Under the pieces are notes generated by a model. The model was not told where the DNA came from. It did no database searches and saw nothing but the letters and a program-made list of their open reading frames with translations. This document shows positions 1-64,000 of a DNA stretch of 64,000 bases, in pieces (positions within the stretch are counted from its first letter, which is position 1; each line of letters opens with the position of its first letter). A program made the translations under genes and the position numbers. The DNA is from a virus: IMG/VR virus record IMGVR_UViG_3300036668_000172, positions 1-64,000 of that record; one strand, written 5' to 3'.

Positions 1-680
1 TCAGCACTGGACAATGTCTGAAGAGCACCTTCAAACTCGCTTGCAGTTGGGTCTGTTCCGTCTGAACCACCAATAAGAGGAATTACCGCTATGGACGGAG
101 TTCCAGTAATATCAAGAACAGACCAACTTATGAACTCAGATTGCAAGTTAACTACGGTTTCAATAAAATCGCTTGAGTCGCGGTTGTTGAAAACCAAATT
201 AGTATACCGCTCTAGAATAAGGTCGTTTGCAACGTTTGACCCAGTTCCTGGAACAGTCTCCTTGTAAACAGTCAAGTCGTAGTAATTAGGCTGAGTACTA
301 GCAGTTAGTTGAACCCTAAGGTTGTTACCGTCTACACCGCGAGACTTGCTTCCTACCGAGGAGCTGTCTTCGACAATGTTGGTAGAAGGTATCGATACTG
401 AAGCAAAGCTGGCATCATCTGCCAGAACTCGCCTTACGTAAAGCTCATTTCCACCGTTCTGGAAGAAGTGACCTACACCAAAGGTGGCTGGGTAAGCGTT
501 GTTGTACCCGCCAAATCTCTTAGTAAATTCATACCAAGAGGTGACGAGAGTTACGTTTTCAGTTCCTTGTGGGAAAACACCAAGAACTGCACCTGCAGCC
601 TCCGCAGTGCCTGACGAGGCAATTGGGGCGGGCAGTAGGCGCTCAGTTATGTAAACGCCTGGACGACCGTATGCGGTCAT
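1..680 (-). CDS. Tail sheath protein (3' end cut by window edge)
   Basis: The visible 226 residues form the N-terminal part of a contractile tail sheath protein. Sheath subunits polymerise around the tail tube and contract to drive it through the cell envelope. The opening MTAYGRPGVYITERLLP is the typical sheath start (a short handshake arm with the PGVY motif), followed by the family's usual blocks on ballistic filling (SWYEFTKRFGG) and a long beta-rich domain. A strong AAGGAG lies eight bases before the ATG. The gene runs off the left edge, so C-terminal domains are not seen. It lies directly downstream of a tail-completion-like gene, as in other myoviruses. This gene is the main reason to call the phage contractile-tailed. 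Confidence 0.9.
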   Translation of the reverse strand, partial: MTAYGRPGVYITERLLPAPIASSGTAEAAGAVLGVFPQGTENVTLVTSWYEFTKRFGGYNNAYPATFGVGHFFQNGGNELYVRRVLADDASFASVSIPSTNIVEDSSSVGSKSRGVDGNNLRVQLTASTQPNYYDLTVYKETVPGTGSNVANDLILERYTNLVFNNRDSSDFIETVVNLQSEFISWSVLDITGTPSIAVIPLIGGSDGTDPTASEFEGALQTLSSA

Positions 681-706
681 ATTATCTCCTTAATAGATAG
701 TTTAAT

Positions 707-1378
707 TCAGGGGGTAACGTATGGTTCCGTAATAGTTTGCGAGCCAAGCGACGAATAGTAGGGGGAAGTAGCACGACCACCAGCTCTTTCAGCTGTTGGA
801 GGGTCAAGATGAACACTTGTAACTTTGTAAAGCTGAGTGAACTCATCTACAGTAACTTCACTAGACACGCGAACAGTTACTGCGTTCATAAACAAACGCT
901 TTCCTTGTTCTATCATGTCCCGCTTAGTCAGGTCCAGCACGTCTAACCGACGGACTGTGTTGTCGTCCACTTCAAGGACGCCAAATCTCATTGGTAACTT
1001 TGTAGCCATAAGCTGTGCCATAATCTGGCGGTCATGGCGTGGGTGTCGAGCATACGAAGTTATCTGGTAGTCAATGTTGACTGGGATAGGAAGGTCTGCC
1101 TCTAAGGCGGTGTTATTGGGCGTATCTTGCCCCTCAAATAGGTAAGGATAGCGCTCAGAGCTAGTTTTACCGCGCATTTCTCTAGAGGTGTCTCTTATGA
1201 CATCAACCATGTCAATGGTTACGTAAGGATAGGACTGGCTTCTAATTTCTTGGTCAGGCATGCCAAACCAAACTCCGACGTCTCTGGGGACATCTTCGCC
1301 ACTTGCTTTCTGGTCACTAACTTGCATCCCAATAAGCTTTTCTCTTAGAGCCTTATCTTCACTTAGTAAGAAAGTCAA
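707..1378 (-). CDS. Putative tail completion/terminator protein
   Basis: A 223-residue protein of mixed alpha/beta character. No catalytic motif is visible. It lies between a small gp10-like gene and the tail sheath, the slot usually taken by the tail terminator or neck protein that caps the tail tube and sheath before head joining. The sequence includes aromatic beta strands (SYPYVTIDMVDVIRD) and a central stretch (PVNIDYQITSYARHPRHDRQ), consistent with the small alpha/beta terminator fold. Its start overlaps the preceding gene by four bases. The functional call rests on position and general look; a generic structural protein is the alternative. Confidence 0.5.
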   Translation of the reverse strand: MTFLLSEDKALREKLIGMQVSDQKASGEDVPRDVGVWFGMPDQEIRSQSYPYVTIDMVDVIRDTSREMRGKTSSERYPYLFEGQDTPNNTALEADLPIPVNIDYQITSYARHPRHDRQIMAQLMATKLPMRFGVLEVDDNTVRRLDVLDLTKRDMIEQGKRLFMNAVTVRVSSEVTVDEFTQLYKVTSVHLDPPTAERAGGRATSPYYSSLGSQTITEPYVTP

Positions 1379-1686
1379 ATTAAGTCTCCTAGCTTCTCTT
1401 CTATACGGTCCATGTAGGTAGACATCAAAGACGCCTCAGAGTTTAAGAACTTACGAATAGAGGCACTAGGCCTAATTGATTCAGAGCCAAACTCTAAAAG
1501 CTGTGCTTCAGCTACGTTAGGACCCTCGTATTTGACCGTGAATGACGAGCCATTGCGCACTATTTGGACGCTATTAGCAGCATCTGCTGGCCAACCTGAG
1601 CTTATTAAATAGCTTCTAAGGTTTTCTGTAATAACAAAGGCAGCCTCTTCGCCAGCCTTAGTGAGTTCATCAAAAAAGTTTGCCAT
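1375..1686 (-). CDS. Small neck/HK97-gp10-like protein
   Basis: A 103-residue protein starting with a predicted helix (FFDELTKAGEEAAFVITENL), then a beta hairpin (VQIVRNGSSFTVKYEGPN), then a C-terminal helix ending near EEKLGDLI. The helix-strand-helix layout and the phrase EAQLLEFGSESIRPSASIRKF resemble the HK97 gp10-like or minor tail family, which helps join head and tail. It overlaps both neighbours by a few bases and so is translated with them. No enzyme motif is present. The family assignment is tentative. Confidence 0.45.
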   Translation of the reverse strand: MANFFDELTKAGEEAAFVITENLRSYLISSGWPADAANSVQIVRNGSSFTVKYEGPNVAEAQLLEFGSESIRPSASIRKFLNSEASLMSTYMDRIEEKLGDLI

Positions 1687-1885
1687 TAGGCCTGCCCTTA
1701 TAAGATTCTGGCTGGACGAACTCTCGATTACGGTAACCCGCGGCTAAGCCCATGATGTAAGACTGAGGCTGTTTTGGACGATACGTAGTACTTGCTTGGT
1801 AAACTCCACGAAGGAAGTTTTCCTGGTCAGCATCGTTAAAATCAGCAACTCGTTCCCACCAAGGCTTTTCTTGAGAAGTACGCAT
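1670..1885 (-). CDS. Hypothetical protein, 71 aa
   Basis: I do not recognise this protein. It is polar and aromatic (KPWWERVADFNDADQENF, then GLAAGYRNREF), with no membrane segment or cysteine pair. The start is supported by AAAAGGATT about seven bases before the ATG. It overlaps the next gene by 17 bases and sits between a hairpin-rich gap and the neck genes. Its place in the morphogenesis operon suggests a small virion or assembly role, but nothing in the sequence proves this. Confidence 0.55.
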   Translation of the reverse strand: MRTSQEKPWWERVADFNDADQENFLRGVYQASTTYRPKQPQSYIMGLAAGYRNREFVQPESYKGRPNGKLF

Positions 1886-1910
1886 AGCAGAATCCTTTTC
1901 AGGCGCAGGT

Positions 1911-1965
1911 CTAGCCGTAAGGCTAGGTAAGCACCCGCACGGATGCTCACCCTACAAGGATAGGG
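1911..1965 (-). promoter_or_regulatory. Three consecutive hairpins in the gap after the HNH gene
   Basis: Read on the minus strand, three hairpins follow one another: CCCTA/TAGGG (1950-1965), AGCATCC/GGGTGCT (1930-1947) and CTAGCC/GGCTAG (1911-1926). The C/A mismatch of the middle hairpin on the plus strand becomes a G-U pair on the minus strand, which suggests the RNA acts as a minus-strand transcript. No uridine tract follows, so this is probably a processing or translation-control structure rather than a terminator. It ends shortly before the ribosome binding site of the 71-aa gene. Confidence 0.45.
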
Positions 1966-1986
1966 AAAAACGCCTAATAAATAAGG

Positions 1987-2349
1987 CTAAATGTATCTAG
2001 TAAGGCTGTCATTATTTTGCCTACTCTTTAAAGAGTGGCAGTTGACACAAAGGGTCCTTAAATTAGAAATTTCATCATTATGGTGGTCTCCATCTATGTG
2101 GTCCACAGTTAGCTGGCAGTCATCTTCAATGGTAGCGGTGCACCGCATGTTTTCGCAGTAATCCTTTTTGTGAATTATGTATGGGCGCTCAGCTAGCGTC
2201 TTACCGACTTTAAACTGTCTATAGCAGCGGTAATGCTGCTTTTGATTAGGTTTTTGTTTGTAGGAAGTCTTTACACGAACATTATTGCCACAGACAGCGC
2301 AGTCTGCGAGCAGCTCATCTTCATTGATATTAGAAAGCGAATGTTTCAT
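1987..2349 (-). CDS. HNH endonuclease
   Basis: A 120-residue HNH nuclease. The C-terminal core has the His-Asn-His pattern in LTVDHIDGDHHNDEISNLRT followed by LCVNCHSLKS: the DHIDGDHHN block, the NLRTLC block and a CxxC that pairs with an earlier CAVC (residues 18-21) and a cysteine near ENMRC to form the zinc knuckle. Such stand-alone HNH genes in phages act either as homing nucleases or as part of DNA packaging. Here the gene sits far from the terminase, inside a run of small basic genes, which favours a mobile (homing) gene. No interrupted host gene is evident. Confidence 0.85.
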   Translation of the reverse strand: MKHSLSNINEDELLADCAVCGNNVRVKTSYKQKPNQKQHYRCYRQFKVGKTLAERPYIIHKKDYCENMRCTATIEDDCQLTVDHIDGDHHNDEISNLRTLCVNCHSLKSRQNNDSLTRYI

Positions 2350-2418
2350 ACCACTTAGTTTAGTGTTATAAAGCTGTTTTTTTGCCGCATCTACAGTTGT
2401 TGCACTTGCACTCTGGCA

Positions 2419-2556
2419 TTACTTTGTGCTCCTTGCTTTTCCTCTAGAGTTTTTCATGCGGTCAGAAAGCTTCTGATTTCGCTTCATCTGCTCTTCTTTT
2501 TTATAAGAAGGCTTCTTGGGGTCTAGTCCCTCAACCTTGCGTGCTGGTCTTGCCAT
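2419..2556 (-). CDS. Small lysine/arginine-rich protein, 45 aa
   Basis: A 45-residue, strongly basic protein starting MARPARKVEGLDPKKP and ending in GKARSTK. Its start codon overlaps the stop of the upstream gene as TAATG. It belongs to a run of seven tiny basic genes with the same coupling. The high charge suggests nucleic-acid binding or packaging with the DNA, but there is no recognisable domain. Confidence 0.6.
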   Translation of the reverse strand: MARPARKVEGLDPKKPSYKKEEQMKRNQKLSDRMKNSRGKARSTK

Positions 2557-2855
2557 TACTTCTTACCTGCTCTTCTTTTGTTTTCCTTAGCGGTGTTGGC
2601 CCCATGTGCCAAAGGTCTTAAGTTACTTTTGCGGTCATCTGAGTGGTTATTGTTCTTGTGGTCTACGTCTACGTTTTTAGCCAGCTTGCGGCCAGCCTTA
2701 GTCTCATAGTCGTCACGAGCCTTATTCTTAGAAGTAGTCTCCCACCCGTCCTTAGTCTTAGTCTTAGTGACGTAGATTGGGCGGCCACCATTTTGTTTAG
2801 AGCCCTTGTACGGCCCAAACTTCTTCTTAGTACCTACTGGAATCTTTTCAGCCAT
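2556..2855 (-). CDS. Small HNH-like basic protein
   Basis: A 99-residue basic protein. The second half carries VDVDHKNNNHSDDRKSNLRP, which matches the beta-beta-alpha core of HNH nucleases (DHKNNNxxDD then NLRPL) but lacks zinc-binding cysteines. The N-terminal half (KKFGPYKGSKQNGGRPIYV) resembles DNA-binding extensions of phage HNH proteins. It is coupled to both neighbours by TAATG overlaps. It could be an active homing nuclease or a nicking protein; the family call is good and the role unknown. Confidence 0.7.
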   Translation of the reverse strand: MAEKIPVGTKKKFGPYKGSKQNGGRPIYVTKTKTKDGWETTSKNKARDDYETKAGRKLAKNVDVDHKNNNHSDDRKSNLRPLAHGANTAKENKRRAGKK

Positions 2856-3100
2856 TACTTAGCCTTCCTGTGTCCCGCTGTCTTTTTAGCAATCTTCTTA
2901 GGCTGAGCTACGAATTGCTCACCTTTTTTATTTCCCGCAGCTTTAGCTCTATTGGTAGACTTCTTTTCCGCAGAGCTAAGGCTTTCCCAAGCTTTTTCAG
3001 GAAGATAGCGCTTTTTACCCTTAGAGGGTTTGCCATCCGAGGTTTTCCATTTTTCATCGCCCCAGTTCTTAAGGGACTTTTGAGACTTAGCTAAGGCCAT
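2855..3100 (-). CDS. Conserved small basic viral protein (RYLPEKAW type)
   Basis: An 81-residue lysine-rich protein with the phrase WKTSDGKPSKGKKRYLPEKA followed by WESLSSAEKKSTNRAK. I recall the same wording in small proteins of unrelated large viruses and phages, annotated only as domains of unknown function (possibly DUF5872; not checked). Function is unknown. The compact basic form suggests DNA or virion association. It is translationally coupled to its neighbours by TAATG overlaps. Confidence 0.65.
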   Translation of the reverse strand: MALAKSQKSLKNWGDEKWKTSDGKPSKGKKRYLPEKAWESLSSAEKKSTNRAKAAGNKKGEQFVAQPKKIAKKTAGHRKAK

Positions 3101-3297
3101 TAGTTCTTGTAACCCCCGCCAGCTTTCTTGTACTCAGAAGCTAAAAGCTGTGCCTTACGAGCCGACCATTCGCCTGGGTCTCCACCCTTACTGCCAGCTT
3201 TAATGCGATTAAAGATAGTCTTCCTAAGCCCAGGCTTAGTGTAGTTACCTGCTTCGTTTACTTTTGACTTAGCCTTAGGCTTAGCTTTTTCAGCCAT
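3100..3297 (-). CDS. Conserved small basic viral protein (KGGDPGEWSARKAQ type)
   Basis: A 65-residue basic protein with GLRKTIFNRIKAGSKGGDPG and EWSARKAQLLASEYKKAGGG. This pattern is widespread in small proteins of phages and giant viruses, usually next to the RYLPEKAW type, as here. No biochemical role is known to me. TAATG overlaps at both ends show it is one of a co-translated set. Confidence 0.65.
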   Translation of the reverse strand: MAEKAKPKAKSKVNEAGNYTKPGLRKTIFNRIKAGSKGGDPGEWSARKAQLLASEYKKAGGGYKN

Positions 3298-3608
3298 TAT
3301 TTCTTCTTCTTTGCGTCAAGTCGCTTGGACATAGCAGCTGCTTTTTTCTTAGCGTCAGCTTTAGAGGAGGCCCCCCATGCCTGAAGAGACAGCAGTAGGC
3401 GAGTAGGGTCGCCGTTTGGCTTCTTCTCAGGGCCAGGATTACCGCCCATGCGAGCTAAAAACGAAGCACGACGAGGGTTGTCACCAGATTTAACAGGGGC
3501 TTTTAGATTAGAACCAGGATTAGCTTTTTCATAAGACTTGCGGCCTTTTTCATTTAGACCACCCGACTTAGCTTTACCTTCTTTACGTTGCCATGCTTCG
3601 CTGGCCAT
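3297..3608 (-). CDS. Conserved small basic viral protein (GLNEKGRKSY type)
   Basis: A 103-residue basic protein. The core GLNEKGRKSYEKANPGSNLK, then RRASFLARMGGNPGPEKKPN, and the end PTRLLLSLQAWGASSKADAK match a viral family I recall as having unknown function (perhaps DUF6321; not checked). Together with its two downstream neighbours it makes a trio also found together in other large viruses, which hints at a shared structural or DNA-associated role. It is linked by TAATG overlaps. Confidence 0.65.
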   Translation of the reverse strand: MASEAWQRKEGKAKSGGLNEKGRKSYEKANPGSNLKAPVKSGDNPRRASFLARMGGNPGPEKKPNGDPTRLLLSLQAWGASSKADAKKKAAAMSKRLDAKKKK

Positions 3609-3772
3609 TACTTCTTCTTTGCCTTCATGGTGCCACTCTTTTTCATCTGAGCACCTTTTATGACGTCACCGCGAGTAATCTTGCCTTTGTCACCAGACAT
3701 AGCCGCGAGCTTCTTCTCTTTCGGAGACATAGCCTTGCCATCAGAGGAGGCCATCTTCTTACCATGTACCAT
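3608..3772 (-). CDS. Small lysine-rich protein, 54 aa
   Basis: A 54-residue protein rich in Lys, Met, Gly and Ser (MVHGKKMASSDGKAMSPKEK, ending MKAKKK). The start is preceded by an AAGAAAGAAG purine tract, and its stop overlaps the next start as TAATG. There is no domain. It is the first gene of the tightly coupled basic-protein series. Confidence 0.6.
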   Translation of the reverse strand: MVHGKKMASSDGKAMSPKEKKLAAMSGDKGKITRGDVIKGAQMKKSGTMKAKKK

Positions 3773-3808
3773 TTGATTCTTCTTTCTTTTTAGGAAACTA
3801 GAGGATTA

Positions 3809-4021
3809 CTAGCTTTTCTTTTTAGATGTAGTGCTGGAATAACGAATCTTTCCAGAAGGCTTACGGACAATGCCGCCCTTCTTGGACTTAACTTTGGCTC
3901 CACCAGACTGGTATTTAGAGCCAGTTAGTGAAGTCTCTACGCCTGAGCTACGGGTAGTAATGTCTGCTTTACCAGCTCTGGCCCCAACTCTTTTTGTTGT
4001 TACTTTTCTACGTTCTGCCAT
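3809..4021 (-). CDS. Small basic protein, 70 aa
   Basis: A 70-residue Lys/Arg/Ser-rich protein (MAERRKVTTKRVGARAGKAD; ends SSTTSKKKS) with no predicted globular core. It has the composition of an intrinsically disordered nucleic-acid-binding tail. It lies between the connector-like gene and the basic-protein cluster. The start has a GGAGCC purine stretch a few bases upstream. Confidence 0.55.
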   Translation of the reverse strand: MAERRKVTTKRVGARAGKADITTRSSGVETSLTGSKYQSGGAKVKSKKGGIVRKPSGKIRYSSTTSKKKS

Positions 4022-4029
4022 GACGGCTC

Positions 4030-4602
4030 CTAAGTGGTAGTTGTTCTAGAAAGTGGTGGTTTTACTGTTGCCGCGTACCTAGTAAACTGTGGGTCGTTTA
4101 CTAGCTCTTCAGAGTTAACTTCGTTACACTCAACAGTGACTACGGCCCAACGAGTGCCAAATGCACCCCTGGGGTTTACTCTTGTAGGGGTAAATATTTG
4201 ACCACGGTATTCTATGCGGTCTTTAATATAGTTATTTGGCTCGTTTCCCACCAACTCGGGTATCAGCCGCAGAGCGTCGCCAGAATTAATTACAAGACGC
4301 ATAGTATCTGAGGTATAGAAACCACGGTCATTTACTACGCTGCCACCACGAGTAATGCTTGCCATAATGGCAGGCATCTTAAATGGAAGCATCCAGCGCT
4401 TGCCTTCACCAGGAATAGAGCTGGAAACATCATAGGTGTTGTCTACGATTCCATCAAAGTTGTCTTCTAAGAAGTACTCTTGCCACCTGAACCAGTTGAC
4501 ATTAACACCAACCATCCCGCCAATGTCTTCAGCTATGCCTTCGTACATTGACAAAGACTCGTAGTCTATGTCAAACCTGCCTTCGTGCTTATTACTTCTC
4601 AT
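4030..4602 (-). CDS. Putative head-tail connector/neck protein
   Basis: A 190-residue mostly beta protein (residues about 65-175 are strand-rich, for example WMLPFKMPAIMASITRGGSV and IEYRGQIFTPTRVNPRGAFG). The order near the neck and tail genes and the size fit a head-closure or neck protein. There is no catalytic motif. The C-terminus is Thr-rich. The assignment is positional; a virion protein of another kind cannot be excluded. Confidence 0.45.
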   Translation of the reverse strand: MRSNKHEGRFDIDYESLSMYEGIAEDIGGMVGVNVNWFRWQEYFLEDNFDGIVDNTYDVSSSIPGEGKRWMLPFKMPAIMASITRGGSVVNDRGFYTSDTMRLVINSGDALRLIPELVGNEPNNYIKDRIEYRGQIFTPTRVNPRGAFGTRWAVVTVECNEVNSEELVNDPQFTRYAATVKPPLSRTTTT

Positions 4603-4613
4603 TACATCCTTAT

Positions 4614-4931
4614 TTAGACTGGAGGATTATCTGATGGGAATCCGTGCTGATGAATCTGATTGTGCTGGAACTGCCTTAAATTAACCGCAGCAGAATAGAA
4701 GTTATTAAACCTATTCATCCAGTCATTGCCAGGGACATCCTCAGTCACACTCTGGACTATGAACTCATACTGCTCAGCAAGAATCTTTTTAATAAAGTCA
4801 AACGCCTTATTGAAGAACTCAGGGTCCTCATCAATGTAGTCCTGGAGAGGACCATACTCAAAAAAGAAGACTATCTCGTCTTCTGCAACCACAGCTGGGC
4901 CGTTGCTTGTACTCATAAATTTGTATTCCAT
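4614..4931 (-). CDS. Hypothetical acidic protein, 105 aa
   Basis: An acidic protein with clusters of aromatic residues (EIVFFFEYGPLQDYIDEDPE) and a helical middle (FFNKAFDFIKKILAEQYEFI). I do not recognise it. The predicted start could also be the downstream Met at residue 6. It is in the neck region between a zinc-ribbon gene and the connector-like gene, so an assembly role is possible. Confidence 0.5.
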   Translation of the reverse strand: MEYKFMSTSNGPAVVAEDEIVFFFEYGPLQDYIDEDPEFFNKAFDFIKKILAEQYEFIVQSVTEDVPGNDWMNRFNNFYSAAVNLRQFQHNQIHQHGFPSDNPPV

Positions 4932-4934
4932 GTA

Positions 4935-5108
4935 TTACCACTTTCCTATGGGGCAAGTTGCCTCGTGTACTTTTGTTTTAATACTCATAATGCACATGCA
5001 CTCTTTGCATTGACGAGTTGGTTTAAAGAACTTTTCACATCCTTTACAGATGTCATACCGTTCTTTAGGGTCTGTAATTATGTTTACAGAGACTTTATTA
5101 TCTTCCAT
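4935..5108 (-). CDS. Zinc-ribbon mini-protein (CKGC-CKECMC type), 57 aa
   Basis: A 57-residue protein with cysteine pairs CKGC, CKECMC and a final C in HEATCPIGKW. The phrase CMCIMSIKTKVHEATCPIGK is shared with small zinc-binding proteins of many T4-like phages, where the function is unknown. The ATG overlaps the stop of the upstream fibre gene (TAATG), so it is read through from that gene. The gene is short but the cysteine pattern makes it convincing. Confidence 0.75.
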   Translation of the reverse strand: MEDNKVSVNIITDPKERYDICKGCEKFFKPTRQCKECMCIMSIKTKVHEATCPIGKW

Positions 5109-6499
5109 TATTCCGCCCTAAAGTTGTCTACCGTGCTGCCTTGACGTTGAACTTGATTGCCGTTCTTAGCAATTCCTACACCCCTAGTCCTTATAGAAGA
5201 ACCAGAGTTATGGACTACTGAAGCTATTCTACTTCCACCTAAACCAGCAGCACTGTATAAAGCGACAGTAATGTTAGCTCCTGAAGTAGAGACCTCCATG
5301 CTCCGAGGGTCTGAAGAAACGTCTTGAGTAAAAACCTGAGTGATAGTGCCACTTAGATTTCTAAAGATACGTATAACAGAAGGGTAAGAAGTAGTAGCGG
5401 GATTAAATGTCGCATTCTGTGACTCTGTAGTGCTGCACTTGTTGCCATCCCTGTTTCCGCCGCTAGCACACACAAGCCCTGGAGCAGGACAGCTGCACGA
5501 GCTGCCAGAAGGAGGGCAGCTTGCAGGACATACATAGTTAGTGCCTGTTTGAGTCTGCTGTGCGGGAATAGGCGAAGTAGTATAGCATCGGCCACCAGAC
5601 GGGGTCCCAGTTGAACAGGTAGTAGTAGTAGTAGTAGTTGGAGTCGCAAAAAAGATGAAATCAGGGGGGCAATAAGTAGTAGTTCTAGTACACTCGTACA
5701 CGACAGGGTAGGCCCCGCTGCCGCTGAAAACGGGCCGACTAGAACCACCAGGGCAGCTTGGACTAGAGTTGTATGTCGTACTAGTACTAGTAGTACATGG
5801 TCGAGACGTTCTGCACCTGTTAGTAGAGCTGGGCCCCGAGCTACCAGAAGGACAGGAGTAGGAAGTAAAAGAACGAGTAGTTGCGGAGCCAACATCAGTG
5901 GTTATTATACAGTTAGTCCCACTCAGCTGGCCGCTAGAGCAACTGTACGAGTACACGGGAACTGGTGTAGGCGAGACACTATAAGGTCCTTGATACACTG
6001 CGTCTGGGTAGTTGGTTGTTCTAGTACAAATTGTGCCATTGAGAGTAAATCCTGAAGGACAAGAATAAAAACTAGGGTTGTCCTGCTGCCTAGAACCTGG
6101 GATAGCAGCGTGCCAGTTGTTGTTGTCTTGTACCCAGAAAGAAACACCAAGACCAGTGTTGCTAGGAGTATCTATAGTTACTTTATAGTCTGTACTAGCT
6201 TTATAGAGCTGTGTAAAGGCGATACCAGGACCTGCAGAGCCATCGTAAAAAGCTTGATTGTTTTGTATAGCCCAGTTACCTGAGAGTTCATTCCACTGGG
6301 AGAAGGTATTGCTGGCAGTACCTAGGTTAGCGTCATTGGCTCTATTGAAGTTGTCTACGATTTCAGCAGAGTGCCAAATCTTCCATACACCATCTACTTT
6401 TGTATATCCGAGCGCGACTGGCTGCCAGTTACCGTTTACTTTTACGTAAGGGGCAACTACTGGTCGCTGAGAACCATCAACTTTTAAATAACCTGGCAC
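5108..6499 (-). CDS. Putative receptor-binding fibre: lectin-like domain with a Cys-rich insertion
   Basis: A 463-residue virion protein. Residues 1-45 are three copies of a YxKVDGxWxPVA-type repeat (a short surface-anchor repeat in phage fibres). From VDNFNRANDANLGTASNTFS a LamG/ConA-like beta sandwich begins, with a W-x-V and NNWHAAI strand at about 120-130. At about 140-365 the fold is interrupted by a Ser/Thr/Cys-rich segment with repeated SCPSG and CxxGxxxxxxxC units. The sandwich then appears to resume (SYPSVIRIFRNLSGTI to the closing GSTVDNFRAE). The DNA of the insertion contains simple AGT/AGC repeats. Its neighbour is a glycosyltransferase, so glycosylation of the Ser/Thr-rich part is possible. 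Confidence 0.7.
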   Translation of the reverse strand: MPGYLKVDGSQRPVVAPYVKVNGNWQPVALGYTKVDGVWKIWHSAEIVDNFNRANDANLGTASNTFSQWNELSGNWAIQNNQAFYDGSAGPGIAFTQLYKASTDYKVTIDTPSNTGLGVSFWVQDNNNWHAAIPGSRQQDNPSFYSCPSGFTLNGTICTRTTNYPDAVYQGPYSVSPTPVPVYSYSCSSGQLSGTNCIITTDVGSATTRSFTSYSCPSGSSGPSSTNRCRTSRPCTTSTSTTYNSSPSCPGGSSRPVFSGSGAYPVVYECTRTTTYCPPDFIFFATPTTTTTTTCSTGTPSGGRCYTTSPIPAQQTQTGTNYVCPASCPPSGSSCSCPAPGLVCASGGNRDGNKCSTTESQNATFNPATTSYPSVIRIFRNLSGTITQVFTQDVSSDPRSMEVSTSGANITVALYSAAGLGGSRIASVVHNSGSSIRTRGVGIAKNGNQVQRQGSTVDNFRAE

Positions 6500-6521
6500 A
6501 CCGACTCCAAAGCTTGTGTAT

Positions 6522-7574
6522 CTAGTTTCCCTTAATTAGTCGCAAATTTCCTTGTAAACGCTCGTTATCTGGCTCTAAGGCGAGCGCTTTAAGCGTGTAC
6601 TCAGTAGCAAGGTCTGGGTTTCCTAAGTTCCATGCAGCGATAGCACCGATGTCATAAGGGTGAGCCCCCCAAGCAAACTCTTCACATAAGTAATCAAGAG
6701 GTTTCTCTGTGAGGTTGTCCAACACAAACACTACTTGCTCTAGTGTGGCTTCCCAGTACTTGTTCTGGTAATACAAGAAGGCAAGCTCTAGACGTGCTTC
6801 TCTTCGCAGAGGGTCTTCAAGGATAGCTTTCTGCCACCACTCTAACTTCTCGTTAAATGTATTGCTGCACTTGGCCAAGTAGCGCATAGAGGCTGCTCGT
6901 TCTGGCTTCCATCGGGCAGTAGGCAGCGCTAGGTGCCGCTTAAACTCTTCGGAAGCTTCCGCTAGTTTGTTATTAAAGAACAGTTCACGAGCATAGTAAA
7001 AAGCATTGCGGTCATCATGGGGGTCTTCTTTAACAGACTGAGCCAACAAAGGGAAGTACTGAGACCTAGGCTTTGAGTTATCTGGGTGGTGGTGTATCTC
7101 TAACTTAATCCACTCCTGAACCTCAGCTAAGCGGTCACTAACGATTACTTCGTGTACTGGGTGCTTCCACCTGTAACCCTGGCGTCTGTGAATCTTATCG
7201 CCACCGTATACTAGCCCTGGCTTTTCTCCTACCCATGACCAGGTGTACTGGTATCTAGGGCGAGTAGTTTCAGGCCTAATACTCTCTAGCTCTTTGCGCC
7301 ATCCTGGAACTAAAACTTCGTCCATGTCTAAAGCAACACAGATGTCTACATCTAGAGGGATAGCCGCGAGAGAAGCATTGCGTGCATCATCAAATCGCCA
7401 AGGCTTAATACCTATTGATACCACATTGATACCAAGTGCTTTAGCTTTTTCTATAGTCCCATCTTGGGACCCAGTATCCGCAATCAGTAAGTAGTCTGCT
7501 TCTTTAGCAGACTCAAACCATGGCTCTACAAACTGTTCTTCATTTAGTGCGACTGTGTATACTGCTATCTTCAT
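6522..7574 (-). CDS. Family 2 glycosyltransferase with C-terminal TPR-like region
   Basis: A 350-residue GT-A fold glycosyltransferase that should transfer a sugar from a nucleotide-sugar donor. The N-terminal domain shows AVYTVALNEEQFVEPWF, the DTGSQDGT loop (33-40) and the DMDE metal-binding motif (83-86, a DXD equivalent). After about residue 200 the sequence becomes helical and tetratricopeptide-like (LRREARLELAFLYYQNKYWE and YTLKALALEPDNERLQGNLR), as in Beta4Glucosyltransferase/SunS-like enzymes. It sits in the middle of the fibre genes and may decorate a fibre or capsid protein; the acceptor is inference. Confidence 0.88.
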   Translation of the reverse strand: MKIAVYTVALNEEQFVEPWFESAKEADYLLIADTGSQDGTIEKAKALGINVVSIGIKPWRFDDARNASLAAIPLDVDICVALDMDEVLVPGWRKELESIRPETTRPRYQYTWSWVGEKPGLVYGGDKIHRRQGYRWKHPVHEVIVSDRLAEVQEWIKLEIHHHPDNSKPRSQYFPLLAQSVKEDPHDDRNAFYYARELFFNNKLAEASEEFKRHLALPTARWKPERAASMRYLAKCSNTFNEKLEWWQKAILEDPLRREARLELAFLYYQNKYWEATLEQVVFVLDNLTEKPLDYLCEEFAWGAHPYDIGAIAAWNLGNPDLATEYTLKALALEPDNERLQGNLRLIKGN

Positions 7575-7602
7575 GTAATGCTCCGTTATGTTTTATAGCC
7601 TA

Positions 7603-7776
7603 TTATTTATTGCGCTCTTCATCAGTTAGAGGGACACCGCTGCGGGTGTGCTGCCCTGGGCATCCCTGTCTAAAGCATGTAGGGGCTCCTGAAGTTCCAT
7701 TTCGCTCTTTACGAATAGAGCCGCAGAACTTGCATTTGTCCCATTGCTCCTTAGGGAGCTCGCGATTAATTATCAA
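7603..7776 (-). CDS. Zinc-binding mini-protein with TTG start, 57 aa
   Basis: A 57-residue protein with WDKCKFCGSIRKERNGTSGA and a second pair in CFRQGC, suggesting one zinc site. No ATG is available. A TTG start overlaps the upstream stop (TTGA), and a good AAGGA lies seven bases before it within the preceding gene, so TTG is the likely start. The function is unknown. It is the last small gene before the glycosyltransferase. Confidence 0.6.
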   Translation of the reverse strand: MIINRELPKEQWDKCKFCGSIRKERNGTSGAPTCFRQGCPGQHTRSGVPLTDEERNK

Positions 7777-8408
7777 TTTAGTTCCTTAACCCAGAGATGA
7801 ATGTCTCCTACTTGACCTAGAGTAACGTTTCCTGCGGCAGATGAACGCCCAAAGATTCTGTAGGTAACTGTTGTTCCAGAAGCTAGGCCGTGAGTATCAA
7901 TGACGCTAAGAGTAAGAGCCTGAGAAGGGTCTACATAGTTCTCATATACATCGACAGAGGTAGAGCCGTCAAACCTAACAATCTTTACGTAGGAGTTATT
8001 GTTACCTGTATTAATGGCGTACCCATTAAACGCAATCTCACATGCAGAAGAAGTCGTAGTAACTATTTGTGCTTCTAACGCAACAGCTCCTGAAGTAGTG
8101 AATTGAAGGTAAGCGCTACCCACAACAGTGTGAGTAGTTCCTGACTCATAAACATCGTACTCAGGTATTCCGTTATCCCAAGCGGTGTCGTAGTCAGTAC
8201 CGCTGGCTTTTACGATAATTTGCCCAGCAGTTCCTCCAGTTGGGAACCCTGTTGGGCCAGTAGGTCCTAAAGGTCCTTCAGGTCCAGTCGGACCTAGGAC
8301 TAGTGCTGTTTCTACAGTGTTCCATACAGCCCCTGTCCATACCCAAGTTCGGCTACCTGAAGTAAACTCCTCATCTAATGCAGGAGAGTTAGGAAAATCT
8401 ATAGCCAT
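7773..8408 (-). CDS. Tail fibre protein with short collagen-like segment
   Basis: A 211-residue fibre protein. Residues 1-38 form an attachment segment with ALDEEFTSGSRTWVWTGAVW, the common phage fibre head. It is followed by a short [16 protein letters not shown] collagen-like stalk and a beta-rich C-terminal domain (SGTTHTVVGSAYLQFTTSGA to DIHLWVKELN) with a C1q-like look. It probably forms trimers and contributes to host binding. It stands at the end of the run of fibre genes. Confidence 0.75.
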   Translation of the reverse strand: MAIDFPNSPALDEEFTSGSRTWVWTGAVWNTVETALVLGPTGPEGPLGPTGPTGFPTGGTAGQIIVKASGTDYDTAWDNGIPEYDVYESGTTHTVVGSAYLQFTTSGAVALEAQIVTTTSSACEIAFNGYAINTGNNNSYVKIVRFDGSTSVDVYENYVDPSQALTLSVIDTHGLASGTTVTYRIFGRSSAAGNVTLGQVGDIHLWVKELN

Positions 8409-8436
8409 TTATGCCTCTGCTCTTGTTTGTGTTGGG

Positions 8437-10338
8437 TTATCCGATGACATTTATAGTGCCTACCATTGCTGAGTGGTTTTGGCATTGATAGTACAAAGTG
8501 CTGGGAGCGCCAGCGTCTATCGTAAACTGAATTCCGCCTACGTCGTCACCGTTGTTAGTAACTCCAGTGTTGTATACGTCTCCTGAAGAGTACCCCGCCC
8601 CAGTGGTCTGAATCCAAAATGGGTGCCCAGAAGCGTTTACAGTAAAGAAGTAAGTGTTACCGCGAACTAGGGTTAACGTGGGGTTATCGCTGCCGTCTAT
8701 AGTGTAAGCAGATGCCCCGTTGTTAGTTACCTGAAAGTTTTCAATAATAGTAAGTCCATCAGCTCCTGTAGGTCCAGTCACTGTTGAGTCAGCCCCTGTT
8801 GGGCCAGTAGGACCTACTGCACCGTCGGGTCCTGTAGGTCCCGTTACGGCTGAGTCAGCACCATCAGCCCCAGTAGGACCTGTAGGTCCGATAGCACCGT
8901 CAGGTCCTGTTGGCCCAACGACAGTTGAGTCTGCCCCAGTAGGACCCGTAGGTCCGCCTGAAGGTCCTGTAGGACCGACTAGGTTAGAAGTGCTTTCCAC
9001 CCAGTAGCCATCGTAATAGACGTACAGACGACTGACTGAAGAGTCAAACCAGCCGTCGCCTTCTTGAGCTGAAGCAGGCGGTGTATCTGAAACAAAGTAA
9101 CCTTGTGCAGGACCCGTAGGTCCATCAGGTCCATCAGGGCCTGTTGGTCCTGTAGGTCCAGTTGGGCCATCTTCGGTTGAAGCCGCACCAGTAGAACCAG
9201 TAGGTCCAAGAGGTCCTTGCTGTCCAAAAGGGCCAGTAGGTCCTTGCGGACCAACAACAGTGGGTACGCTGACCCACTCTGAGCTAAGGTAGGTGTAGAG
9301 ACCACGGGGGTAGAGCGTCGGGTTATCGAGGTCGGCCTCATCTTCGTAAGTGCCTATTGCAAAGTACGCGTCCCCTTCTTCAGGAGTTAACGCTGCCAAC
9401 CCCGAGTAGTCATCAACAAAGCCTAATAGAGTAAAGGTATAGCCAGTGGGGCCAGTTGGTCCTGTAGGTCCAGTAGAGCCAATAGGGCCTGTAGGGCCAA
9501 AGATAGCGCCTACATTTACCCAGATAGTCCCATTCCAAGCGTACAAAGTGGCTTCATCAGCTACAAAGTAAGCAGGATTTCCTGGCGCATTATCGTCTGG
9601 GTCAAATGTAGCTGGAAGGTCTGTAGAGGAAGTAACCCCTCCAATTACATTAAAGTTCAAAGCTTGTGGGCCAGTAGGGCCGATGATGGGGCCAATGTTT
9701 GACCAGCCAGTGTCTAGCCAGACCCAAACGTCTCCTGTGGCAGCTATGTAATACGCATCGTTTATAGTGTCGCCAAATTGAGGGAGAGCAGAAACTGTAG
9801 CTACAGTTCCCAGCAGCTGGAATCCTACCGCATTAATTCCTTGAATTCCTTGTGTACCAGAAGGTCCAGTAGGACCTTGGGGACCAGCAGGCGTTGCCTC
9901 TGCTACGTATGCCCAAGTTGAGCCTGTCCATATAGCAAAAGCATCGTTAGCACTATTCAGCCAGATGTCTCCCACTTGACGAGCGTTTGGCTGTATAGGG
10001 GAGACAGAAACGTTAGTGCTTCCAGCTGTTTCGTATACCAGAGTAGCGCTAAAGTTGACTCCCTCTACAGTAGAAGAAACAAAGAGCTCGTCGCCTTCTT
10101 CTAACGCAAAGCGGAAAGTCTCAAAGGTCTGGGTAGCACCTAGAGAAATGTTAGCGGCTACGTAAGCATAAAAGTCTGGAGTTACTGCACCGCCAGGCTT
10201 TACCCAGATGCTAACAAACGCGTCTACGGTACTGGTATTAGCAGCTATAACAGAAGAAATACCCGTGTTGCCAGCAGAAGCTAGAAGAAGGTCTGTGCTA
10301 GCTTCAGGCGTAGCGGAGCCTATACGACGTACTGCCAT
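8437..10338 (-). CDS. Collagen-like tail fibre with C-terminal cupredoxin domain
   Basis: A 633-residue fibre. Residues 1-110 form a beta domain shared with the downstream fibre at 10338. Then several copies of a [17 protein letters not shown]-type domain alternate with Gly-Pro-Thr collagen-like stalks, which make up much of residues 150-530. The last 95 residues form a cupredoxin-like barrel: H572 (ASGHPFW), C619, H622 and M625 ([10 protein letters not shown]), with the Cys-x2-His spacing of plastocyanin type-1 copper sites. Similar domains occur in fibres of marine phages; copper binding here is inferred from the conserved ligand set. The start overlaps the stop of the previous fibre gene. 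Confidence 0.8.
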
Positions 10339-11525
10339 TAGATTATGTCTCCAAACAAGTAGTATGAACCGTTGATGTTCATGAGAATAGCTCTAGAATA
10401 CAGCCCGTTAGTTCTGTTCAATCCATTTTTAGACTCAATACTGATGTTGCTTCCCGAAAAAGTAACCTGCCCGTTGCCCGCCTGAACAACCTCTATCCGC
10501 TGACCATCGGTTAAGATGTTAGGGACAGTCACAGTGATTCCAGCGTCAGAAATAGACCTGACTACACCGTTAGCGTCTGTAGTTCTAAGGGTAAACGCAC
10601 TGTTAATGTCAGTAGTGATAGTGCTTACGGCCGAAGACACCATACTAGTAACGGCAGGCCCAGTTGGTCCAGCTAGGCCTAGAGGTCCCGTAACTCCTTG
10701 AGAACCAGTTGGGCCAGTAGGGCCTTGGGGCCCATCAAATCCAATGTTACCCTGAGAGCCTTGAGGGCCAGTAGGACCCTGAATTTCACCTGCATTAAAC
10801 CAAGCAGTTCCTGACCAGACGTACACGCTGCCAGTGTCAGTGACATACCTGCCATCATTAGTAGTGTTTCCAGTAGCAGGCAAGGCTGCAACAGTCGCAG
10901 ATGCCCCCCTCATAACTACAGAGGTTGCCTGAGGGCCAGCCTCACCTTGCTCGCCAGCGGGGCCAACGATTCCTCTAGGGCCTTCAGGGCCTGTATCTCC
11001 GTCAATTCCAGCTCCAGCAAACGCCCACCCGTTAGAAGTAAAAGACTCTAGACGGTTAATTTCCGTATTAAACCTCGTGTAACCTATCTCTGCCTCAGGA
11101 AAGCGCTCAGCAGTAGTGCCCTTTTCTAAGTAGATAGTGTTGACATTCCCAAGAATTGTCTTATTAGAGAAGGTCTGCGACAAGTTTTCAGGAAGAACAG
11201 CGTCAGACTGAGGAATTCCTGTGCAAGTAAATGAACAGCTATTGGTAGTAGCCTGAACGAAGACCGCGTCTCCAGCGTTAACTGCAAATCTGAAGGTCTC
11301 AAAAGCTTGCCCAACATCAATTGAGAGGTTCTTAGCAATGTAGATGTACTGGTTTTCAGTCGTGGCTCCCAGAGGGACAACCCAGATGTTAGCTTTTAAT
11401 TCGGGTGTAGTTGCAAGGGTTGTGTTGGCAGCTAATACGGAGATAAGGTGCGCTCCCGCAAAGCTTGCCAGCACTGAGGGACCATTGGCAACGGGTGTTA
11501 CTGTTCCCAGTCTTGAGACTCCCAT
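10338..11525 (-). CDS. Collagen-like tail fibre (paralogue of the cupredoxin fibre)
   Basis: A 395-residue fibre. Residues 1-105 match the N-terminal domain of the neighbouring 633-residue fibre (both have xRxGxx[10 protein letters not shown] or SSVIAANT, then FETFRFA), so the two arose by duplication. Next come a short helical or beta linker, GPxGP collagen-like stalks interrupted by a [20 protein letters not shown] unit, and a distinct C-terminal beta domain ([20 protein letters not shown] to [10 protein letters not shown]). Probably a trimeric fibre whose different tip binds a different ligand. Confidence 0.78.
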
Positions 11526-11533
11526 GTTTTCTC

Positions 11534-14500
11534 CTACGCTTGAGCTTCGGACCAGGACATCTTGGCTGATGTCAACGTGCCACTTCCTGTTAGACGAGAT
11601 ACCGCAATGGTAAGAATGTCGGGCCCATCTGGGAAGACAGAGTCTCCACCTAGAATAGAGTTAGATAACTCAAACAATGAGGAGACATCTACTGTGGTAG
11701 ATAGCTCAGCACCAGCAGTTCCACCAGAAGCACGGAAGTTGTAGACCTGAACTCCACCAGAAACGGTGTCTGCTGCAGTGTGCTCAACAACCTGTGTTAG
11801 TGATGGGGAATCAACACCTTGGAAGTTCAAGTTGTTTAGACGGCCATTCAAGAGAACCTTTACATCTACCAACTGGGTGCTTGAAATACCAATCTCCTGC
11901 AATCTAAGTTGCATTCGGTTTAGCACGTCTCGGTCACCCAGTTTACCCGTCAAACCAGAGGACACTGAAGGGCTCAATCGGATTGAGATAAGTGGCTGAT
12001 AGTTTGGCCCTGAGGTGTTATTTAGTGCACCTTCTGGGTACAGGAAGTAGGTGTACTGGCTATTACCTTGAGTAGTAAAGTCCAGAGCTCGGTATACCCT
12101 TGCTCCAGGGTCAGACAATGCGCTGATAGTGGCAGTAGTTGGGACGACCATAGTAAAAGTGGTCGTGTCTGTGACAGTTGCATCCCCATATACTTCTTTT
12201 ACAGAACCTAGCTGAGTAATGCCTGTTAACCTGACAGTCTGCCCACTTGTTAAGTTGTGGACACCGCTAGTGATTATAGTAGCCACGGTAGTTGACTGAG
12301 CTACCGTAGAGACGGTGACCCCTGTAGCAGCACCAATACCAGAAGTAGGGGCAAATAGCCCAAGAGTATTAGCGCTAGCCGCAAAGGCAGTATAAACAGC
12401 CGCGTTGTCTAGGTTATTATCTGGATTATAAGCAGTAACACTTACGCTCAAATCAGGGTTCTGAGTTTCCTGACCACGTAGACCGCTAGTAGCAATACCC
12501 TCAAACTGCAGTGTATCGCCGTTAGTAAATCCGTGTGAAGGTATGGTTATTAGATTTGTGGCTACGTCAATAGCCGAGGATGAGAATGACTTCTCAGTGG
12601 TACCAGTGACCTGGAGCGCTTGAGACGTTGATGTGAACTTGTAGGCGTTATCATCATCAAATCCACCGTCCATCATTACTGAGGTACCCCAGTGGAACAA
12701 GAATGGGATGTAGGTAGGGTTATCGTAAGTAATTACTTCGTAGCGAGCAGGCAAGTTACCTGAACGGAAGTAGGACTCGTACAGCTGGTTGTTGTGGATA
12801 AACTCGTGGGTGTACTGTACTTGACCATCAGTAGTTTTGAATCCGAAACGAATCTTACCAGCACCATACCAAGAGTAGTCCATGTAGACCATCTGAATAC
12901 GAGATAGGTCAAGATTGTAGCCTGTGACACCCGTGCCATCTAGTGGGTCAATGTTAAAGTCTTCCTGAGCTACTCTAGTATCAACCGTCTTAGTGATGAT
13001 GATACCCGCTTTAGCAGGAGTGAACGAGTGAACACTGGTGGTTCCTACGCTAGATAGGCTAACTACAGAGGCTGAGTTAGGACCAGCTTTTAGCTGGAAA
13101 CTGTTGTTATCAGTCAGTTCAATGTAGTAAGTACGTCCGTTAATCAGACCACCAATTTGCTCACCGTCAATTGCGTTGTAGATAACTGGCAAGTTATCAG
13201 CAAAACCGTGTCCAGTTATTTGGAAGATGTCAGTAGCTAGACGCACCACTCCAGTGGTTCCATTGCCTGGGTTGAACTCTTTCTCAATTCCTGAAGAACC
13301 CTTGTACTCTGGGCGGATAGCGAGGCGAGTGTCCGACTGAATCTCAACGATACGATAGGACTGTCCACGCATAACAATGTAGTCACCTACTGCAAGCTGA
13401 GCAGTAAATTGGGTATTAGTACCAAATACAAGCTCAGACCCTTGCAAACAAGCTGCAGTTCCTGCTATCTGCTGAGTGGAAGAGCGGCGAACGGCATATA
13501 GCTTTTGACCGTCGTATTCGTAGAAGGCACCATTCTGGAAGTCAAACATTCCTGAACGAACTGCGCCGTTGCTCCACGACTCCACAAAGAACTGAGGGAA
13601 TCCATAGGCACGGTTTTCGACTATTGTCTCCGAAGCGGTGATTCTAAAGGTAGTTAAGTCCACCACAGTTACCTGGAAACGCCCATTAAACACAGAGCTA
13701 GCTTGTCCAGTAGAGTCAGTAGCTTGACTTATAACTACAAACAAACCAGCTCCCAAACCATGTGGTCGGCGAGTCTTAGCCTCTATGGTGATTGGAGAGA
13801 CTTGAATCATTGATTCAAGGTCAATTGAAGGCTTGAAGTTTATACCAGCTGAAGTCTGGATACCCTTACCTGATTGGTAACGGAAGTACTTACGAGTTTG
13901 GCGCACAATCTGCGCCAAAGAAGTCTCTGCACCAGCAGACATCTCAACACCACCATCAAACGGACGGTGTAGAGAGTACCCTTGTGGACGTACATACAAG
14001 AAGGTTGGGAAAGAGTAGCTAGCATCTGTAAAAGCGTTAGCGTATGGACGGTCTACAGTCACCTGAGTATCAGAACCGACCGCTGTAATACGACGAATGA
14101 TAGGGCTTACTGGAAGAGTCCATGTCAAAGTAAACGCAGTACCAGTACCCTGAGAGCTAAAGTCTACAAGGCCAGTGTTCGCTACAGCGTCATCAAACGA
14201 GCCGTGGAGCGAGAGCTGGGTCTCAGAGATATTCCTTACAAAGTAGTAGTAACCTTCAATCAAAGGCGTAGGAGCCACGCCACCGTTTGCATTGAAGACA
14301 ACAGTGTCACCTGTCTCATAAGTGTGGGTTTTATTGATTACGTTGGTGGTGGCGTTTACATCCGCAGCAGCAAAAGTTATCTTATTCTCAACGTTAGCTG
14401 GGAACAAACGGAAGCGGTCTCCAACTTTAAGAATTTTAGAGAAAGAAGTACCTTCACCATTTACAAGAACTGACCCTGCCTGCACAGAGACATTTCCACC

Positions 14501-17368
14501 ACCAGTAATGTTTCCATTAATCTGAGCAGTGGTGAAAGTGTGCTCAACGCCAGTACCAAAGTCGTCTAGGCCCAGCGTGATACCAGCACTAGCGTTATCC
14601 GCGTTTGTGGCTAACTTGAGATAGTCGCGGTTTAGTACTACTACAAAGTAGGCTACGCCAGAGGTAAGCCCTGTAATAGTAGTCCCTGTACCACCTGCAT
14701 TGTAGGTAACTCTTGTTCCTGTTACAAATCCGTGAGAAGGAAGCTTTATAGAATCTAGGTTTAGGTCCAGTGCCGAGCGTGGGTTAAAGATTTTCTCAAT
14801 AGAGGAAACCCTGCCCTTAGCTGCAACGGTGAATGTAGTCGGCGTAGGTACTGAGGTGATGTCGTAAATACCATCTGGGGTCTGAGTAAGTGACTTTAGG
14901 GAGTGAATTCCAACACCAGCTGGTGAATCCACAAGGTCAATTGCGATACCTTCAAGAGCATTTTGGACGCTAGTGGCTAGCTTGATGTTATCGCCGTCTA
15001 GGGAAATTACGTAGTAAGGAGTAGCTGTAGTTAGTCCCCCAATAACTTGCTGACCCTTTGAGTCATACTCAACTAGCTCTTTTGTCAAATAACCGTGCTG
15101 AGGTAGAGTGATGGTATTCGTCGCAAAATCAATTGATAGAATAACTAGCGATTGGGTACCTGTTCCCACGTCTGTCAAGTCAACAATGTTTGTTAGAGAT
15201 TTATTAGACGCTAACTTAATGATGCTGGCGTTTTCCCTGACTACAAAGTAGGTAGAACCGCTCGCTAGACCTGCAATGGTAGTTCCCCCACCATTTTCAT
15301 ATCTTACTGACTGGCCAGAAATAAGGCTGTGGTTAGGAAGATACAGAGTATTTTCAAGCAAGTTAACTGTTACAAAGATAAAGCTGTGACTAGTGCCCGT
15401 ACCCGCTGAAACAAAATCAATTGGGGTTGGGGCGTTCAAAGCAACTTTCAACTTAATTCGGTTTGCGTCTACTACTTCAGAGATGTAGTAAGTTGCTGAG
15501 TCCTGTAAAGGGCTAATCGGGGTACCATCACCTGGGGTGTACTGAACTGGTTGGTCAACCTCAAATCCGTGGTTATTAATAGTCAAGGTGTCAGTAGACG
15601 TGTTCACTACAATACGGCGGATAGCGTCTGATGTGCCCAAGCTGCGTTTTGAAGGCGTGGTGAAGTTAATGGTTGAGAATGAAGGTCCAGGAGTACTACT
15701 TAGGCTATAAGTAAATGTGTCTACAAACTGAGCGTAGTATACCTCGTTGCCCTGAAGGTTGCCTGGAGGAGTACTCCCGAAGCTAAAGGTTACAGCAGTG
15801 CCACTAGTCAACGTGTGCGGCTGGGTGCTGTGAATCTGGTTATTTTGAAGGTCCAAAGTGATTGGCACAAATGAGTGGAAAGAGCTACCTGCTGAAGCGA
15901 CAGCAATCTTATTCGTACCGTTTTCAGCGTCTAGAGCTGTTGGGTATACCTCATTACCCGTTGTAAAGGAGTTTACTAGAGTCACTCCTACAGAGCCTTC
16001 TCCAGTATTCCAAGAACTCAAGTTAGCGATACCTGCAGAGTTAAAAGTGTTAATACCCTCAAAAGAACCGTTAGAAGTTCCTACGTTAGTTGCAGTGCTT
16101 ACTAGGAAGCTACCACCACCACCACCACCGCGGTTAGATTGGTTAACGCGGGCACCAGCACCTCCTGAATAACCACCACCACCACCAGATTGGTTAGCTA
16201 TGTTTCCGTCAGCTTGTGAGCCTCCACCGAAACCACCAGCTCCACCATTACGGCTGTTTGCAGTCATAGTTAAGCCATTAAAGAAGTTTCCACCAGCTTG
16301 AGAGTTTAGGGAGCCACGACCATTTGTAAAGGTAGTGCCGTCAGTACCATTTGAGAAGAACCCACCACCACCTGCAGACCAACCTCCTTGGGCGAAACCA
16401 CCTTGTCCAGCAGAGAAGTTAGCTATCTGGTTAGTTTCAGACAATCCTCCAAGAAAAGTAAGTGCGCCGTCTTTTCCTACACCTGTGTTAGGTTCACCAG
16501 AGCCTCCTCCAGCAATGAATAGTGGCTCATTACCAGTTTTACGAACGACAAACGACCCACCACCAGAGCCGCCAGCAACAGAGCCCGAGTTTGGAGAAGC
16601 GCCCTGCTGGCCTGCAATAATAGTGATTATCTCACCTTTAGTGAGAGGTATTCGGCCTTTAACCACGGCTCCTCTACCAGTTGTTCCTGAACCAGAGCCA
16701 TTGAAACCTGCGGCTCCTGAAACGTTGAACTCATAAACACCAGAAACTGGAACAGTCCAGTCTTGGTAACCCTGCCAAGTACCTTGACTAAGGAAGTTAG
16801 TTGACCATGCAGTTGCTCCAGTATAAGAGGAGCGTAGCTGAGCAATAGTGGGTCCTACACGTCCAGTTAGACCTGCAGTATTAAAAGTGTGGTTAGTAAA
16901 AGAGTAAAGAGCCTGAGTACCAGCAAAGCTAGAAATAGACACGTTCTTTAAGAAGTAAGTCGAACCACTAGCCAACCCTGTAATAGGAGTTTCATTGGTG
17001 TAATACTTAATGGCTTGATTGTCTGCAGTAGAGGCGTCAATGTTGAGCTTTTGGTCGAATAGCACAGGTAGGTTAAAGCTAATACCACCAGCAGTAGAAC
17101 CGCTGAAGTCAATAGCTGCTCCGCCTGAAGACGCGCTAAAAGTAAGCTTCTTTTGGTTAGTAGTAGTCACGTATACAAGTGCGCCCCCATCAAGGCCGCC
17201 CAAGGTACCAACGCCAGGCTGATAAATAAAAGTAGTACCAGGAACAAAGGCATCTGGGATAGTCTCTCCAGAGCCTTTAAAGTAGATAAAGTCTTCATCA
17301 GTGTCTACATTTACTCTAGCAAAGGAGTGCGTTCCAGCCGCACCTACTGTTAGTAAATCAATAGCCAT
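11534..17368 (-). CDS. Giant glycine-rich tail/baseplate adhesin, 1944 aa
   Basis: The largest gene in the window. The N-terminus (MAIDLLTVGAAGTHSFARVN) is followed by a glycine-rich domain at about 200-470 (GVYEFNVSGAAGFNGSGSGT, QQGASPNSGSVAGGSGGGSF), the Gly_rich family seen in adhesins. Residues about 490-1000 carry tandem copies of a beta module of the type LPSHGFVTGTRVTYNAGG, GLTSGVAYFVVVLN and IKLATN. A conserved virion core at about 1090-1500 includes RQTRKYFRYQSGKGIQTSAG and HKF-type strands, like large structural proteins of T4-like cyanophages. It is probably a long tail or whisker protein. No enzymatic site is visible. Confidence 0.75.
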   Translation of the reverse strand: MAIDLLTVGAAGTHSFARVNVDTDEDFIYFKGSGETIPDAFVPGTTFIYQPGVGTLGGLDGGALVYVTTTNQKKLTFSASSGGAAIDFSGSTAGGISFNLPVLFDQKLNIDASTADNQAIKYYTNETPITGLASGSTYFLKNVSISSFAGTQALYSFTNHTFNTAGLTGRVGPTIAQLRSSYTGATAWSTNFLSQGTWQGYQDWTVPVSGVYEFNVSGAAGFNGSGSGTTGRGAVVKGRIPLTKGEIITIIAGQQGASPNSGSVAGGSGGGSFVVRKTGNEPLFIAGGGSGEPNTGVGKDGALTFLGGLSETNQIANFSAGQGGFAQGGWSAGGGGFFSNGTDGTTFTNGRGSLNSQAGGNFFNGLTMTANSRNGGAGGFGGGSQADGNIANQSGGGGGYSGGAGARVNQSNRGGGGGGSFLVSTATNVGTSNGSFEGINTFNSAGIANLSSWNTGEGSVGVTLVNSFTTGNEVYPTALDAENGTNKIAVASAGSSFHSFVPITLDLQNNQIHSTQPHTLTSGTAVTFSFGSTPPGNLQGNEVYYAQFVDTFTYSLSSTPGPSFSTINFTTPSKRSLGTSDAIRRIVVNTSTDTLTINNHGFEVDQPVQYTPGDGTPISPLQDSATYYISEVVDANRIKLKVALNAPTPIDFVSAGTGTSHSFIFVTVNLLENTLYLPNHSLISGQSVRYENGGGTTIAGLASGSTYFVVRENASIIKLASNKSLTNIVDLTDVGTGTQSLVILSIDFATNTITLPQHGYLTKELVEYDSKGQQVIGGLTTATPYYVISLDGDNIKLATSVQNALEGIAIDLVDSPAGVGIHSLKSLTQTPDGIYDITSVPTPTTFTVAAKGRVSSIEKIFNPRSALDLNLDSIKLPSHGFVTGTRVTYNAGGTGTTITGLTSGVAYFVVVLNRDYLKLATNADNASAGITLGLDDFGTGVEHTFTTAQINGNITGGGNVSVQAGSVLVNGEGTSFSKILKVGDRFRLFPANVENKITFAAADVNATTNVINKTHTYETGDTVVFNANGGVAPTPLIEGYYYFVRNISETQLSLHGSFDDAVANTGLVDFSSQGTGTAFTLTWTLPVSPIIRRITAVGSDTQVTVDRPYANAFTDASYSFPTFLYVRPQGYSLHRPFDGGVEMSAGAETSLAQIVRQTRKYFRYQSGKGIQTSAGINFKPSIDLESMIQVSPITIEAKTRRPHGLGAGLFVVISQATDSTGQASSVFNGRFQVTVVDLTTFRITASETIVENRAYGFPQFFVESWSNGAVRSGMFDFQNGAFYEYDGQKLYAVRRSSTQQIAGTAACLQGSELVFGTNTQFTAQLAVGDYIVMRGQSYRIVEIQSDTRLAIRPEYKGSSGIEKEFNPGNGTTGVVRLATDIFQITGHGFADNLPVIYNAIDGEQIGGLINGRTYYIELTDNNSFQLKAGPNSASVVSLSSVGTTSVHSFTPAKAGIIITKTVDTRVAQEDFNIDPLDGTGVTGYNLDLSRIQMVYMDYSWYGAGKIRFGFKTTDGQVQYTHEFIHNNQLYESYFRSGNLPARYEVITYDNPTYIPFLFHWGTSVMMDGGFDDDNAYKFTSTSQALQVTGTTEKSFSSSAIDVATNLITIPSHGFTNGDTLQFEGIATSGLRGQETQNPDLSVSVTAYNPDNNLDNAAVYTAFAASANTLGLFAPTSGIGAATGVTVSTVAQSTTVATIITSGVHNLTSGQTVRLTGITQLGSVKEVYGDATVTDTTTFTMVVPTTATISALSDPGARVYRALDFTTQGNSQYTYFLYPEGALNNTSGPNYQPLISIRLSPSVSSGLTGKLGDRDVLNRMQLRLQEIGISSTQLVDVKVLLNGRLNNLNFQGVDSPSLTQVVEHTAADTVSGGVQVYNFRASGGTAGAELSTTVDVSSLFELSNSILGGDSVFPDGPDILTIAVSRLTGSGTLTSAKMSWSEAQA

Positions 17369-17384
17369 TTATTTTATCCTTAAC

Positions 17385-20114
17385 TTAGAGTTTCTGAATT
17401 GTGATGTAGCCTGTACCGCCGTTGTTCCCCAGCCAACTAAAATTTGAAACTGAGCCAGCCCAGATGGATGTGTAACCGCCACTAACATTGAGCCCTGCGT
17501 AGTAACTACCTCCAGCACCTGCACCGTAGGAACCGCTTCCACCACTGAAGCCTCCAGCACTGCTACCGTCATCGTTGGAGCCTGCACCTCCACCGAAACC
17601 ACCATAGCCAGCGTCGGTGTCTATTGAACTACCGCCAATCCAAATTCGACCACTATTGGCATTACCGTTGCCGCCCAGCCAACCAGCACCCTCTCCAGAT
17701 TGACCTGATTGTCCTGGCTGACCATTATTGGTAGTAGGAGAGTTTTGTCCGCTACCTGATGTAGGATTTAGGTCTGAGCGTGCATCATCGCCGCTCTGGC
17801 TACTATCATCTGCACCTCCACCGCCACCAGCAGCAAGAATTAGCCCATTGCCTCCAGGATTTCCCGAGTAGATAAACGTACCGCCAGCTCCACCCCCGCC
17901 TCGACCGTTGAAGCCTCTCTCGCCTTGCTGACTAACAACTAAATTCAAGAGTTGGTTACTAGTTAGTGCAACATCTACACGCAAGGTTCCGCCATAGCCA
18001 CCACGGTTATTACTTCCACTAAAGTTCGTGCCGCCGCCGCCGATGCTGCTACTAGCAGTGATTCTATATATGGCATCTGCAGGAACTGTCCAAATTTGTA
18101 TACCGTTAGTGGTCATGTTTAAGTACTGACTTGCCCATGAAGGGTTTCCAACGCCGTTGCGGGCTTGAGAAATACTTGGACCGTTCTGAGTATCTGGACT
18201 CCCGCTGTTGGACCTGCCCCCCGAGGTAAATGTTGCATTGCTAAAAGAGTACAGTTCTGGCGGCTGGTTGAACTGGAAGGTAATAATCTGTTGACCAGTT
18301 GCGCCAGCAGCGTCCGAAACACGGATTATTACGTCTGCCTGAGCTTGCGCAGCACTTGGCGTTCCTGAAATGACTCCAGTAGAAGTGTTTAGGACCAACC
18401 CAGCTGGAAGTGTCCCACTGATTACTGCCCAGCTTAGTGGAGCTGTAAAGCCTACAGTGTTAACGGTAGTAGGCGTAATAGGGCTTCCTGAGTCAGTTCC
18501 TGTGCGGTTCTGGGTAGTAGGAGTCACTTCCCCTAGAGTGTGAGAAAGCGTAAAATTGTGCTGGTCATACCTAGTTTGTATAAAGTAGAAGTTCTTTACT
18601 TGGTCTGACCCAAAGTTACCCCCAACAGGGTAGGAGTACTTGAGCATGTCATTTACTTGGAAGCCATTGTCTTTAAGGTGAATAATATCTTTGTCTAAAG
18701 AGATGCCTATTTGCTTAAATGTCTGAGTACCACTTCCCCCAGATAGTCCAGAAATAACTGAGCCATTAGGTAGTGGGCGCAAAGTTACGCTGTAGAAGTC
18801 AGTGGAGCCCTGACGGAAATACGCATCTACAAAGTAGGTGGTGTTGTTGAGAAGTCCAGTGGCGGCCGAGCCGTCAGTAGAGTACAGCAACATAGTCCCA
18901 AAGTACCAGTTAAGTTCAACCTCGGACTGCAAAGTAATGTTTGAACCGCTGTAGCCGTTAGCAATTACTGTGCCCATGGTTCCGTCGGCATTATCGCCAT
19001 CAAACTCTTTGGCAGGGTCATTAATAAGGGTGATTGTTTGTTCAGTGCTTGGGCTTACGTTGTTACCTGCAAAAGTACGCGCTTGGTTGGCCCTCTGGAA
19101 GGTTCCAGACAAGTTTCCAGTGATGTCAATTACAGGTCCGTCTGGAACTTCACTGACTGAGAAAGAGGATACAGATGGGCCGTTACCGTCAGTGCTTTTT
19201 AGGAATACAACCCCACGAGGGTTAGCTGCAAAGAAGCCAGAAGCAGATAGAACATCGTAGTATAGCGGCGCACCCAGTGCTAGGCCTGAGAAGTTTTCAG
19301 CTCCGTGAGTAACTGTAACCGTGTCATTAGCAGGGTCAGTAGTAGAGATAGCGCTAGTAGCGCCACCAACTACTGCACTGTTAGAAAAGTCAATAGAGAC
19401 TGAGGACAAAGTGTTAGAGCCATCAAAAGTCTGCGCTGTAGCAGAGTTAGACGCGTCAAAAGCCCTAGTGGTTGTATTTGCAGAAGGGAACTCTTGTGAA
19501 ATAGTGGAGTTCAAGTTCAAGAAGTAGAATGGAGTCTTTACACCAAAGCCGTGCGTTGACTCAGTAGTAACAGTTAATGTAGAAATAGACTCATCGTCTG
19601 TAACAATTCCATCAGAGTCAGAGATGCGAAGTTGAGAACCTTGGAAGAATTCACCAGTAATAATAGATGTGTACAAATCTTCAATAGCGGCAGTATTAAC
19701 TTGGTTATCTCTACACAGATAAGTGAAGGTAGAAACGTCTGGAATAGAGTTAATGATGTAAGAGCCATCTGCTGTAACTGACTTAGAACCAGTAACCTGA
19801 ATAGGAATACCGACAGCGAGGTTGTGCTCAAGAGCTGTAGTTACTGTAATTTCACGAGTTCCTGCGTTGGTAGTTACAGACACGATTCCAGGAATGGTGG
19901 TGTCACCAGACTTAGAGAAGAATGACGGAGTGTTGTTGATTAGCTCAACAGTCTCCCACTTGGTTGGCTGTAGACCGTACTCAAAGTCAGTATCAATGAG
20001 GTTCTCAGGGTTAGATACCCTGAGTTTAGTTACTGGGTCAATAAACTCTTTAGGGAAGCGTATTTCTCCACCTGCACCACCTGAAGAACCGCCGCCGCCT
20101 AGAAATCCTGGCAT
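17385..20114 (-). CDS. Large virion protein with IRFPKEF head, Ig-like and glycine-rich domains
   Basis: A 909-residue structural protein. The N-terminal GGEIRFPKEFIDPVTKLRVS and DTDFEYGLQPTKWETVELIN match a conserved virion protein of marine myoviruses. Beta repeats (TVTTESTHGFGVKTPFYFLN and others) follow. A putative Ig (He_PIG) domain lies at about 540-615 (WAVISGTLPAGLVLNTSTGV then ISGTPSAAQAQADVIIRVSD), and a C-terminal glycine-rich domain runs from about 640 to the end (RGGYGGTLRV, AAGGGGGADDSSQ). Likely a baseplate or tail-tip adhesin. It shares its glycine-rich module with the neighbouring 1944-residue protein. Confidence 0.72.
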   Translation of the reverse strand: MPGFLGGGGSSGGAGGEIRFPKEFIDPVTKLRVSNPENLIDTDFEYGLQPTKWETVELINNTPSFFSKSGDTTIPGIVSVTTNAGTREITVTTALEHNLAVGIPIQVTGSKSVTADGSYIINSIPDVSTFTYLCRDNQVNTAAIEDLYTSIITGEFFQGSQLRISDSDGIVTDDESISTLTVTTESTHGFGVKTPFYFLNLNSTISQEFPSANTTTRAFDASNSATAQTFDGSNTLSSVSIDFSNSAVVGGATSAISTTDPANDTVTVTHGAENFSGLALGAPLYYDVLSASGFFAANPRGVVFLKSTDGNGPSVSSFSVSEVPDGPVIDITGNLSGTFQRANQARTFAGNNVSPSTEQTITLINDPAKEFDGDNADGTMGTVIANGYSGSNITLQSEVELNWYFGTMLLYSTDGSAATGLLNNTTYFVDAYFRQGSTDFYSVTLRPLPNGSVISGLSGGSGTQTFKQIGISLDKDIIHLKDNGFQVNDMLKYSYPVGGNFGSDQVKNFYFIQTRYDQHNFTLSHTLGEVTPTTQNRTGTDSGSPITPTTVNTVGFTAPLSWAVISGTLPAGLVLNTSTGVISGTPSAAQAQADVIIRVSDAAGATGQQIITFQFNQPPELYSFSNATFTSGGRSNSGSPDTQNGPSISQARNGVGNPSWASQYLNMTTNGIQIWTVPADAIYRITASSSIGGGGTNFSGSNNRGGYGGTLRVDVALTSNQLLNLVVSQQGERGFNGRGGGGAGGTFIYSGNPGGNGLILAAGGGGGADDSSQSGDDARSDLNPTSGSGQNSPTTNNGQPGQSGQSGEGAGWLGGNGNANSGRIWIGGSSIDTDAGYGGFGGGAGSNDDGSSAGGFSGGSGSYGAGAGGSYYAGLNVSGGYTSIWAGSVSNFSWLGNNGGTGYITIQKL

Positions 20115-20150
20115 AGTTTACCGCTTTCTAAATATAAAAGACTATAAGAA

Positions 20151-21671
20151 TTATACACCCAGCCACCAAGACTGACTCAGTGAAATAGAGCCCTGTGAAC
20201 CCTGAGGTCCAGTCGGTCCAACTTGCCCCGCTACCTCTACAAACACCCCTTCATAGTAGATGTAAGTTTTGGCATTGTCAGTGTTAAACCAAGCTGTTCC
20301 ATTGGGGAACATGCCCGAAGGCTCTACGGGGCCTGAGAAGAAAGCTCCCTGGGCACCTGTTGGTCCAGTTGGTCCGAAAGGCCCAGTTGAACCAAGGGGC
20401 CCTGTAACAAACGAGTCTGCACCGATAGGTCCAGTTGGCCCTGTCGGACCTGTAGGGCCTGTTACAAAGGAATCGGCTCCAGTAGGGCCTGTTGGTCCTG
20501 TTGGTCCTGTTGGTCCAACAAAGCGACCCACATTGACAAATGCCGCTCCGTCATACTTCCAGAGGTCACCAGTATCAGCGACAATCCAACCGTCATTAAA
20601 GGTATTGTCTTCATTAGGAAGATTAGCTGAGGTAGCAACGCTGCCCAGAATGTCAATGGCCTCACCCGTAGCACCAGTTGGTCCTGTAGGTCCAGTGGGT
20701 CCTGTAGGTCCTGTGACCTGAGATGCGGCACCAGTTGAACCAGTAGGTCCAGTAGGTCCTAGGGGACCAGTAGGCCCAGTAGGCCCAGTAACAATAGAGT
20801 CTTCACCAATAGGTCCAGTAGGTCCCGTCGGGCCCAGCTCACCTTGAGGGCCAACAATCTGGCCAGCACTTACCCAACCGTTCATCACAGACCAGACGTA
20901 AAGGTCTCCATCTGAGTCAACAATGTAAGCATCGTTAGGGCTGTTGCTTAAAGTAGGCAAAAGGCTAGGGTTATCAACAGAGCCCACAAGGTGGATGTCA
21001 GTACCCTGAGGACCAGTGGACCCAATAGGTCCAGTTGGTCCAGTCACGCCACGAGGGCCGCTGGGTCCAGTTACGCCTTGGTTACCCTGAAGACCAGCAG
21101 GACCGCTTGGTCCAAGGTCTCCAGTCAAACCACGAGCACCCGTAGGGCCAGTAACTCCAGTAACACCAGTAGGACCAGTGACACCAGTAGAGCCTGTAGG
21201 TCCAGTAGCACCAACTAAGCCAGCTGAACCAGTAGGTCCAGTTACACCTTCAAAACCACGAACACCAGGTTCCCCAATAGGTCCAGTGTTTCCACGAGGT
21301 CCTTGAGCACCCTGTGCTCCAGTAGGTCCAGGAGTGCCGTCAAAACCGCGAGGACCAGTGGTCCCCGTAGGCCCAGTTACACCAGCAGGACCAGTAGGCC
21401 CCGAGATTGGACCTAGGTTTAGCCAAGTAGTGCCATTCCAGATGTAAAGGTCAGAGCCGATAGTATAGGCATCTCCACGAAGGGGGCTAGGCGCAGCAGC
21501 CTGTAAGGCGGCTAGATTAGCATAAGACCCTAGTACAGTGATTCCTTCACCTGCAGGTCCAGTAGGCCCAGTAGGTCCTAGTGCGCCCGTAGCTCCACGC
21601 TGGTTAGGAACCGCGGGAAGTAAGGTGGAATCAATGCTGGGGTATAACGGGGAATCTGGGTCAATAGCCAT
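20151..21671 (-). CDS. Collagen-like tail fibre, 506 aa
   Basis: A fibre composed of long GPTGPTG stalks separated by a repeated small domain with the signature DAYxxxxDLYxWxGxxWxNxG (at about 60, 240 and 350, for example [20 protein letters not shown]). Near the end is a [24 protein letters not shown] unit. The protein ends abruptly with [10 protein letters not shown] instead of a globular tip, so it may act as an adaptor stalk or have lost a tip domain. The start codon overlaps the end of the adaptor gene. Collagen-like regions of phage fibres form trimers. Confidence 0.75.
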
Positions 21672-22729
21672 TAGACGCGTACCTCACTAGCTCTCTCTGT
21701 AAAGAAGTTTCCGCCCAAAATCTGAATGATTTCATTATCATTATCATCAACACTCACAAGCTGCCAGTAGCAACGCTTAGGAAGACGACGAGTGTTTTCT
21801 GCAGTTAGCGAGATACTAGCTACATAGTCAATGCTGTCACTAGTAGTTACCTCTAGCTCAAATGAGCGTATCCTCTGCAAGCTGCCGCGCTGCACAATTA
21901 GTCTGGCGAGGAAGGACTTGTCAGTAAAGTCTCCAGTAAATGAAATGTCCGTAGTGTAGGCAATGCCCTCGTAAGAAGTAAGCTCGCCACCGTCCGTAGG
22001 CCACGGCGTTAAGCGGCTTCCATAGTTTGGAATAACCAAGTCTGCACGCTGGCCCCAAGACCTGTCGTCCACTTCTTGTGGCTTGTATACAGGAACATAG
22101 CGGTTGCTTGTCTTAGAGATACGACGGAGAGTAAATACCTCCATGGTGTAAAGACCAATACCAAGCTGGGTACATAATTCACGGTACTGCTCACGACGAG
22201 AGTCAATAATCTCCATAAGCTGGCGATACCGCTCAGACCTAGGGATAGTCACACCATCTGGTGCGAAGATGTTGATGTCAAAAGATGCATCTGTAGCCAA
22301 GGTGTACAGGGCTAAAGTTGATGCGTATAACGCAACTGGGTAATCTTCAATAGGGGGCAGATTCTCTACGGTAATTCTGCGCCCTATCTCGTCTGTCTTA
22401 CGAGCTGTGTGTTGCTGGAACGCAGCTTCTACAAAGTAGCCGATTTCAGAGGTAGTAAAATATCTGTAATAAGTTCCACTAACTAGCAAAGCCTCACCGT
22501 CAGCAGGCAGGGTATCAAGCACTAGCGTGCCAGTGCTCTCTTCTACTGAGCTTTGGGAAGAGATGTCTACGCCGTCTTTAAGAACTGTAAGCTCTGGGCC
22601 ATCCACTGGAGAGTACTGGATTGTGAAGCGGTTGCTAGAACCGTCAGCCATAAACTGAACAACAAAGGACTTACCCATGTCACCTAGCTCTAGCCGCACT
22701 CTATCAACAAGCGATGCAAGCGTAGCCAC
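21671..22729 (-). CDS. Head-tail adaptor-like virion protein
   Basis: A 352-residue protein. The N-terminal part ([20 protein letters not shown], then [20 protein letters not shown]) matches phage connector or adaptor proteins that follow the capsid gene, with a helical segment at about 90-180. The C-terminal part is beta-rich ([20 protein letters not shown] to [14 protein letters not shown]). It is placed directly after the capsid block and before the fibres. The precise role (neck adaptor or a base for the fibres) is not certain. Confidence 0.55.
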
Positions 22730-22791
22730 AAAACCTCCGAAAAATTAGTCTCATCTATGTTCTCGTATTATGCCTAGAAATACAGCACAAA

Positions 22792-22849
22792 CGATAAAGC
22801 CCACCCTGCTGGGAGGAGGGCGGGAACCAGCAGAGTGGGCAGTTTATCG
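22792..22849 (-). terminator. Long interrupted hairpin, probable terminator or attenuator
   Basis: Two nearly complementary arms, GCCCACCCTGCTGG (22799-22812) and CCAGCAGAGTGGGC (22827-22840), are extended by an outer pair CGATAAA/TTTATCG. The single mismatch becomes G-U in minus-strand RNA, which favours a minus-strand function. It lies between the capsid-linked gene at 22858 and the adaptor gene, where lowering expression after the capsid would make sense. The 3' flank on the minus strand is only moderately U-rich (TTTATCG). Confidence 0.65.
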
Positions 22850-22857
22850 GTGACTGT

Positions 22858-23229
22858 TTAGTTAGGTCGCCAAATATAACCGAGACCCTCAAGGTAATCC
22901 GCGAGGTCTCGTGGCACTGCATACTTAACACCTGATTTAAAGGTGTACGTGTTCCCAACGCCGTAAGTCATTTCATCGATGTCAGTGATTGTTCGTATAA
23001 CGACTTTGTCGTTATTTACCGATACGCCTACCTCTTCAATCTCATCTAGGAAGATTGGAACATCTGGATTCTTTGGGTCAAAGACCCCAGTCTCTAGTAG
23101 CTCTGCTTCTGCCTGACGAGTTGTCGAAATTTCATCCTGACGTGCTCTCAGCTCTGCTGCGTTTCTTTTTGCTGCGTCTTCGGCAGCTTTACCCGTTGCG
23201 TCTAGTGGGCTTGTCTTTGGTGTTGCCAC
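22858..23229 (-). CDS. Capsid-linked small protein (decoration/connector candidate)
   Basis: A 123-residue protein. The first half is a charged helix (DATGKAAEDAAKRNAAELRA) and the second half a beta domain ending YAVPRDLADYLEGLGYIWRP. Many actinobacteriophages carry a protein of this size and layout right after the major capsid gene, usually annotated as a head or connector protein. It sits between two hairpins, so it may be expressed at its own level. The function is inferred from position. Confidence 0.55.
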   Translation of the reverse strand: MATPKTSPLDATGKAAEDAAKRNAAELRARQDEISTTRQAEAELLETGVFDPKNPDVPIFLDEIEEVGVSVNNDKVVIRTITDIDEMTYGVGNTYTFKSGVKYAVPRDLADYLEGLGYIWRPN

Positions 23230-23262
23230 AGTATTTTTCTCCTAATGTTAGATGTTTGTGTT

Positions 23263-23284
23263 GGGGGGCCCCGAAGGACCCCCC
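23263..23284 (-). terminator. GC-rich hairpin with UUCG loop behind the capsid gene
   Basis: On the minus strand the sequence folds as GGGGGG, U, CC, UUCG, GG, G, CCCCCC: a stable hairpin with a UUCG tetraloop just after the capsid stop. There is no uridine run, so it may be a partial terminator or a 3' stabiliser of the capsid message rather than a strong terminator. Confidence 0.6.
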
Positions 23285-23302
23285 TCCACTAATGTTGCAC
23301 TA

Positions 23303-24415
23303 TTACGCGGTGTATACCTTGACAATAGCCTGGTCGGTGATAACACCAAGACCCCAAATTGCGTACCATGCAAGTGCGTGCTCGCGACCGAAGTCTAGAA
23401 CACCACCGTCACGGAGCTCAACTGGTAGAGAGATTGCGTGACCAAATGCGTTGTCACCAATCATGATTGACTCGTAAACGTCAGTTGCAGTGGTTCCAGT
23501 AGGAGCGGTTGCGCCTGGCTCTGCAGGGTTTCCACCACCACCTGGGACGGTGTTAGCCTTTACAGGGATGTAGCTCTGGCCTGTAAGGAGACCTGCCTGA
23601 GCGCTGTAATCAACTGCGGTACCCTGAGCTAGCTTGTTAACCTGAGTGGTCTCGATGAAGACTACGTCGTATAGACGACCAATCTCACCAAGCATGAAGT
23701 TACCAGGTGCTGCATATTTGGTAACTTCAATGAACTCTGGGTTTGAACGCAAGTCGCGTGACTGCTTTGGGTGGATGAACTGTACGTAGGTTTCGCCTAG
23801 ACGTGGGATGTTCTTTCCAGCAAGAGTAAGAGCGGCATCCTTGATGGCACCAGTCGTTAGCTTGTGGGCTGCTGAAACTCCAGCAATAGAAGTAGCTGCA
23901 GTTCCCTCGTCGTAGTTGGTGAATGCGCCACCAACGATACCTGAGCGGTCGTAACCGAATACAGCTGAAGTAGCTGCAGACAAGGTGTTACGTGCCTGTA
24001 GGTCTAGGTACTGTGCCATGTGGCGACCTAGGAGACGCGAAGCGGAAGCCATAACGTCATCAAATGATGCGTTAAGTAGTAGCTCCGAAACAGCGGTTGC
24101 GTAACCGTGCTCTGCAACGGTGATAGCAATCTGCTCTGCGGTTAGTGAGTTGGTAGTCATACGGACACCTTCGGTCAGTGGAGTTGGGTCCACTGCGAAG
24201 TTCTTGTAACGTAGGAAGTTGACACGGAGACCAGGTGATACACCTAGCTCGGTCTTCTTAACTGCGAACTGTTCAAAGCGAAGAATTGGCATCGCTTGGA
24301 ATAGGATTTCCTTTGACCAGATGGTCTGAATGGCCTGTGAAAGCTGGGAGTTGCTACCTGAGTAAGCTGTAGGTGCGCCTGCGAGCTGACCAGTTCCTGT
24401 AATACCTGAAGCCAT
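23303..24415 (-). CDS. Major capsid protein (N4-gp56-like)
   Basis: A 370-residue major capsid protein of the HK97-type fold, N4-gp56-like group. The signature stretch is SKEILFQAMPILRFEQFAVK, followed by LTEGVRMTTNSLTAEQIAIT and TVAEHGYATAVSELLLNASF in the first third. The phrase YVQFIHPKQSRDLRSNPEFI, typical of this family, is in the middle. It follows a coiled-coil scaffold gene and the portal in the order of tailed phages. The codon choice is regular and more GC-rich than its neighbours, as expected for a highly expressed virion gene. Confidence 0.9.
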   Translation of the reverse strand: MASGITGTGQLAGAPTAYSGSNSQLSQAIQTIWSKEILFQAMPILRFEQFAVKKTELGVSPGLRVNFLRYKNFAVDPTPLTEGVRMTTNSLTAEQIAITVAEHGYATAVSELLLNASFDDVMASASRLLGRHMAQYLDLQARNTLSAATSAVFGYDRSGIVGGAFTNYDEGTAATSIAGVSAAHKLTTGAIKDAALTLAGKNIPRLGETYVQFIHPKQSRDLRSNPEFIEVTKYAAPGNFMLGEIGRLYDVVFIETTQVNKLAQGTAVDYSAQAGLLTGQSYIPVKANTVPGGGGNPAEPGATAPTGTTATDVYESIMIGDNAFGHAISLPVELRDGGVLDFGREHALAWYAIWGLGVITDQAIVKVYTA

Positions 24416-24451
24416 AGTGGTTCAAGTCCTTTCGGTCTAGTTAGTTGATTG

Positions 24452-25213
24452 TTAGTTGAACAAACCCTGTCCACTGTTGTTGCCTGTGCCAAGTAGCTTG
24501 GCTCTGTTCTTTGCATAATCCGCCATTGACATGTTATTAATGTCGTTGGGCGAGTACGAGCGTTGTTCCGAATCGTTATCCAGGGGTCCTGAGGCAGGCA
24601 CGGTAACCCGTGCTCCCACCATGTCTTTTCTCGTCTGTACCCCAGCTTGGGCTACAGAGTCAAAAATCTTTGCAGATTTGTCTTTCAACGATGAGATACT
24701 CTGCTCAATCTCATCCTCGTTATTACCCTGAATCATGTCGATAAGCTCAGGGATAATGCCGTCTCTTTCCTGCTCTAATCTCATAGAGCGGTAGTTAGTG
24801 AGGGCTTGAAAGCGACGTTCTTGGTCTAGGAGTGCAAATGCCTTCTCACGTTCCTGGCGCTCATTGTCTAACTGAGACTGCCATTCCTGTTCCTTGACCT
24901 GCAGAAGCTGGCGAACCTCAAGTTCAGCTTCTTCCTCATCCTTCTTCTTCTTCAGAGCTTCGGTATCACGCTTTTTGCGGTCATCCTTGCGACGAGACTC
25001 TTCAGCCTCACGCTCTTGCTCACGTAGCTTGAGAAGGGTAAGCTCTTCTTTTAGCTTCTCTACCTGAGGGTAAAGCTTCTCTTTTTCCTGTGCACGAGCT
25101 TTTGCAATGTCATCAGCTGTGAACTGTGGAAATGGAGTATCAGGAGTTTCTGCGGTATTTAGAGCATCTGTTGCGGTTTCAGGCAAAGTCTCAGCCTGCT
25201 GTATTTCGTCCAT
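24452..25213 (-). CDS. Scaffolding protein
   Basis: A 253-residue, highly charged protein. An N-terminal acidic part precedes a long coiled coil (about 40-150, Glu/Lys/Arg-rich, for example LKEELTLLKLREQEREAEES). A C-terminal helix-turn region ends AKNRAKLLGTGNNSGQGLFN. Size, composition and position between portal and capsid are those of capsid scaffolds, which guide shell assembly and then leave or are cleaved. No protease domain is present. Confidence 0.8.
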   Translation of the reverse strand: MDEIQQAETLPETATDALNTAETPDTPFPQFTADDIAKARAQEKEKLYPQVEKLKEELTLLKLREQEREAEESRRKDDRKKRDTEALKKKKDEEEAELEVRQLLQVKEQEWQSQLDNERQEREKAFALLDQERRFQALTNYRSMRLEQERDGIIPELIDMIQGNNEDEIEQSISSLKDKSAKIFDSVAQAGVQTRKDMVGARVTVPASGPLDNDSEQRSYSPNDINNMSMADYAKNRAKLLGTGNNSGQGLFN

Positions 25214-25351
25214 GGGTATTCTCTTTTCGTTTACTTGGTCGTTGTCCGTATGAGTGTCTGGTTAGCCGTGCCTATTACGTAACTAGTTTTTAGTATTTAG
25301 AGTAACTTTGGTATCTAAACCCAATAAATTACAGCAATTAAATATTAAAAA

Positions 25352-27058
25352 CTATTCTCTGTCAGTTGCTTGTCTAGGAGGAACTTGGTCCCCATAAGCT
25401 TGCAATAACAAATCTTGTTGTAGTTTCATCTCAGCCTGCGCTATTGCTGGGTTAGCCTCAGCTCCTGAGTTGAGTTGGCCGTCGCCTACAAGTTCTCCGC
25501 CAGCCATAGTAGGCTCCATTGGAGTGGCGGTACCATCTGGGGCTACTAGCATTCCAGTAAGGTCCATGAGTTGCTTCTGAATCTCGGCTTTAATAAGGTT
25601 AATTGCACCCTCATCTTTGACGTCGTTAATAAGCTCTTTTCTAATCTCAGCGAGCTTCTCTTCTGGGAATTCTTCTCCAAGGGCGCGTAGAGCGCCTTCT
25701 TTGGACTCAAGCCCCATAGACATCTTCTGAGAAAGCTCGTTAAGAAGAACAATCTTATCCAGAGGTAGGGGAGGAGGGAAGTGCGCGTGTGAGATGTACG
25801 TGATTGGGTCGTTGGGGTCCAACTTAGTAAGCTGGTTCTCATTGATAGCGCCATCAGTAGCTGGGTTATACACGAGAGACTCGGGCTCTTTAACAACCAA
25901 GTTGAGCATAATAAGCTCATTAACCTTTTCTAATCCAGCCTTGTACATTGAGACCTTGTGGGTCCAACGGTTCATTAGAGGCTGGAACTGAATCTGTAGA
26001 GCAACACCAGAAGTATTAGATACAGGCTGGGATTGGCCAAGAGCTGACTCTGGAATGTTCATAAGCTCGTGCATTGAGCGTTTAATCATCTCTAGGTATT
26101 GTAGAGAGCCCTGAATACCAGCACTACCACCTTCTAGGTTGAAGACCTGCGCATCTTTAGGTAGGCCTCCCCAAACCTTCTTTGCACCCTTTTCAAGGTT
26201 AGAAGCCTTAGCGCCAGTAATAACTGTGATTGGAGCAGCGTGATAGTTGATGATGTCAGCGACATCTGTTGAAATTTCGTTATACGACCTGTTTAGACTA
26301 ATAATGTCATGAGCATCAGAGAGACCCCAAGGAGAGCCAGATACAGGGATGTTTGGTATGTGTACAACAGGGATAAGCCCGAGCGGATTAGGTCGCGAAT
26401 CAATGAGCTCATCGTTTATGTACTCCTCAATAATGTCGTCTGTAAGAATTTCAGTGTAGGTAAACACTTGGCGAGTTCCCTCTAAAGAGGTTCCCCAGAA
26501 ACGGTACTTCTGCTTGAACCTAAGAAGGCGTGTACGGTCGTGGGGGTGAAACTCTGGGAAACAAAATGCTGAGTTGAGAGGAAGGATACGTACTCTTCCT
26601 GGGTGAATGCGTCCTACGGCATCTTCCCAAGCCTCTTCGTAAGCAACCTTAACGAAACAATCTCCTGTGATACCGCCAATTTGCGCCATCTCAAGAAGTA
26701 CTTTAGTCTTTTGATTGTCTATTTCCCAAACACGCTCTAGTCGGTTTGGTACTATGGCCTCAGTCGCTGCTGGAGAGCGGAAGTGGATTCCCTGTCCAAA
26801 CGTGAACCTAGCTAGATAGTCAATGAATGCGCGATAGTAGTTGACAGAGATTTGCATCTCGCCCTGCTCGCGGCGGTATCCCCAGTGGTGGCCAAGATAC
26901 ATGGCCCAGTTTAGGGAGTAACGGTTTAGACGAGGACCGTGGACCTCAAATTCTTCATCAGCAAGCTCAACGAGCCCCAGAGGGGAAATGGAGATAGTAA
27001 GGTCAGAGGACGCTGCCCTGTAGCTTGGGGGCGAGAAGTCAAAATATGACCCACTCAT
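25352..27058 (-). CDS. Portal protein
   Basis: A 568-residue portal protein, which forms the ring at the vertex through which DNA is packaged. The family pattern is visible: SLNWAMYLGHHWGYRREQGE near residue 50, YLARFTFGQGIHF, a central clip and stem with NPLGLIPVVHIPNIPVSGSP, DAHDIISLNRSYNEISTDVA, and a C-terminal crown with many Gln/Glu. Gene order (after the terminase, before the scaffold) supports this. The last 100 residues contain a Gln-rich tail ending VPPRQATDRE. Confidence 0.88.
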   Translation of the reverse strand: MSGSYFDFSPPSYRAASSDLTISISPLGLVELADEEFEVHGPRLNRYSLNWAMYLGHHWGYRREQGEMQISVNYYRAFIDYLARFTFGQGIHFRSPAATEAIVPNRLERVWEIDNQKTKVLLEMAQIGGITGDCFVKVAYEEAWEDAVGRIHPGRVRILPLNSAFCFPEFHPHDRTRLLRFKQKYRFWGTSLEGTRQVFTYTEILTDDIIEEYINDELIDSRPNPLGLIPVVHIPNIPVSGSPWGLSDAHDIISLNRSYNEISTDVADIINYHAAPITVITGAKASNLEKGAKKVWGGLPKDAQVFNLEGGSAGIQGSLQYLEMIKRSMHELMNIPESALGQSQPVSNTSGVALQIQFQPLMNRWTHKVSMYKAGLEKVNELIMLNLVVKEPESLVYNPATDGAINENQLTKLDPNDPITYISHAHFPPPLPLDKIVLLNELSQKMSMGLESKEGALRALGEEFPEEKLAEIRKELINDVKDEGAINLIKAEIQKQLMDLTGMLVAPDGTATPMEPTMAGGELVGDGQLNSGAEANPAIAQAEMKLQQDLLLQAYGDQVPPRQATDRE

Positions 27059-27294
27059 TACTTACTCTTGCTCTGGTGCTGTTTGCTTGCCATGTGTGCC
27101 TTCTCCTGAAGAAAATGCTTTATCATTTCCTTCTTCCGCGCTTCTGCTTCTTGGTCTATAAACTTACCACCAAGTTCCAGATAACGTGTGTGAACCCAAT
27201 GTGATGCTCCAGGAGAAGGGTACACTCGGTACTTCGCCTTAGCTTGGTTAACAACCATGGCATACAACTTTTGGTTGGTGGGTTCGTTAGTCAC
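27058..27294 (-). CDS. Small conserved portal-linked protein, 78 aa
   Basis: A 78-residue basic protein with KYRVYPSPGASHWVHTRYLE and LGGKF, a pattern common in small phage proteins whose genes adjoin portals or capsids. The C-terminus is a Lys/Gln-rich helix. It overlaps the portal start by one base (TAATG). It is possibly a DNA- or head-associated accessory, but no function is known to me. Confidence 0.55.
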   Translation of the reverse strand: MTNEPTNQKLYAMVVNQAKAKYRVYPSPGASHWVHTRYLELGGKFIDQEAEARKKEMIKHFLQEKAHMASKQHQSKSK

Positions 27295-27315
27295 TGAAAC
27301 TCCTAAAGGCCTAAG

Positions 27316-27345
27316 CCTACCCCTCTACAGTAGTAAAGGGGTAGG
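27316..27345 (-). terminator. Hairpin between a virion gene and the portal unit
   Basis: A 9-bp perfect inverted repeat CCTACCCCT/AGGGGTAGG flanks a 12-nt loop that can form an inner CTAC/GTAG pairing. It is placed in a 65-bp gap on the minus strand. The flank on the minus strand (CTTAGGCC) is not U-rich, so a processing or attenuating hairpin is as likely as a terminator. Confidence 0.5.
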
Positions 27346-27359
27346 AACTAGGGGTTAAA

Positions 27360-27797
27360 TTAGTCGTTGACTACAGTCGGGTTAACACGCATGGTGCGAC
27401 CCATTGACATCTTGGTCTCAATAACCTGCTCGGAGTTCTGGCTGTAAGAGCCATGAGCAAATTCGCCAAGGAATGTCGGTGCCTCAATCCATGCAGCCGA
27501 ACCGACGTGTGCACGCTCTGAAAGAGTCTCAGCTGCTGGCTTCTGCCATACAGGTGCATTACGGTTTGGACGACCTGGAGCGCTAGAGGAGCCGCTTACC
27601 ATGCCCTTCTGAAAGTCGGTTGGAACATCGGTATCTGTGGCGATACCTTCCTCAAAACGTAGCGGTCCACGGCGTTCTACATTGCCAGTGGCTTTCATCT
27701 CATACATCTGAGGTGCTCGTTCAGGAAATTGTGGTGCGGGAGCGATACCCATGGAAAACTCCTTAAAGTTAGGATTGGAATAATCTGCAGTTTCCAT
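27360..27797 (-). CDS. Hypothetical protein, probable virion-associated
   Basis: A 145-residue protein of mostly disordered composition (MGIAPAPQFPERAPQMYEMK, then GSSSAPGRPNRNAPVWQKPA), with a final beta segment. I do not recognise it. It lies between terminase and portal, where small minor head proteins often occur. Some wording (TLSERAHVGSAAWIEAPTFL) is like that of other proline-rich small proteins in the second virion-like cluster at 56554-61865. Confidence 0.55.
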   Translation of the reverse strand: METADYSNPNFKEFSMGIAPAPQFPERAPQMYEMKATGNVERRGPLRFEEGIATDTDVPTDFQKGMVSGSSSAPGRPNRNAPVWQKPAAETLSERAHVGSAAWIEAPTFLGEFAHGSYSQNSEQVIETKMSMGRTMRVNPTVVND

Positions 27798-27845
27798 TTA
27801 CAAGTGTGGCTGTTATCCGCCAATTTGTACTACTAAACTCTTTTT

Positions 27846-29456
27846 TTAGTAAAACATGTTAGAGGTAGACTCCACCTCTGGCATAACTAGGTCCACAGTC
27901 ATAGAGCAGGCGATAGCTAACGAGTCTACGAAGTCATCATGGGCGTAGTTCTCCTTAGGAGCCTCCACAGAGAAGTTAGGTCCCTTGTAGGTAACTTCTG
28001 CGTCTGTCATCTGCTGGTAGAACTGCTTCCATACACGCAGTCTCTTTGTCTTAGCGTGAGACGGGAAAGAGAGCATGCGGCGCTGTATTAGCGCCTGCAA
28101 ATGTTTAAACCTTCTAGACTGCTCTGTAGGGCTAGAGGTAAGGCCAATCACTTCTGCTCTGGGCATTAAGACTTTTAGTCGTTGAGCGACAGCGTCGCCG
28201 ACTCCGTTCGAGTCCACCCCAATCGCGAGAACATCGTAGTTATTAAGAAAGTTAACGATTTGAAAATACTGTTCTTCCCAATCATCCCCTTGAATTTCCA
28301 GCCAGTTGAGAACTCTGTGGTCATAATAGCCAAACTCATCTGGGCGGTCCCAGTCAACCCAGACCACAGTGACAACAGTGGAGTCCATTTTTCTAGCAGG
28401 GTCGACTCCGACCACAACAGGGGTTTGATGCCAGACTTTGACGAGCTCTTGCGACTTGTCACCCAGTTCATCCAAGAGGGTAGCCGTAACAAACATGCCT
28501 CGCTCAAGAAGCCATTTGCAGTTGTAAGACATCTGGAACTCATCTGATTCTTCTCCAATTCGCAATGCCTCTTTCTTAATAAACTTTGCATAGTTCTTGT
28601 TGACTTTTGCTACGTCTTTCCAGTCCCACTGGTAGTGGTTCTGTCGAGCCCCACGCCCACTGGCGCGGCGCTTATTGAGCTGGATAGAACGGTAAAAGTT
28701 GTTCTTACTGGTGGTGGGTGTTCCTGTCTTTATCATGGTTCCTGCGTAATACGCAAGCATCGGAGCGATTGACTTAGAGACCACGAAGTCATCTGCTTCT
28801 TGGCACTCATCGATTACGATTACGTGGAACGACTTGGACTCAATCTTTGCGCGAGGGTTAGCTGTCATCATGGTGAGTGTTGACCCGAGCTTCTTCATGC
28901 GAATCATTCTGGTAACACCACCGACTTTGGCTGCCTCGTCATCTATTTCTGGGTCTCCCAGTACTTCAAGAGCAATCTCTGAGGTTAGTCGAGTGACCGT
29001 ACGAGAGAAGAGGGTTTCGGCCTGAGACTCAGTAGGAGCAAACATCCCTACCCACAAGCCATCTCTAAAGCGCCCTAGCAGGTCTGGGTATAGTTTTGCG
29101 AGAAGAGGCAGGAGAACCATGAGAGTTGCAAGTGTGTCAGATACAGTTTCAGTCTTTCCAGACTGGCGAGATGCTAGCGCAGTTACTTCTTCGCCGTCAT
29201 TTATAATAACGGACTCTATAATACGACGAGCTAAAGGCTTCTGGTATACGTGAAGGTCATGCCCGACCAAAACCTCCATAAAGGTCATAATCTTGTCTAT
29301 AAGCTTTATAACAAATGCGGTGGTTAGTTCGTCAGGTTCTTCGTCCCAGCCCTGTTCAGACTCATCTTCATGGTCTTCTTGATAGAACTCAGGGTTAATT
29401 TCCTCAAACTTCTCCCGCTCTTCAAAGTCATTTACTATTTCTTCGTAGTCAGCCAT
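27846..29456 (-). CDS. Terminase large subunit (packaging ATPase/nuclease)
   Basis: A 536-residue terminase that pumps DNA into the procapsid and cuts concatemers. The ATPase has Walker A ASRQSGKT (95-102) and Walker B VIVIDECQE (about 212-220) with the catalytic Glu. The RNase-H-like nuclease has D352 (VGVDPARK), D415 (AIGVDSNG) and acidic residues in AHDDFVDSLAIA (about 505-516). The first 45 residues are very acidic. No small terminase subunit is evident immediately upstream; the two small genes there are candidates only by position. Confidence 0.93.
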   Translation of the reverse strand: MADYEEIVNDFEEREKFEEINPEFYQEDHEDESEQGWDEEPDELTTAFVIKLIDKIMTFMEVLVGHDLHVYQKPLARRIIESVIINDGEEVTALASRQSGKTETVSDTLATLMVLLPLLAKLYPDLLGRFRDGLWVGMFAPTESQAETLFSRTVTRLTSEIALEVLGDPEIDDEAAKVGGVTRMIRMKKLGSTLTMMTANPRAKIESKSFHVIVIDECQEADDFVVSKSIAPMLAYYAGTMIKTGTPTTSKNNFYRSIQLNKRRASGRGARQNHYQWDWKDVAKVNKNYAKFIKKEALRIGEESDEFQMSYNCKWLLERGMFVTATLLDELGDKSQELVKVWHQTPVVVGVDPARKMDSTVVTVVWVDWDRPDEFGYYDHRVLNWLEIQGDDWEEQYFQIVNFLNNYDVLAIGVDSNGVGDAVAQRLKVLMPRAEVIGLTSSPTEQSRRFKHLQALIQRRMLSFPSHAKTKRLRVWKQFYQQMTDAEVTYKGPNFSVEAPKENYAHDDFVDSLAIACSMTVDLVMPEVESTSNMFY

Positions 29457-29685
29457 TGCGCTCTCTACGTTTTAATTCAGTAGTAATTGCCAATAAGGCT
29501 TCAGCGCCCATGTGGGCGTCTTCCAACATGTCAGAGTTAGACTCTCTGCTCCAGTGGGTGATGTTCTTGCCGATAGAGTACAGGGAAGTCTCTACCCAAA
29601 GAATTAGGTCAGTAGTCCCAATCTTCTCTACCCTCTTCTGAAGCTTTGTAGGCGGGGGGCTGCCAGCCTTCGTAAAAATCTTCAT
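29449..29685 (-). CDS. Hypothetical helical protein upstream of terminase
   Basis: A 78-residue helical protein (LILWVETSLYSIGKNITHWS, then EDAHMGAEALLAITTELKRR). This shape, with a gene overlap of eight bases into the terminase, is common upstream of actinobacteriophage terminases and could be a small terminase accessory. The given ATG lacks a clear ribosome binding site and overlaps the next gene by 77 bases. The true start may be further inside, so the N-terminus is uncertain. Confidence 0.5.
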   Translation of the reverse strand: MKIFTKAGSPPPTKLQKRVEKIGTTDLILWVETSLYSIGKNITHWSRESNSDMLEDAHMGAEALLAITTELKRRERNG

Positions 29686-29929
29686 CTGTTAGTACTCGAC
29701 CTTCTATTGCGCGACTTAGTGCTTCTTCTTCTGTGTCAATGTTACCTGTCCATCTACCGATAACAAGGGCTTTATTATGGGGCATTCTAAAAATTAGTGG
29801 GGCAGAGGTCCTAAAGGGCTCCGAAATCTCTTGAGTCCAGCCTCTTACCCAGAATTTGCTCTTCCACTGTACGGGGAACTTAATGTACTGTACAAAGTGT
29901 TTTGGTCCGATGTCGTGTATTTTTGGCAT
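29609..29929 (-). CDS. Hypothetical protein, 106 aa
   Basis: A 106-residue protein with beta strands and many aromatics (KHFVQYIKFPVQWKSKFWVR, then EDFYEGWQPPAYKASEEGRE). No domain is recognised. The long overlap with the gene at 29449 means that one of the two starts is probably mis-set. It belongs to the terminase leader region, so a packaging-linked role is possible. Confidence 0.5.
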   Translation of the reverse strand: MPKIHDIGPKHFVQYIKFPVQWKSKFWVRGWTQEISEPFRTSAPLIFRMPHNKALVIGRWTGNIDTEEEALSRAIEGRVLTDEDFYEGWQPPAYKASEEGREDWDY

Positions 29930-29935
29930 GTTGTC

Positions 29936-30769
29936 CTATTTTTGATACGGGTTCTTCCCCATCTTTGCTGCGGGGTTCTTTCCTCTATTAGCGCTTGGAT
30001 TTTTGGCAGATGACACACGCTTCTGAGAGCTTGTAGACACGTAGTTAGCTGTTCTAATCTTACGGTCTCCTACCTGTATAGACCTAGTCCTACCAACTAC
30101 AGATGCGCTTGACGCAGTCCTAGCTACTCGGTAAACCTGCCTCTGCAATTCAACAGGGACTTCTGACAGGTCTGCAGGGCCGTGAGGGTATCCCAACAGT
30201 ACGCCGTCGGAACCTTGGAACTGGTTCTTCCTGTTCAGCATTGGGCCTTTAGAGATAGAGCTTTTAAAGGTCTGCCAAGTTCCTGGAGGCACGTTGTAGT
30301 AATTGTAGAAGGTTCCATCGCGGAAGACAACGGTTAGTTTACCGCGTTGGTCTGCGTATGGCTTTGCCCTCTCACCTACATAGAGGTAGTAGCCAGCAGC
30401 TAAGGTCCTTGGACGAGAAGCATTGCTCGTCGAAGTTGGTATGTTTAAGTTTTCTGGATTAACAGGGGTTAAGCGGTCACCAAAGAAGTTGGTCTCTTCA
30501 TCAAAGACGTCCATCCCATATGCTGATGAGTCATTCCCATTAAATACTTGCCCACCATAGTTAGGGTCTTCACGGTATGCATCTGCTTGAAACTCTGAGT
30601 AACGGTCTCTAATCGGCTTGCCAGTAGCGGGGTCAACTTGAGTTTGCCCATCTATTTGACGAACTGGGTTTGTAGTGGGTAGCTGGCTCAGCCTAGGGAC
30701 TACATAGTCCCCCGTAATTTCCGTAAGGCGATTACGTAGTTGATTACGTAGTTCTTTATCGGCAGCCAT
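29936..30769 (-). CDS. KTSC-like domain protein
   Basis: A 277-residue protein. The middle (residues about 140-185) reads LTVVFRDGTFYNYYNVPPGT followed by WQTFKSSISKGPMLNRK, which matches the KTSC domain: a small beta domain with a conserved tyrosine-rich strand and a Val-Pro turn, known from lysyl-tRNA synthetase and phage proteins. The N-terminal 100 residues are polar and Asn/Pro-rich. The C-terminal 40 residues are Lys/Ser-rich. The molecular role of this domain in phages is unclear to me. Confidence 0.65.
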   Translation of the reverse strand: MAADKELRNQLRNRLTEITGDYVVPRLSQLPTTNPVRQIDGQTQVDPATGKPIRDRYSEFQADAYREDPNYGGQVFNGNDSSAYGMDVFDEETNFFGDRLTPVNPENLNIPTSTSNASRPRTLAAGYYLYVGERAKPYADQRGKLTVVFRDGTFYNYYNVPPGTWQTFKSSISKGPMLNRKNQFQGSDGVLLGYPHGPADLSEVPVELQRQVYRVARTASSASVVGRTRSIQVGDRKIRTANYVSTSSQKRVSSAKNPSANRGKNPAAKMGKNPYQK

Positions 30770-30782
30770 GACCCCAGTATAA

Positions 30783-30822
30783 AGTTAACCCCCGCCCATG
30801 TAAGTATGAGCGGGGGTTAACT
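30783..30822 (-). terminator. Strong hairpin terminator (13-bp stem)
   Basis: Perfect inverted repeat AGTTAACCCCCGC (30783-30795) and GCGGGGGTTAACT (30810-30822), loop 14 nt. On the minus strand it is followed by TTTAT. It lies in the 64-bp gap after the PASTA-protein gene. It probably ends that upstream transcript, so the terminase unit would need its own promoter. Confidence 0.8.
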
Positions 30823-30833
30823 ATTACTTTTGC

Positions 30834-31478
30834 TTAGCTAGCGTAGTAAGGGGTGATGGTGATTGCGTCACCTTCAATTACACCATTGGCAGCTGGTGCG
30901 ACGCTCTGGGTGACAATCTTGCCAGCCTTAGCGACGACCTTGGCGGTGCCAGTATCTGGGTCACTTGCAACGTCAGCATTGGTCTTAGCAAATACCAAGG
31001 TAGAACCAGTGGTTCCAGTAATCAGCGTGAAAGTACCGTTGAATACAACGTTAGTCAGGCCAGCGATGACTACTGAGTCACCAACTGCAAAGCCGTGGGC
31101 TGCTGCAGTAGTTAGGGTAGCTACGTTGCTGGTTAGAGCTACATTGCTAACTGCTGGGGTGTAAGCAGCTGCGGTAGTGATGTCGGCGGTCAAGTAACCA
31201 GCGTCAATCAAAGACCGACGTGCAGCCGCGACTGTAAGTCCAAGTACGCTAGGTACAAGGAGGTTGCCTAGACCTTCACCTGGATAGTTAGGGGTATATA
31301 GAGGGAACCCATTCCAACCAGAAATCATCAATGCGTGATTATCTAGGTCTGGGTCCAGCAGCTCTCCGCCGTTCTCAAGACGAACGTCGTTGGGCTGAGG
31401 GGGCAGGTTGCCCCATACATGGTCTATGACAACGTTTCCAGCGTCATCAACAAGATTACCATTTTCGTTTGTTGCCAT
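30834..31478 (-). CDS. PASTA-domain protein with inserted beta module
   Basis: A 214-residue protein. Residues about 74-100 read VPSVLGLTVAAARRSLIDAG, the first half of a PASTA domain (a small fold that binds peptidoglycan or beta-lactams in actinobacterial kinases and penicillin-binding proteins). The matching second half (KIVTQSVAPAANGVIEGDAI) appears only at about 185-205. In between is a 75-residue module (LTTAAAHGFAVGDSVVIAGL then TNVVFNGTFTLITGTTG) of a type repeated in phage fibres. It is probably a virion protein touching the cell wall. Confidence 0.75.
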   Translation of the reverse strand: MATNENGNLVDDAGNVVIDHVWGNLPPQPNDVRLENGGELLDPDLDNHALMISGWNGFPLYTPNYPGEGLGNLLVPSVLGLTVAAARRSLIDAGYLTADITTAAAYTPAVSNVALTSNVATLTTAAAHGFAVGDSVVIAGLTNVVFNGTFTLITGTTGSTLVFAKTNADVASDPDTGTAKVVAKAGKIVTQSVAPAANGVIEGDAITITPYYAS

Positions 31479-31714
31479 TAGTTTTCTTCCTCACATTCAT
31501 GAATGGATAGTTCATCCTCGTATAGGATGTCCCCACAGTCTTTACAACGGAACATACGTACGTCATCTAGTGCTTCATGCAAAGAATCGGAATGTAAGTC
31601 CTCTTGTACCACCCTTGTTTGCGCAAGAACCTCGGGTGGAAAAGGTCCGTGGGGCCTATATACTGTACTAGGGATAGCGTGTCCCTGTATGGCAAACTTT
31701 CTAACTAGTCCCAT
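31478..31714 (-). CDS. Small protein with zinc knuckle, 78 aa
   Basis: A 78-residue protein ending MFRCKDCGDILYEDELSIHE plus CEEEN. The CKDC pair and a later His/Cys form a likely zinc knuckle. The N-terminal part is basic and aromatic. It overlaps its neighbours by single bases (TAATG). It has a regulator-like look, but the function is unknown. Confidence 0.6.
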   Translation of the reverse strand: MGLVRKFAIQGHAIPSTVYRPHGPFPPEVLAQTRVVQEDLHSDSLHEALDDVRMFRCKDCGDILYEDELSIHECEEEN

Positions 31715-31953
31715 TACTCCTCCGTTGGAGTGGAAACTTCTTCTAAAGACTCCTCTTTAGGCACAGCAACTTCAGCCTTTTTCTTCTTACTTACTTTAGG
31801 GGTCACTACTTCAGGTGTGTACACCTTCAGCATTAGCCTTCCCGTTTTAGTTTTTAGGAAGCCAGGTACGTGACCTGCGCAAAATAGCATTGAGCTCAAT
31901 GGCCCAGTTGCATACTCGTATTGAGCGTCTAAGGTACATGCAGCACATTTCAT
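31714..31953 (-). CDS. Small zinc-binding protein, 79 aa
   Basis: A 79-residue protein with MKCAAC and a CAGH pair (residues 3-6 and 25-28) making a treble-clef-like zinc site, then a basic linker and an acidic tail (ESLEEVSTPTEE). It precedes the zinc-knuckle gene, with which it is translationally coupled. No precise family is recognised. Confidence 0.6.
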   Translation of the reverse strand: MKCAACTLDAQYEYATGPLSSMLFCAGHVPGFLKTKTGRLMLKVYTPEVVTPKVSKKKKAEVAVPKEESLEEVSTPTEE

Positions 31954-31955
31954 AT

Positions 31956-32525
31956 TTAATCTCCGTATTGTTCTTGAGCATCTTTATTTAGCTGTGGGCT
32001 AGGAAACATAATTGGTTTTGGGCGCTTGTTGATAGGTAATAGAACCCCATCTTTATCCGTGTTTTTAACAGGGGACTTGATAGCTGCTGGTTTAGCAGAG
32101 GCTTTAGCTGGCGGGGATTTTACTGCAGACGTTTTCGCAGTAGCTGCCCTCATAGGTGCTGCGCGAGGAGTGGCCTTCTCCTTAGCTTTTTGAGCAGAAG
32201 TATTCTGTTTTTCTTTTTCAGTTTGCTGGCGTGCCTTCTCTACCGAGACAACTCCCCTGGCGCGTTCTTTAGCCAGAGCCCGAGCTCCTGTGGAGCGGGC
32301 GTTAGACATCTCTGTGGCCTTACTTACCTTATCTGCATGGCCTTCTTCAAAGGCCGTCTTCTTTGCGCTAGCTCTGTCAACAGCTGCCTGAGCCTTTTCT
32401 TCAGCTTTTAAAGGGGCGGCCTTGACTTTACCATAAAACTGCACGGCGCTATTAACTCTTTTACCCAAGCCTCCAGCTATCTTGCTGGCTGCTCCCTCGT
32501 TAAAAGTGTAAGGGGATTTAATCAT
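31956..32525 (-). CDS. Alanine/lysine-rich helical protein, 189 aa
   Basis: A 189-residue Ala/Lys-rich protein (KAQAAVDRASAKKTAFEEGH, then KATPRAAPMRAATAKTSAVK). Its composition is like that of histone-like or coiled-coil DNA-binding proteins, ending in a short motif IKSPVKNTDKDGVLLPINKR. It is possibly a nucleoid-like or capsid internal protein. The start overlaps the upstream gene by four bases. Confidence 0.5.
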   Translation of the reverse strand: MIKSPYTFNEGAASKIAGGLGKRVNSAVQFYGKVKAAPLKAEEKAQAAVDRASAKKTAFEEGHADKVSKATEMSNARSTGARALAKERARGVVSVEKARQQTEKEKQNTSAQKAKEKATPRAAPMRAATAKTSAVKSPPAKASAKPAAIKSPVKNTDKDGVLLPINKRPKPIMFPSPQLNKDAQEQYGD

Positions 32526-32875
32526 AACGCGTCTTCTTCTAGCTTAGCAATGCGCTTTTCTAGCAATTGAAACTTTTTGTCACCTTTTTCAATTCTATCT
32601 TCAATGCGGTCTACCGCATCCTTAAGGGAGCTTCCTCCATTATTAGATAACTGACCGTCAATCTTATTAAGTCTTTCCATAACTCCAGGGTCTCCGTCCC
32701 TACCGTCACGGCCCCTGGTCCCTGCCCAATCCACCATAAAGTTCTCCCACGCGGCCATCGCGGCGAAGAGCCTTTTAAAAATGGGACTGACTAGTTGCTT
32801 AATAGCAAACACAGCACCTACTACCACAGTGATGCTGGCAGCGAGGGTTAGGATTAAAGTCATTTCTGAAGACAT
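32522..32875 (-). CDS. Single-pass membrane protein with coiled coil
   Basis: A 117-residue protein. Residues about 5-30 are one hydrophobic segment (LTLAASITVVVGAVFAIKQL). A short collagen-like patch (GRDGRDGDPG) follows, then a C-terminal coiled coil (DAVDRIEDRIEKGDKKFQLL). It is close in shape to the DUF2746-like membrane proteins near lysis genes in actinobacteriophages. It may be a lysis accessory. Confidence 0.55.
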   Translation of the reverse strand: MSSEMTLILTLAASITVVVGAVFAIKQLVSPIFKRLFAAMAAWENFMVDWAGTRGRDGRDGDPGVMERLNKIDGQLSNNGGSSLKDAVDRIEDRIEKGDKKFQLLEKRIAKLEEDAL

Positions 32876-32898
32876 TTATAAACAGGTCCTAAGGTAAG

Positions 32899-32928
32899 TT
32901 GCAGGTATCTACTATTGTGAAGTATGAT
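32899..32928 (+). promoter_or_regulatory. Promoter for the isolated plus-strand membrane gene
   Basis: TTGCAG, then 18 bases, then TATGAT: a good match to the bacterial -35/-10 pattern. Transcription would start about 25 bases before the ATG of the small membrane gene, whose own GGAG sits five bases before that ATG. This is prediction from sequence only. Confidence 0.5.
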
Positions 32929-32960
32929 AGCTGATACCGCACACGATACTCGGAGAACTT

Positions 32961-33149
32961 ATGCAGACCCTTCTTATTCTATTCATCATCTTTGTAGTCT
33001 TTTGCACATTCTTTATGTTGTTTTTGCAGTGGCTGTCCCAAGGCTCAAAGGACCCATTTGCCAAAAAGCTACGCACTATCGGATGGATAGGCGTAGCTCT
33101 AGGTTATGTGGCTATCTCATTGGGCCTTTTCGTATTGCCCATCTTTTAG
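32961..33149 (+). CDS. Small two-segment membrane protein
   Basis: A 62-residue hydrophobic protein with two membrane segments (residues about 3-24, LLILFIIFVVFCTFFMLFLQ, and 40-61, IGWIGVALGYVAISLGLFVL), separated by a short basic loop. It is the only plus-strand gene inside 40 kb of minus-strand genes and has its own promoter and GGAG. It lies next to the lysis genes, so an antiholin or superinfection-exclusion protein is possible. The tail of the gene overlaps a doubtful minus-strand reading frame. Confidence 0.6.
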   Translation: MQTLLILFIIFVVFCTFFMLFLQWLSQGSKDPFAKKLRTIGWIGVALGYVAISLGLFVLPIF

Positions 33150-33330
33150 TATTTGGTCCTCCACTAATAGATTCTCCAGCAGCACCTCTGCCTGGTGAAG
33201 CCCAGCTAATTATGCTTGGTTTTTCGTTTGATTTAGGCCACTGATTTCCCAACATAGGGGAAACAGGTCTAGGAGTAATGACCTGCTTATTAGGGACTAG
33301 TTGCTTACGGGGAAGCATAAAGGGTGCCAC
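33112..33330 (-). CDS. Doubtful small reading frame, 72 aa
   Basis: A GTG-initiated frame encoding a Pro/Gly-rich peptide (PRKQLVPNKQVITPRPVSPM, then SWASPGRGAAGESISGGPN). It has no ribosome binding site, and its last 38 bases run antisense to the plus-strand membrane gene. Similar Pro/Gly-rich peptides do occur in the virion-like cluster at 56554-61865, so it may be real. I give it low weight. Confidence 0.25.
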   Translation of the reverse strand: MAPFMLPRKQLVPNKQVITPRPVSPMLGNQWPKSNEKPSIISWASPGRGAAGESISGGPNTKRWAIRKGPMR

Positions 33331-33339
33331 GAGATGTTT

Positions 33340-33546
33340 CTAGTCTTCTTTAGGGCTAGTTACAGCGATGATAGAAGTTAGCACTGATAGTAGGGCTGCT
33401 CCACCAGAGATGCTTATTAGGGTTACGTAGTCAATAGCTAGCAATCCGATACTGCCAGTTCCTAGTACAGCCACTGCGGCCTGTGCAAATGTTTTTACGG
33501 CGCGTTCTCCCGCAAAACTCCAGAACTTCTTAGTCAGAATAGTCAT
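33340..33546 (-). CDS. Putative holin (r1t-like)
   Basis: A 68-residue membrane protein. FWSFAGERAVKTFAQAAVAV opens the first segment, and YVTLISISGGAALLSVLTSI forms the second, ending IAVTSPKED. The phrases FW...RAVKTFAQ and the second helix LSVLTSI match the phage r1t-type holin family common in actinobacteriophages. Holins open the membrane to let the endolysin reach the wall. It lies just after the second membrane gene and M23 peptidase, as expected for a lysis cassette. Confidence 0.8.
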   Translation of the reverse strand: MTILTKKFWSFAGERAVKTFAQAAVAVLGTGSIGLLAIDYVTLISISGGAALLSVLTSIIAVTSPKED

Positions 33547-33833
33547 TATGGCTCCATTTCATTGTTATTGGGTTTGTATAGTTTTACATCTTCAAGTGTA
33601 GCAATCGCTGTGTAAGCGGTCAATATAATGCTGATAAGAGATACTCCGCCTGTAATAAGGGCGACACCTACACCGTACATGTCGTTTAGAAAAGTGAAGC
33701 CCCCAAGTATAACCATGGCAAAGCCTAGGCGGTAGGCTCCAAAGATTAGAGTTCTACGAAATTTCCAGCTAGGGCCTTGCGGTGCCTCAGACTCTTCCTT
33801 TAAGAAGAACAATGCATTTATTATAGATTTCAT
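33546..33833 (-). CDS. Second lysis-cassette membrane protein
   Basis: A 95-residue protein with two membrane segments (residues about 32-50, AYRLGFAMVILGGFTF, and 57-77, GVALITGGVSLISIILTAYT). The ATG used here overlaps the M23 gene stop as ATGA and has a GAGAGAG purine tract. A longer form starting eight codons upstream is less likely. It may be a second holin or an antiholin. The N-terminus is charged (KEESEAPQGPSWKFRR). Confidence 0.6.
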   Translation of the reverse strand: MKSIINALFFLKEESEAPQGPSWKFRRTLIFGAYRLGFAMVILGGFTFLNDMYGVGVALITGGVSLISIILTAYTAIATLEDVKLYKPNNNEMEP

Positions 33834-34366
33834 AGCTCTCTCTTGCAACAAGGGCAAATCTCTACAAGATTAGCCTCGATAAGCTTCTTAAGGTCCACCT
33901 TCGCAGACGTTGCTCCAAAGACACCTTTTAGGGTCCTAGACGCGGTTCCATGGAGATGGGGCCCTGAACTTCCAGAGCCCGTGTTACCGATGTAAGCCAT
34001 AAGTTGCCCAGCTTCAACCTTTGTGCCTACCGTTTTGTTTATAGGAGCATGAGGCCCCTCAACTCGGGGTCCTCTACAATTCATCCCGTGGTTATTGCAA
34101 GAAATGTGGGAGTATCCTAGATACCATACCTTCTTGTCTTTAGCCATAGCGGTTTGGACAATAACCCAGCCAAGGACATCAGACCACTGGATAAGCTTTA
34201 TAGTTCCTGCAGCAATAGATGATATTCCAGTTCTACCCTTATTAGAGCCAGAAGGGGCCCAGTCTGTACCTGAGTGAGGTTGCATGTTGTTCTGCCGACG
34301 AAAGGCAGACATAGTCCCGTATTCACCTGTAACGGCGCTTTCGGGGAACGGCATTAGCCAAGACAT
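33830..34366 (-). CDS. M23 (LytM-type) peptidase, endolysin
   Basis: A 178-residue zinc metallopeptidase that cuts peptidoglycan cross-bridges. The zinc ligands are H31 and D35 (QPHSGTDWA) and H139 of GPHLHG, with H137 and H87 (LGYSH) as catalytic histidines, the full M23 set. A C-terminal CPCC (ICPCCKREL) may bind a further zinc. There is no signal peptide, so it needs the adjacent holins for export. It has no cell-wall-binding domain and is short compared with many actinobacteriophage lysins. Confidence 0.88.
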   Translation of the reverse strand: MSWLMPFPESAVTGEYGTMSAFRRQNNMQPHSGTDWAPSGSNKGRTGISSIAAGTIKLIQWSDVLGWVIVQTAMAKDKKVWYLGYSHISCNNHGMNCRGPRVEGPHAPINKTVGTKVEAGQLMAYIGNTGSGSSGPHLHGTASRTLKGVFGATSAKVDLKKLIEANLVEICPCCKREL

Positions 34367-34456
34367 AGTTCTCCTAAGTAATTTACGTGTACTACCATTG
34401 TGACTTACTTAGGGTCCGATGTCGGCGTAAACTTTGGGGTAGCTAGTTGCTGGGAC

Positions 34457-34786
34457 TCACATCCCAGAGCCGCCACCGTCTCCTCCGCCATCAGCACCGT
34501 CTCCTGGTGCTCCTCCGATAGCGTCTGCGGCGCGGTCTCCTGCCGATGTGTCTCCAGGAGTTCCCTGCATAGAAGTGTTTGAGCCCGTGCTCATAGCTGC
34601 ATAGTTATTTGCACCTGCGTACATGACTGGGTAGCCGTGCCAAAAAGGTGAGCCTGGAACCGCAGGTCCCCGAGTGCTGCCCCCAAAAGAGCTCTCCCTA
34701 GCTGCTGCTACTTGGTCTACACCTGGGACCATGTTGAACTCCCTTAGGTAGGGAGCCATCTGGCTCTTTTCGTATTCAGGAAGCAT
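34457..34786 (-). CDS. Hypothetical Gly/Asp/Ser-rich protein, 109 aa
   Basis: A 109-residue protein. An N-terminal helix (LPEYEKSQMAPYLREFNMVP) is followed by a low-complexity C-terminus (AIGGAPGDGADGGGDGGGSG). It looks like small virion proteins that occur several times in this genome. No domain is recognised. Confidence 0.5.
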   Translation of the reverse strand: MLPEYEKSQMAPYLREFNMVPGVDQVAAARESSFGGSTRGPAVPGSPFWHGYPVMYAGANNYAAMSTGSNTSMQGTPGDTSAGDRAADAIGGAPGDGADGGGDGGGSGM

Positions 34787-34788
34787 TG

Positions 34789-34971
34789 TTACCTCTTTTT
34801 TTTCTTAGGTTGTCTTTGGGTTAGGCTGGAGCTTGTAGCAATCTTTTTAGAAGGAACCTTCTTTGCCCGTGCGGTTCCTGGCCCTAGCTTGGTAGCAACT
34901 ACCATGTGCTCTAATTCTCCTGGGGCAGGCTTACCTTTACGTAGCTCGTTGCCGCTTAAGGGTCTAGTCAT
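34789..34971 (-). CDS. Small basic protein, 60 aa
   Basis: A 60-residue Lys/Arg-rich protein (MTRPLSGNELRKGKPAPGEL, then SSSLTQRQPKKKKR). It overlaps the acidic gene upstream by four bases. It is probably a disordered DNA-binding peptide. No family is recognised. Confidence 0.5.
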   Translation of the reverse strand: MTRPLSGNELRKGKPAPGELEHMVVATKLGPGTARAKKVPSKKIATSSSLTQRQPKKKKR

Positions 34972-35120
34972 TTTTCCTCTTCATCTGAGAAGACCTCAAC
35001 TTCGTATTCACTCTCGTCAAACAAGGAGTAAAGTAGGTCTTCGTCTAGCTCTTCGCCATCAAAATAGACATCATCCGCTGTATCAGCGTCGTAAGGGTCT
35101 ATAGGTCCGTACCAGGTCAC
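34968..35120 (-). CDS. Small acidic protein, GTG start, 50 aa
   Basis: A 50-residue very acidic protein (TWYGPIDPYDADTADDVYFD, then EEEK at the end). No ATG fits, so GTG is the most likely start, though no strong ribosome binding site is visible. The stop overlaps the next ATG (ATGA). It could be a DNA-mimic or an inhibitor; that is speculation from charge only. Confidence 0.45.
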   Translation of the reverse strand: MTWYGPIDPYDADTADDVYFDGEELDEDLLYSLFDESEYEVEVFSDEEEK

Positions 35121-35161
35121 ATAAATAGTGTGCCACAGATTGTTTGTGTTGGTGTTCTAAG

Positions 35162-35235
35162 CTCCCCTTCCTGGACTTGAACCAAGAACCTACGAGTTAA
35201 CAGCTCGCCGCTCTGCCGAATTGAGCTAAAGGGGA
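35162..35235 (-). tRNA. tRNA-Asn (anticodon GTT)
   Basis: A full cloverleaf on the minus strand: acceptor TCCCCTT/AAGGGGA, D-arm with GCTC...GAGC and a GG pair in the loop, anticodon stem GCGAG/CTCGT with loop CTGTTAA (anticodon GTT, asparagine), and T-arm with GGTTCAAGTCC. No CCA is encoded. It is the only complete tRNA I find in the window. Confidence 0.92.
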
Positions 35236-35241
35236 AAGGCT

Positions 35242-35340
35242 TTAAGCTTTTACTAGCTTCCTTTTAACTGAGTCAAAGGTCTTTGGGTGCTTCTTAGAAG
35301 ATTTCCCATTGTTTCTTTTATCGTTACTTGTTTTAGCCAT
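35242..35340 (-). CDS. Tiny basic protein, 32 aa
   Basis: A 32-residue Lys/Asn/Ser-rich protein (MAKTSNDKRNNGKSSKKHPK) linked to the upstream FmdB-like gene by a TAATG overlap. It ends seven bases before the tRNA-Asn. It is plausible because of the coupling, but short. Confidence 0.45.
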   Translation of the reverse strand: MAKTSNDKRNNGKSSKKHPKTFDSVKRKLVKA

Positions 35341-35507
35341 TAGCTTTTACCCCATCCGCCACCCTTAAAGATGGCCGCGCCTAGTGAGAATTTCTTTCTC
35401 CGTGCAGTAGAGCACGTCATACAAATGATAGTTGGGGAATCACTGACAGGGTGGCTAATTTCAATAACACTTTTACAAGTTGCGCACTCGTAGTCATACA
35501 CTGCCAT
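35340..35507 (-). CDS. FmdB-like zinc-ribbon protein
   Basis: A 55-residue zinc ribbon: MAVYDYECATCKSVIEISHP, then CMTCS (CxxC pairs at about 8-11 and 29-32), the FmdB-like regulatory-protein pattern (YxYxCxxC...E). The ATG used here has AAAGGAGAACT in front; a longer form with five extra residues lacks this. Its leader holds a tRNA-like structure (35521-35596). The role of FmdB-like proteins in phages is not known to me. Confidence 0.7.
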   Translation of the reverse strand: MAVYDYECATCKSVIEISHPVSDSPTIICMTCSTARRKKFSLGAAIFKGGGWGKS

Positions 35508-35520
35508 AGTTCTCCTTTGC

Positions 35521-35596
35521 ACGTGGGCTGTAGAGGAGTTGCACCTCTCATGTGGTCAGAAAGGAAGTAAAGACCCCACACGGCTCTCGTCAGCCC
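35521..35596 (-). ncRNA. tRNA-like structured leader RNA (copy 3)
   Basis: On the minus strand GGGCTG (35596-35591) pairs with CAGCCC (35530-35525) to form a 6-bp acceptor-like stem. Inside is an imperfect hairpin TGTGG-GTC/GACCACA, then a T-arm-like hairpin AGAGG, loop TGCAACT, CCTCT. After the acceptor-like strand comes ACG, the same triplet as in the two plus-strand copies. It ends about five bases before the ribosome binding site of the FmdB-like gene. It has no normal anticodon arm, so it is not a tRNA gene. Confidence 0.55.
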
Positions 35597-35598
35597 TA

Positions 35599-35680
35599 AA
35601 ACAGTGGCAAGTACAACCAGAAGTCGTAGTAGAAGATTTGGTTAGTTATAATCGGATAACCGAAGTACTTGCCACTGTTT
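35599..35680 (-). terminator. 16-bp inverted repeat with branched loop
   Basis: AAACAGTGGCAAGTAC and GTACTTGCCACTGTTT are perfect 16-bp arms. The 50-nt loop holds two more small hairpins (AACCA/TGGTT and TCGG/CCGA), giving a three-way junction. On the minus strand it follows directly after a stop codon and is followed by TTTTAGG. It probably ends the upstream minus-strand transcript; a structured regulatory RNA is the alternative. Confidence 0.65.
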
Positions 35681-35684
35681 AGTT

Positions 35685-35930
35685 TTAGACTAGTACTTCG
35701 TCAGCTCCGCCACTACGGTCTGACGCTGTACTGGGATTAGTATAGTCAATAAAGTCTAACATTGCAGCAATCGAGTAATAAGACACGTCAAAGAAAGTAG
35801 AGGCTTGAGAAAGCAGGTCTACTGGGTGACTAACTTTCTCTAAACCGTATACGTCTTCTAGGTACTGCAGCAGGGCTGGAGTAAACGCTTCTATGAAGTC
35901 TGCTGGTGCCATGCAAGGAAATTCATTCAT
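35685..35930 (-). CDS. Hypothetical protein, 81 aa
   Basis: An 81-residue acidic, mostly helical protein (FIEAFTPALLQYLEDVYGLE and TFFDVSYYSIAAMLDFIDYT). No domain is recognised. It is the last gene before the branched hairpin. It probably belongs to the small accessory genes that extend to 38800. Confidence 0.5.
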   Translation of the reverse strand: MNEFPCMAPADFIEAFTPALLQYLEDVYGLEKVSHPVDLLSQASTFFDVSYYSIAAMLDFIDYTNPSTASDRSGGADEVLV

Positions 35931-35933
35931 TAG

Positions 35934-36167
35934 TTATTCCGTCTCTAAATGCCTATTAAACACAAGTCGCTCACGTTCATCAATGATTTGATACGCAAAC
36001 TTCATTAGCTTTTCGTATGCTTCAGCATCGGTAGTGGTTTTGTTGTAGTGATGAGCGCAGAAAAGTAGCTCACCAATGTTTCCCACAGCCTTCACATAGG
36101 CCTGAGAGGAACACTCGAAGTCGCACCTGTCTAGGGGCGTAAGCGTCCAGACCACTGTTTCAGTCAT
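35934..36167 (-). CDS. Hypothetical protein with possible zinc site, 77 aa
   Basis: A 77-residue protein with a Cys/His set (DRCDFECSSQAYVKAVGNIG, then LLFCAHHYNK) that may bind zinc, similar to small phage proteins with a C-x3-C...CxxH pattern. The C-terminal helix is charged. It overlaps the upstream gene by eight bases. Confidence 0.55.
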   Translation of the reverse strand: MTETVVWTLTPLDRCDFECSSQAYVKAVGNIGELLFCAHHYNKTTTDAEAYEKLMKFAYQIIDERERLVFNRHLETE

Positions 36168-36426
36168 CTTGTCCCTCTATAGAAACTATCTTGGTAGTTA
36201 CCCACCATCCATCTTTACCGCCAATGTACATGTGCTTGCCTACTTGCACTGGTAGCCTTTTGTGCGCATCTTCTTCGCCAAACGCAGAGGGCAGTTCGTT
36301 GACTTTCATTCCTTCATAATTGTCAAAACAATACGCGTACCAGTGCTTGAATTGAAAAATTCCATTCTTGAAGCAATAGCCGTTTCTAAGGTCGTATATA
36401 GACCCAGTCTCAGTTGTAATTATCAT
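36160..36426 (-). CDS. Hypothetical protein, 88 aa
   Basis: An 88-residue protein of beta character (IITTETGSIYDLRNGYCFKN, then IGGKDGWWVTTKIVSIEGQD). I recognise no domain. The ATG overlaps the stop of a short GTG-initiated gene just upstream (ATGA), so both are probably translated together. Confidence 0.55.
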   Translation of the reverse strand: MIITTETGSIYDLRNGYCFKNGIFQFKHWYAYCFDNYEGMKVNELPSAFGEEDAHKRLPVQVGKHMYIGGKDGWWVTTKIVSIEGQDD

Positions 36427-36575
36427 CTGGTCTTCCTGTCACAGAAAAATACGAACACCCTCTTGCCAATAATGATATCTAAGGTCGGTTGGGTTTTCAC
36501 GTCATACAGGTTGATGCCGAATACATAGTGAGTCCCCAGAGAGCCAGAGTCTCTATAGCTTCTAAACTTAATCAC
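36423..36575 (-). CDS. Small protein with GTG start, 50 aa
   Basis: A 50-residue beta-rich basic protein (IKFRSYRDSGSLGTHYVFGI, then KRVFVFFCDRKTR). AAGGAG lies eight bases before the GTG, and both ends overlap neighbours by a few bases, which makes it a real gene despite its length. No domain is recognised. Confidence 0.55.
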   Translation of the reverse strand: MIKFRSYRDSGSLGTHYVFGINLYDVKTQPTLDIIIGKRVFVFFCDRKTR

Positions 36576-36822
36576 CGAATTTCTCCTTATAAGAGTTATC
36601 TAAAGCCTTTAAAGCTTTGCTGACGCAAATTTCTGCACCATCACCATAGCGATGTTTAAACTCTACACCGCGTTCTTCGTAGCCCTCTAGATACAGGGGG
36701 TCTTCACCAGTAGTAGCAATGTAGGTGTTCACATTACTAGGTGAAGTTCCGCCCTTTACTCTGGCTATGTGTATCTCAGTGAGCAGCTGTCTGTTTAATC
36801 TAATCTGGACGTGTAGTGGCAT
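36568..36822 (-). CDS. Hypothetical protein, 84 aa
   Basis: An 84-residue protein with an N-terminal beta strand (LHVQIRLNRQLLTEIHIARV) and a C-terminal helix (EICVSKALKALDNSYKEKFG). The start lies inside the 3' end of the exonuclease gene, indicating coupling. No family is recognised. Confidence 0.55.
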   Translation of the reverse strand: MPLHVQIRLNRQLLTEIHIARVKGGTSPSNVNTYIATTGEDPLYLEGYEERGVEFKHRYGDGAEICVSKALKALDNSYKEKFGD

Positions 36823-37399
36823 CTTGACCTCTTCTCTTGGCTCCCATTACTCCCCTTAGGTATTCAAAGCAATAGATGTGCATCAGTGAGTCCCATCCAG
36901 CATCGTGCTGATTCTCTGTACCAATCTTTTCAATGGCATAAGCCTTCGCGCGTTTCTTCCAAGTCGCAGCTTTTACGGGCATCCCGTGCTCCTCTTTATA
37001 GTCCAGAGCGAAGCATAGTGCGTTTAGGTCAACAGTTCTTCTTGAGAAGAGTGAGTAGGTTTTAGGCAGAGAGTCTTTCACAAAGGGCATGTCGAATGCG
37101 CCAACGTTGAAACCAACAGGAATAGTTTTACCCCTGCTGTTAGTATCGACCCCTATTGCAATCAACCAATCGTAAACCTGACTGTCAACCTCATCTGGCA
37201 AAGGCGCACTTTGTAAAGACTCTAGTGTTATGCCGTGAACCTCAAAGGCGCGCTCTGACCACTGGCACTCACCTGGATTCATATTCATGGAGATTTGATA
37301 CCCGTCCTCGGTGGATAGGCCAATCTGAATCAGCTTGCCACCTTCACTCAACTCACTAGAGGACATCTCTCCATCTAGTCCTAGGAATAGGTAACTCAT
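36800..37399 (-). CDS. DEDDh-family 3'-5' exonuclease
   Basis: A 199-residue exonuclease of the DnaQ/oligoribonuclease fold. The four acidic motifs are visible: D9 and E11 (LDGEMS), D103 (GFNVGAFDMPF), and H165 with D170 (QHDAGWDS), the DEDDh type that uses two metal ions. It could degrade host nucleic acid, mature RNA ends or edit replication products. It has a strong GGAGAG binding site. It sits at the start of the small-gene series, unlike replication genes, which are not seen in this window. Confidence 0.85.
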   Translation of the reverse strand: MSYLFLGLDGEMSSSELSEGGKLIQIGLSTEDGYQISMNMNPGECQWSERAFEVHGITLESLQSAPLPDEVDSQVYDWLIAIGVDTNSRGKTIPVGFNVGAFDMPFVKDSLPKTYSLFSRRTVDLNALCFALDYKEEHGMPVKAATWKKRAKAYAIEKIGTENQHDAGWDSLMHIYCFEYLRGVMGAKRRGQDATTRPD

Positions 37400-37435
37400 T
37401 TCTCTCCTTTATAAGTAAAAATGATTATTTGCGTT

Positions 37436-37693
37436 TTAGCTTATAAGTTCAATCTGCACTGAACACTCGCAGCCTATCAACGCTGTGTGATAGTCGCTGC
37501 AGTTTTCTGTTAGAACTTGGACAATCCGTCTTCGTTCTCCAAGCAGCGCCCTAGAGAGTTTAGTCTCTATGACCGCAATCAAAGCGTGCGGGGCGTCAAG
37601 CATGTCATTGACCCAATGGTTATCAAGGAACTCTTGCTCTTCTTGTAGCTCGTCTGCATCAAGTGAGCCTAGGTAATCCTCTTGCTTAGTCAT
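37436..37693 (-). CDS. Hypothetical acidic protein, 85 aa
   Basis: An 85-residue acidic protein. It starts at the ATG overlapping the upstream stop (ATGA), with GGAG upstream. It is mostly helical (ALIAVIETKLSRALLGERRR) with two cysteines in GCECSVQIEL. No family is recognised. Confidence 0.5.
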   Translation of the reverse strand: MTKQEDYLGSLDADELQEEQEFLDNHWVNDMLDAPHALIAVIETKLSRALLGERRRIVQVLTENCSDYHTALIGCECSVQIELIS

Positions 37694-38016
37694 CTCTCGC
37701 ACTCCATAATCATGTTGCGTACAGTGGCTTCATACTCTTTTTTCCACTCTGGAAAATCAGACAGTTGTTCAAAGATTTCGTTTAGCTCTTGCTCACGTTT
37801 TTCTGTGTCGTAAGAAACGCTCTTGCCTCCGTAGCAACCAACTCCGTACCTAAACTCCCACTTGTTATCATCGTGAAAGTCTGGCATAAACTCCGCTTCA
37901 TTCCATGAGCCACCGCAAACATCGCAGTCGGAATCGTCGCCCAAGCTCCAAGAGAGGTCTCTATCTTCTTCAGCCATCTCAACTGCAAAGTCTCGCTTTG
38001 TAGTTGGCTCAGTCAT
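37690..38016 (-). CDS. Hypothetical acidic protein with CxxC, 108 aa
   Basis: A 108-residue acidic protein. CDVCGG (residues about 32-35) and a later Cys in GVGCYGG may form a metal site. The C-terminal half is a helix (EQELNEIFEQLSDFPEWKKE). It overlaps both neighbours by a few bases. No family is recognised. Confidence 0.5.
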   Translation of the reverse strand: MTEPTTKRDFAVEMAEEDRDLSWSLGDDSDCDVCGGSWNEAEFMPDFHDDNKWEFRYGVGCYGGKSVSYDTEKREQELNEIFEQLSDFPEWKKEYEATVRNMIMECER

Positions 38017-38206
38017 CTTGTCCCTCTCTTATTAGTTTCTCTAGGTCTTTTGCGTAATAGGGGTCAGCTAGTGCCTCTAGGATGTCTCGCTTAGCTGCTT
38101 TATCCTTTATGAGCGCAATGATACGTTTCTGCTCTTCCTCAACTCCAGCTTCGTAACCCTTGAGAAAGGCAAAACTTATTTGTAATCCATCGTCTAGTTC
38201 ACTCAC
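38009..38206 (-). CDS. Hypothetical helical protein, GTG start, 65 aa
   Basis: A 65-residue helical, acidic protein (SFAFLKGYEAGVEEEQKRII, then DPYYAKDLEKLIREGQDD). The start is GTG with GGTAGGAG eight bases upstream. Small phage proteins with a GxxxGxxxEQxRI helix of this kind are common, but their role is unknown. Confidence 0.55.
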   Translation of the reverse strand: MSELDDGLQISFAFLKGYEAGVEEEQKRIIALIKDKAAKRDILEALADPYYAKDLEKLIREGQDD

Positions 38207-38259
38207 AGTGCACTCCTACCTATACCCTATACGCTTTTGTTGGTACTCACTCTATCACT

Positions 38260-38514
38260 TTAGAAGAGCATGTCCCCGCTTTGGGGTTTCGGGTTTCCTT
38301 CTTGAGAGTCTTGGTATTCAGACCTTGGGGTAGTCATCTTGGTTTTCCTGTTGGGGGTGGCGTCAGACGCGCCGAAAGGGGCTGGGTTGAACTGAGACTT
38401 ATTAGCGTTGCTATTAGCAACCTCTTTGCCCGCTGTAGTGCCACGAGCTGCCAGCTGAGCATCGCGCTTCTTAATGCTGCTCTTAGCTTTCTTATAGCGG
38501 CCTTCGAGACTCAA
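38260..38514 (-). CDS. Small Ser/Lys/Asn-rich protein, 84 aa
   Basis: An 84-residue, low-complexity, hydrophilic protein (RYKKAKSSIKKRDAQLAARG, then SDATPNRKTKMTTPRSEYQD). It is probably disordered. It overlaps the upstream gene by four bases and belongs to a small set preceding the regulatory gap. Confidence 0.45.
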   Translation of the reverse strand: MSLEGRYKKAKSSIKKRDAQLAARGTTAGKEVANSNANKSQFNPAPFGASDATPNRKTKMTTPRSEYQDSQEGNPKPQSGDMLF

Positions 38515-38708
38515 AGCTCTAAACCTGTTTTCCAGAAGGAGTGGTTGGGGTCAGACAAGTCCATGTGCACAACATTAGTGTGTGGGTCCCTGATGCCCTG
38601 AAGTCCCATTCGGGAAGTCGTCTCTTCAACCTGACTCTTTGGAGACTCAAACTGAGTTGGGTCGTTGACGTTCTTGACTGAGCCGTCTCTTTTATCGTGG
38701 AAGTCCAT
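38511..38708 (-). CDS. Hypothetical protein, 65 aa
   Basis: A 65-residue polar protein (MDFHDKRDGSVKNVNDPTQF, then SDPNHSFWKTGLEL). Wording resembles the small peptides in the second virion-like cluster (56554 on). It is coupled to the next tiny gene by TAATG. The function is unknown. Confidence 0.45.
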   Translation of the reverse strand: MDFHDKRDGSVKNVNDPTQFESPKSQVEETTSRMGLQGIRDPHTNVVHMDLSDPNHSFWKTGLEL

Positions 38709-38800
38709 TAGTCACTCTTTTCATGTTTGGTTTCACATTCTCTGGCTAAGGACGCAACGGGGAATGATTTTTTGCAAATGCTACAGTGACCTTCGCTCAT
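38708..38800 (-). CDS. Tiny zinc-finger protein, 30 aa
   Basis: A 30-residue peptide, MSEGHCSICKKSFPVASLAR followed by ECETKHEKSD: a C2CH/C2H2-type finger (CxxC, then C-x4-H). The stop overlaps the next ATG (TAATG). Its length is at the limit, but the pattern is a good zinc finger. Confidence 0.55.
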   Translation of the reverse strand: MSEGHCSICKKSFPVASLARECETKHEKSD

Positions 38801-38874
38801 TGTTCCATTGTCCGCCTTTTGCGGACTCTCTGCAGGGTGAATTTTTTCGATAGAAGTCTTTTTTTCACTTCTCG

Positions 38875-38910
38875 TGTCAAAAGGATAACGTTATCGGGAT
38901 ACTTTTGACA
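38875..38910. promoter_or_regulatory. Palindromic operator with two divergent TTGACA boxes
   Basis: TGTCAAAAG (38875-38883) and CTTTTGACA (38902-38910) are perfect inverted arms, each carrying a TTGACA -35 box facing outward. Between them is the 12-bp palindrome GATAACGTTATC (38884-38895). A regulator bound there could block both promoters. Convincing -10 boxes were not found on either side (TAAAAA 16 bases after the plus-strand box is the best), so the promoter part is uncertain. The surrounding 38801-39054 gap has no gene. Confidence 0.5.
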
Positions 38911-39002
38911 TTTGGCAAATCTAGCCTAAAAACGCCCTCGTAGAACGGCGGCTAACGGACTTTGACGATGCACCACGGGTGATTGCATCAAAACAAAGAT
39001 AA

Positions 39003-39029
39003 AAGCCCCCAGATTGTCTCTGAAGGCTT
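39003..39029 (-). terminator. Rho-independent terminator after the ADP-ribosyltransferase gene
   Basis: On the minus strand AAGCC, then CAGA/TCTG with a short loop, then GGCTT forms a hairpin followed by TTATCTTTGTTTT. It starts 26 bases after the stop of the gene at 39055. A U-rich run follows the stem, so this is a regular intrinsic terminator. Confidence 0.75.
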
Positions 39030-39054
39030 ATTACGGCTATGTGGTTACTTTCGG

Positions 39055-39351
39055 CTATTCATGACCCACAACTTTGAAGCCTTTACGACTTCTTACCTCA
39101 TTTGGCTTCTTAGAAGGGGTGTAAAGTGTCTCATCTGACTCAAAAGGTTCCACTCTGTGGATTGTTCCCTTACCTCCACCAAAGAATCCTTCGGCGTATG
39201 CACGAGCTTTGTCAATGTCAGGAGTTGCTGAGGCTTCGCCCTTATTTGGACGGACTACTTCACCGATAGGAATAGTGGCAGGTGAACCGTGATAAAGAAT
39301 CTTTCCTTCACCACTACCTGCTGTGCGACGGTGGTTAAATGGAATGGCCAA
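39055..39351 (-). CDS. Arr-like ADP-ribosyltransferase
   Basis: A 98-residue protein resembling rifampin ADP-ribosyltransferase (Arr). The N-terminal ILYHGSPATIPIGEVVRPNK matches the Arr YHGTxxxxxxGDxxxPG start, and the C-terminal end GTIHRVEPFESDETLYTPSK, NEVRSRKGFKVVGHE matches the GxIYVVEP...SYRSRxPLRVVGE part. It is shorter than Arr (about 140 residues), with the middle reduced. The start is TTG with AGGA upstream. It could modify a host protein or, being in the late block, be packaged. The catalytic residues cannot be fixed without a structure comparison. Confidence 0.7.
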   Translation of the reverse strand: MAIPFNHRRTAGSGEGKILYHGSPATIPIGEVVRPNKGEASATPDIDKARAYAEGFFGGGKGTIHRVEPFESDETLYTPSKKPNEVRSRKGFKVVGHE

Positions 39352-39382
39352 AAGTTATCCTAAGAACGCCCCTATTACCAAG

Positions 39383-39691
39383 CTATTCGGCTGGAGCGGA
39401 CTTGACAGGGTTAGTTTTAAGGTGCTTGGTGTACTCACCAGCGGCTGTTTCGTTCAGTGGACTGCTGCTGCCACCAGAGGTCATACCCATTGGGCTAATC
39501 ACTTTGCTAAGCATCGGACGACCTTTGCCAGTCGCAATGTAGTCACCGTGCTTCTGAGCTGCTCCTTCGGAGCTGTGCATGGTGTCGGTTACAGCAGGGT
39601 CTGACATTTGAAGTCTGTAAGAACCATCGTGAAGACTAGTGTGGTCTCCCTGCTTACGGCTTGGGTGTTCTGCTCTGTTAGGTACGTCCAT
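39383..39691 (-). CDS. Hypothetical polar protein, 102 aa
   Basis: A 102-residue hydrophilic protein (MDVPNRAEHPSRKQGDHTSL, then HKLH-type and GMTSGGSSSPLNETAAGEYT). Its His/Ser/Gly-rich style is like the virion-associated proteins at 56554-61865. It is upstream of the ADP-ribosyltransferase gene. No domain is recognised. Confidence 0.45.
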   Translation of the reverse strand: MDVPNRAEHPSRKQGDHTSLHDGSYRLQMSDPAVTDTMHSSEGAAQKHGDYIATGKGRPMLSKVISPMGMTSGGSSSPLNETAAGEYTKHLKTNPVKSAPAE

Positions 39692-39700
39692 TTTTCTTTC

Positions 39701-39928
39701 CTAGCAATCTTTGAACTGAGTGGAGTTAAGAGCTCCGTGCTTTTCAGCCTTGCGGTCCTTGCGGAGTAGCATGCCGCCGCCGACTGCTCCTACGACTGCC
39801 CCTACTCCAGCAGCCATTAAGGCGTTTGCTGGGGATGCTCCATCGTGAGCTCCCATAGATGCGCCTGCCATGGCTCCCATAACTGCTGAGCCTGTTGGAA
39901 GAGCATCTACCATCTTATATTTTTTCAT
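39701..39928 (-). CDS. Glycine-zipper membrane protein, 75 aa
   Basis: A 75-residue protein with Gly/Ala/Met-rich segments (SAVMGAMAGASMGAHDGASP and AAGVGAVVGAVGGGMLLRKD), the glycine-zipper type that spans or inserts into membranes. Such proteins occur in phage virions as DNA-injection or pore components. A basic end (RKDRKAEKH) may face the cytoplasm. The role is inferred. Confidence 0.6.
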   Translation of the reverse strand: MKKYKMVDALPTGSAVMGAMAGASMGAHDGASPANALMAAGVGAVVGAVGGGMLLRKDRKAEKHGALNSTQFKDC

Positions 39929-39971
39929 AATTAGATTCTCCCACGCAATTGTATTTTTCTCTCAGTAACCA

Positions 39972-40157
39972 TTATTTCTTATTCGACGTACGAGGAACTT
40001 TTTTCTCCAAGGCGGCATTACCGTTCACGCTGGAGGCTTCCTTGGTTACTTCGCCTGATGTCTGAGCAAGATTGGCTCTTAGGTAGTCTCCGCCTTTGAT
40101 GCCACGAGGGCCACCAAACATGCCCTTGGCAATGTTGGGACTGAGATTACGATTCAT
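39972..40157 (-). CDS. Small basic protein, 61 aa
   Basis: A 61-residue Gly/Lys/Asn-rich protein (MNRNLSPNIAKGMFGGPRGI, then NAALEKKVPRTSNKK). The GGGAG binding site lies directly within the repeated promoter-like motif of 40164-40192, so it seems to be transcribed from that motif. No domain is recognised. Confidence 0.5.
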   Translation of the reverse strand: MNRNLSPNIAKGMFGGPRGIKGGDYLRANLAQTSGEVTKEASSVNGNAALEKKVPRTSNKK

Positions 40158-40163
40158 GCTCCC

Positions 40164-40192
40164 AGTATGACATAGCTACAGGGGCGATTTAA
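40164..40192 (-). promoter_or_regulatory. Promoter-like repeat, copy C (driving 39972-40157)
   Basis: On the minus strand this reads TTAAATCGCCCCTGTAGC then TATGTCATACTGGGAG, with the last GGGAG being the ribosome binding site of the 61-aa gene. It shares TGTAGC and CGCCCC with copies at 40288-40321 and 40488-40516. The CATACT is a possible -10 box. The same 12 bases (GCTACAGGGGCG on the plus strand) occur in both this copy and the next. Confidence 0.5.
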
Positions 40193-40290
40193 GGCTAAAA
40201 ATGATAAGGGTGACCCCCTGGTAGAACTGTCCGTAGATGAAAAGGGGGTAACAACTACGGCTCGGCCAGGGGGCCACCTGAGTAGATAGT
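40193..40290 (-). ncRNA. Probable small noncoding RNA with own promoter and terminator
   Basis: A 12-bp stem (GTGGCCCCCTGG/CCAGGGGGTCAC, one G-U pair in minus-strand RNA) encloses a 6-bp inner stem CCGTAG/CTACGG and a CCCCCTTTT-containing loop. The outer stem is followed on the minus strand by CCTTATCATTTTT, a terminator-like tail. A promoter-like motif (copy B) lies immediately upstream. No reading frame of note is present. The expected transcript is about 90-100 nt. Confidence 0.55.
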
Positions 40291-40321
40291 AGCACATGCC
40301 ATGGCTACAGGGGCGTTTTAA
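40288..40321 (-). promoter_or_regulatory. Promoter-like repeat, copy B (upstream of the small RNA)
   Basis: On the minus strand: TAAAACGCCCCTGTAGC followed by CATGGCATGTGCTACT. It matches copy C and copy A through the conserved CGCCCCTGTAGC and TACT. It overlaps the stop of the 55-aa gene at 40318. It would drive the structured transcript at 40193-40290. Confidence 0.5.
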
Positions 40322-40485
40322 GACAACCCGTGCATGTGGTTCCAGATAGCAATCATGTAGACCTCTGCGTCCTCTGGGTCATCATACTTCTTAGCCAGTT
40401 CTTCAATGGCGGCGATTAAAGCTGCCTCTGGCAGGTGGGTGACATAGTGCCAAAGCTGCACCAAGTCATCGTCTATAAACTTCAT
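40318..40485 (-). CDS. Small acidic helical protein, 55 aa
   Basis: A 55-residue acidic protein (MKFIDDDLVQLWHYVTHLPE, then AALIAAIEELAKKYDDPEDA). There is no ribosome binding site; instead a perfect TATAAT box lies six bases before the ATG, so it is probably translated from a leaderless message, a common mode in Actinobacteria. No domain is recognised. Confidence 0.6.
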   Translation of the reverse strand: MKFIDDDLVQLWHYVTHLPEAALIAAIEELAKKYDDPEDAEVYMIAIWNHMHGLS

Positions 40486-40919
40486 AACAGTATTATAAGG
40501 CTACTGGGGCGTTTTATACATAGAATCGGTAGGCCGCAGCCGAGTCGGCTCCATTCGGGCCTTTTCGAGTGTCTTTGGGGGGTCAAACCTGCACATTCCG
40601 CAATTTAATGCCCAGTAATCAACCGATACCGAAGGATACGGGGGCATTTTAGGGACAAAATGGGCTACTGCCTCACTTTCAAGGTCATCAAGCGGGTGTG
40701 AGACCTGGCATGACCTGCTGGAATTCTGCGGTTACCCTGCTGGCGTGCAATAATCCACTTATCGCCACCACGCCGAACAGGTGCGGCGCGCACTCACTCG
40801 CTTACTTACGGGCGGTTATCGCTACTAGGTGTATGAATTATGTTCTTGCGCTTACTAGTGGTAATCGCCACTTAGCCCGCTGTCACTATGGGCTATCACG
40901 CTAAGTAAAGGAATAACTA
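40486..40919. other. Gene-poor regulatory gap between the minus and plus blocks
   Basis: No convincing gene is seen in these 430 bases. They hold promoter-like repeat A and a weaker copy at 40634-40651, a 6-bp hairpin AGCCGA/TCGGCT (40538-40550) inside an outer GGCC/GGCC pairing, and a stretch from about 40690 with repeated CCTGCTGG and ATCGCCAC words. A hairpin GTGG/CCAC (loop TAATCG) and AGCCC/GGGCT precede the plus-strand operon. A 31-aa minus-strand frame (40501-40596) lacks a binding site and was left out. Confidence 0.5.
40488..40516 (-). promoter_or_regulatory. Promoter-like repeat, copy A, with TATAAT
   Basis: On the minus strand: TAAAACGCCCCAGTAGCC followed by TTATAATACTG. The TATAAT is a consensus -10 box; the CGCCCC/GTAG part is shared with copies B and C and more weakly with 40634-40651 and 41791-41809. 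It drives the 55-aa gene, whose ATG follows at the transcription start position. Confidence 0.6.
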
Positions 40920-41363
40920 ATGAACGCTGTATCTATCCCGACACGCTCAACCGATACACCATCAACCATCATTGACGCTACCGACAACGCTCTACGGGGC
41001 GCTATTGGTAACGTGTTCGTCGATGCTGTATTTCAGGCTCACGCTCAGGACGAGTTGGCTTTTAGGGTCGCTGTAAAGGCGGCAACTAAGGCGCAAATAA
41101 AGGCTGATGCCGATGCTATCAAGTATGCCAATGCAGAACTACTCAAGGCAGACTTGCAAGACAATGGCTCAACTGTTCTGGGTATCGCCGTATCATACGA
41201 GGAACTACTCCACCTAGCCACCGTTGGTGTCAAGGCATGGTATGACCTACCCGAGGGTAACATCATCGCCCGTCTAGTAAGCGACGTCACCGTAGCCCTA
41301 GCTGGGGCGCAGTCTCGTGAGGCAAATGCGCTCAAGAGCGCTATCGCCGAGCTACAAGGCTAA
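40920..41363 (+). CDS. Hypothetical helical protein, first gene of the plus operon
   Basis: A 147-residue mostly helical protein (VFQAHAQDELAFRVAVKAAT, then ATVGVKAWYDLPEGNIIARL). No domain is recognised. AAAGGA is nine bases before the ATG. Its gene is followed by a structured stretch, so it may be an independently regulated, highly expressed early protein. The DNA is somewhat richer in GC than the neighbouring tiny genes. Confidence 0.65.
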   Translation: MNAVSIPTRSTDTPSTIIDATDNALRGAIGNVFVDAVFQAHAQDELAFRVAVKAATKAQIKADADAIKYANAELLKADLQDNGSTVLGIAVSYEELLHLATVGVKAWYDLPEGNIIARLVSDVTVALAGAQSREANALKSAIAELQG

Positions 41364-41381
41364 TCAGGCTACTGTATCCCC

Positions 41382-41465
41382 GTAAGCAAGCCCGTCTCCG
41401 AGTATGACCAGACTATACAGGCACTTCACGCCTTGTTATCAGGTACTACAAGGGGACGGGCTTAC
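41382..41465 (+). ncRNA. Branched hairpin RNA between two early genes
   Basis: GCCCGTCTCC and GGGGACGGGC form a 10-bp stem (one wobble), extended after a small bulge by GTAA/TTAC. The 52-nt loop contains an inner imperfect hairpin (CAGGC...GCCTTG). On the plus strand it is followed by TTATTACAG. It could be a terminator for the preceding gene or a small RNA. No reading frame is evident in it. Confidence 0.45.
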
Positions 41466-41493
41466 TTATTACAGGCTTGTATACCTATACGGT

Positions 41494-41518
41494 TAGCTAG
41501 GTTCTTGGTTCCTAGCTA
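41494..41518 (+). promoter_or_regulatory. 8-bp perfect hairpin in the leader of the next gene
   Basis: TAGCTAGG and CCTAGCTA flank a 9-nt loop TTCTTGGTT. It lies 55 bases before the ATG of the 60-aa gene. The arms are partly self-complementary. It may serve as a leader control hairpin or a weak terminator; neither is proven by the flanks. Confidence 0.45.
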
Positions 41519-41573
41519 GCCTTATAGATAGACAATCCGTTTATCTAGCCCAACATACATACAGGAGGACCTA

Positions 41574-41756
41574 ATGGGTCGCAAGAACAGTAAGGCACGA
41601 GAGAAGCCACAACCAGAGAGCACAGTAGCTATGGTTGCTAGGCTCAACAAGCAGAACACCGTCTACAAGGCACACAAGAGAGAAGAAGCGTTCTCTATGT
41701 CTCTCTCTATAGGTTCTCGTATACCTGAATCTATCTCTAAGTCCCTTCGTAAGTAA
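41574..41756 (+). CDS. Small basic protein, 60 aa
   Basis: A 60-residue basic protein (MGRKNSKAREKPQPESTVAM, then SIGSRIPESISKSLRK). It has a very strong binding site AGGAGG seven bases before the ATG, better than most neighbours, indicating high expression. The C-terminus looks like a ribbon-helix-helix or nucleic-acid-binding tail. The function is unknown. Confidence 0.6.
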   Translation: MGRKNSKAREKPQPESTVAMVARLNKQNTVYKAHKREEAFSMSLSIGSRIPESISKSLRK

Positions 41757-41760
41757 CTTA

Positions 41761-41799
41761 GGGGGGCAAAGCCCCCCTATAACCCCCCGACTACGGGGG
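41761..41799 (+). terminator. Double GC hairpin after the 60-aa gene
   Basis: GGGGGGC, loop AAA, GCCCCCC, then TATAA, immediately followed by a second hairpin CCCCCG, ACTA, CGGGGG. It lies four bases after the stop codon. The first hairpin is stable enough to be an intrinsic terminator, though its trailing sequence is only TATAA. The second contains the CTACGGGGGCG word of the promoter-like repeat family. Confidence 0.6.
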
Positions 41800-41833
41800 C
41801 GTTCTAAGGTAAGCCCTAATGAAAGGAAAGCTA

Positions 41834-41989
41834 ATGCCTACTAAGCAAGATGTGACCTGTTACAACTGTGAGAAAGACTTCACAGCGTGGAAGAAAGACA
41901 TACAAGACTCGGGAGACTACCCCAAGTGCCCAAGTTGTAGAGAAGAGTTCAATGTTTGGCTAAGAATGTTATGGGGTGAGCAGAACTAA
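41834..41989 (+). CDS. Zinc-ribbon mini-protein, 51 aa
   Basis: A 51-residue protein with CYNC and CPSC pairs (residues 9-12 and 32-35), a classical zinc ribbon (DVTCYNCEKDFTAWKKDIQD). It has AAAGGAAAG before the ATG and is coupled to the next gene by TAATG. It could bind nucleic acid or host polymerase, as other phage mini-ribbons do, but the role is not known. Confidence 0.65.
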   Translation: MPTKQDVTCYNCEKDFTAWKKDIQDSGDYPKCPSCREEFNVWLRMLWGEQN

Positions 41990-42126
41990 TGCTCATCAAA
42001 TACTATCCAAGGTTCATGCACCCAACGTTTGGAAGCGTAGGCGACCACCTATGCAAGAGCTGTGCAGGTGAAAGAACTATAAGCGAACCAAGCCCAATGA
42101 CCAAGTGTGACAACGGTCACAACTAA
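41989..42126 (+). CDS. Small Cys/His-rich protein, 45 aa
   Basis: A 45-residue protein with HLCKSCAGERT, then TKCDNGHN (CxxC and C-x3-H), likely to hold one zinc ion. The ATG overlaps the stop of the zinc-ribbon gene. No family is recognised. Confidence 0.55.
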   Translation: MLIKYYPRFMHPTFGSVGDHLCKSCAGERTISEPSPMTKCDNGHN

Positions 42127-42142
42127 CGAAGGAGAGTAACTA

Positions 42143-42385
42143 ATGGCAACACTTACACCGCTAAGAGAACTAGCACCAAAGATTGAGAGAGAAGGTAGGG
42201 GCAAGAGCTGGTATGTATACGCTCAACCCTATGTAGAAGCTATGTATTCACTGGATACAGTAGCCGATGATTACTATCAGGACACTGGTTCAAGCATCGT
42301 TTCGTATGCACTATCCAACCTTACCTACTGGCGAGGAGAGACAGCTAAAGAAGTAAAGGCACAACTCAAAGCACACCTAAAGTAA
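42143..42385 (+). CDS. Hypothetical aromatic protein, 80 aa
   Basis: An 80-residue protein rich in Tyr (SWYVYAQPYVEAMYSLDTVA, then DDYYQDTGSSIVSYALSNLT) with a C-terminal Lys-rich helix. Many small actinophage proteins have this pattern. It has AAGGAG nine bases upstream. The function is unknown. Confidence 0.6.
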   Translation: MATLTPLRELAPKIEREGRGKSWYVYAQPYVEAMYSLDTVADDYYQDTGSSIVSYALSNLTYWRGETAKEVKAQLKAHLK

Positions 42386-42397
42386 GAGAGACACAAC

Positions 42398-42568
42398 ATG
42401 CAACAGTATGAGTTCACAGTTACACAGTCTGAATACGGACTGGTAACCATAACTGCACCAACTATAGAAGGTGCTCGTAGACAATTACGAGAGCTATACG
42501 AGACAGGTGCTGTTGATTGGCACGATGCAGAAGTTACATTCGAACAATACGAAAGAGAGACACGATGA
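42398..42568 (+). CDS. DpnD/PcfM-like small protein, 56 aa
   Basis: A 56-residue protein of strand-strand-helix-strand type (MQQYEFTVTQSEYGLVTITA, then APTIEGARRQLRELYETGAV). This arrangement, with a conserved xVxAxxxxxA helix start, matches the DpnD/PcfM-like family. At least five relatives occur in this operon. The family is known from conjugative plasmids and restriction loci, but its function is not established. It overlaps the next gene by four bases (ATGA). Confidence 0.6.
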   Translation: MQQYEFTVTQSEYGLVTITAPTIEGARRQLRELYETGAVDWHDAEVTFEQYERETR

Positions 42569-42822
42569 AGCGACTAAGAGAATACATAGAACTACGCAAG
42601 CAGCTAATGGCTAGCCCTTATGTGAGTGATGCAGTTAGTAGAGACAGGAACAACTTGCTCAAGTTCTTTACGGATAGCCGAAAGCTTGAGACAGCAAAGG
42701 TTGTCAAGACATTAGATGGCATCAGATACTCCAAGCCTTGGCCCAAGGGCACAAGCAATGATGATGCATTCAACCTAGCAATCATGGAAGCAATCACAAT
42801 CGTAAGACAGGAGATGAGATAA
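42565..42822 (+). CDS. Hypothetical helical basic protein, 85 aa
   Basis: An 85-residue helical basic protein (MKRLREYIELRKQLMASPYV, ending EAITIVRQEMR). The ATG overlapping the previous stop (ATGA) is chosen over an in-frame upstream Met, which would overlap the preceding gene by 50 bases. No domain is recognised. Confidence 0.55.
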   Translation: MKRLREYIELRKQLMASPYVSDAVSRDRNNLLKFFTDSRKLETAKVVKTLDGIRYSKPWPKGTSNDDAFNLAIMEAITIVRQEMR

Positions 42823-42824
42823 CA

Positions 42825-43034
42825 ATGGCAAGCACATACTCAAACTCAAGACGTATGGAAGTAACAGAAGCAGGAGTGATGCAGGTAAAGGTGTGGAGGT
42901 GCAGCTATTGCTACACCGAGTTCATTCAGAACCCACAGCCTGAACACCACTGTGATGACTACCCGATAGATGAACCAGAGTATACCAACCTAGTTGTAAA
43001 GCAAGCAGAGTCATACTACCTAAGGAGAAGATGA
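42825..43034 (+). CDS. Zinc-binding protein, 69 aa
   Basis: A 69-residue protein with CSYC (residues 26-29) and HHCDD (residues 41-43), a possible CxxC...HxC zinc finger (VWRCSYCYTEFIQNPQPEHH). The C-terminal part is a charged helix. It starts two bases after the previous stop. The function is unknown. Confidence 0.6.
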   Translation: MASTYSNSRRMEVTEAGVMQVKVWRCSYCYTEFIQNPQPEHHCDDYPIDEPEYTNLVVKQAESYYLRRR

Positions 43035-43327
43035 TGACAGTTCCAAAGAGTGTGTTCATACACACACGCCGTTGGCATGATAAGACATGTGGCACTAACT
43101 ACTTCGCAAGCCGAGTTGAGGTAGGCACAGGTAACTATTACTATGTGCCATTTCAGTATGGCTATGAGGAGGCAGACATAGATGCAGTTGTAAAAGTATT
43201 ACAAAGTGCAGGCTATGAAGTAGAGCGTAAGCAGTTCAATACAACAGGTGCACCCTTTGACCACTACCGAGTTGCCTACTGGTCAACCAAAAAAGAAACC
43301 AAGAGATTAGGAGACGAGAACGCATGA
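43031..43327 (+). CDS. Hypothetical alpha/beta protein, 98 aa
   Basis: A 98-residue protein with aromatic strands (TNYFASRVEVGTGNYYYVPF, then QYGYEEADIDAVVKVLQSAG). The first Met has AGGAG only four bases upstream; the second (three bases on) may be the true start. No family is recognised, though similar small phage proteins with a YxxxxFQYGY block occur. Confidence 0.55.
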   Translation: MMTVPKSVFIHTRRWHDKTCGTNYFASRVEVGTGNYYYVPFQYGYEEADIDAVVKVLQSAGYEVERKQFNTTGAPFDHYRVAYWSTKKETKRLGDENA

Positions 43328-43500
43328 GATACAACGTCACGTTTATAACAGACAAAGTAGTGCTTACTACCTCAGTAGAAGCTACCGATGAAGACCAAGC
43401 ACACGACCAAGCACTAGCCACAGTGTCCTACGAACTAGGGCTGAACCTTATACCCATCAGATACCAAGTGGAATACGAAGAGACGGAGGAATACGCATGA
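43324..43500 (+). CDS. DpnD/PcfM-like small protein, 58 aa
   Basis: A 58-residue protein of strand-strand-helix type (MRYNVTFITDKVVLTTSVEA, then TDEDQAHDQALATVSYELGL). It is one of the paralogues of the DpnD/PcfM-like group in this operon. It has ATGA overlaps at both ends. No biochemical role is known. Confidence 0.6.
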   Translation: MRYNVTFITDKVVLTTSVEATDEDQAHDQALATVSYELGLNLIPIRYQVEYEETEEYA

Positions 43501-43691
43501 GCTACGAACCAGGAGTAATTACACGAATAAGCAACACCTACACACTGCTACAAAGCTACGGTGTGAACGTTTGGTATGGGGAAGCAGGAGATGACACTGA
43601 CCTAGCCAAGATGACACTAGACAACACGCCCATGGAAGAACTACTTGCTTACTGCAAGGAGTATGGCTACCTAGAAGAGGAGGAAGTATGA
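43497..43691 (+). CDS. Hypothetical acidic protein, 64 aa
   Basis: A 64-residue protein (MSYEPGVITRISNTYTLLQS, then AYCKEYGYLEEEEV at the end). It is acidic at the C-terminus, with no domain recognised. ATGA overlaps at both ends show operon coupling. Confidence 0.55.
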   Translation: MSYEPGVITRISNTYTLLQSYGVNVWYGEAGDDTDLAKMTLDNTPMEELLAYCKEYGYLEEEEV

Positions 43692-43879
43692 GCGAGACAG
43701 CTTACTTTATGAACAAGACACAGGCAGAGATGCTAGCCAACTTGATACAAGAGACGATGTCGAACAGCTACGAGGACTACCAGAACTATGCAGAGTTACA
43801 GCCTGTATACCACGTACTTACAAGAGGGTGGACATTCAAGACACCAGACCACGAAGAGAGAATGAGGGAGGGCAAATGA
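43688..43879 (+). CDS. Hypothetical protein, 63 aa
   Basis: A 63-residue helical protein (FMNKTQAEMLANLIQETMSN, then YVLTRG-type strand VYHVLTRGWTFKTPDHEERM). No domain is recognised. It overlaps the following zinc-ribbon gene by four bases. Confidence 0.55.
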   Translation: MSETAYFMNKTQAEMLANLIQETMSNSYEDYQNYAELQPVYHVLTRGWTFKTPDHEERMREGK

Positions 43880-44019
43880 TTAAGTATGACAGCGAAGTCT
43901 GCTACCAGTGTGAAGCCAATGAAGTATCTGTGCCTGTAGGTACAGTGCACCCATTGTGTGGAGAGTGTGAGAACGAGTTCGATAGCTGGTTCTCTCAGCA
44001 ACTTATACAACTGGGCTGA
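43876..44019 (+). CDS. Zinc-ribbon mini-protein, 47 aa
   Basis: A 47-residue protein with CYQC (residues 9-12) and CGEC (28-31), a clear zinc ribbon (VCYQCEANEVSVPVGTVHPL). GGGAGG precedes the ATG, which overlaps the preceding stop (ATGA); an upstream in-frame Met was rejected. It is the last gene before the first plus-strand tRNA-like leader. Confidence 0.6.
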   Translation: MIKYDSEVCYQCEANEVSVPVGTVHPLCGECENEFDSWFSQQLIQLG

Positions 44020-44043
44020 CAGCAAGCCCCAACACAAACAAAC

Positions 44044-44102
44044 GCCCGAATAGCATACGTATAGGTGCAAGTCCTATACGGGCACGAGTAGTAACCGCTA
44101 CT
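44044..44102 (+). ncRNA. tRNA-like structured leader RNA (copy 1)
   Basis: GCCCG pairs with CGGGC (44044-44048 with 44079-44083). After an 11-nt bulge a 6-bp hairpin TATAGG/CCTATA has the 7-nt loop TGCAAGT, like a tRNA T-loop (U, C, A, A positions conserved). ACGA follows the acceptor-like strand, then a second hairpin GTAG/CTAC with loop TAACCG. The ribosome binding site (AAAGGA) and ATG of the next gene follow within 22 bases. It matches copy 2 at 47491 in all loops while the stems differ by compensatory changes. Confidence 0.7.
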
Positions 44103-44123
44103 TATACATGAAAGGAATAACGC

Positions 44124-44294
44124 ATGAAAGATTACACCGTTAGTATCTACGAAAAAGTTGCTCACATTGTAGATGTACAAGCTGACTCAGAAGATGAAGC
44201 ATACGACAAAGCCTATGAAGTTATCTCTCTAGGTAAGCCCTATGACATCGAAGCTGTGGAGTTCACTGGTGAGTGGAAAGCGGAAGAGGCATAA
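44124..44294 (+). CDS. DpnD/PcfM-like small protein, 56 aa
   Basis: A 56-residue protein (MKDYTVSIYEKVAHIVDVQA, then DSEDEAYDKAYEVISLGKPY), the clearest DpnD/PcfM-like member here: strand-strand-helix with the ADSEDEAYDKA helix start. It is preceded by the tRNA-like leader RNA, which may control it. A good AAAGGA lies before the ATG. Confidence 0.65.
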   Translation: MKDYTVSIYEKVAHIVDVQADSEDEAYDKAYEVISLGKPYDIEAVEFTGEWKAEEA

Positions 44295-44297
44295 CGC

Positions 44298-44435
44298 ATG
44301 AACGAATGGACAGTATGGGTAGGTGGTGGAGAAGTCAATGACCACCTACTTACCTTTGAAGAAGCCTCAGAAGTACTAGAAGAGTACAAGCAAAGAGGTT
44401 ACGAAGATGCAACTATAGAGAGGATAAAAGAATGA
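44298..44435 (+). CDS. Small protein, 45 aa
   Basis: A 45-residue protein (MNEWTVWVGGGEVNDHLLTF, then EEASEVLEEYKQRGYEDATI): beta hairpin followed by a helix. It has the same general shape as the DpnD/PcfM-like genes beside it, with which it overlaps by four bases. The function is unknown. Confidence 0.55.
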   Translation: MNEWTVWVGGGEVNDHLLTFEEASEVLEEYKQRGYEDATIERIKE

Positions 44436-44611
44436 AAAAGTATGTAACAGACGTAACAATCAGCGTGACAGTAGACGCTAAGGATACAGAGAATGCGTGG
44501 AGGCAAATAAACCAGCTTGCAATCGCTCTAAGAGACCTCGCTGAAGCAATGGATTACAACTCAGAGCTTCAGGACATAGAGGAGCCAGAAGAGATAGAGG
44601 AGGAAAACTAA
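44432..44611 (+). CDS. DpnD/PcfM-like small acidic protein, 59 aa
   Basis: A 59-residue protein (MKKYVTDVTISVTVDAKDTE, then NAWRQINQLAIALRDLAEAM) with a very acidic tail (IEEPEEIEEEN). It fits the paralogous strand-strand-helix group. The start and stop overlap the flanking genes. Confidence 0.6.
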   Translation: MKKYVTDVTISVTVDAKDTENAWRQINQLAIALRDLAEAMDYNSELQDIEEPEEIEEEN

Positions 44612-44814
44612 TGCCAGAAGAGAAATGGGTTACCGTAGCTTATCACGATGAGCCAGAAGACGAGCTAATGGTATTCGTATCCATTGACAAAAAATGGATA
44701 GAAGGAGAAGACGATGACAACATCTTTTTCTACTTTGATACGCAAGAAGAATACGAGAACGCAAAACAAATAGACAACGGACTAGAGTTCCGCATACTAA
44801 AGGAGGAGAACTAA
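44611..44814 (+). CDS. Acidic hypothetical protein, 67 aa
   Basis: A 67-residue very acidic protein (MPEEKWVTVAYHDEPEDELM, then EEYENAKQIDNGLEFRILKE). The strong negative charge and beta content recall DNA-mimic inhibitors, but I see no specific match. TAATG overlaps at both ends. Confidence 0.55.
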   Translation: MPEEKWVTVAYHDEPEDELMVFVSIDKKWIEGEDDDNIFFYFDTQEEYENAKQIDNGLEFRILKEEN

Positions 44815-45008
44815 TGAGCAAGGTTATTAGAGCAAGCATTGTTTTTGAATACTTGGTGGATGGGGATGAAGTCCTAAGTGAACTTACACCCGAAGAACAA
44901 ATTGAGTATGTCAAAGAAAATGTCGTAGAAGACATAATGTCTATGGGTTTTGGGAATTCTGATTCCTTACTAGCCGCAATTGAAATCAAAGTGTTAGAGG
45001 AGGACTAA
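44814..45008 (+). CDS. Acidic hypothetical protein, 64 aa
   Basis: A 64-residue acidic protein (MSKVIRASIVFEYLVDGDEV, then EQIEYVKENVVEDIMSMGFG): strand-helix layout related to the neighbouring small acidic proteins. No domain is recognised. TAATG overlap with the upstream gene. Confidence 0.55.
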   Translation: MSKVIRASIVFEYLVDGDEVLSELTPEEQIEYVKENVVEDIMSMGFGNSDSLLAAIEIKVLEED

Positions 45009-45009
45009 G

Positions 45010-45204
45010 ATGCCAAATTATTTAGCGCATTATTCAGTAGGTGAATACGGAAAAGTATGGTTCAAAGCGGATTCGTTTGAACACGCGGAGAAGTTACTTG
45101 CAGAGGTGTTGGAAGGTGAAATGCTATTCGATGACTTGCCTAACATGGCAACCAAGCCGAAAGGCGATGAGCTAGAGATTGAAGGCTTGGAGGAGTTGCC
45201 CTAA
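45010..45204 (+). CDS. Small protein of the strand-strand-helix group, 64 aa
   Basis: A 64-residue protein (MPNYLAHYSVGEYGKVWFKA, then DSFEHAEKLLAEVLEGEMLF) with the same strand-strand-helix shape as the DpnD/PcfM-like relatives in this operon and an acidic C-terminus. It may belong to the same family; similarity is weaker. Confidence 0.55.
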   Translation: MPNYLAHYSVGEYGKVWFKADSFEHAEKLLAEVLEGEMLFDDLPNMATKPKGDELEIEGLEELP

Positions 45205-45302
45205 TGGATTGCCCAAGGCACGAAGGAAGCTACGATTGCACACCATTTTGTAACCTATGCGAGGGCAACCAAGAATACGAAACTAAGGAGATAACTAAAT
45301 GA
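45204..45302 (+). CDS. Tiny cysteine-rich protein, 32 aa
   Basis: A 32-residue peptide with four cysteines (MDCPRHEGSYDCTPFCNLCE), a possible zinc site. It overlaps its neighbours at both ends (TAATG and ATGA), which supports translation despite the length. Confidence 0.5.
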   Translation: MDCPRHEGSYDCTPFCNLCEGNQEYETKEITK

Positions 45303-45505
45303 CCAAATGGATAGAGAACGAGCACGCTGAAGCAGAAGCAAACTTAGAGTATCAACGACAAGCAATTGCTAGGGGTGGTGGAAGCGTTAGCGAACTAGAT
45401 TATGCAATTGGATACCTAGACGCAATAACTAACGCTTGGAACGAAGAGTCTGGAATGCCCCAACACAAACAAACCATAGAACACCCAACTAAGGAGGAAA
45501 ACTAA
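45299..45505 (+). CDS. Small protein ending in a PQHKQTIEH repeat, 68 aa
   Basis: A 68-residue helical acidic protein (MTKWIENEHAEAEANLEYQR, then YLDAITNAWNEESGMPQHKQ). Its last part is encoded by a 30-bp sequence (45456-45485) that recurs at 47235-47264 in the same reading frame of another small gene. The role of this shared peptide PQHKQTIEH is unknown. Confidence 0.55.
   Translation: MTKWIENEHAEAEANLEYQRQAIARGGGSVSELDYAIGYLDAITNAWNEESGMPQHKQTIEHPTKEEN
45456..45485 (+). repeat. 30-bp direct repeat, copy 1
   Basis: Starting TGCCCCAACACAAACAAACC and ending GAACACC, it is identical to 47235-47264. A truncated copy of 18 bases (44026-44043) lies directly before the first plus-strand tRNA-like leader. 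Both full copies are inside genes and in the same frame, giving the peptide PQHKQTIEH. Confidence 0.8.
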
Positions 45506-45714
45506 TGAGCAAGCAAGTTCACTTTGTAATAGCAGTAGACGTAGACACTAAAGAAATTTACATAGACGACGATACCTATTCGGCAAGGTTTGATGAGGAA
45601 CAAGGCTACTTTGACACCGATACAGAAAGTTGGAAAGCAGACGACGACCAATCTTTCTATAATCAAGCACTAGAGATACTAAACACTAAGGGAAAGGTAT
45701 GCGGACAATGTTAG
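45505..45714 (+). CDS. Acidic hypothetical protein, 69 aa
   Basis: A 69-residue acidic protein (MSKQVHFVIAVDVDTKEIYI, then DDDTYSARFDEEQGYFDTDT) ending in KVCGQC, a CxxC. It is of beta type with no recognised domain. TAATG overlap at the start, and its end overlaps the next gene. Confidence 0.55.
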   Translation: MSKQVHFVIAVDVDTKEIYIDDDTYSARFDEEQGYFDTDTESWKADDDQSFYNQALEILNTKGKVCGQC

Positions 45715-45917
45715 ATAACAGCACTAAAGGCTTAGAGCCAGCCACACTAACAGGCTCAGAGTTGGAAGATGAAGACACAATCGTATGGCAGTCAACACTT
45801 ACTCAAGAGATGGTAGAGCACATGTCTGAAAAAGACTTGAGCAACCTAATCGAAGAGCTAGACAGTGCAGTAGAAGACATCTGCACACAGTATGACGAAG
45901 ACATGAGTGGGCTTTAA
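45699..45917 (+). CDS. Acidic helical protein, 72 aa
   Basis: A 72-residue acidic protein with a helical C-terminal half (MVEHMSEKDLSNLIEELDSA). Two start codons are possible: the first Met has GGAAAGG directly before it, while the second (three codons on) has a better spacing from it. No domain is recognised. Confidence 0.5.
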   Translation: MRTMLDNSTKGLEPATLTGSELEDEDTIVWQSTLTQEMVEHMSEKDLSNLIEELDSAVEDICTQYDEDMSGL

Positions 45918-45922
45918 GAGCT

Positions 45923-46060
45923 GTGGAAATCAGCAGGCACTATGCACACGAGATTGTAGTAGCACAGTACTCAGACCTCAACGGTGTAGCCGTGAATTTC
46001 TCAATAGAGTGTCTAGACTGCGACGAAGTAATAGCCGACCAAGACGAACCAACTAACTAA
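45923..46060 (+). CDS. Small protein with GTG start, 45 aa
   Basis: A 45-residue protein (EISRHYAHEIVVAQYSDLNG, then CLDCDEVIADQDEP) with one CxxC pair. No ATG is available; a GTG start fits the spacing and frame. The following gene starts after a strong AAGGAGG. Confidence 0.45.
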   Translation: MEISRHYAHEIVVAQYSDLNGVAVNFSIECLDCDEVIADQDEPTN

Positions 46061-46072
46061 GGAGGAAAGACC

Positions 46073-46303
46073 ATGAGCAGCTTATGGAAGAGTAAAAAGA
46101 AAGACCTATCAGGTAAGTTCACTATCACCTACAGCATCACGTACAACATGAGCAAGAAGTCACTACGTAAGGACTTCCTTGAGTGGTGTGACGATTACAA
46201 GCCAACCGTTAAAGCATTGAACGATTGGTTGTCAGACAGATTCATTGACCCTATAGCAGTAGACCCTAAGGCAACACTAACGATAACTAAGGAGAGTAAC
46301 TAA
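46073..46303 (+). CDS. Hypothetical protein, 76 aa
   Basis: A 76-residue protein (MSSLWKSKKKDLSGKFTITY, then RKDFLEWCDDYKPTVKALND) with a helical C-terminal part. No domain is recognised. AAGGAGG is before the ATG, so it is probably well translated. Confidence 0.55.
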   Translation: MSSLWKSKKKDLSGKFTITYSITYNMSKKSLRKDFLEWCDDYKPTVKALNDWLSDRFIDPIAVDPKATLTITKESN

Positions 46304-46827
46304 TGGGATTAGACATGTACCTAGAAGCACGTAAGTATATAAACCGCATAGATTGGAAGACCGTACCACAGGGCAAGTTAGCTGACGGAGCTACCCTTGA
46401 CGACTACGTATCACAAGAGTTCAAAGAAGTACAAGAGATGTTTCCTACAAAGCTTACTAAGCACGCTGAAGGCGGAAGCACAGTAAGTGTCAACATAGGT
46501 TACTGGCGCAAGGCTAACCAAATACACAACTGGTTCGTAACGAATGTTCAAGATGGGAAAGACAACTGTGAGCCACATCAAGTAAGTGTCACTGAGCTAA
46601 GCCAGCTGGTGTCTAGTATAGACACCGTACTAGCTGGAGACATAGAGACTGCTAAACGAGAGCTGCCCGTATTAGCAGGGTCCTTCTTTGGTAACTACGA
46701 TGAAGAAGAAGGCTACAACCTGTACTACTACGAAGAGCTGACCACTACCAAGGAGATGTTGGAAGACATCATCGCCGCAAGAGTTGAGGGCGACGGTTAC
46801 GACATGTACTACCAGTCAAGCTGGTAA
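46303..46827 (+). CDS. Conserved phage protein (GLDMYL type), 174 aa
   Basis: A 174-residue protein starting MGLDMYLEARKYINRIDW, with GYWRKANQIHNWFVTNVQDG and the ending YYYEELTTTKEMLEDIIAAR. The GLDMYL start with WRKANxIHxWFVxNVQ is a conserved pattern in many phage and bacterial proteins of unknown function. The His/Asn/Trp block may be a binding site; no enzyme is proven. Confidence 0.7.
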   Translation: MGLDMYLEARKYINRIDWKTVPQGKLADGATLDDYVSQEFKEVQEMFPTKLTKHAEGGSTVSVNIGYWRKANQIHNWFVTNVQDGKDNCEPHQVSVTELSQLVSSIDTVLAGDIETAKRELPVLAGSFFGNYDEEEGYNLYYYEELTTTKEMLEDIIAARVEGDGYDMYYQSSW

Positions 46828-46854
46828 TAACCAAACACAACGAAAGGAATACTA

Positions 46855-47193
46855 ATGAACGCTATAACAATCCCTTACAAGATAGAAGACAAAGAGTTCT
46901 GGTCAAGCATCCTAGGTAGTACAGAGTTCACCGAAGAGTGGTGGCTCAAGATTCACTATGAGGACGACACTAGTTGGGAGTATCCAGGAGCTATACAAGT
47001 GACTGCACTAGATGGAGACAACAAGCCAGTTACTAAGAGACTTACATTAGATGACCTGCTGGTTGCATACATCTTTGCAGTGACACGTGAGTATGGTCAC
47101 TGTGGTGCACTAGTAGACATACAAGACATGGACTCATGCGCCAGTGACATAGTGCTGCAGATAGCAATGTTCGGAGATGTTATCTATGGATAG
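46855..47193 (+). CDS. Hypothetical protein, 112 aa
   Basis: A 112-residue protein with ITIPYKIEDKEFWSSILGST, TLDDLLVAYIFAVTREYGHC and CASDIVLQIAMFGDVIYG. It recalls a small conserved protein of actinobacteriophages. No enzyme motif is apparent. It has AAAGGAAT before the ATG and overlaps the next gene by eight bases. Confidence 0.6.
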   Translation: MNAITIPYKIEDKEFWSSILGSTEFTEEWWLKIHYEDDTSWEYPGAIQVTALDGDNKPVTKRLTLDDLLVAYIFAVTREYGHCGALVDIQDMDSCASDIVLQIAMFGDVIYG

Positions 47194-47362
47194 TAAGCGT
47201 GTGAAGTTCTTACTACGTGGAGCAAAGCAAACACTGCCCCAACACAAACAAACCATAGAACACCTATGGATACGTAAGAAAACAATTTTGCGTATCATGA
47301 CCGAGGCCTATAACATGGGCAGAGAGGATGAACATGGAATTCAAACAGACCCTAATGTGTGA
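47186..47362 (+). CDS. Basic small protein with PQHKQTIEH peptide, 58 aa
   Basis: A 58-residue protein (MDSKRVKFLLRGAKQTLPQH, then LWIRKKTILRIMTEAYNMGR). It contains the second copy of the 30-bp repeat in the same frame as in 45299-45505. GGAG lies nine bases before the ATG. No domain is recognised. Confidence 0.5.
   Translation: MDSKRVKFLLRGAKQTLPQHKQTIEHLWIRKKTILRIMTEAYNMGREDEHGIQTDPNV
47235..47264 (+). repeat. 30-bp direct repeat, copy 2
   Basis: Identical to 45456-45485. It encodes LPQHKQTIEH within an unrelated small gene. The distance between copies is 1779 bases. Partial matches of the CAACACAAACA core occur near 44031, 51060 and 52223. Confidence 0.8.
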
Positions 47363-47483
47363 AGAGTGCTTTGCACACTACACCGATACAGACCCCAAGC
47401 ACGTATGCGGAGAGAATGGTGAATACGTAGTGTTCCCATTTGAATTGTACGGCCCCGAAGCGCTTTGGGATAGCGAGTACTAG
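47334..47483 (+). CDS. Small Cys/His protein, 49 aa
   Basis: A 49-residue protein (MEFKQTLMCEECFAHYTDTD, then PKHVCGENGEYVV) with CEEC and HxxC, a possible zinc site. The start with GAGAGG six bases upstream was preferred over one two codons earlier. It overlaps the preceding gene by 29 bases. It is the last gene before the second tRNA-like leader. Confidence 0.5.
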   Translation: MEFKQTLMCEECFAHYTDTDPKHVCGENGEYVVFPFELYGPEALWDSEY

Positions 47484-47490
47484 CACCATA

Positions 47491-47549
47491 GCCAGACCAG
47501 CAGACACCTAGGTGCAAGTCCTAGGCTGGCACGACTAGCAACCGCTAGT
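47491..47549 (+). ncRNA. tRNA-like structured leader RNA (copy 2)
   Basis: GCCAG/CTGGC outer stem, 11-nt bulge, CCTAGG/CCTAGG stem with loop TGCAAGT, then ACGA, then a CTAG/CTAG hairpin with loop CAACCG, then TTATTTATGAAAGGAA, a binding site and the ATG of the MoxR gene. Relative to copy 1 the outer stem (CC/GG to CA/TG), the inner stem and the second hairpin all change on both sides, keeping the pairing while the loops stay the same. This is the mark of a conserved RNA structure. Confidence 0.7.
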
Positions 47550-47568
47550 TATTTATGAAAGGAAATTC

Positions 47569-48930
47569 ATGTACGCAACACTTATACTCAGCCAGTCTCC
47601 TTACGGTGTAAGACAGACTGCTATCATCCCTACGCCATCAGGCGAAGTAAGAATAATGTACCGCTGTGGCTTTGGTCGTGGCTTAGGTGCAACTTGGATA
47701 GAGACTGCACCTGATGTAGATGCAATGCAAGAGCTCACACTCAATGCACCTGTGTCTTTGCTTATGACAGGAGCGCACTTACGTGACGTAGACTTCCTAG
47801 GTCGTACGCCAAACAACGTGCTACAAGCACTAGGTAAGCGCATCAGTACTAGCTTTGTCCCTAGTGTAGCTACCTTGCAAGAGGTGCACGACACAGTTAT
47901 GTCACTTGCAACTACCAACCCTGTGTCCCTCAGCAAGTTTGCACACAAGCAGATGACTGTTGTCACAGTGCCACCAGTAGTAGCACCTGTATTACAAGCT
48001 GTAATAGAGCCTGTAGTACAAGATGTACCAGAGCCGATTGCAGAGGTAGACCAGCTAGTTGTACCGACGCTATCCGCTAATCCTGCAAGCTCCACTGCAC
48101 GTAGCCTCAACATCCTCAATGTTCCAGAAGTTACCAGCTATCACGAACGTACCTTCGAGGACATTCCAGAGACCAAGGTGTACGACGTAGCTACCAAGAC
48201 ACAGCAAGCTGTGTTGCTTACAGGTGATGCAGGTACAGGCAAGACATCCAGTGCACGTAACTGTGCCGCTAGGCGTCAAGTACCGTTTGTAGTTATCGAG
48301 TGCACTCAGCAGATTGACAGCTCAATCATTCAAGGTAGGTTCGTACCAGAGGAAGACGGCAAGTCAGTCAAGTGGGTATACAGCCAACTAGCTACAGCAG
48401 TACAGCAGCCTTCTGTAATCCTGTTCAATGAGCTGACACGTATGTCTCCCAAGTCTGCTTCGTTGTTCTTGCGACTATTGCAAGAGCGTGAGTTGTTCAT
48501 CGAGCCATTCAATGAAGTAATCAAGCTACATCCTGAGTGCCTCATCATTGCAGATGCCAACGTAGGTACGTCATACAACGGCACCATGAGACAAGACGGT
48601 GCACTCATTGACCGCTTCAACATCAAGCTCAACTTTGTTTACGATGCAGACCTTGAAGCTAAGTTCCTTCCATACCCTGCACTGCTTGCGTTTGCTACAG
48701 GTATCCGCAAAGCATCAGCGCTAGGTATGGAAGACTTCAGTACTCCAATGTCTACTAGGTTGTTACAGAACTTTGCAATGCATGCCAACCACTTCAGTTG
48801 GGACTTTGCAGTTGCTAGGTTGCTTGCTAACTTCCCTACCGATACCAATGAGCGTGATGCAGTCAAGATGCGTCTTGATGCAGATGCCCCACGTATTGCC
48901 CAAGACTTCGGTGTTACTTTAAACCGATAG
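47569..48930 (+). CDS. MoxR-like AAA+ ATPase
   Basis: A 453-residue protein. The N-terminal 200 residues have no match and include Val/Pro-rich linkers. The AAA+ module has Walker A GDAGTGKT (219-226), Walker B in the form ILFNE (284-288, Asn in place of the usual Asp), sensor-1 IIADANVG and an Arg-finger type DRFN (about 348-351). The pairing with a von Willebrand protein downstream is typical of MoxR/CbbQ systems, in which the ATPase remodels a partner complex. It has a structured leader RNA upstream. Confidence 0.85.
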   Translation: MYATLILSQSPYGVRQTAIIPTPSGEVRIMYRCGFGRGLGATWIETAPDVDAMQELTLNAPVSLLMTGAHLRDVDFLGRTPNNVLQALGKRISTSFVPSVATLQEVHDTVMSLATTNPVSLSKFAHKQMTVVTVPPVVAPVLQAVIEPVVQDVPEPIAEVDQLVVPTLSANPASSTARSLNILNVPEVTSYHERTFEDIPETKVYDVATKTQQAVLLTGDAGTGKTSSARNCAARRQVPFVVIECTQQIDSSIIQGRFVPEEDGKSVKWVYSQLATAVQQPSVILFNELTRMSPKSASLFLRLLQERELFIEPFNEVIKLHPECLIIADANVGTSYNGTMRQDGALIDRFNIKLNFVYDADLEAKFLPYPALLAFATGIRKASALGMEDFSTPMSTRLLQNFAMHANHFSWDFAVARLLANFPTDTNERDAVKMRLDADAPRIAQDFGVTLNR

Positions 48931-48954
48931 CCAACCCAAAGATAGGAGAGCACA

Positions 48955-50781
48955 ATGAATTACACAGTAAGTAACTCTGTTATAAGCAAAGACACTATTC
49001 AAGATATGCACGCTGGCAAGCTTCAGTCTTCCATGGCTAAGTTCGCTCGCTCCATGGCCTTGCGGTCAGTGCAAGTCAATGTCAAAAGGTATCAGCATGA
49101 CTACATGCCTGACGCACCTGCATGGTCTGATGACCACACCATACACATCGCTCATGACAAAGACACAGGCAACATAGGGTCAGCTGACAATATCATCAGG
49201 CTCAAGGGGTTGCTGATACATGAGCTATCTCACGTGCTGTTTACCCCTCGCTCCAAGACTGCCTTAGTCAAGTGGGTGCGTGACAATCGCTTGTGGAATG
49301 CCTTCAACATCCTTGAGGACAACCGCATTGAGAACCTTATGGTTGCCAACATGTCTGGTGTCAAGCCTTGGTTAGTACACACCGTTACAACTGAGCTAAT
49401 CAAGACTGCACCTATTCAAGCTAACTCACTGCTACCGCTAGTGTGGGGACGCAAGTACCTGCCATTAGAGATACGCATGGCCGCACTTGATACGTGGAGA
49501 GTTCTCAATGCAGATGACATTACTGCACTGTTAGACGAGTACATTACACTCAACCTCCAACACAAACCAGACATATTACGAGCTACAGTAATCATAGGCA
49601 AGTTCTCTTCGGCACTACAGGAAGAGCAGGACCTTGATGGCAAGCCTCCTGTTGGGTCTATACACCATGGCACCACCTCGGAGACCGCTCCAGATAGCAA
49701 GGCAGACTCTCAACCCATGAGTAAAGCTCAGCAAGACAAGCTGCTTGATAAAGTAGAAGATGATAGTACACAGCCATCAAGTGATGATAGTGATGAGAGT
49801 AGTGCGAGTAGTGAGAGTGGTGCGAGTACTAGCTCTGGCAAGACTTTGGCTGAGCAACTACAAGATGCAGCAGACGCAGCAATGGACACGCTATTAGAGG
49901 ATGTAAAAAGCACTGTACAGTCTGTAAAAGAGTCTTCTGAGCCTGTAAATGTCATGGGTGACGATTCGGTATCTTCAAGAGAGAGCGACCAGCTCATCAA
50001 TCGAGTACCTGAGTACTCCAAGAAGCTTGAGACGCCTAGTGCTGATGCCCTGATAGCTTCAAGGCAGTTTGCTAAAGAGCTAACGGAGTTGCGTACTCAG
50101 CACGACCCAGGATGGATGCGGCGCTCAGACCAAGGTCGCCTAAACGTCAAGGACTTCATGTTGGGCACTGACTTAGAGGAAGCCTTTGACCAGTGGTCAG
50201 AAGGTAACCAAGATGTTACAGACATCGAATGCGTAGTGCTTCTCGACAACTCAGGTTCAATGGAAGACATGATTACCCCTGCTTACGAAGCTATGTGGGC
50301 AGTCAAGCGCGGGCTGGATAGTGTGCAAGCTAGCACTACAGTAATTCAGTACGGTAGTCGTGGTGAGATTCTATACGGGCCCAACCAACGTGCTTCCAAC
50401 CAAGTACTTACTGCACGTCATGCAGGTAGTAGTGGTGGCACTGACCCTTTCTGGAGCTTAAAGAAAGCCCATGAAATCCTTGCTGACTCTACTCGTGCTA
50501 TCAAGATGATGATAGTCATTACAGATGGCTCGTGGGGAAGTGCCCTAGCATGCGAAGAAGCTATCCTAGCCATGCGTGGCAACGGTGTGCTAACTGGTCT
50601 GGTGTTCTTAGCTGACCCCAATCCTAGTACCCAATGGCAGTACAGCAAGACAGCAGAAAATGAAATCATTGTTGATGCTCACAAGTGTGAAGTAGCAGTC
50701 ATGTTGACTGCACCAAGACAGTTAGTTGACTTTGCCAAGGACATCACTAAACTAAGTCAGAAGAGAGTAGAGAGGGTATAA
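48955..50781 (+). CDS. vWA-domain protein with HExxH motif (MoxR partner)
   Basis: A 608-residue protein. Residues 80-130 hold LLIHELSHVLF with H89-E90-x2-H93 and a downstream ILEDNRIEN (E121, E126), a gluzincin-like metal site. Residues about 230-330 are a Ser/Asp/Glu-rich linker. The C-terminal vWA domain begins near 423 with MIDAS D431-x-S433-x-S435 (LLDNSGSMED) and continues with the T and D of the metal site (GSWGSALACEEAIL). CobT/CbbO-like proteins pair vWA with MoxR ATPases. The added zinc-peptidase-like motif is unusual. Confidence 0.85.
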   Translation: MNYTVSNSVISKDTIQDMHAGKLQSSMAKFARSMALRSVQVNVKRYQHDYMPDAPAWSDDHTIHIAHDKDTGNIGSADNIIRLKGLLIHELSHVLFTPRSKTALVKWVRDNRLWNAFNILEDNRIENLMVANMSGVKPWLVHTVTTELIKTAPIQANSLLPLVWGRKYLPLEIRMAALDTWRVLNADDITALLDEYITLNLQHKPDILRATVIIGKFSSALQEEQDLDGKPPVGSIHHGTTSETAPDSKADSQPMSKAQQDKLLDKVEDDSTQPSSDDSDESSASSESGASTSSGKTLAEQLQDAADAAMDTLLEDVKSTVQSVKESSEPVNVMGDDSVSSRESDQLINRVPEYSKKLETPSADALIASRQFAKELTELRTQHDPGWMRRSDQGRLNVKDFMLGTDLEEAFDQWSEGNQDVTDIECVVLLDNSGSMEDMITPAYEAMWAVKRGLDSVQASTTVIQYGSRGEILYGPNQRASNQVLTARHAGSSGGTDPFWSLKKAHEILADSTRAIKMMIVITDGSWGSALACEEAILAMRGNGVLTGLVFLADPNPSTQWQYSKTAENEIIVDAHKCEVAVMLTAPRQLVDFAKDITKLSQKRVERV

Positions 50782-50782
50782 C

Positions 50783-50920
50783 ATGAATGCAGAATACTAC
50801 TGCATGTTTTGTGAGGAGTTTGTTTACTCGCAAGACGTTGCAATAAAGTGTTACAAATGCAAAGAGTACAAGGGACTAATCCCTGTGTCAGAAGCACCAA
50901 TGAATGAGGAGGATAACTAA
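50783..50920 (+). CDS. Zinc-ribbon mini-protein, 45 aa
   Basis: A 45-residue protein with CMFC (residues 7-10) and CYKC (23-26), a zinc ribbon (AEYYCMFCEEFVYSQDVAIK). The stop overlaps the next ATG (TAATG). It resembles the other mini-ribbons in this operon. Confidence 0.6.
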   Translation: MNAEYYCMFCEEFVYSQDVAIKCYKCKEYKGLIPVSEAPMNEEDN

Positions 50921-51195
50921 TGGGATACAAAGTAGGAGCAGAAATAGCAGATTCAAATCTAGACATAGAAGCCAAGATGGCGTGGCACCTTACAGGTAAC
51001 CACGTACCACCAATAGACGAAGCGTTCGTTCCTGTAGCAGTGCAGGCAATAGAGCTTGCCAACACAAACAACTGGGATGAACTACTAGAGCTACCCAACG
51101 GACTAGAGCGCTCAGTAGCGTTCATAATAAATGGCATGCACCTAGAACCATTCGTTACTATCATTCCAACACCAAAAGATGAAGGAGACAACTAA
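50920..51195 (+). CDS. Hypothetical acidic protein, 91 aa
   Basis: A 91-residue acidic protein (MGYKVGAEIADSNLDIEAKM, then EAFVPVAVQAIELANTNNWD). It is mixed helix/strand with no recognised domain. Overlaps by one base at each end (TAATG). Confidence 0.55.
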   Translation: MGYKVGAEIADSNLDIEAKMAWHLTGNHVPPIDEAFVPVAVQAIELANTNNWDELLELPNGLERSVAFIINGMHLEPFVTIIPTPKDEGDN

Positions 51196-51383
51196 TGAAT
51201 AGATACCAAGTAGCAGTACTAGTTAAGTATCACGTGTCAGCAGACAACCTCGATGATGCTTGGGAGCTCATTGAAGTTGGGGCCGAGTTCCCTGTGACAC
51301 CATTTGATGATGAGACAAACGTCAGTAGCGTGCAGATTGTAAGTGTTATAGACCTATCAGACGTAGAAGAAGAAGAGGAGTGA
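51195..51383 (+). CDS. DpnD/PcfM-like small acidic protein, 62 aa
   Basis: A 62-residue protein (MNRYQVAVLVKYHVSADNLD, then DAWELIEVGAEFPVTPFDDE) with an acidic tail. It is a strand-strand-helix relative of the genes at 42398, 43324, 44124 and 44432. The shared ADxxDxAW helix start is clear. Confidence 0.6.
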   Translation: MNRYQVAVLVKYHVSADNLDDAWELIEVGAEFPVTPFDDETNVSSVQIVSVIDLSDVEEEEE

Positions 51384-51384
51384 G

Positions 51385-51483
51385 ATGATGAGAGAGACAC
51401 TCGGAAGCGGATGGCCGTATATAATGACGATAATAGCCCTAGTAGTTTGGTGGGTTGGAAGTAATCTATGGAGGAAGAAATGA
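51385..51483 (+). CDS. Tiny single-pass membrane protein, 32 aa
   Basis: A 32-residue peptide with one hydrophobic segment (WPYIMTIIALVVWWVGSNLW) and a basic end (RKK). The stop overlaps the next ATG (ATGA). It may be an inhibitor of host membrane processes; only the membrane character can be seen. Confidence 0.5.
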   Translation: MMRETLGSGWPYIMTIIALVVWWVGSNLWRKK

Positions 51484-51689
51484 GTGAGTACTACGATGGA
51501 GGCTCCATGAGAGGCTCAGGCATAGATTCTATAGAAGTAGAATACGATGTATTTCAGTGCAATGATTGCGAGTTTGACAATCCAGAAGGGGTAGTCAACA
51601 CAGACGATTGGGGTAACTACGAAGTTACATGCAGTGAGTGCGGGTGGTTGTACACCGAGGGTAAGCGTTGGGCGTACTATGGCTCATAA
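51480..51689 (+). CDS. Zinc-ribbon protein, 69 aa
   Basis: A 69-residue acidic protein with CNDC (residues about 27-30) and CSEC (51-54) plus a Tyr/Gly-rich C-terminus (GWLYTEGKRWAYYGS). The chosen ATG overlaps the preceding stop and has GGAGGAAG before it; an in-frame Met four codons earlier is less likely. Confidence 0.6.
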   Translation: MSEYYDGGSMRGSGIDSIEVEYDVFQCNDCEFDNPEGVVNTDDWGNYEVTCSECGWLYTEGKRWAYYGS

Positions 51690-51897
51690 AGAGTTATCAC
51701 ATCTGATAAAACAAGCAGAGTCACAAGGCTGGGTAGTTTCCCACTTAAAAGGTGGCCACTTAAAGTGGGTGTCACCTATAAGCGGTAGGGCAGTGTTTAG
51801 TGGGTTCAGCCCATCAGACAAAAGAGCTGTCAAAAATATAGTAAGGGAGTTACGCATAAGCGGCTTCCTCATAATCAAACAGAAAGGGACAAAATGA
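51679..51897 (+). CDS. HicA-like mini-protein
   Basis: A 72-residue protein (MAHKELSHLIKQAESQGWVV, then GGHLKWVSPISGRAVFSGFS, ending RELRISGF). The order is: K/HELxxLIKxA helix, GW(V) strand, KGGHLKW with the active His, then a GFSPSDKRAVKNI helix. It matches HicA toxins (small dsRBD-like mRNA interferases). No HicB antitoxin follows; the next gene is WhiB. It may act alone, or have lost the antitoxin. Confidence 0.65.
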   Translation: MAHKELSHLIKQAESQGWVVSHLKGGHLKWVSPISGRAVFSGFSPSDKRAVKNIVRELRISGFLIIKQKGTK

Positions 51898-52214
51898 CAA
51901 CAAAGAAATTCCGTACAGGTAAAGCTGCAACAAAGAGCTTTTTACTACCAAGCTTTGACTTGGCACGAGCGCTGTGTGCTAAGGCAGACCCTGAGGTGTT
52001 CTTTCCTGATACAGGTGCGATGAGTGACGTCAAAGGTGCCAAAAGAATCTGTAACGCATGTGAGGTACAGGTTGACTGTCTTGAGTGGGCACTGAAGAAC
52101 GAAGAGGAATACGGCATCTGGGGAGGGCTTACAGCTGCCGAGAGACGTCGCCTAAGTCGTGCACGTAAAAGGTATCAAGTTGTGCAAGTACCTGCCCCTA
52201 AAGTAAGAAAGTAA
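51894..52214 (+). CDS. WhiB-family iron-sulfur regulator
   Basis: A 106-residue WhiB protein. The four cluster ligands are C28, C53, C56 and C62 (ALC, ICNAC, DCLEW) and the turn GIWGG is at 74-78, followed by the basic ERRRLSRARKR region that contacts DNA. WhiB proteins bind sigma-A and regulate transcription in Actinobacteria; phage copies can block or redirect host promoters. It is the best evidence for an actinobacterial host. It overlaps the HicA-like gene by four bases and is the last gene of the plus block. Confidence 0.93.
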   Translation: MTTKKFRTGKAATKSFLLPSFDLARALCAKADPEVFFPDTGAMSDVKGAKRICNACEVQVDCLEWALKNEEEYGIWGGLTAAERRRLSRARKRYQVVQVPAPKVRK

Positions 52215-52238
52215 ACCAGCTTCAACACAAACATTTGC

Positions 52239-52268
52239 GGGTCCACCTAGTTGCTTATAGGTGGGCCC
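52239..52268 (+). terminator. Convergent terminator between the plus and minus blocks
   Basis: GGGTCCACCTA and TAGGTGGGCCC form an 11-bp stem (one U-G wobble in the plus-strand RNA), loop TGCTTA-type. On the plus strand CTTGTTATC follows. It lies between the WhiB stop and the stop of the minus-strand gene at 52284, so it can serve both directions. Confidence 0.8.
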
Positions 52269-52283
52269 CTTGTTATCTACTAA

Positions 52284-53783
52284 CTAGTCTTCTAACGATG
52301 TCTTAATAATTCGGGTAGTTTGCTGTTCATCTAAGGGCTGTTGCATCTCCCTTAAAGCCGACGCTTTGTCGCCAAATATAGCGCTCAAAACCCCTCCAGA
52401 AGTCTGCCTGCTGGCAGTGATGCTGACGAACTCTTTATTGCTTTCTAGGTCCTTCATATTAGCGACCAGTTTAAACAACCTGTCTACTTCTTGAGACACG
52501 TTCGGGTCGGCGTAGCCGCCGTTCATTTCTTCGGCAAATCGCATGAACGCTACCCTCTGACCTTGCATCTCTATAATAGTGGTCAGCAAATCTTTTAATT
52601 GTTCTCTGGTTTTAACCTCTACTGGCAGGTTAAATGCGCACGTGTTATCTGGCTTAAATGCAGGACAATTTGCTGCGACAAAACACGTATTACACTGTCT
52701 TAATGAGGTCTGTTGTGAGCGTACTACTGACACCTGTTTTAGGACATCTTTACCGTCCTCATCCTTGTCTACAATAGTCTTCGACTCAAACCCAAAAATA
52801 GGTAAATTAACCTTTTCTAGTGGGTCTCTGGCTATTACTTTTTTCCGCTCTTCTACCCCCTTGTTAGTAGAACCTACCCCACCCATTTCCATTAAACCTG
52901 TGTATAGGGTATCCTCGTTGTTATCTACTAACATCTCATCTTTGGAGGGTAAACCACCTTTTATGACTCTTAAATCTGGCTTATCTTTATCCATTTTGGC
53001 CTCTAACTGTAAATATGACCACACTGCTAACTTGGTGGCCTCTGTTGTGTCATCATCTACGAACTTCTTAAAATCTAAACTTGCCTTTTCCACGACGTTC
53101 TTGTATCGTAATCGGGCTTGGTCTTTCATCTTCTTTGGATACCGCACCAGTTTGGTGCCGTCCCATACAATGGTCTCACCTCTACGCATTGGTGATAACC
53201 AACTCAATGTGCTGGCTGTGTCGAATGGAATCTGTCGTAAGTTATCTGGCTTTGCTGTTCCTAATGCATGAAACTTCACGTCATTATTTGCTTTTAGGCT
53301 TCTAGTTAATCCTGCTAATGCTGGGACATTTTCAATTACTGAACCAGGTATTGCGATGTTCTCGTACTCCTGTGCCCACCTCTGTAATAATAAGGTGTTA
53401 TACGATTCGTGCCATACTACCCACATCTTTGGGTCGTTCTCGAATGCCGCACGTTCCTGTTGAATTCTAATTAATCCCCACTGCTGGGAGTCAAACTCAG
53501 TCCAACCCTCTATTCTGTCGTAATTTAACGCTATAAAATCTTGATAGTTGGCGGCGTACTCTTCCATCTCCCTGGCACTCAATCCTGCTTTATCTGCCTG
53601 GACTGCGCCTGAATCTACCCATACTTTCATGTCAGAATAGAATCGTTCACCAATTAAATAGTCTTTGGTCTTGGGTAATCCCCTCTTACACAATCCCCAA
53701 TAATTTAACATGACGTGAGTGACGCCATTCTTTTCTAATAACGTTCGGTTACTCGGAATCTCTACCCCGCCGAAGATAATCAA
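52284..53783 (-). CDS. TIM-barrel protein, possible TGT/DpdA-like, with C-terminal Cys cluster
   Basis: A 499-residue protein. The N-terminal 260 residues resemble the fold of tRNA-guanine transglycosylase-like DpdA enzymes, which put deazaguanines into phage DNA: MKVWVDSGAVQAD recalls the active DSGGF loop, and KFHALGTAKPDNLRQIPFDT the HALG/GxxxPxx loop. Residues about 380-405 hold four Cys (RQCNTCFVAANCPAFKPDNT then CAF), a possible zinc or Fe-S site. The last 90 residues are helical. No queuosine-precursor gene is in the window, so the assignment stays tentative. Confidence 0.45.
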   Translation of the reverse strand: MIIFGGVEIPSNRTLLEKNGVTHVMLNYWGLCKRGLPKTKDYLIGERFYSDMKVWVDSGAVQADKAGLSAREMEEYAANYQDFIALNYDRIEGWTEFDSQQWGLIRIQQERAAFENDPKMWVVWHESYNTLLLQRWAQEYENIAIPGSVIENVPALAGLTRSLKANNDVKFHALGTAKPDNLRQIPFDTASTLSWLSPMRRGETIVWDGTKLVRYPKKMKDQARLRYKNVVEKASLDFKKFVDDDTTEATKLAVWSYLQLEAKMDKDKPDLRVIKGGLPSKDEMLVDNNEDTLYTGLMEMGGVGSTNKGVEERKKVIARDPLEKVNLPIFGFESKTIVDKDEDGKDVLKQVSVVRSQQTSLRQCNTCFVAANCPAFKPDNTCAFNLPVEVKTREQLKDLLTTIIEMQGQRVAFMRFAEEMNGGYADPNVSQEVDRLFKLVANMKDLESNKEFVSITASRQTSGGVLSAIFGDKASALREMQQPLDEQQTTRIIKTSLED

Positions 53784-54271
53784 TCTCCGAACCTAACCGT
53801 TTCCGTGCGTATTATACGCCTGTCCTTGGTCATCATTTCATTTTGTTTTGCAACTGAGGCTGCGATGTCATCCCATGACCGAACTGACTTTGGTGCATCT
53901 GGGCGGAACTCTGGCCGCAAATAACCTGGAACTCCGAACATCAGGCTTGGAATACCTAAATCAAATGCAACTGCCCATAATGCTGGGTCTGACGTTATAA
54001 ATAGGTCTACTACGCTTTTTGCTCTGGCCAATTTGAGCTGCCTTGGCTTCAGCGGGTCGCCGTCAATTCCAACAGATGCGTCTATCATGTTGTCGTAATC
54101 TACGATTTTATTCTGGTTTATCCACTGCTGAGCATGGTTTGGGCTCAGGTCTGTAATAAACGAAATCTTGTTGTATGCGCTCAATGCTCCAGTGATGAGA
54201 ATCCCTTGTGGGATTGGCTCGTCGTTCCTGTAACCTCTTAATACGCCGTCTAAATCTATAACTATATGCAT
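53780..54271 (-). CDS. HAD-superfamily phosphatase
   Basis: A 163-residue HAD protein. Motif I is DLDGVL (residues 6-11), motif II FITDLS (about 38-43), and a Lys/Arg-rich motif III plus DLFITSDPALW (motif IV region) follow. It probably removes a phosphate from a small metabolite or nucleic-acid end; polynucleotide 3'-phosphatases and nucleotidases both have this size. It overlaps the TIM-barrel gene by four bases, which suggests they work in one pathway. Confidence 0.75.
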   Translation of the reverse strand: MHIVIDLDGVLRGYRNDEPIPQGILITGALSAYNKISFITDLSPNHAQQWINQNKIVDYDNMIDASVGIDGDPLKPRQLKLARAKSVVDLFITSDPALWAVAFDLGIPSLMFGVPGYLRPEFRPDAPKSVRSWDDIAASVAKQNEMMTKDRRIIRTETVRFGD

Positions 54272-54274
54272 GTT

Positions 54275-55153
54275 TTAAATACTAGTACGGTATGTCGCTG
54301 CTCGTCTTATCAAAGTTCTTGTGTCTGGAATTACTGGTCGGTCGGCTTCCCCGTAATCTCTGACTTTCTTCAACAACTGAACTGCGCCCGTGCTCTTGCC
54401 GCCTTGCCAGCGGTAGTTATGGAAATCATAATAACCTTCACCACCTGTAGTAAAGGCTTGATGACGACCACCATGTATTTCACCAAACAATGCTTCGGCC
54501 TGCTGCTGTGCAGCGGCCATCCTGACCTCAGCATTTCTCCTGTTAGCATCTGCGTGCGAGGTCTGAACATCGTTCAACGCTGATGTAAATCTAGTATGAA
54601 CCTGTATCGCTGTTCTAGAGTCGCCTTCGACTACCATTTGCCACGCTGGGTTGTCGGGTGCCTGCTGTGCGGGGTCTGGTGCGACTGTCCACTCATCGTA
54701 TTTTAGGTCATACGCAGCGTAAGGGTTGATTGACTTAATGTTCTCAGCACCTGGATTTACGTAAAAGGTTAGCTCGTAACCATTCCAGTCTTCGGTATTG
54801 GGCTGAAGCAGGCTGCGGAACAACTCGTTTATCATGTCCGCGATTTCTGCGTCTAACAGACCAGAATACTCTGGGTTGGCTTTACGGAATTGAATACTGT
54901 TTATACCCACTAAACAGTCGAGGTCACTTGGCTTCCTGGCCGCTGACCACTGATAACTAACGCCTGAACCCGCTAACCACGCATGTGACCATAACTCTGA
55001 ATGACGATACTCGCGGTTAAAGAAATCAGCGAGCAGTTGCAAGATACCTTGACGAACCCAACTCTTTAGGTTTCTACCTTCAAACAGGATGGGGTCAAGA
55101 CTTTGCGACGGCTCGCTGAAATACGAAGTGGAGTACATACCTAGACCAGACAT
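54275..55153 (-). CDS. Nucleotidyltransferase-fold protein
   Basis: A 292-residue protein with the polymerase-beta-like nucleotidyltransferase core: GSGVSYQW, then SDLDCLV (residues about 75-82, the Asp-x-Asp pair), an Ile-rich helix and a third acidic strand in NGYELTFYVNP. The C-terminal 90 residues are helical and Ala/Gln-rich. It probably adds nucleotides to RNA, a small molecule or a protein. Similar genes are seen in actinobacteriophages. It is near HAD and TIM-barrel genes, so these three may form a modification pathway. Confidence 0.7.
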   Translation of the reverse strand: MSGLGMYSTSYFSEPSQSLDPILFEGRNLKSWVRQGILQLLADFFNREYRHSELWSHAWLAGSGVSYQWSAARKPSDLDCLVGINSIQFRKANPEYSGLLDAEIADMINELFRSLLQPNTEDWNGYELTFYVNPGAENIKSINPYAAYDLKYDEWTVAPDPAQQAPDNPAWQMVVEGDSRTAIQVHTRFTSALNDVQTSHADANRRNAEVRMAAAQQQAEALFGEIHGGRHQAFTTGGEGYYDFHNYRWQGGKSTGAVQLLKKVRDYGEADRPVIPDTRTLIRRAATYRTSI

Positions 55154-55174
55154 ACATCTAGTCTAAGGTGTTAT

Positions 55175-55456
55175 CTACTTAGATTCTGGCTTAATGCCAC
55201 GTTCCTTTAATGCGGATGCAATCTTCTCTGCTGTGCTTGGCTGGTTATCTATACCCAAACGCTCAGTTAATACGTCCGCAACCTTCTGGGCTAGGATGGT
55301 TGATTCAAACTCATCAACAATCTGCTTACAGGTTTGATAGATATCAAAATTGTTTACTGGCCTATCTACCTCAATACCTTCATCTGGCATTGTGGGTAGG
55401 GTGGTGATTTTTCCGTCTGGGGTTGTTGCTGCTATAAAAAAGACTTCTGCCTTCAT
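55175..55456 (-). CDS. Hypothetical protein, 93 aa
   Basis: A 93-residue protein (MKAEVFFIAATTPDGKITTL, then QIVDEFESTILAQKVADVLT) with an N-terminal strand and a C-terminal helix. No domain is recognised. It lies between the zinc-binding gene at 55453 and the nucleotidyltransferase, with a four-base overlap upstream. Confidence 0.5.
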   Translation of the reverse strand: MKAEVFFIAATTPDGKITTLPTMPDEGIEVDRPVNNFDIYQTCKQIVDEFESTILAQKVADVLTERLGIDNQPSTAEKIASALKERGIKPESK

Positions 55457-56013
55457 TTGTACATGCCTCTCATTGCTCGTTTTTTAGTGGTCGCTACGCT
55501 GTGGAATGGGCAGAAATGGCACAGGTACACCTTCGGTGCTCCTGAACTTGCTGGGTCTGGTAACCCCAACTCCATGCGTTCTTTATCTGTCTTCGGTAAC
55601 AGACGCTTTGCTTCGGATTCGTAGTCGGGACATCCTGGGTCTGATGGTCGCAAATGGTAGTTGTAACACTCCATTGCGGACTCTGCAAACTCCATTTTAG
55701 AGTTGTAGAAGTTTTTATCTGGGTCTATCGCATCTAGACCCTCTGACCCGCCGCCCTTCAGCTGCTCGATGATTGCCTTGCGGCTCTCAACTTTTTCCCA
55801 TGTCTTAAATGGTAGTAGGAACATTTTGCCCATGTGGCGCTCGCCACTGGGAAACTCATGCTTTTCTAGGGTTAGCTCCAGCAGGACATCCGTCTCTGGT
55901 GGGCCGTCATGTGGAGGTAACTCGTCAATACTATTGCAAACTAGGCAATAGACTAAACGGATAACGGGCCCATCGTGGAATTCCCGTTTTCCAATTAGTG
56001 GGGCTTCAGACAT
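55453..56013 (-). CDS. Hypothetical zinc-binding protein, 186 aa
   Basis: A 186-residue protein with cysteine pairs near the ends (YCLVCNS at about 21-27 and CHFCPFHS at about 168-175), which may form one zinc site in the folded protein. The middle includes ELTLEKHEFPSGERHMGKMF and NFYNSKMEFAESAMECYNYH. Similar genes occur in other actinobacteriophages, as far as I recall. The function is unknown. Confidence 0.55.
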   Translation of the reverse strand: MSEAPLIGKREFHDGPVIRLVYCLVCNSIDELPPHDGPPETDVLLELTLEKHEFPSGERHMGKMFLLPFKTWEKVESRKAIIEQLKGGGSEGLDAIDPDKNFYNSKMEFAESAMECYNYHLRPSDPGCPDYESEAKRLLPKTDKERMELGLPDPASSGAPKVYLCHFCPFHSVATTKKRAMRGMYK

Positions 56014-56162
56014 TACTCAGCCTCCATGTGAGCAAACATCTTGGCCCAATAATCCTTGGTCCACTGTTCTGCTTCTTCATACTCTTTTGTACCCTTACGG
56101 GCAGCGAATCCAGGGCTGTTGATACCCATAGAACCTAGGTGGGGGGTTTCTTTCTTCTCCAT
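56013..56162 (-). CDS. Small protein, 49 aa
   Basis: A 49-residue protein (MEKKETPHLGSMGINSPGFA, then EEAEQWTKDYWAKMFAHMEA). It has a strong AAGGAG seven bases before the ATG, and its stop overlaps the next ATG (TAATG). The C-terminal half is helical. No family is recognised. Confidence 0.6.
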   Translation of the reverse strand: MEKKETPHLGSMGINSPGFAARKGTKEYEEAEQWTKDYWAKMFAHMEAE

Positions 56163-56206
56163 AGTAATACTCCTTATCTTAGTACGTCTAATTTTAGTCT
56201 AGTGTA

Positions 56207-56512
56207 CTACTTGCCTTCTGACGAGGTTTCTTGGGCCAACTTGGCTTTATTAGCTGCACGGGTTGCGGCAGACTTTTTAGCAGCGACTTGGCGCTTGCGC
56301 TTCTTTTCTAGCTCTGCTGCAATCTTTAGGTCAAGGCCTACCTCGGCTAGGAGGGCATTAGTTCGCTTAATTGTGTCATCAAGGTCTACAGTCATACTAA
56401 CTGGGCGTTCCCAGATAGTTCCGTCCTGTACCTTACCGTCGCTGTCCATATCTACAGCGATTAAATTCAGCTTGGCGTCTTTCTTGCCAAGTAGTCTGCT
56501 CCAGAATCCCAT
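56207..56512 (-). CDS. Hypothetical basic helical protein, 101 aa
   Basis: A 101-residue protein with an N-terminal membrane-anchor-like start (MGFWSRLLGKKDAKLNLIAV) and a C-terminal Ala/Lys helix (KIAAELEKKRKRQVAAKKSA). AAGGAG is before the ATG. A role in nucleic-acid or membrane association is possible from composition. Confidence 0.5.
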   Translation of the reverse strand: MGFWSRLLGKKDAKLNLIAVDMDSDGKVQDGTIWERPVSMTVDLDDTIKRTNALLAEVGLDLKIAAELEKKRKRQVAAKKSAATRAANKAKLAQETSSEGK

Positions 56513-56553
56513 GTTATGCTCCTTATAATTAGTCGGGGTACTACTATCTTATA

Positions 56554-56766
56554 CTACTTACCTGGATTGACCTGTTGGTCCTTAGGGTACTCTGATGTTG
56601 CAAAACCATATCCGTAGAACGGGTTGAGAGACTGGCGATTGTCTAGCGTCTCGTCGTGTCCGTGCATTTGGCTTACTTCTGTGTTCGGACGAATTTTACG
56701 GTACTTACCGTCTGTTGCGCCTTCACCTAAACCGTCGTTCATTGAACGTGATGTGTTAACTGCCAT
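56554..56766 (-). CDS. Hypothetical polar protein, 70 aa
   Basis: A 70-residue polar protein (MAVNTSRSMNDGLGEGATDG, then HDETLDNRQSLNPFYGYGFA). It is the first of a run of disordered, Asn/Gly-rich genes that look like minor virion proteins. Coupled to the zinc-ribbon gene upstream by TAATG. Confidence 0.5.
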   Translation of the reverse strand: MAVNTSRSMNDGLGEGATDGKYRKIRPNTEVSQMHGHDETLDNRQSLNPFYGYGFATSEYPKDQQVNPGK

Positions 56767-56963
56767 TAGGCCATCTTACCTTTCACTCGTTGTGCAGTTC
56801 TTTTGTTGCTGCACTGATTACAAATACCGTTGTACATATACTCAATCGGGTTTAAAACAACACCACACTGCGGACAAGGGTGTGACCCTCTATACATTGT
56901 AGCGTTTTCTGCCACTATGTACGCCTGTAACTCTAGGGTCTCTGCTCCGTCGTTGTCGAACAT
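56766..56963 (-). CDS. Zinc-ribbon protein, 65 aa
   Basis: A 65-residue protein with CPQC (residues about 30-33) and CNQC (48-51) spanning PCPQCGVVLNPIEYMYNGIC, a clear zinc ribbon with a basic C-terminus (RTAQRVKGKMA). It is linked on both sides by one-base overlaps. It probably binds nucleic acid or protein; the role is unknown. Confidence 0.6.
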   Translation of the reverse strand: MFDNDGAETLELQAYIVAENATMYRGSHPCPQCGVVLNPIEYMYNGICNQCSNKRTAQRVKGKMA

Positions 56964-58030
56964 TACTTGTTACGTCCTGCTGCAAAGTGAGCTCCTAAAG
57001 GACTTCTTGCAAAATCTTTAACAAAAGACTTGGATGGAGAACTAGGTAGTGGGGTCTGCCTTTTTTCAAGGGGTTCATCCATGTAGCTGGTGCCTTCGCC
57101 TCTAGGCAAAAGGTGTCCATAATTCTCGGTGATGTGGCTCTCTGGGTCGTTAATCCCCATCTTCTCTGACATGTACTTCATCGGAGAACGCTGAGCTGCA
57201 GAACCCTCGAAAGGCTTCATCTGGCCAGACTTTACGTCTTTTATAGGGTTAGAGTTATAATGCTTTTGCGTGACTTGACGAGCTATTCTATTTACATCTG
57301 CGGACGCACGCGGGGTTGCCTTCTTGGGAACAATTAGTCCAGAAATCTCTTGCTGGTTGCTGATGTCCTCTGGGGTTGAAGCTCCACCTCTTGCTGAGGC
57401 ACGGGCCGTCATCGCTGCGCCTCTGGGTCCTGGTGAATCTTTTGTTCCACCGTCTTTTGCCCCTAAAGCTTGAGACATACCCTGCAAGTGGTCACTGTGA
57501 GCTGCAACTCTTTGTACACCTAGCGAACTTCTTACAGAACGTTCAGTCATTGAACGAATGTCTTCTGGGTGTAATTCAGGGTTATTCTTGGCATGACCTT
57601 CAAATAGCTTAGTAACAGTAGAATGCTCTGAGTCAGTCTGCTTTTGTGCTCTTTCTTGCGGGCTTGCCTTCTGTGCAACTACTGCTGGTGGGACATAATT
57701 AGGGTTGGGCTCATCACCATCTCTTACTAGCCCAATTCCAGAAACAGCCTTAATCCTCATCTGAGTTGGGGGCTCAGGGTTTACGCCAGGAGGCTTCATT
57801 TGCTTACTGATAGGTAATTGAGGCTGAGGTAGCGTCGTCTTTGATGGAGTAGCAGACCTTAGTTTACGCATTGCCAAATCATCTTGATTAGCGTACTCAG
57901 CTGACTTAGTCGCTGCTCTTTCATAAACTTTGTATGGGTGCGTAGTCTGGGCAGGCTTAGGCGACTCTCCTGGTAAAGGCTCTGCGTTATAAACTGGTTT
58001 TGGTTGTTCACTTAGGTCATAGTTAGACAT
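56963..58030 (-). CDS. Disordered virion-like protein, 355 aa
   Basis: A 355-residue protein rich in Pro, Lys, Ser and Gln. An N-terminal proline-rich part (PLPGESPKPAQTTHPYKVYE) is followed by a helical stretch (RSMTERSVRSSLGVQRVAAH) and a C-terminal block (NYGHLLPRGEGTSYMDEPLE). No enzyme motif. The style (repeated RASARGGAS and KATPRASAD) fits an internal virion or disordered capsid protein. It forms a co-transcribed group with the next two genes. Confidence 0.5.
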   Translation of the reverse strand: MSNYDLSEQPKPVYNAEPLPGESPKPAQTTHPYKVYERAATKSAEYANQDDLAMRKLRSATPSKTTLPQPQLPISKQMKPPGVNPEPPTQMRIKAVSGIGLVRDGDEPNPNYVPPAVVAQKASPQERAQKQTDSEHSTVTKLFEGHAKNNPELHPEDIRSMTERSVRSSLGVQRVAAHSDHLQGMSQALGAKDGGTKDSPGPRGAAMTARASARGGASTPEDISNQQEISGLIVPKKATPRASADVNRIARQVTQKHYNSNPIKDVKSGQMKPFEGSAAQRSPMKYMSEKMGINDPESHITENYGHLLPRGEGTSYMDEPLEKRQTPLPSSPSKSFVKDFARSPLGAHFAAGRNK

Positions 58031-59217
58031 TATTTAGCACTTCCTGTACCGAACTCGCCAGTTCTCTTCCCTGTAGGCTTTCCAGGCTTTTCTTCGTAAG
58101 CCTCACGTGCGATGTTTGCAGCTTGGTCTGCTAGGCCTTTTTGACCGCCAGCCGCTCTGCGGCCCTCTCCCTCTTCGCCCATTAGTCGAAGTCGGTGAGC
58201 TATAACGTTACTCTGACTTGGTACGCCAACTTTATTGGCAATTCCATAGCCGATAGGGTCTTTGCTTGCGCTGCTTGCGTGCCAAGATTTACCTGGATTG
58301 TTGTACTCATAGTGCAGCTTAGAGGAGTTGGCAACGTCATTAAACCCTGTAATACCTACGCCAGCGTAAGAATTCTTTGAAGTCTTGGCCTTTCCTGCGA
58401 CTCCGCCTTCCATGACAGAAGCTCGGGTTCTTTCAACTTGCTCAAGTGTTGGGGTAGTTCCTCCCGTGGAAGCACGAGTAGTCATCTTGTTAACGGCTAG
58501 CTGTGCTTTTACCTCAGGAGCGACGGGACGCTTTGCAAATCCTCTAGTCTCTGCTACCTTGTTGCCTGCAGCACTCATTGGGGCTAGGGAGTTTGTATTT
58601 ATAGGCTTATCTGCTAGAACACCGTTAGGAACTGTGAGCCGAGACTTCTCTGCTGCGCCTTTTAGGTGCTGGGTATACCCCGAAACTAATCCTTGGCGTT
58701 GGGAATCTCCAAGCATGGTGTCAGTCCAGTGCTTGTCGTTACCTATCTTCTGAGCCATTTTGCTCATTGGGCCTAGGCCCTCTACAAGAGTCCTATGTGC
58801 GTCAGTTATGTGCTGATGGGCAGCTCGGTAAGCTGAGTCTGCAGTGTGTAATGCGGAGGCTCCGTCTGCTGTTCCTGCTTTGTGGGCAGCGAACGAGCGG
58901 TTAGTCTGGTCTTCTGCGGCGTCTAGGTGTGCCTTTACTTTAGGTGTAATACCTCTTAAAGTCTTAGACGTCACTAGTGCGTCTAGTCGTGAACGTAGTG
59001 AGGAAATGTGCTCATGCGCAGCATCGTGATAGCCTGAGTCGTGGCTAAAGGCGTTGGGATGTCTGCTTGGCTGCAGGTCTAGCTTGCCGCCGTACTCTTC
59101 ACCGTAACTTCTAGGGGTCTGCGCAGCTTGCTGCTCCTGCTTAACGGCTTGTTGTGATGAAAAGACTTCGCGACTAACTCCTTGGTTATCAGAACCGCGG
59201 TATTCTCTACCTGCCAT
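58030..59217 (-). CDS. Helical virion-like protein, 395 aa
   Basis: A 395-residue protein. Residues about 60-180 form an Ala/His-rich helical region (ALHTADSAYRAAHQHITDAH, then TLVEGLGPMSKMAQKIG) related in style to a region of the 324-residue neighbour. The rest is disordered and Gly/Lys-rich (FAKRPVAPEVKAQLAVNKMT and KPGKPTGKRTGEFG). It may be an internal head protein packaged with the DNA, as large helical proteins are in other phages; this is inference. Confidence 0.5.
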   Translation of the reverse strand: MAGREYRGSDNQGVSREVFSSQQAVKQEQQAAQTPRSYGEEYGGKLDLQPSRHPNAFSHDSGYHDAAHEHISSLRSRLDALVTSKTLRGITPKVKAHLDAAEDQTNRSFAAHKAGTADGASALHTADSAYRAAHQHITDAHRTLVEGLGPMSKMAQKIGNDKHWTDTMLGDSQRQGLVSGYTQHLKGAAEKSRLTVPNGVLADKPINTNSLAPMSAAGNKVAETRGFAKRPVAPEVKAQLAVNKMTTRASTGGTTPTLEQVERTRASVMEGGVAGKAKTSKNSYAGVGITGFNDVANSSKLHYEYNNPGKSWHASSASKDPIGYGIANKVGVPSQSNVIAHRLRLMGEEGEGRRAAGGQKGLADQAANIAREAYEEKPGKPTGKRTGEFGTGSAK

Positions 59218-59219
59218 TT

Positions 59220-60194
59220 TTATTTACCGCCTTTGTCTGTAATAGTCGCTTTTTCAGCAACGGTCTTACCAGCATTCAAAGCTTTTTTGCTTGCAGCTGC
59301 CTTGTCTACCTTAGGTATAATGCTCTCTGGCGCACCTCTGGACGAATCTGCGCCTGACCAGTCTCCGACCTTACTCATCTGAGTCGCAGTGTTTCCTACT
59401 GGCTCAACTGTTACGGACCTCTGCTTATCGCTAGGCCCTATAGGTCTTTCGCTCTTGCGTACTCTTGGAGTCCCTTGCATGCCCTTCTTAACGGCACGGC
59501 GCAAATCTTCTCGGGCTGTTGGTGTGCCCGTTACTCCTACTGCCTCACTGTTCTCCATGTTTCGGATAGTGAGAGCTGCTCGTTTAGTAGGAGTGGCAGT
59601 GTTTCCAATAATGACCTTCTTAGGGTCCTTCCCCTTAGCTCGGAAGGGGCTAGGGTCTGTAGTAATGTGCAATAGCTCTTCACCAGCAGAAAATTTAAGC
59701 GGGTTACCATTGACACTGTGAGTAACGCTCGTGTCCATTGACTTGGGAGAAAGTTCACCCAAGTGTTTCATGGCAGTGTTTATACCCTTACCTGCATCTT
59801 GGAGGTGTCCCCAAGCTTCAGATGTTGCTGAGGTCTTCTTAAGACGAGCTTGACCTAAGTCTCCTGAAGCGGTGTTCAGACTGTCTGCGGCTGAATTTAA
59901 GGATGGGTGCTGTCCTCTGGAGGACAAATCTCTATGTAATACGCTTAAGTTTTGGTGTAATACACTAGCGATGTCTAATGCGCTGTTCATTCCCACGGTT
60001 CTCTTACCTAAAACTGCGTCAGCGGACTTCAGCTGCACGTGCAGAGGAGTGTCGGGCAGCTTTGGGCGGCGATTGCCTGATGAGGACGGCTTTACGATGC
60101 CAGACTCGTCTAAGAGATTGCTTGGAACGTTAACGGGGTTATATCCGCCGCCAGCTCCTGTTGAACCCTGACCAAATTCAGTATTTCTAGCCAT
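59220..60194 (-). CDS. Helical virion-like protein, 324 aa
   Basis: A 324-residue protein. Residues about 60-160 are helical (ALDIASVLHQNLSVLHRDLS, then AWGHLQDAGKGINTAMKHLG), like the preceding gene product in composition. The C-terminal part is Arg/Lys/Ser-rich and disordered (PRVRKSERPIGPSDKQRSVT). The two genes are separated by two bases. They are probably distant paralogues. Confidence 0.5.
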   Translation of the reverse strand: MARNTEFGQGSTGAGGGYNPVNVPSNLLDESGIVKPSSSGNRRPKLPDTPLHVQLKSADAVLGKRTVGMNSALDIASVLHQNLSVLHRDLSSRGQHPSLNSAADSLNTASGDLGQARLKKTSATSEAWGHLQDAGKGINTAMKHLGELSPKSMDTSVTHSVNGNPLKFSAGEELLHITTDPSPFRAKGKDPKKVIIGNTATPTKRAALTIRNMENSEAVGVTGTPTAREDLRRAVKKGMQGTPRVRKSERPIGPSDKQRSVTVEPVGNTATQMSKVGDWSGADSSRGAPESIIPKVDKAAASKKALNAGKTVAEKATITDKGGK

Positions 60195-60203
60195 TATCTA
60201 CCC

Positions 60204-60587
60204 TTAAATATCTTGCAAGCCATTGCGTGAAGAGCCTGAATAGCTCCCAACTCCACCTGAATACCAAGAAACTCGCGGCTCAGTATACACTCTGTCCACT
60301 GTCACCACATCGTCAATTCCTGGCTGGAAGCGGACCCCAAAACCAAAACGGTCTGGGAATAATCTAATCTGGGGAAGAGGAGGGCGAACCAGTTTTTGCA
60401 GCATGGCTGCGGGCATGGTTGCGGCAAGAAGTGCCTGCTGGGTTAAACGCTGTTCGTTAGATGCCCACGGGCCAGTATACGTCCATCTAGGCTGTACTAC
60501 ATCACTAGGCTCTCCACTACGCCAAGGCTTAGTGTGGTCATACACGCCATCAATTTGTTGCCCTGCTGGGACGTTAAAACCTGACAT
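60204..60587 (-). CDS. Hypothetical virion-like protein, 127 aa
   Basis: A 127-residue Pro/Trp/Gly-rich protein (DVVQPRWTYTGPWASNEQRL, then RVSWYSGGVGSYSGSSRNGL). It looks like a short surface or structural protein with a helical middle (LTQQALLAATMPAAMLQKLV). No family is recognised. It lies within the second virion-like cluster. Confidence 0.5.
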   Translation of the reverse strand: MSGFNVPAGQQIDGVYDHTKPWRSGEPSDVVQPRWTYTGPWASNEQRLTQQALLAATMPAAMLQKLVRPPLPQIRLFPDRFGFGVRFQPGIDDVVTVDRVYTEPRVSWYSGGVGSYSGSSRNGLQDI

Positions 60588-60588
60588 A

Positions 60589-61116
60589 CTACTTCCAGAC
60601 TGGCTTTAGATAGGCCATTTGGTCAGCTCTGCGTATGTTTATAGTTCCTGGACTATCCGACCTCATGTTTGACTTTCCGTCATTTACAAGGTGCGGTGCA
60701 GGAGTTAGATGCCACATAGGAGCAATGCGAGGAACACGATACACCTTGGCTTCTGCATCATACTTAGCAGTCATCTGTCGTTTAATACCCATGTCAGCGT
60801 TGAATGAGGGCGACCAGAAGTAGGAATCGGCTCCGATTCGCTCACCTTTGTGGACTCCACGCTGATACGCCTTTTGATTTACACGGTTCTTGATGCTATC
60901 CAACAGGCGGTCATCACGACGCGAGCGGATAGTGCCGAGGTACCCATCTGGATATTCGGCGGACGGTACCCTACCTGTTCCGATACGGATAGCATCAAGG
61001 TCTCCGCGGGCTACTGGTGTTCCAGAACCGCCTTGGTTGTTATACCCATGAAACCCACCAGCGCCCATAGACTGCCAGTTTTGGCTGGGTGCAAAAGAGT
61101 TATAATCTCCTGGCAT
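60589..61116 (-). CDS. Hypothetical virion-like protein, 175 aa
   Basis: A 175-residue basic protein (MGAGGFHGYNNQGGSGTPVA, then RDDRLLDSIKNRVNQKAYQR, then VYRVPRIAPMWHLTPAPHLV). Its Gly/Asn/Pro style and Arg-rich middle suggest a minor structural protein. Overlaps the next gene start by one base. Confidence 0.5.
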   Translation of the reverse strand: MPGDYNSFAPSQNWQSMGAGGFHGYNNQGGSGTPVARGDLDAIRIGTGRVPSAEYPDGYLGTIRSRRDDRLLDSIKNRVNQKAYQRGVHKGERIGADSYFWSPSFNADMGIKRQMTAKYDAEAKVYRVPRIAPMWHLTPAPHLVNDGKSNMRSDSPGTINIRRADQMAYLKPVWK

Positions 61117-61397
61117 TAGTTACCTCCAGGATTGGATGGGTTAGCAGTACTGCTGTCACCAGCGCCATAAACGCTTCCACGGGTGCTCTTACTGTAAGAC
61201 TGAATCTTTCCTGGAGCAAGCTCACCTGTTTTGAATACGAATGAGCCAGATTGCTGGGTTTCTTTCTGGAAACCAGTCATCTGATGTGCTTGGGGAATGC
61301 CTGCAGAACCTGAGTTCTGCTTAAAGTCGTCAAAGTTAGGCCCAGACATAGAGCCTGTACGCATTTGTGCGTAGGAGTTGCTTCGGTTACCGTTCAT
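61116..61397 (-). CDS. Hypothetical polar protein, 93 aa
   Basis: A 93-residue Asn/Gly/Ser-rich protein (MNGNRSNSYAQMRTGSMSGP, then FVFKTGELAPGKIQSYSKST). It is low-complexity and of the same style as the other small genes in this cluster. No domain is recognised. Confidence 0.45.
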   Translation of the reverse strand: MNGNRSNSYAQMRTGSMSGPNFDDFKQNSGSAGIPQAHQMTGFQKETQQSGSFVFKTGELAPGKIQSYSKSTRGSVYGAGDSSTANPSNPGGN

Positions 61398-61409
61398 AAC
61401 GGCTACCTC

Positions 61410-61865
61410 CTAGTACTGGTCGTTGACAGCGTCCATAAAGTTTGGGTTCTGGCGGCCCTGAACTGAAGGAATGGTCCTAGCGTTTGCCATAGTTGGGCCT
61501 GCAGTTGGGTCAACAGTAGGGGTGTAAGGAACTGACACTCGGTAAGAAGCGCCAAGGCGTTCTTGAGGAATGTTGGTTCTATTAGCCTTACCGCCTGCGG
61601 TTGGGTCCATTGACTGAGTGCTCTTCTTTGGAACCATGGTGCCTCTTTTAGCCATGTCCTGTACTGGTGACATTGCTTCGTCTGCTCCATCCATCATGTT
61701 ATCTCCTACTGAAACTCGGGGGCTATTCTGATTGGTAGCCATTTGATAGTGCTCTTCTGAAGTTGCGTGGGTTCTACCTGCTGTAGGGCCAGCTGCTTCA
61801 AGGTGGTTAGAGGGAGCCCCCATGCGGCGGCGCATTGCGTGTCCCATGTCAGTCCATTTAGCCAT
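61410..61865 (-). CDS. Hypothetical protein, 151 aa
   Basis: A 151-residue polar protein (MAKWTDMGHAMRRRMGAPSN, then RLGASYRVSVPYTPTVDPTA). It is Gly/Pro/Met-rich and resembles the other proteins of this cluster, with repeats of DPTAG. No domain is recognised. It is the first of the cluster after the SpoVS gene. Confidence 0.5.
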   Translation of the reverse strand: MAKWTDMGHAMRRRMGAPSNHLEAAGPTAGRTHATSEEHYQMATNQNSPRVSVGDNMMDGADEAMSPVQDMAKRGTMVPKKSTQSMDPTAGGKANRTNIPQERLGASYRVSVPYTPTVDPTAGPTMANARTIPSVQGRQNPNFMDAVNDQY

Positions 61866-61907
61866 GACGACTCCTTAAATAAAGTGTAATACCAGAATAC
61901 GGCGTAT

Positions 61908-62210
61908 TTAGCTTGCTGTAACGGTAAAGACTATTGCGCTTATTTCGCCATCTCTGGAGTCAATAGTTGTAAATCCTGGTTTGCAGGTTAGGTCAAGACC
62001 ACGTGGTGCGGCATAGCCTCTTGCAATAGCAATGGCTTTAACGGCTTGGTTTACAGCGCCTGCGCCTACTGCGCGTATCTTTACTTGCCTAGTGTCGTAG
62101 CAAGCGTGGGCAATTGCTGACGCTACGGACTGGGGGTTTGACCCTGCAGAGACTCTTAGGAAGGGTTCTTCGGTTTTTGGTAGAACTACATTCTCGGGTG
62201 TTTCACTCAA
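61908..62210 (-). CDS. SpoVS-family (Alba-like) protein
   Basis: A 100-residue protein. The core RVSAGSNPQSVASAIAHACY, then IRAVGAGAVNQAVKAIAIAR and GYAAPRGLDLTCKPGFTTID, matches stage V sporulation protein S, a small Alba-fold protein proposed to bind nucleic acids, best known in Firmicutes and Deinococcus-Thermus. All the conserved Gly-Ala-Gly-Ala-x-NQAVKA residues are present. A phage copy could bind DNA or RNA or interfere with host development; the role is not known. Confidence 0.88.
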   Translation of the reverse strand: MSETPENVVLPKTEEPFLRVSAGSNPQSVASAIAHACYDTRQVKIRAVGAGAVNQAVKAIAIARGYAAPRGLDLTCKPGFTTIDSRDGEISAIVFTVTAS

Positions 62211-62270
62211 TTTATGCGCCTTTGTTGTCGATTTAGTGTGCCTGCCTCAACAACAATGATGACATTAAAC

Positions 62271-62873
62271 TTACTGAGAGTCTCGGTAATCTCCGTTTAT
62301 AATCTTCTCTAATACTTCTTCTTCAACCTTGTTAATACTTATGCCAGCAGCGATTCTGGCAAGGGCGTAAGAGTCTGCGGCGTTGTCATCATTGAACTCA
62401 ATGCCCCATCTCTTATAGATTTGCATTAGCATCTCTTGTTTCTTAGCATTTCCCTTACCAGCAGCGTACTTCTTTAAAGTCATAGGGGGAATTTGTAAGG
62501 GGGTTCTGAGCGTTTCTGCAAAAGGAACAACGGAGTTTAAGTTACCGTCAAAGTAGTCCCAGATGGTGAGCTTTACCAGCCCTGCTAACTCCCCTAGCTT
62601 TAAAGCAGAGAAAGAAGCAAGCACTGTTCCCTCCATGGCAATCTCCGTTATGCGACAGTTCTGATTATCTAGAAAGTCAAATTTGTCTGACATCCAAAAA
62701 CGAATGTCGGACAATCTACGAACTCCTGAGTAAGGAGACTTATACACCCATGTCTCATAAGCTTCTGGTTTAGCTACATTCAGAGCGGTCAAGGCAAATC
62801 CAGTTAGAGACTGGTCAATTCCGATGGCCACTTCTCCTGAGAGTAGACCTCCATCAAATACTTTTTCAGACAT
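62271..62873 (-). CDS. RuvC-like Holliday junction resolvase
   Basis: A 200-residue RuvC-like RNase-H fold nuclease. The acidic residues are D20 (GIDQSLTG), E81 (AMEGTV) and the C-terminal pair in NDDNAADSYALARI (about D162/D163 and D167). It has the helix and Lys-rich stretch between them (KKYAAGKGNAKKQEM). Such phage enzymes resolve branched DNA before packaging. It overlaps the next gene by eight bases. Confidence 0.85.
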   Translation of the reverse strand: MSEKVFDGGLLSGEVAIGIDQSLTGFALTALNVAKPEAYETWVYKSPYSGVRRLSDIRFWMSDKFDFLDNQNCRITEIAMEGTVLASFSALKLGELAGLVKLTIWDYFDGNLNSVVPFAETLRTPLQIPPMTLKKYAAGKGNAKKQEMLMQIYKRWGIEFNDDNAADSYALARIAAGISINKVEEEVLEKIINGDYRDSQ

Positions 62874-63414
62874 TAGGAACCTGTGGTATACAGCTCATGT
62901 CTTGAAGCCCTTCAAATGGAACCATGAAGTTATCTTTACCATAAGGGGCTACGAACTCGGGCTTAACACAGTCTCTGCCGTATGCCCAACCAATAGCACG
63001 AAAAGACGGAGTCTTGTAACCGTCAGAGGCAGAGCGCCTTGTCTTCATTTCGGGGCCTCCCACCATCAAGATGTACACTTGATTTGGGTCGTCTACACCC
63101 TCTTTATAGCGCAATGCGTATTTAGGAAGGTCACTCCTGGTTTTAGTAAAAGAGTAACGAATCTCGTATCCTGGAATGTCTAGCTTGCTTTTAAAGGTAT
63201 TAACGTGTGGAACAAACTCGGAAAGGCCAAACATTCTTGCTGCAGCCAGTTCAGATGCAGCTGCAATCATGTGCTGCCAAGACTCCCAGATGTCGCCCTC
63301 AGAGTAGTTTCGATTACGCTCTGGTTGACCAAGCATGGGGAGCTGACGTTCCCAGCCAACTTTAGCTGCGATTGCTTCTTCCGCAGGAGTAAGAGAGTAT
63401 ACCCATCTAGCCAT
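62866..63414 (-). CDS. Possible PD-(D/E)XK-like protein, 182 aa
   Basis: A 182-residue protein. A helix with ASELAAARMFGL is followed by FKSKLDIPGYEIRYSFTK, in which an Asp then Glu-x-Arg on the next strand mimic the PD-(D/E)XK nuclease core (the usual Lys is not at the exact place). If real, this could be a small phage nuclease acting with the resolvase. The match is weak, so a non-enzymatic alternative is open. Confidence 0.4.
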   Translation of the reverse strand: MARWVYSLTPAEEAIAAKVGWERQLPMLGQPERNRNYSEGDIWESWQHMIAAASELAAARMFGLSEFVPHVNTFKSKLDIPGYEIRYSFTKTRSDLPKYALRYKEGVDDPNQVYILMVGGPEMKTRRSASDGYKTPSFRAIGWAYGRDCVKPEFVAPYGKDNFMVPFEGLQDMSCIPQVPNV

Positions 63415-63435
63415 TGTGCCCTCATTCTGGTTCGT

Positions 63436-63699
63436 TTATGCTGCTGCTGCTTCTTTTGCGCTGACTGAGTGAATCTGCTTAACTAAGTTATTCAAGTTAG
63501 AGTGTCGGAATCCAGACCAGTGCTGGTCTCCAGCTACTACTACTGGCGCAGAAGCATACCCGAGTCCTCTGACCATTTCCATGGCAGTCTCGTCCTTAGA
63601 TAAATCGACAACATCGTAGTTAACCATGCCTTTTGTCAACATCTTCTTGGTAACTTCGCACTGTGGACAAGAAGGGGTGGTGTAAACAGTAACCTGCAT
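63436..63699 (-). CDS. NrdH-like glutaredoxin
   Basis: An 87-residue redoxin: MQVTVYTTPSCPQCEVTKKM with the active CPQC (residues 11-14), then VVDLSKDETAMEMVRGLGYA, SAPVVV (cis-Pro region) and SGFRHSNLNNL, matching NrdH-type glutaredoxins that reduce ribonucleotide reductase. The ATG with AGGAGACC upstream was chosen; a form with 18 more residues is less likely. No ribonucleotide reductase gene is in the window. Confidence 0.85.
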   Translation of the reverse strand: MQVTVYTTPSCPQCEVTKKMLTKGMVNYDVVDLSKDETAMEMVRGLGYASAPVVVAGDQHWSGFRHSNLNNLVKQIHSVSAKEAAAA

Positions 63700-63740
63700 G
63701 GTAGGTCTCCTAGAGATATAATGGGGGGATAGAGTATCCA

Positions 63741-63995
63741 TTATACGGACCAATTGGTTCTGGTTGACCTCAAGTCATTAGACCTTCTGGTCAACTCTCT
63801 ACTAACAAGAGATAAATCTCTTTCATAATTAGAAAGCATCATTTCTACGAGCTTTCTGTACGCATATTTCTCTTCAAACTCAAGTGCCAAATCTTGTACA
63901 TCTTGGTCAATTGCAATCTGAGCTTTTACTAAAGTGATTCGCTCGCCCTTGATTGCTGTGCCCATCTTTTGTACTAGTAGCTTATTCTCAAGCAA
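63741..63995 (-). CDS. Hypothetical helical protein, 84 aa
   Basis: An 84-residue helical protein (MGTAIKGERITLVKAQIAID, then LVEMMLSNYERDLSLVSREL) with Arg/Ser-rich ends. The start could be the Met at residue 11. No domain is recognised. It is at the right edge of the window and may be part of the operon beyond it. Confidence 0.5.
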   Translation of the reverse strand: MLENKLLVQKMGTAIKGERITLVKAQIAIDQDVQDLALEFEEKYAYRKLVEMMLSNYERDLSLVSRELTRRSNDLRSTRTNWSV

Positions 63996-64000
63996 GTCTA

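Follow-up and report, generated by a model that had tools for sequence, protein, structure and literature searches.

The window analysed here, bases 1–64000 of an 83,749 bp (83.7 kb) viral record, carries three closely packed genes that raise the question of whether the phage exchanges bases in its own DNA. In a first-pass annotation their products were described as a TIM-barrel protein, perhaps related to TGT or DpdA, a small HAD hydrolase and a polymerase-beta-like nucleotidyltransferase (NTase), which together might change bases in DNA or RNA using deazaguanine precursors from the host or from elsewhere. We asked how far the active sites of these proteins, their relatives and their gene neighbourhoods bear out that reading.

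The three-gene module and its relatives

The record has the marks of a tailed phage (major head protein, portal, large terminase, tail fibres and replication genes) and includes two WhiB-like genes, pointing to an actinobacterial host. The three open reading frames were confirmed and all lie on the minus strand (Table 1). They had been described as overlapping, which is correct for the HAD-like and DpdA-like genes (4 nt) but not for the NTase and HAD-like genes, which are 3 nt apart. As homologues are present in many viral contigs and in Streptomyces phages, and as the order NTase-HAD-DpdA is kept in 239 of the 247 loci with enough flanking sequence, Streptomyces phages included, chance open reading frames can be ruled out. 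Elsewhere in the window, a glycosyltransferase gene (6522–7574; phrog_13126, E=8e-108) adjoins collagen-like tail fibre genes, an AAA+ ATPase with a porphyrin-biosynthesis/CobS-like profile is followed by a protein resembling a VWA-domain partner (47569–50781, on the opposite strand), and a match to the SpoVS-like sporulation protein family is found at 61908–62210 (phrog_35646, E=1e-26).

Table 1. Genes of the module and the two genes next to it
Product	Position	Strand	Length and features
DpdA/TGT-like protein	52284..53783	-	499 aa; TTG start
Small HAD-like protein	53780..54271	-	163 aa; motif DLDGVL
Polymerase-beta-type nucleotidyltransferase (NTase)-like protein	54275..55153	-	292 aa; GS...DxD...E
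93-aa protein	55175..55456	-	In freshwater relatives its usual place is between the genes for the 186-aa protein and the NTase
186-aa Cys/His-rich protein	55453..56013	-	Upstream of the module; six invariant Cys

Pattern scans found the DpdA-like protein in at least 466 and the NTase in at least 531 viral contigs, and many viral records may be fragments. Homologues of the module proteins occur in six Streptomyces phage records, the phages with the module being BRock, GiJojo, LuckySocke, Alone3 and pSt2308. The actinobacterial genomes of Nonomuraea, Terracoccus, Saccharothrix, Streptomyces and Herbidospora also have contigs with relatives, which suggests prophages. In the Streptomyces phages only, a gene for a disordered protein with a conserved C-terminus lies between the HAD-like and DpdA-like genes (L001:12781-13947, L002:12996-13826 and L003:11184-11942). 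The 186-aa protein is always found upstream of the module; its Streptomyces phage version is 31% identical, and it has no family match.

Exactly one phrog_887 protein is encoded in each of 40 genomes of relatives (40/40). These genomes, like the other relatives, were found via the DpdA-like gene, so that its occurrence in every one of them reflects selection, which does not affect the single copy or the absence of other genes. One copy per genome and a shared gene order within one broad lineage, the gene for the 186-aa protein included, are what would be expected if these were simply core genes inherited vertically together that need not act together. However, the order of the HAD/DpdA pair and the NTase survives at 23–35% identity between freshwater and Streptomyces phages, despite swapped neighbours and the insertion of an endolysin gene or gp37. 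HAD and DpdA genes are no more than 60 nt apart in most loci, and most pairs abut or overlap. We therefore consider co-inheritance alone quite improbable. Four divergent loci (L248, L249, L251 and L271) retain the HAD-like and DpdA-like genes and have no recognisable NTase.

The DpdA-like barrel and its active site

The full-length window protein matches phrog_887 (queuine tRNA-ribosyltransferase; E=6.3e-65), a family that also includes the N-terminal half of the DpdA of Enterobacteria phage 9g. A comparison of its barrel with nine reference DpdAs, of the kind proposed in the first-pass annotation, returned a clear match (hhalign 99%, E=3e-19, score 136.8, with shuffled controls reaching at most 21.8). 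Several queuine tRNA-ribosyltransferases were among the viral Foldseek (BFVD) matches. In a Foldseek search of the PDB, the barrel matched TIM barrels of a generic kind and had no match at E≤0.001, and PDB profile searches with all three families returned nothing significant. Over the barrel, homology to DpdA is firm. An AlphaFold2 model built with rows from IMG/VR copies predicts a confident barrel (pLDDT ~90 for residues 1–260) and an uncertain C-terminal part. The 499 aa would be laid out as a barrel (~1–265), a low-confidence linker (~266–336) and a four-Cys and helical C-terminal domain (~355–499).

TGTs use two Asp residues, in Z. mobilis numbering Asp280, which attacks the sugar, and Asp102 (PMC6165067). 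In our own alignment, anchored on established TGT motifs, Asp280 is equivalent to the Asp of the VDS/CDS/ADS motif of DpdA. All ten reference DpdAs have this Asp. It occupies the HMM column of position 191 of the window protein in 9g, Dp-1, Cracklewink, Knocker, Salmonella 7-11 and BS162P1, and it stands in a VDS, TDS or ADS motif in Hedgerow (Rosebush type), CRB2, Nicole72 and Burr. Between H172 and W195 the alignment of the window protein with 9g DpdA has no gaps, and the window protein has S191 at this position. In this and the other residue counts, distinct sequences serve as units despite their kinship; position 191 is Ser in 160 of the 170 relatives, Ala in eight, Thr in two and Asp in none. 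As the attacking Asp is replaced by Ser, Ala or Thr throughout the family, standard base exchange has presumably been lost.

Other parts of the active site persist. The motifs listed for the barrel protein in the first-pass annotation are all present (D57-S58-G59-A60, H172-A-L-G and C364-x2-C367-x5-C373-x8-C382). The second catalytic Asp, that of the DSG motif, is D57 in the window protein; across the family this position is Asp in 72 sequences, Glu in 89, about half, and non-acidic in six. E96 is invariant (168/168), the base-recognition Asp D98 is kept in 163 of 168 sequences, and H172, the counterpart of the conserved DpdA His (H196 of 9g DpdA), in 165 of 170. The barrel also contains an invariant basic stretch, R214-Y215...K220...R224. 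G202, T204, I205, R214, Y215 and R224 are conserved in 170/170 and, like the four Cys, are under purifying selection. The zinc site of TGTs is formed by three Cys in CxCxxC spacing and a His. That spacing is absent here, and the Cys pattern of the window protein, C-x2-C-x5-C-x8-C, lies ~100 residues past the barrel.

Could the protein nonetheless work as an ordinary DpdA, in which Ser or an acidic residue nearby does the job of the Asp and preQ0, scavenged or supplied by the host, is inserted into phage DNA? The homology is clear, and phages that have DpdA and no precursor genes exist; one of them, Salmonella 7-11, has traces of dADG, but the DNA of another, Mycobacterium phage Orion, is unmodified (PMC6884629). 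The nucleophile is missing from every relative, even though the DpdA-only phages 7-11 and Burr retain it. Precursor genes are also missing: the first-pass annotation had reported none in the window, and QueC, QueD and FolE are absent from the whole 83,749 bp record. Profile searches in which controls were detected found QueC in 0/40, QueD in 0/35 and FolE in 0/20 genomes of relatives. With the HAD nucleophile not conserved either (see below), base exchange with a host precursor was not borne out, and we consider an ordinary DpdA improbable. The guess of a DpdA/TGT-like protein was right about ancestry, but the activity drawn from it is not supported.

DpdA-only phages, among them the unmodified Orion group, cannot all be explained by loss of this Asp, as Burr, which belongs to the same cluster as Orion (B1), and Salmonella 7-11 keep it. 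The DpdA-like open reading frame of Burr (L340; DSGG... and a TADS motif) is on the minus strand, within the structural-gene half of the genome.

The C-terminal domain and the partner proteins

The C-terminal domain has four invariant Cys (169/169) and two predicted long helices, and it is related to that of the terminase small subunits (TerS) of large actinophages, a relationship newly reported here. Its profile matches TerS from phages of Gordonia, Tsukamurella and Rhodococcus (hhalign 87%, E=4e-6, score 47.4, with 60 shuffles reaching at most 28.3). Foldseek also returned Gordonia phage Jumbo TerS (E=5e-6), with the TM kept low by the poor model of the C-terminal part. The TerS profile phrog_6902 matches only the DpdA-like gene in 19 of 35 genomes. 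Small subunits of the Terminase_2 or Terminase_4 families were found in none of 20 genomes, although the lack of a profile match carries little weight. The idea that Jumbo-type TerS contain, in their N-terminal half, a degraded form of the same barrel was rejected, as the hhalign scores fall within the shuffled controls.

A separate version of the domain occurs in gut phages. Bacteroides phage BS162P1 and gut phage MT835482 encode the domain in a gene of its own, which directly follows that of a DpdA with both catalytic Asp in a 7-deazaguanine cluster with QueC- and QueE-like genes. This accessory protein matches the C-terminal domain of the window family (hhalign 99%, E=4e-20) and also TerS (hhalign 93%, E=2.6e-7). 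As the domain stands beside a catalytic DpdA in these phages, it may simply serve DNA handling by DpdA. In MT835482.1 the cluster order is QueC - DpdA - accessory - QueE, and the DpdA (L327:2521-4719) seems to be interrupted by an intein immediately behind its catalytic Asp motif (FFSSDSS ... HN TTWLGG).

The calls for the other two proteins rest on motifs and, for the NTase, also on a good AlphaFold2 model (pLDDT 90) that has no significant PDB match in Foldseek. The NTase motif is G62-S63...D77-L-D79...E127; G62, S63, D77 and D79 are invariant in 142/142 relatives and E127 in 144/144. GS, DxD and the third acidic residue are thus all in place, as in polymerase-beta-like nucleotidyltransferases. 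The HAD-like protein of the window has DLDGVL, but at its nucleophile position (position 6) only 15 of 142 relatives have Asp, whereas 62 have Ser and 32 Glu, and no Pfam or PDB profile matched a HAD fold.

TGT is a tRNA enzyme, and NTase and HAD phosphatase resemble parts of RNA-repair systems. The three proteins could thus act on host or phage tRNA, in repair or modification, and not on DNA. BRock also encodes an RNA ligase, a polynucleotide kinase and another nucleotidyltransferase, but these genes are some 18–39 kb from its module. In addition, the closest homologues of the barrel are DpdAs that act on DNA, the C-terminal domain has relatives among DNA-packaging proteins, and the HAD nucleophile has been lost. 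An RNA module is therefore very improbable.

The barrel might instead have been retooled to act on a DNA base by other chemistry, with the NTase adding or activating a group, to give a novel DNA modification. One example would be exchange or removal assisted by Glu96 and Asp98 that needs no covalent Asp-sugar intermediate. What makes such chemistry possible is that the pocket has kept acidic residues: D/E57, E96 and D98 argue against a wholly inert site, and H172 is conserved with them. No relative has lost the NTase motif, the NTase gene is tightly linked, and deazaguanine clusters also contain the C-terminal domain together with intact DpdAs. Against this stand the loss of the attacking Asp in 170/170, the six sequences with no acidic residue at position 57, the four divergent loci that do without the NTase, and the lack of precursor genes. 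We regard a retooled enzyme as unlikely.

A proposed DNA-recognition protein and its known relatives

The explanation that we tentatively prefer is a DpdA-derived, non-transglycosylating DNA-recognition protein, perhaps a packaging recognition subunit, that would act with the NTase and the HAD-like protein. It draws on the DpdA fold, the missing attacking Asp, the packaging-type domain, the single copy and the presence of the gene in every genome searched. The protein descends from phage DpdA, a DNA-guanine transglycosylase, and would have lost standard base exchange with the Asp that attacks C1' of the sugar. Its barrel keeps the general architecture, D98, H172 and the basic stretch, and is fused to the four-Cys and helical domain common to terminase small subunits. 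The protein may bind, and so read, phage DNA without replacing a base, and this reading would most likely serve to tag or pick out the genome for packaging or replication. Two products of the same unit would take part, the NTase as an active enzyme and the HAD-like protein as a partner without catalysis.

A packaging role is only plausible, because the DpdA-like gene is not beside the large terminase gene: the latter is at 27846–29456 and the module at 52284–55153, whereas the TerS genes of the Gordonia, Tsukamurella and Rhodococcus phages adjoin the large terminase gene. Nor do the N-terminal parts of these TerS have a detectable relation to the barrel. In the boldest version, a DpdA-type enzyme was disarmed by loss of its attacking Asp, was fused to a terminase-small-subunit domain and now lets many actinophages recognise their own DNA, helped by the NTase and HAD-like protein; this is a doubtful proposition at present. 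The deazaguanine cassette of the first-pass annotation is a less likely reading.

Proteins of this family are labelled queuine tRNA-ribosyltransferase or dpdA-like in phrog_887 and GenBank, and 7-deazaguanine DNA is predicted from labels of this kind. For this large actinophage family the label is right for ancestry and probably wrong for chemistry. The link between DpdA and a terminase-type domain, in split and fused forms, suggests a contact between DNA modification and packaging that is testable in culturable Streptomyces phages.

Among known systems, the DpdAs of 9g, Rosebush-type phages and Dp-1 belong to the same barrel family, and the window protein shares their DSG, base-recognition Asp and DpdA His. 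It differs in the Ser/Ala/Thr-type nucleophile position, the extra C-terminal domain and the lack of deazaguanine synthesis genes in the relatives searched. In BS162P1 and MT835482 the homologue of the C-terminal domain is a separate protein, and the DpdA there has both catalytic Asp and is flanked by QueC and QueE, unlike in the window. TerS of Gordonia (Jumbo and GMA3), Tsukamurella (TIN2/TIN4) and Rhodococcus (Mbo2) phages (phrog_16015 and phrog_6902) share the domain, but their N-terminal domain differs and their genes immediately precede that of the large terminase. Eukaryotic TGT has a noncatalytic subunit, QTRT2, which also has the TGT fold and in which the two catalytic Asp are changed (PMC6165067). 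However, QTRT2 pairs with catalytic QTRT1, and as each of the 40 genomes has one copy, with no second DpdA-like protein to act as a catalytic partner, a pairing of this kind is not supported in these phages. GiJojo gp178–181 and BRock gp36–39 are homologous modules with ~33–36% identity for DpdA and NTase; these differ from the window in the disordered gene between HAD and DpdA, and GiJojo gp181 is already annotated as dpdA-like.
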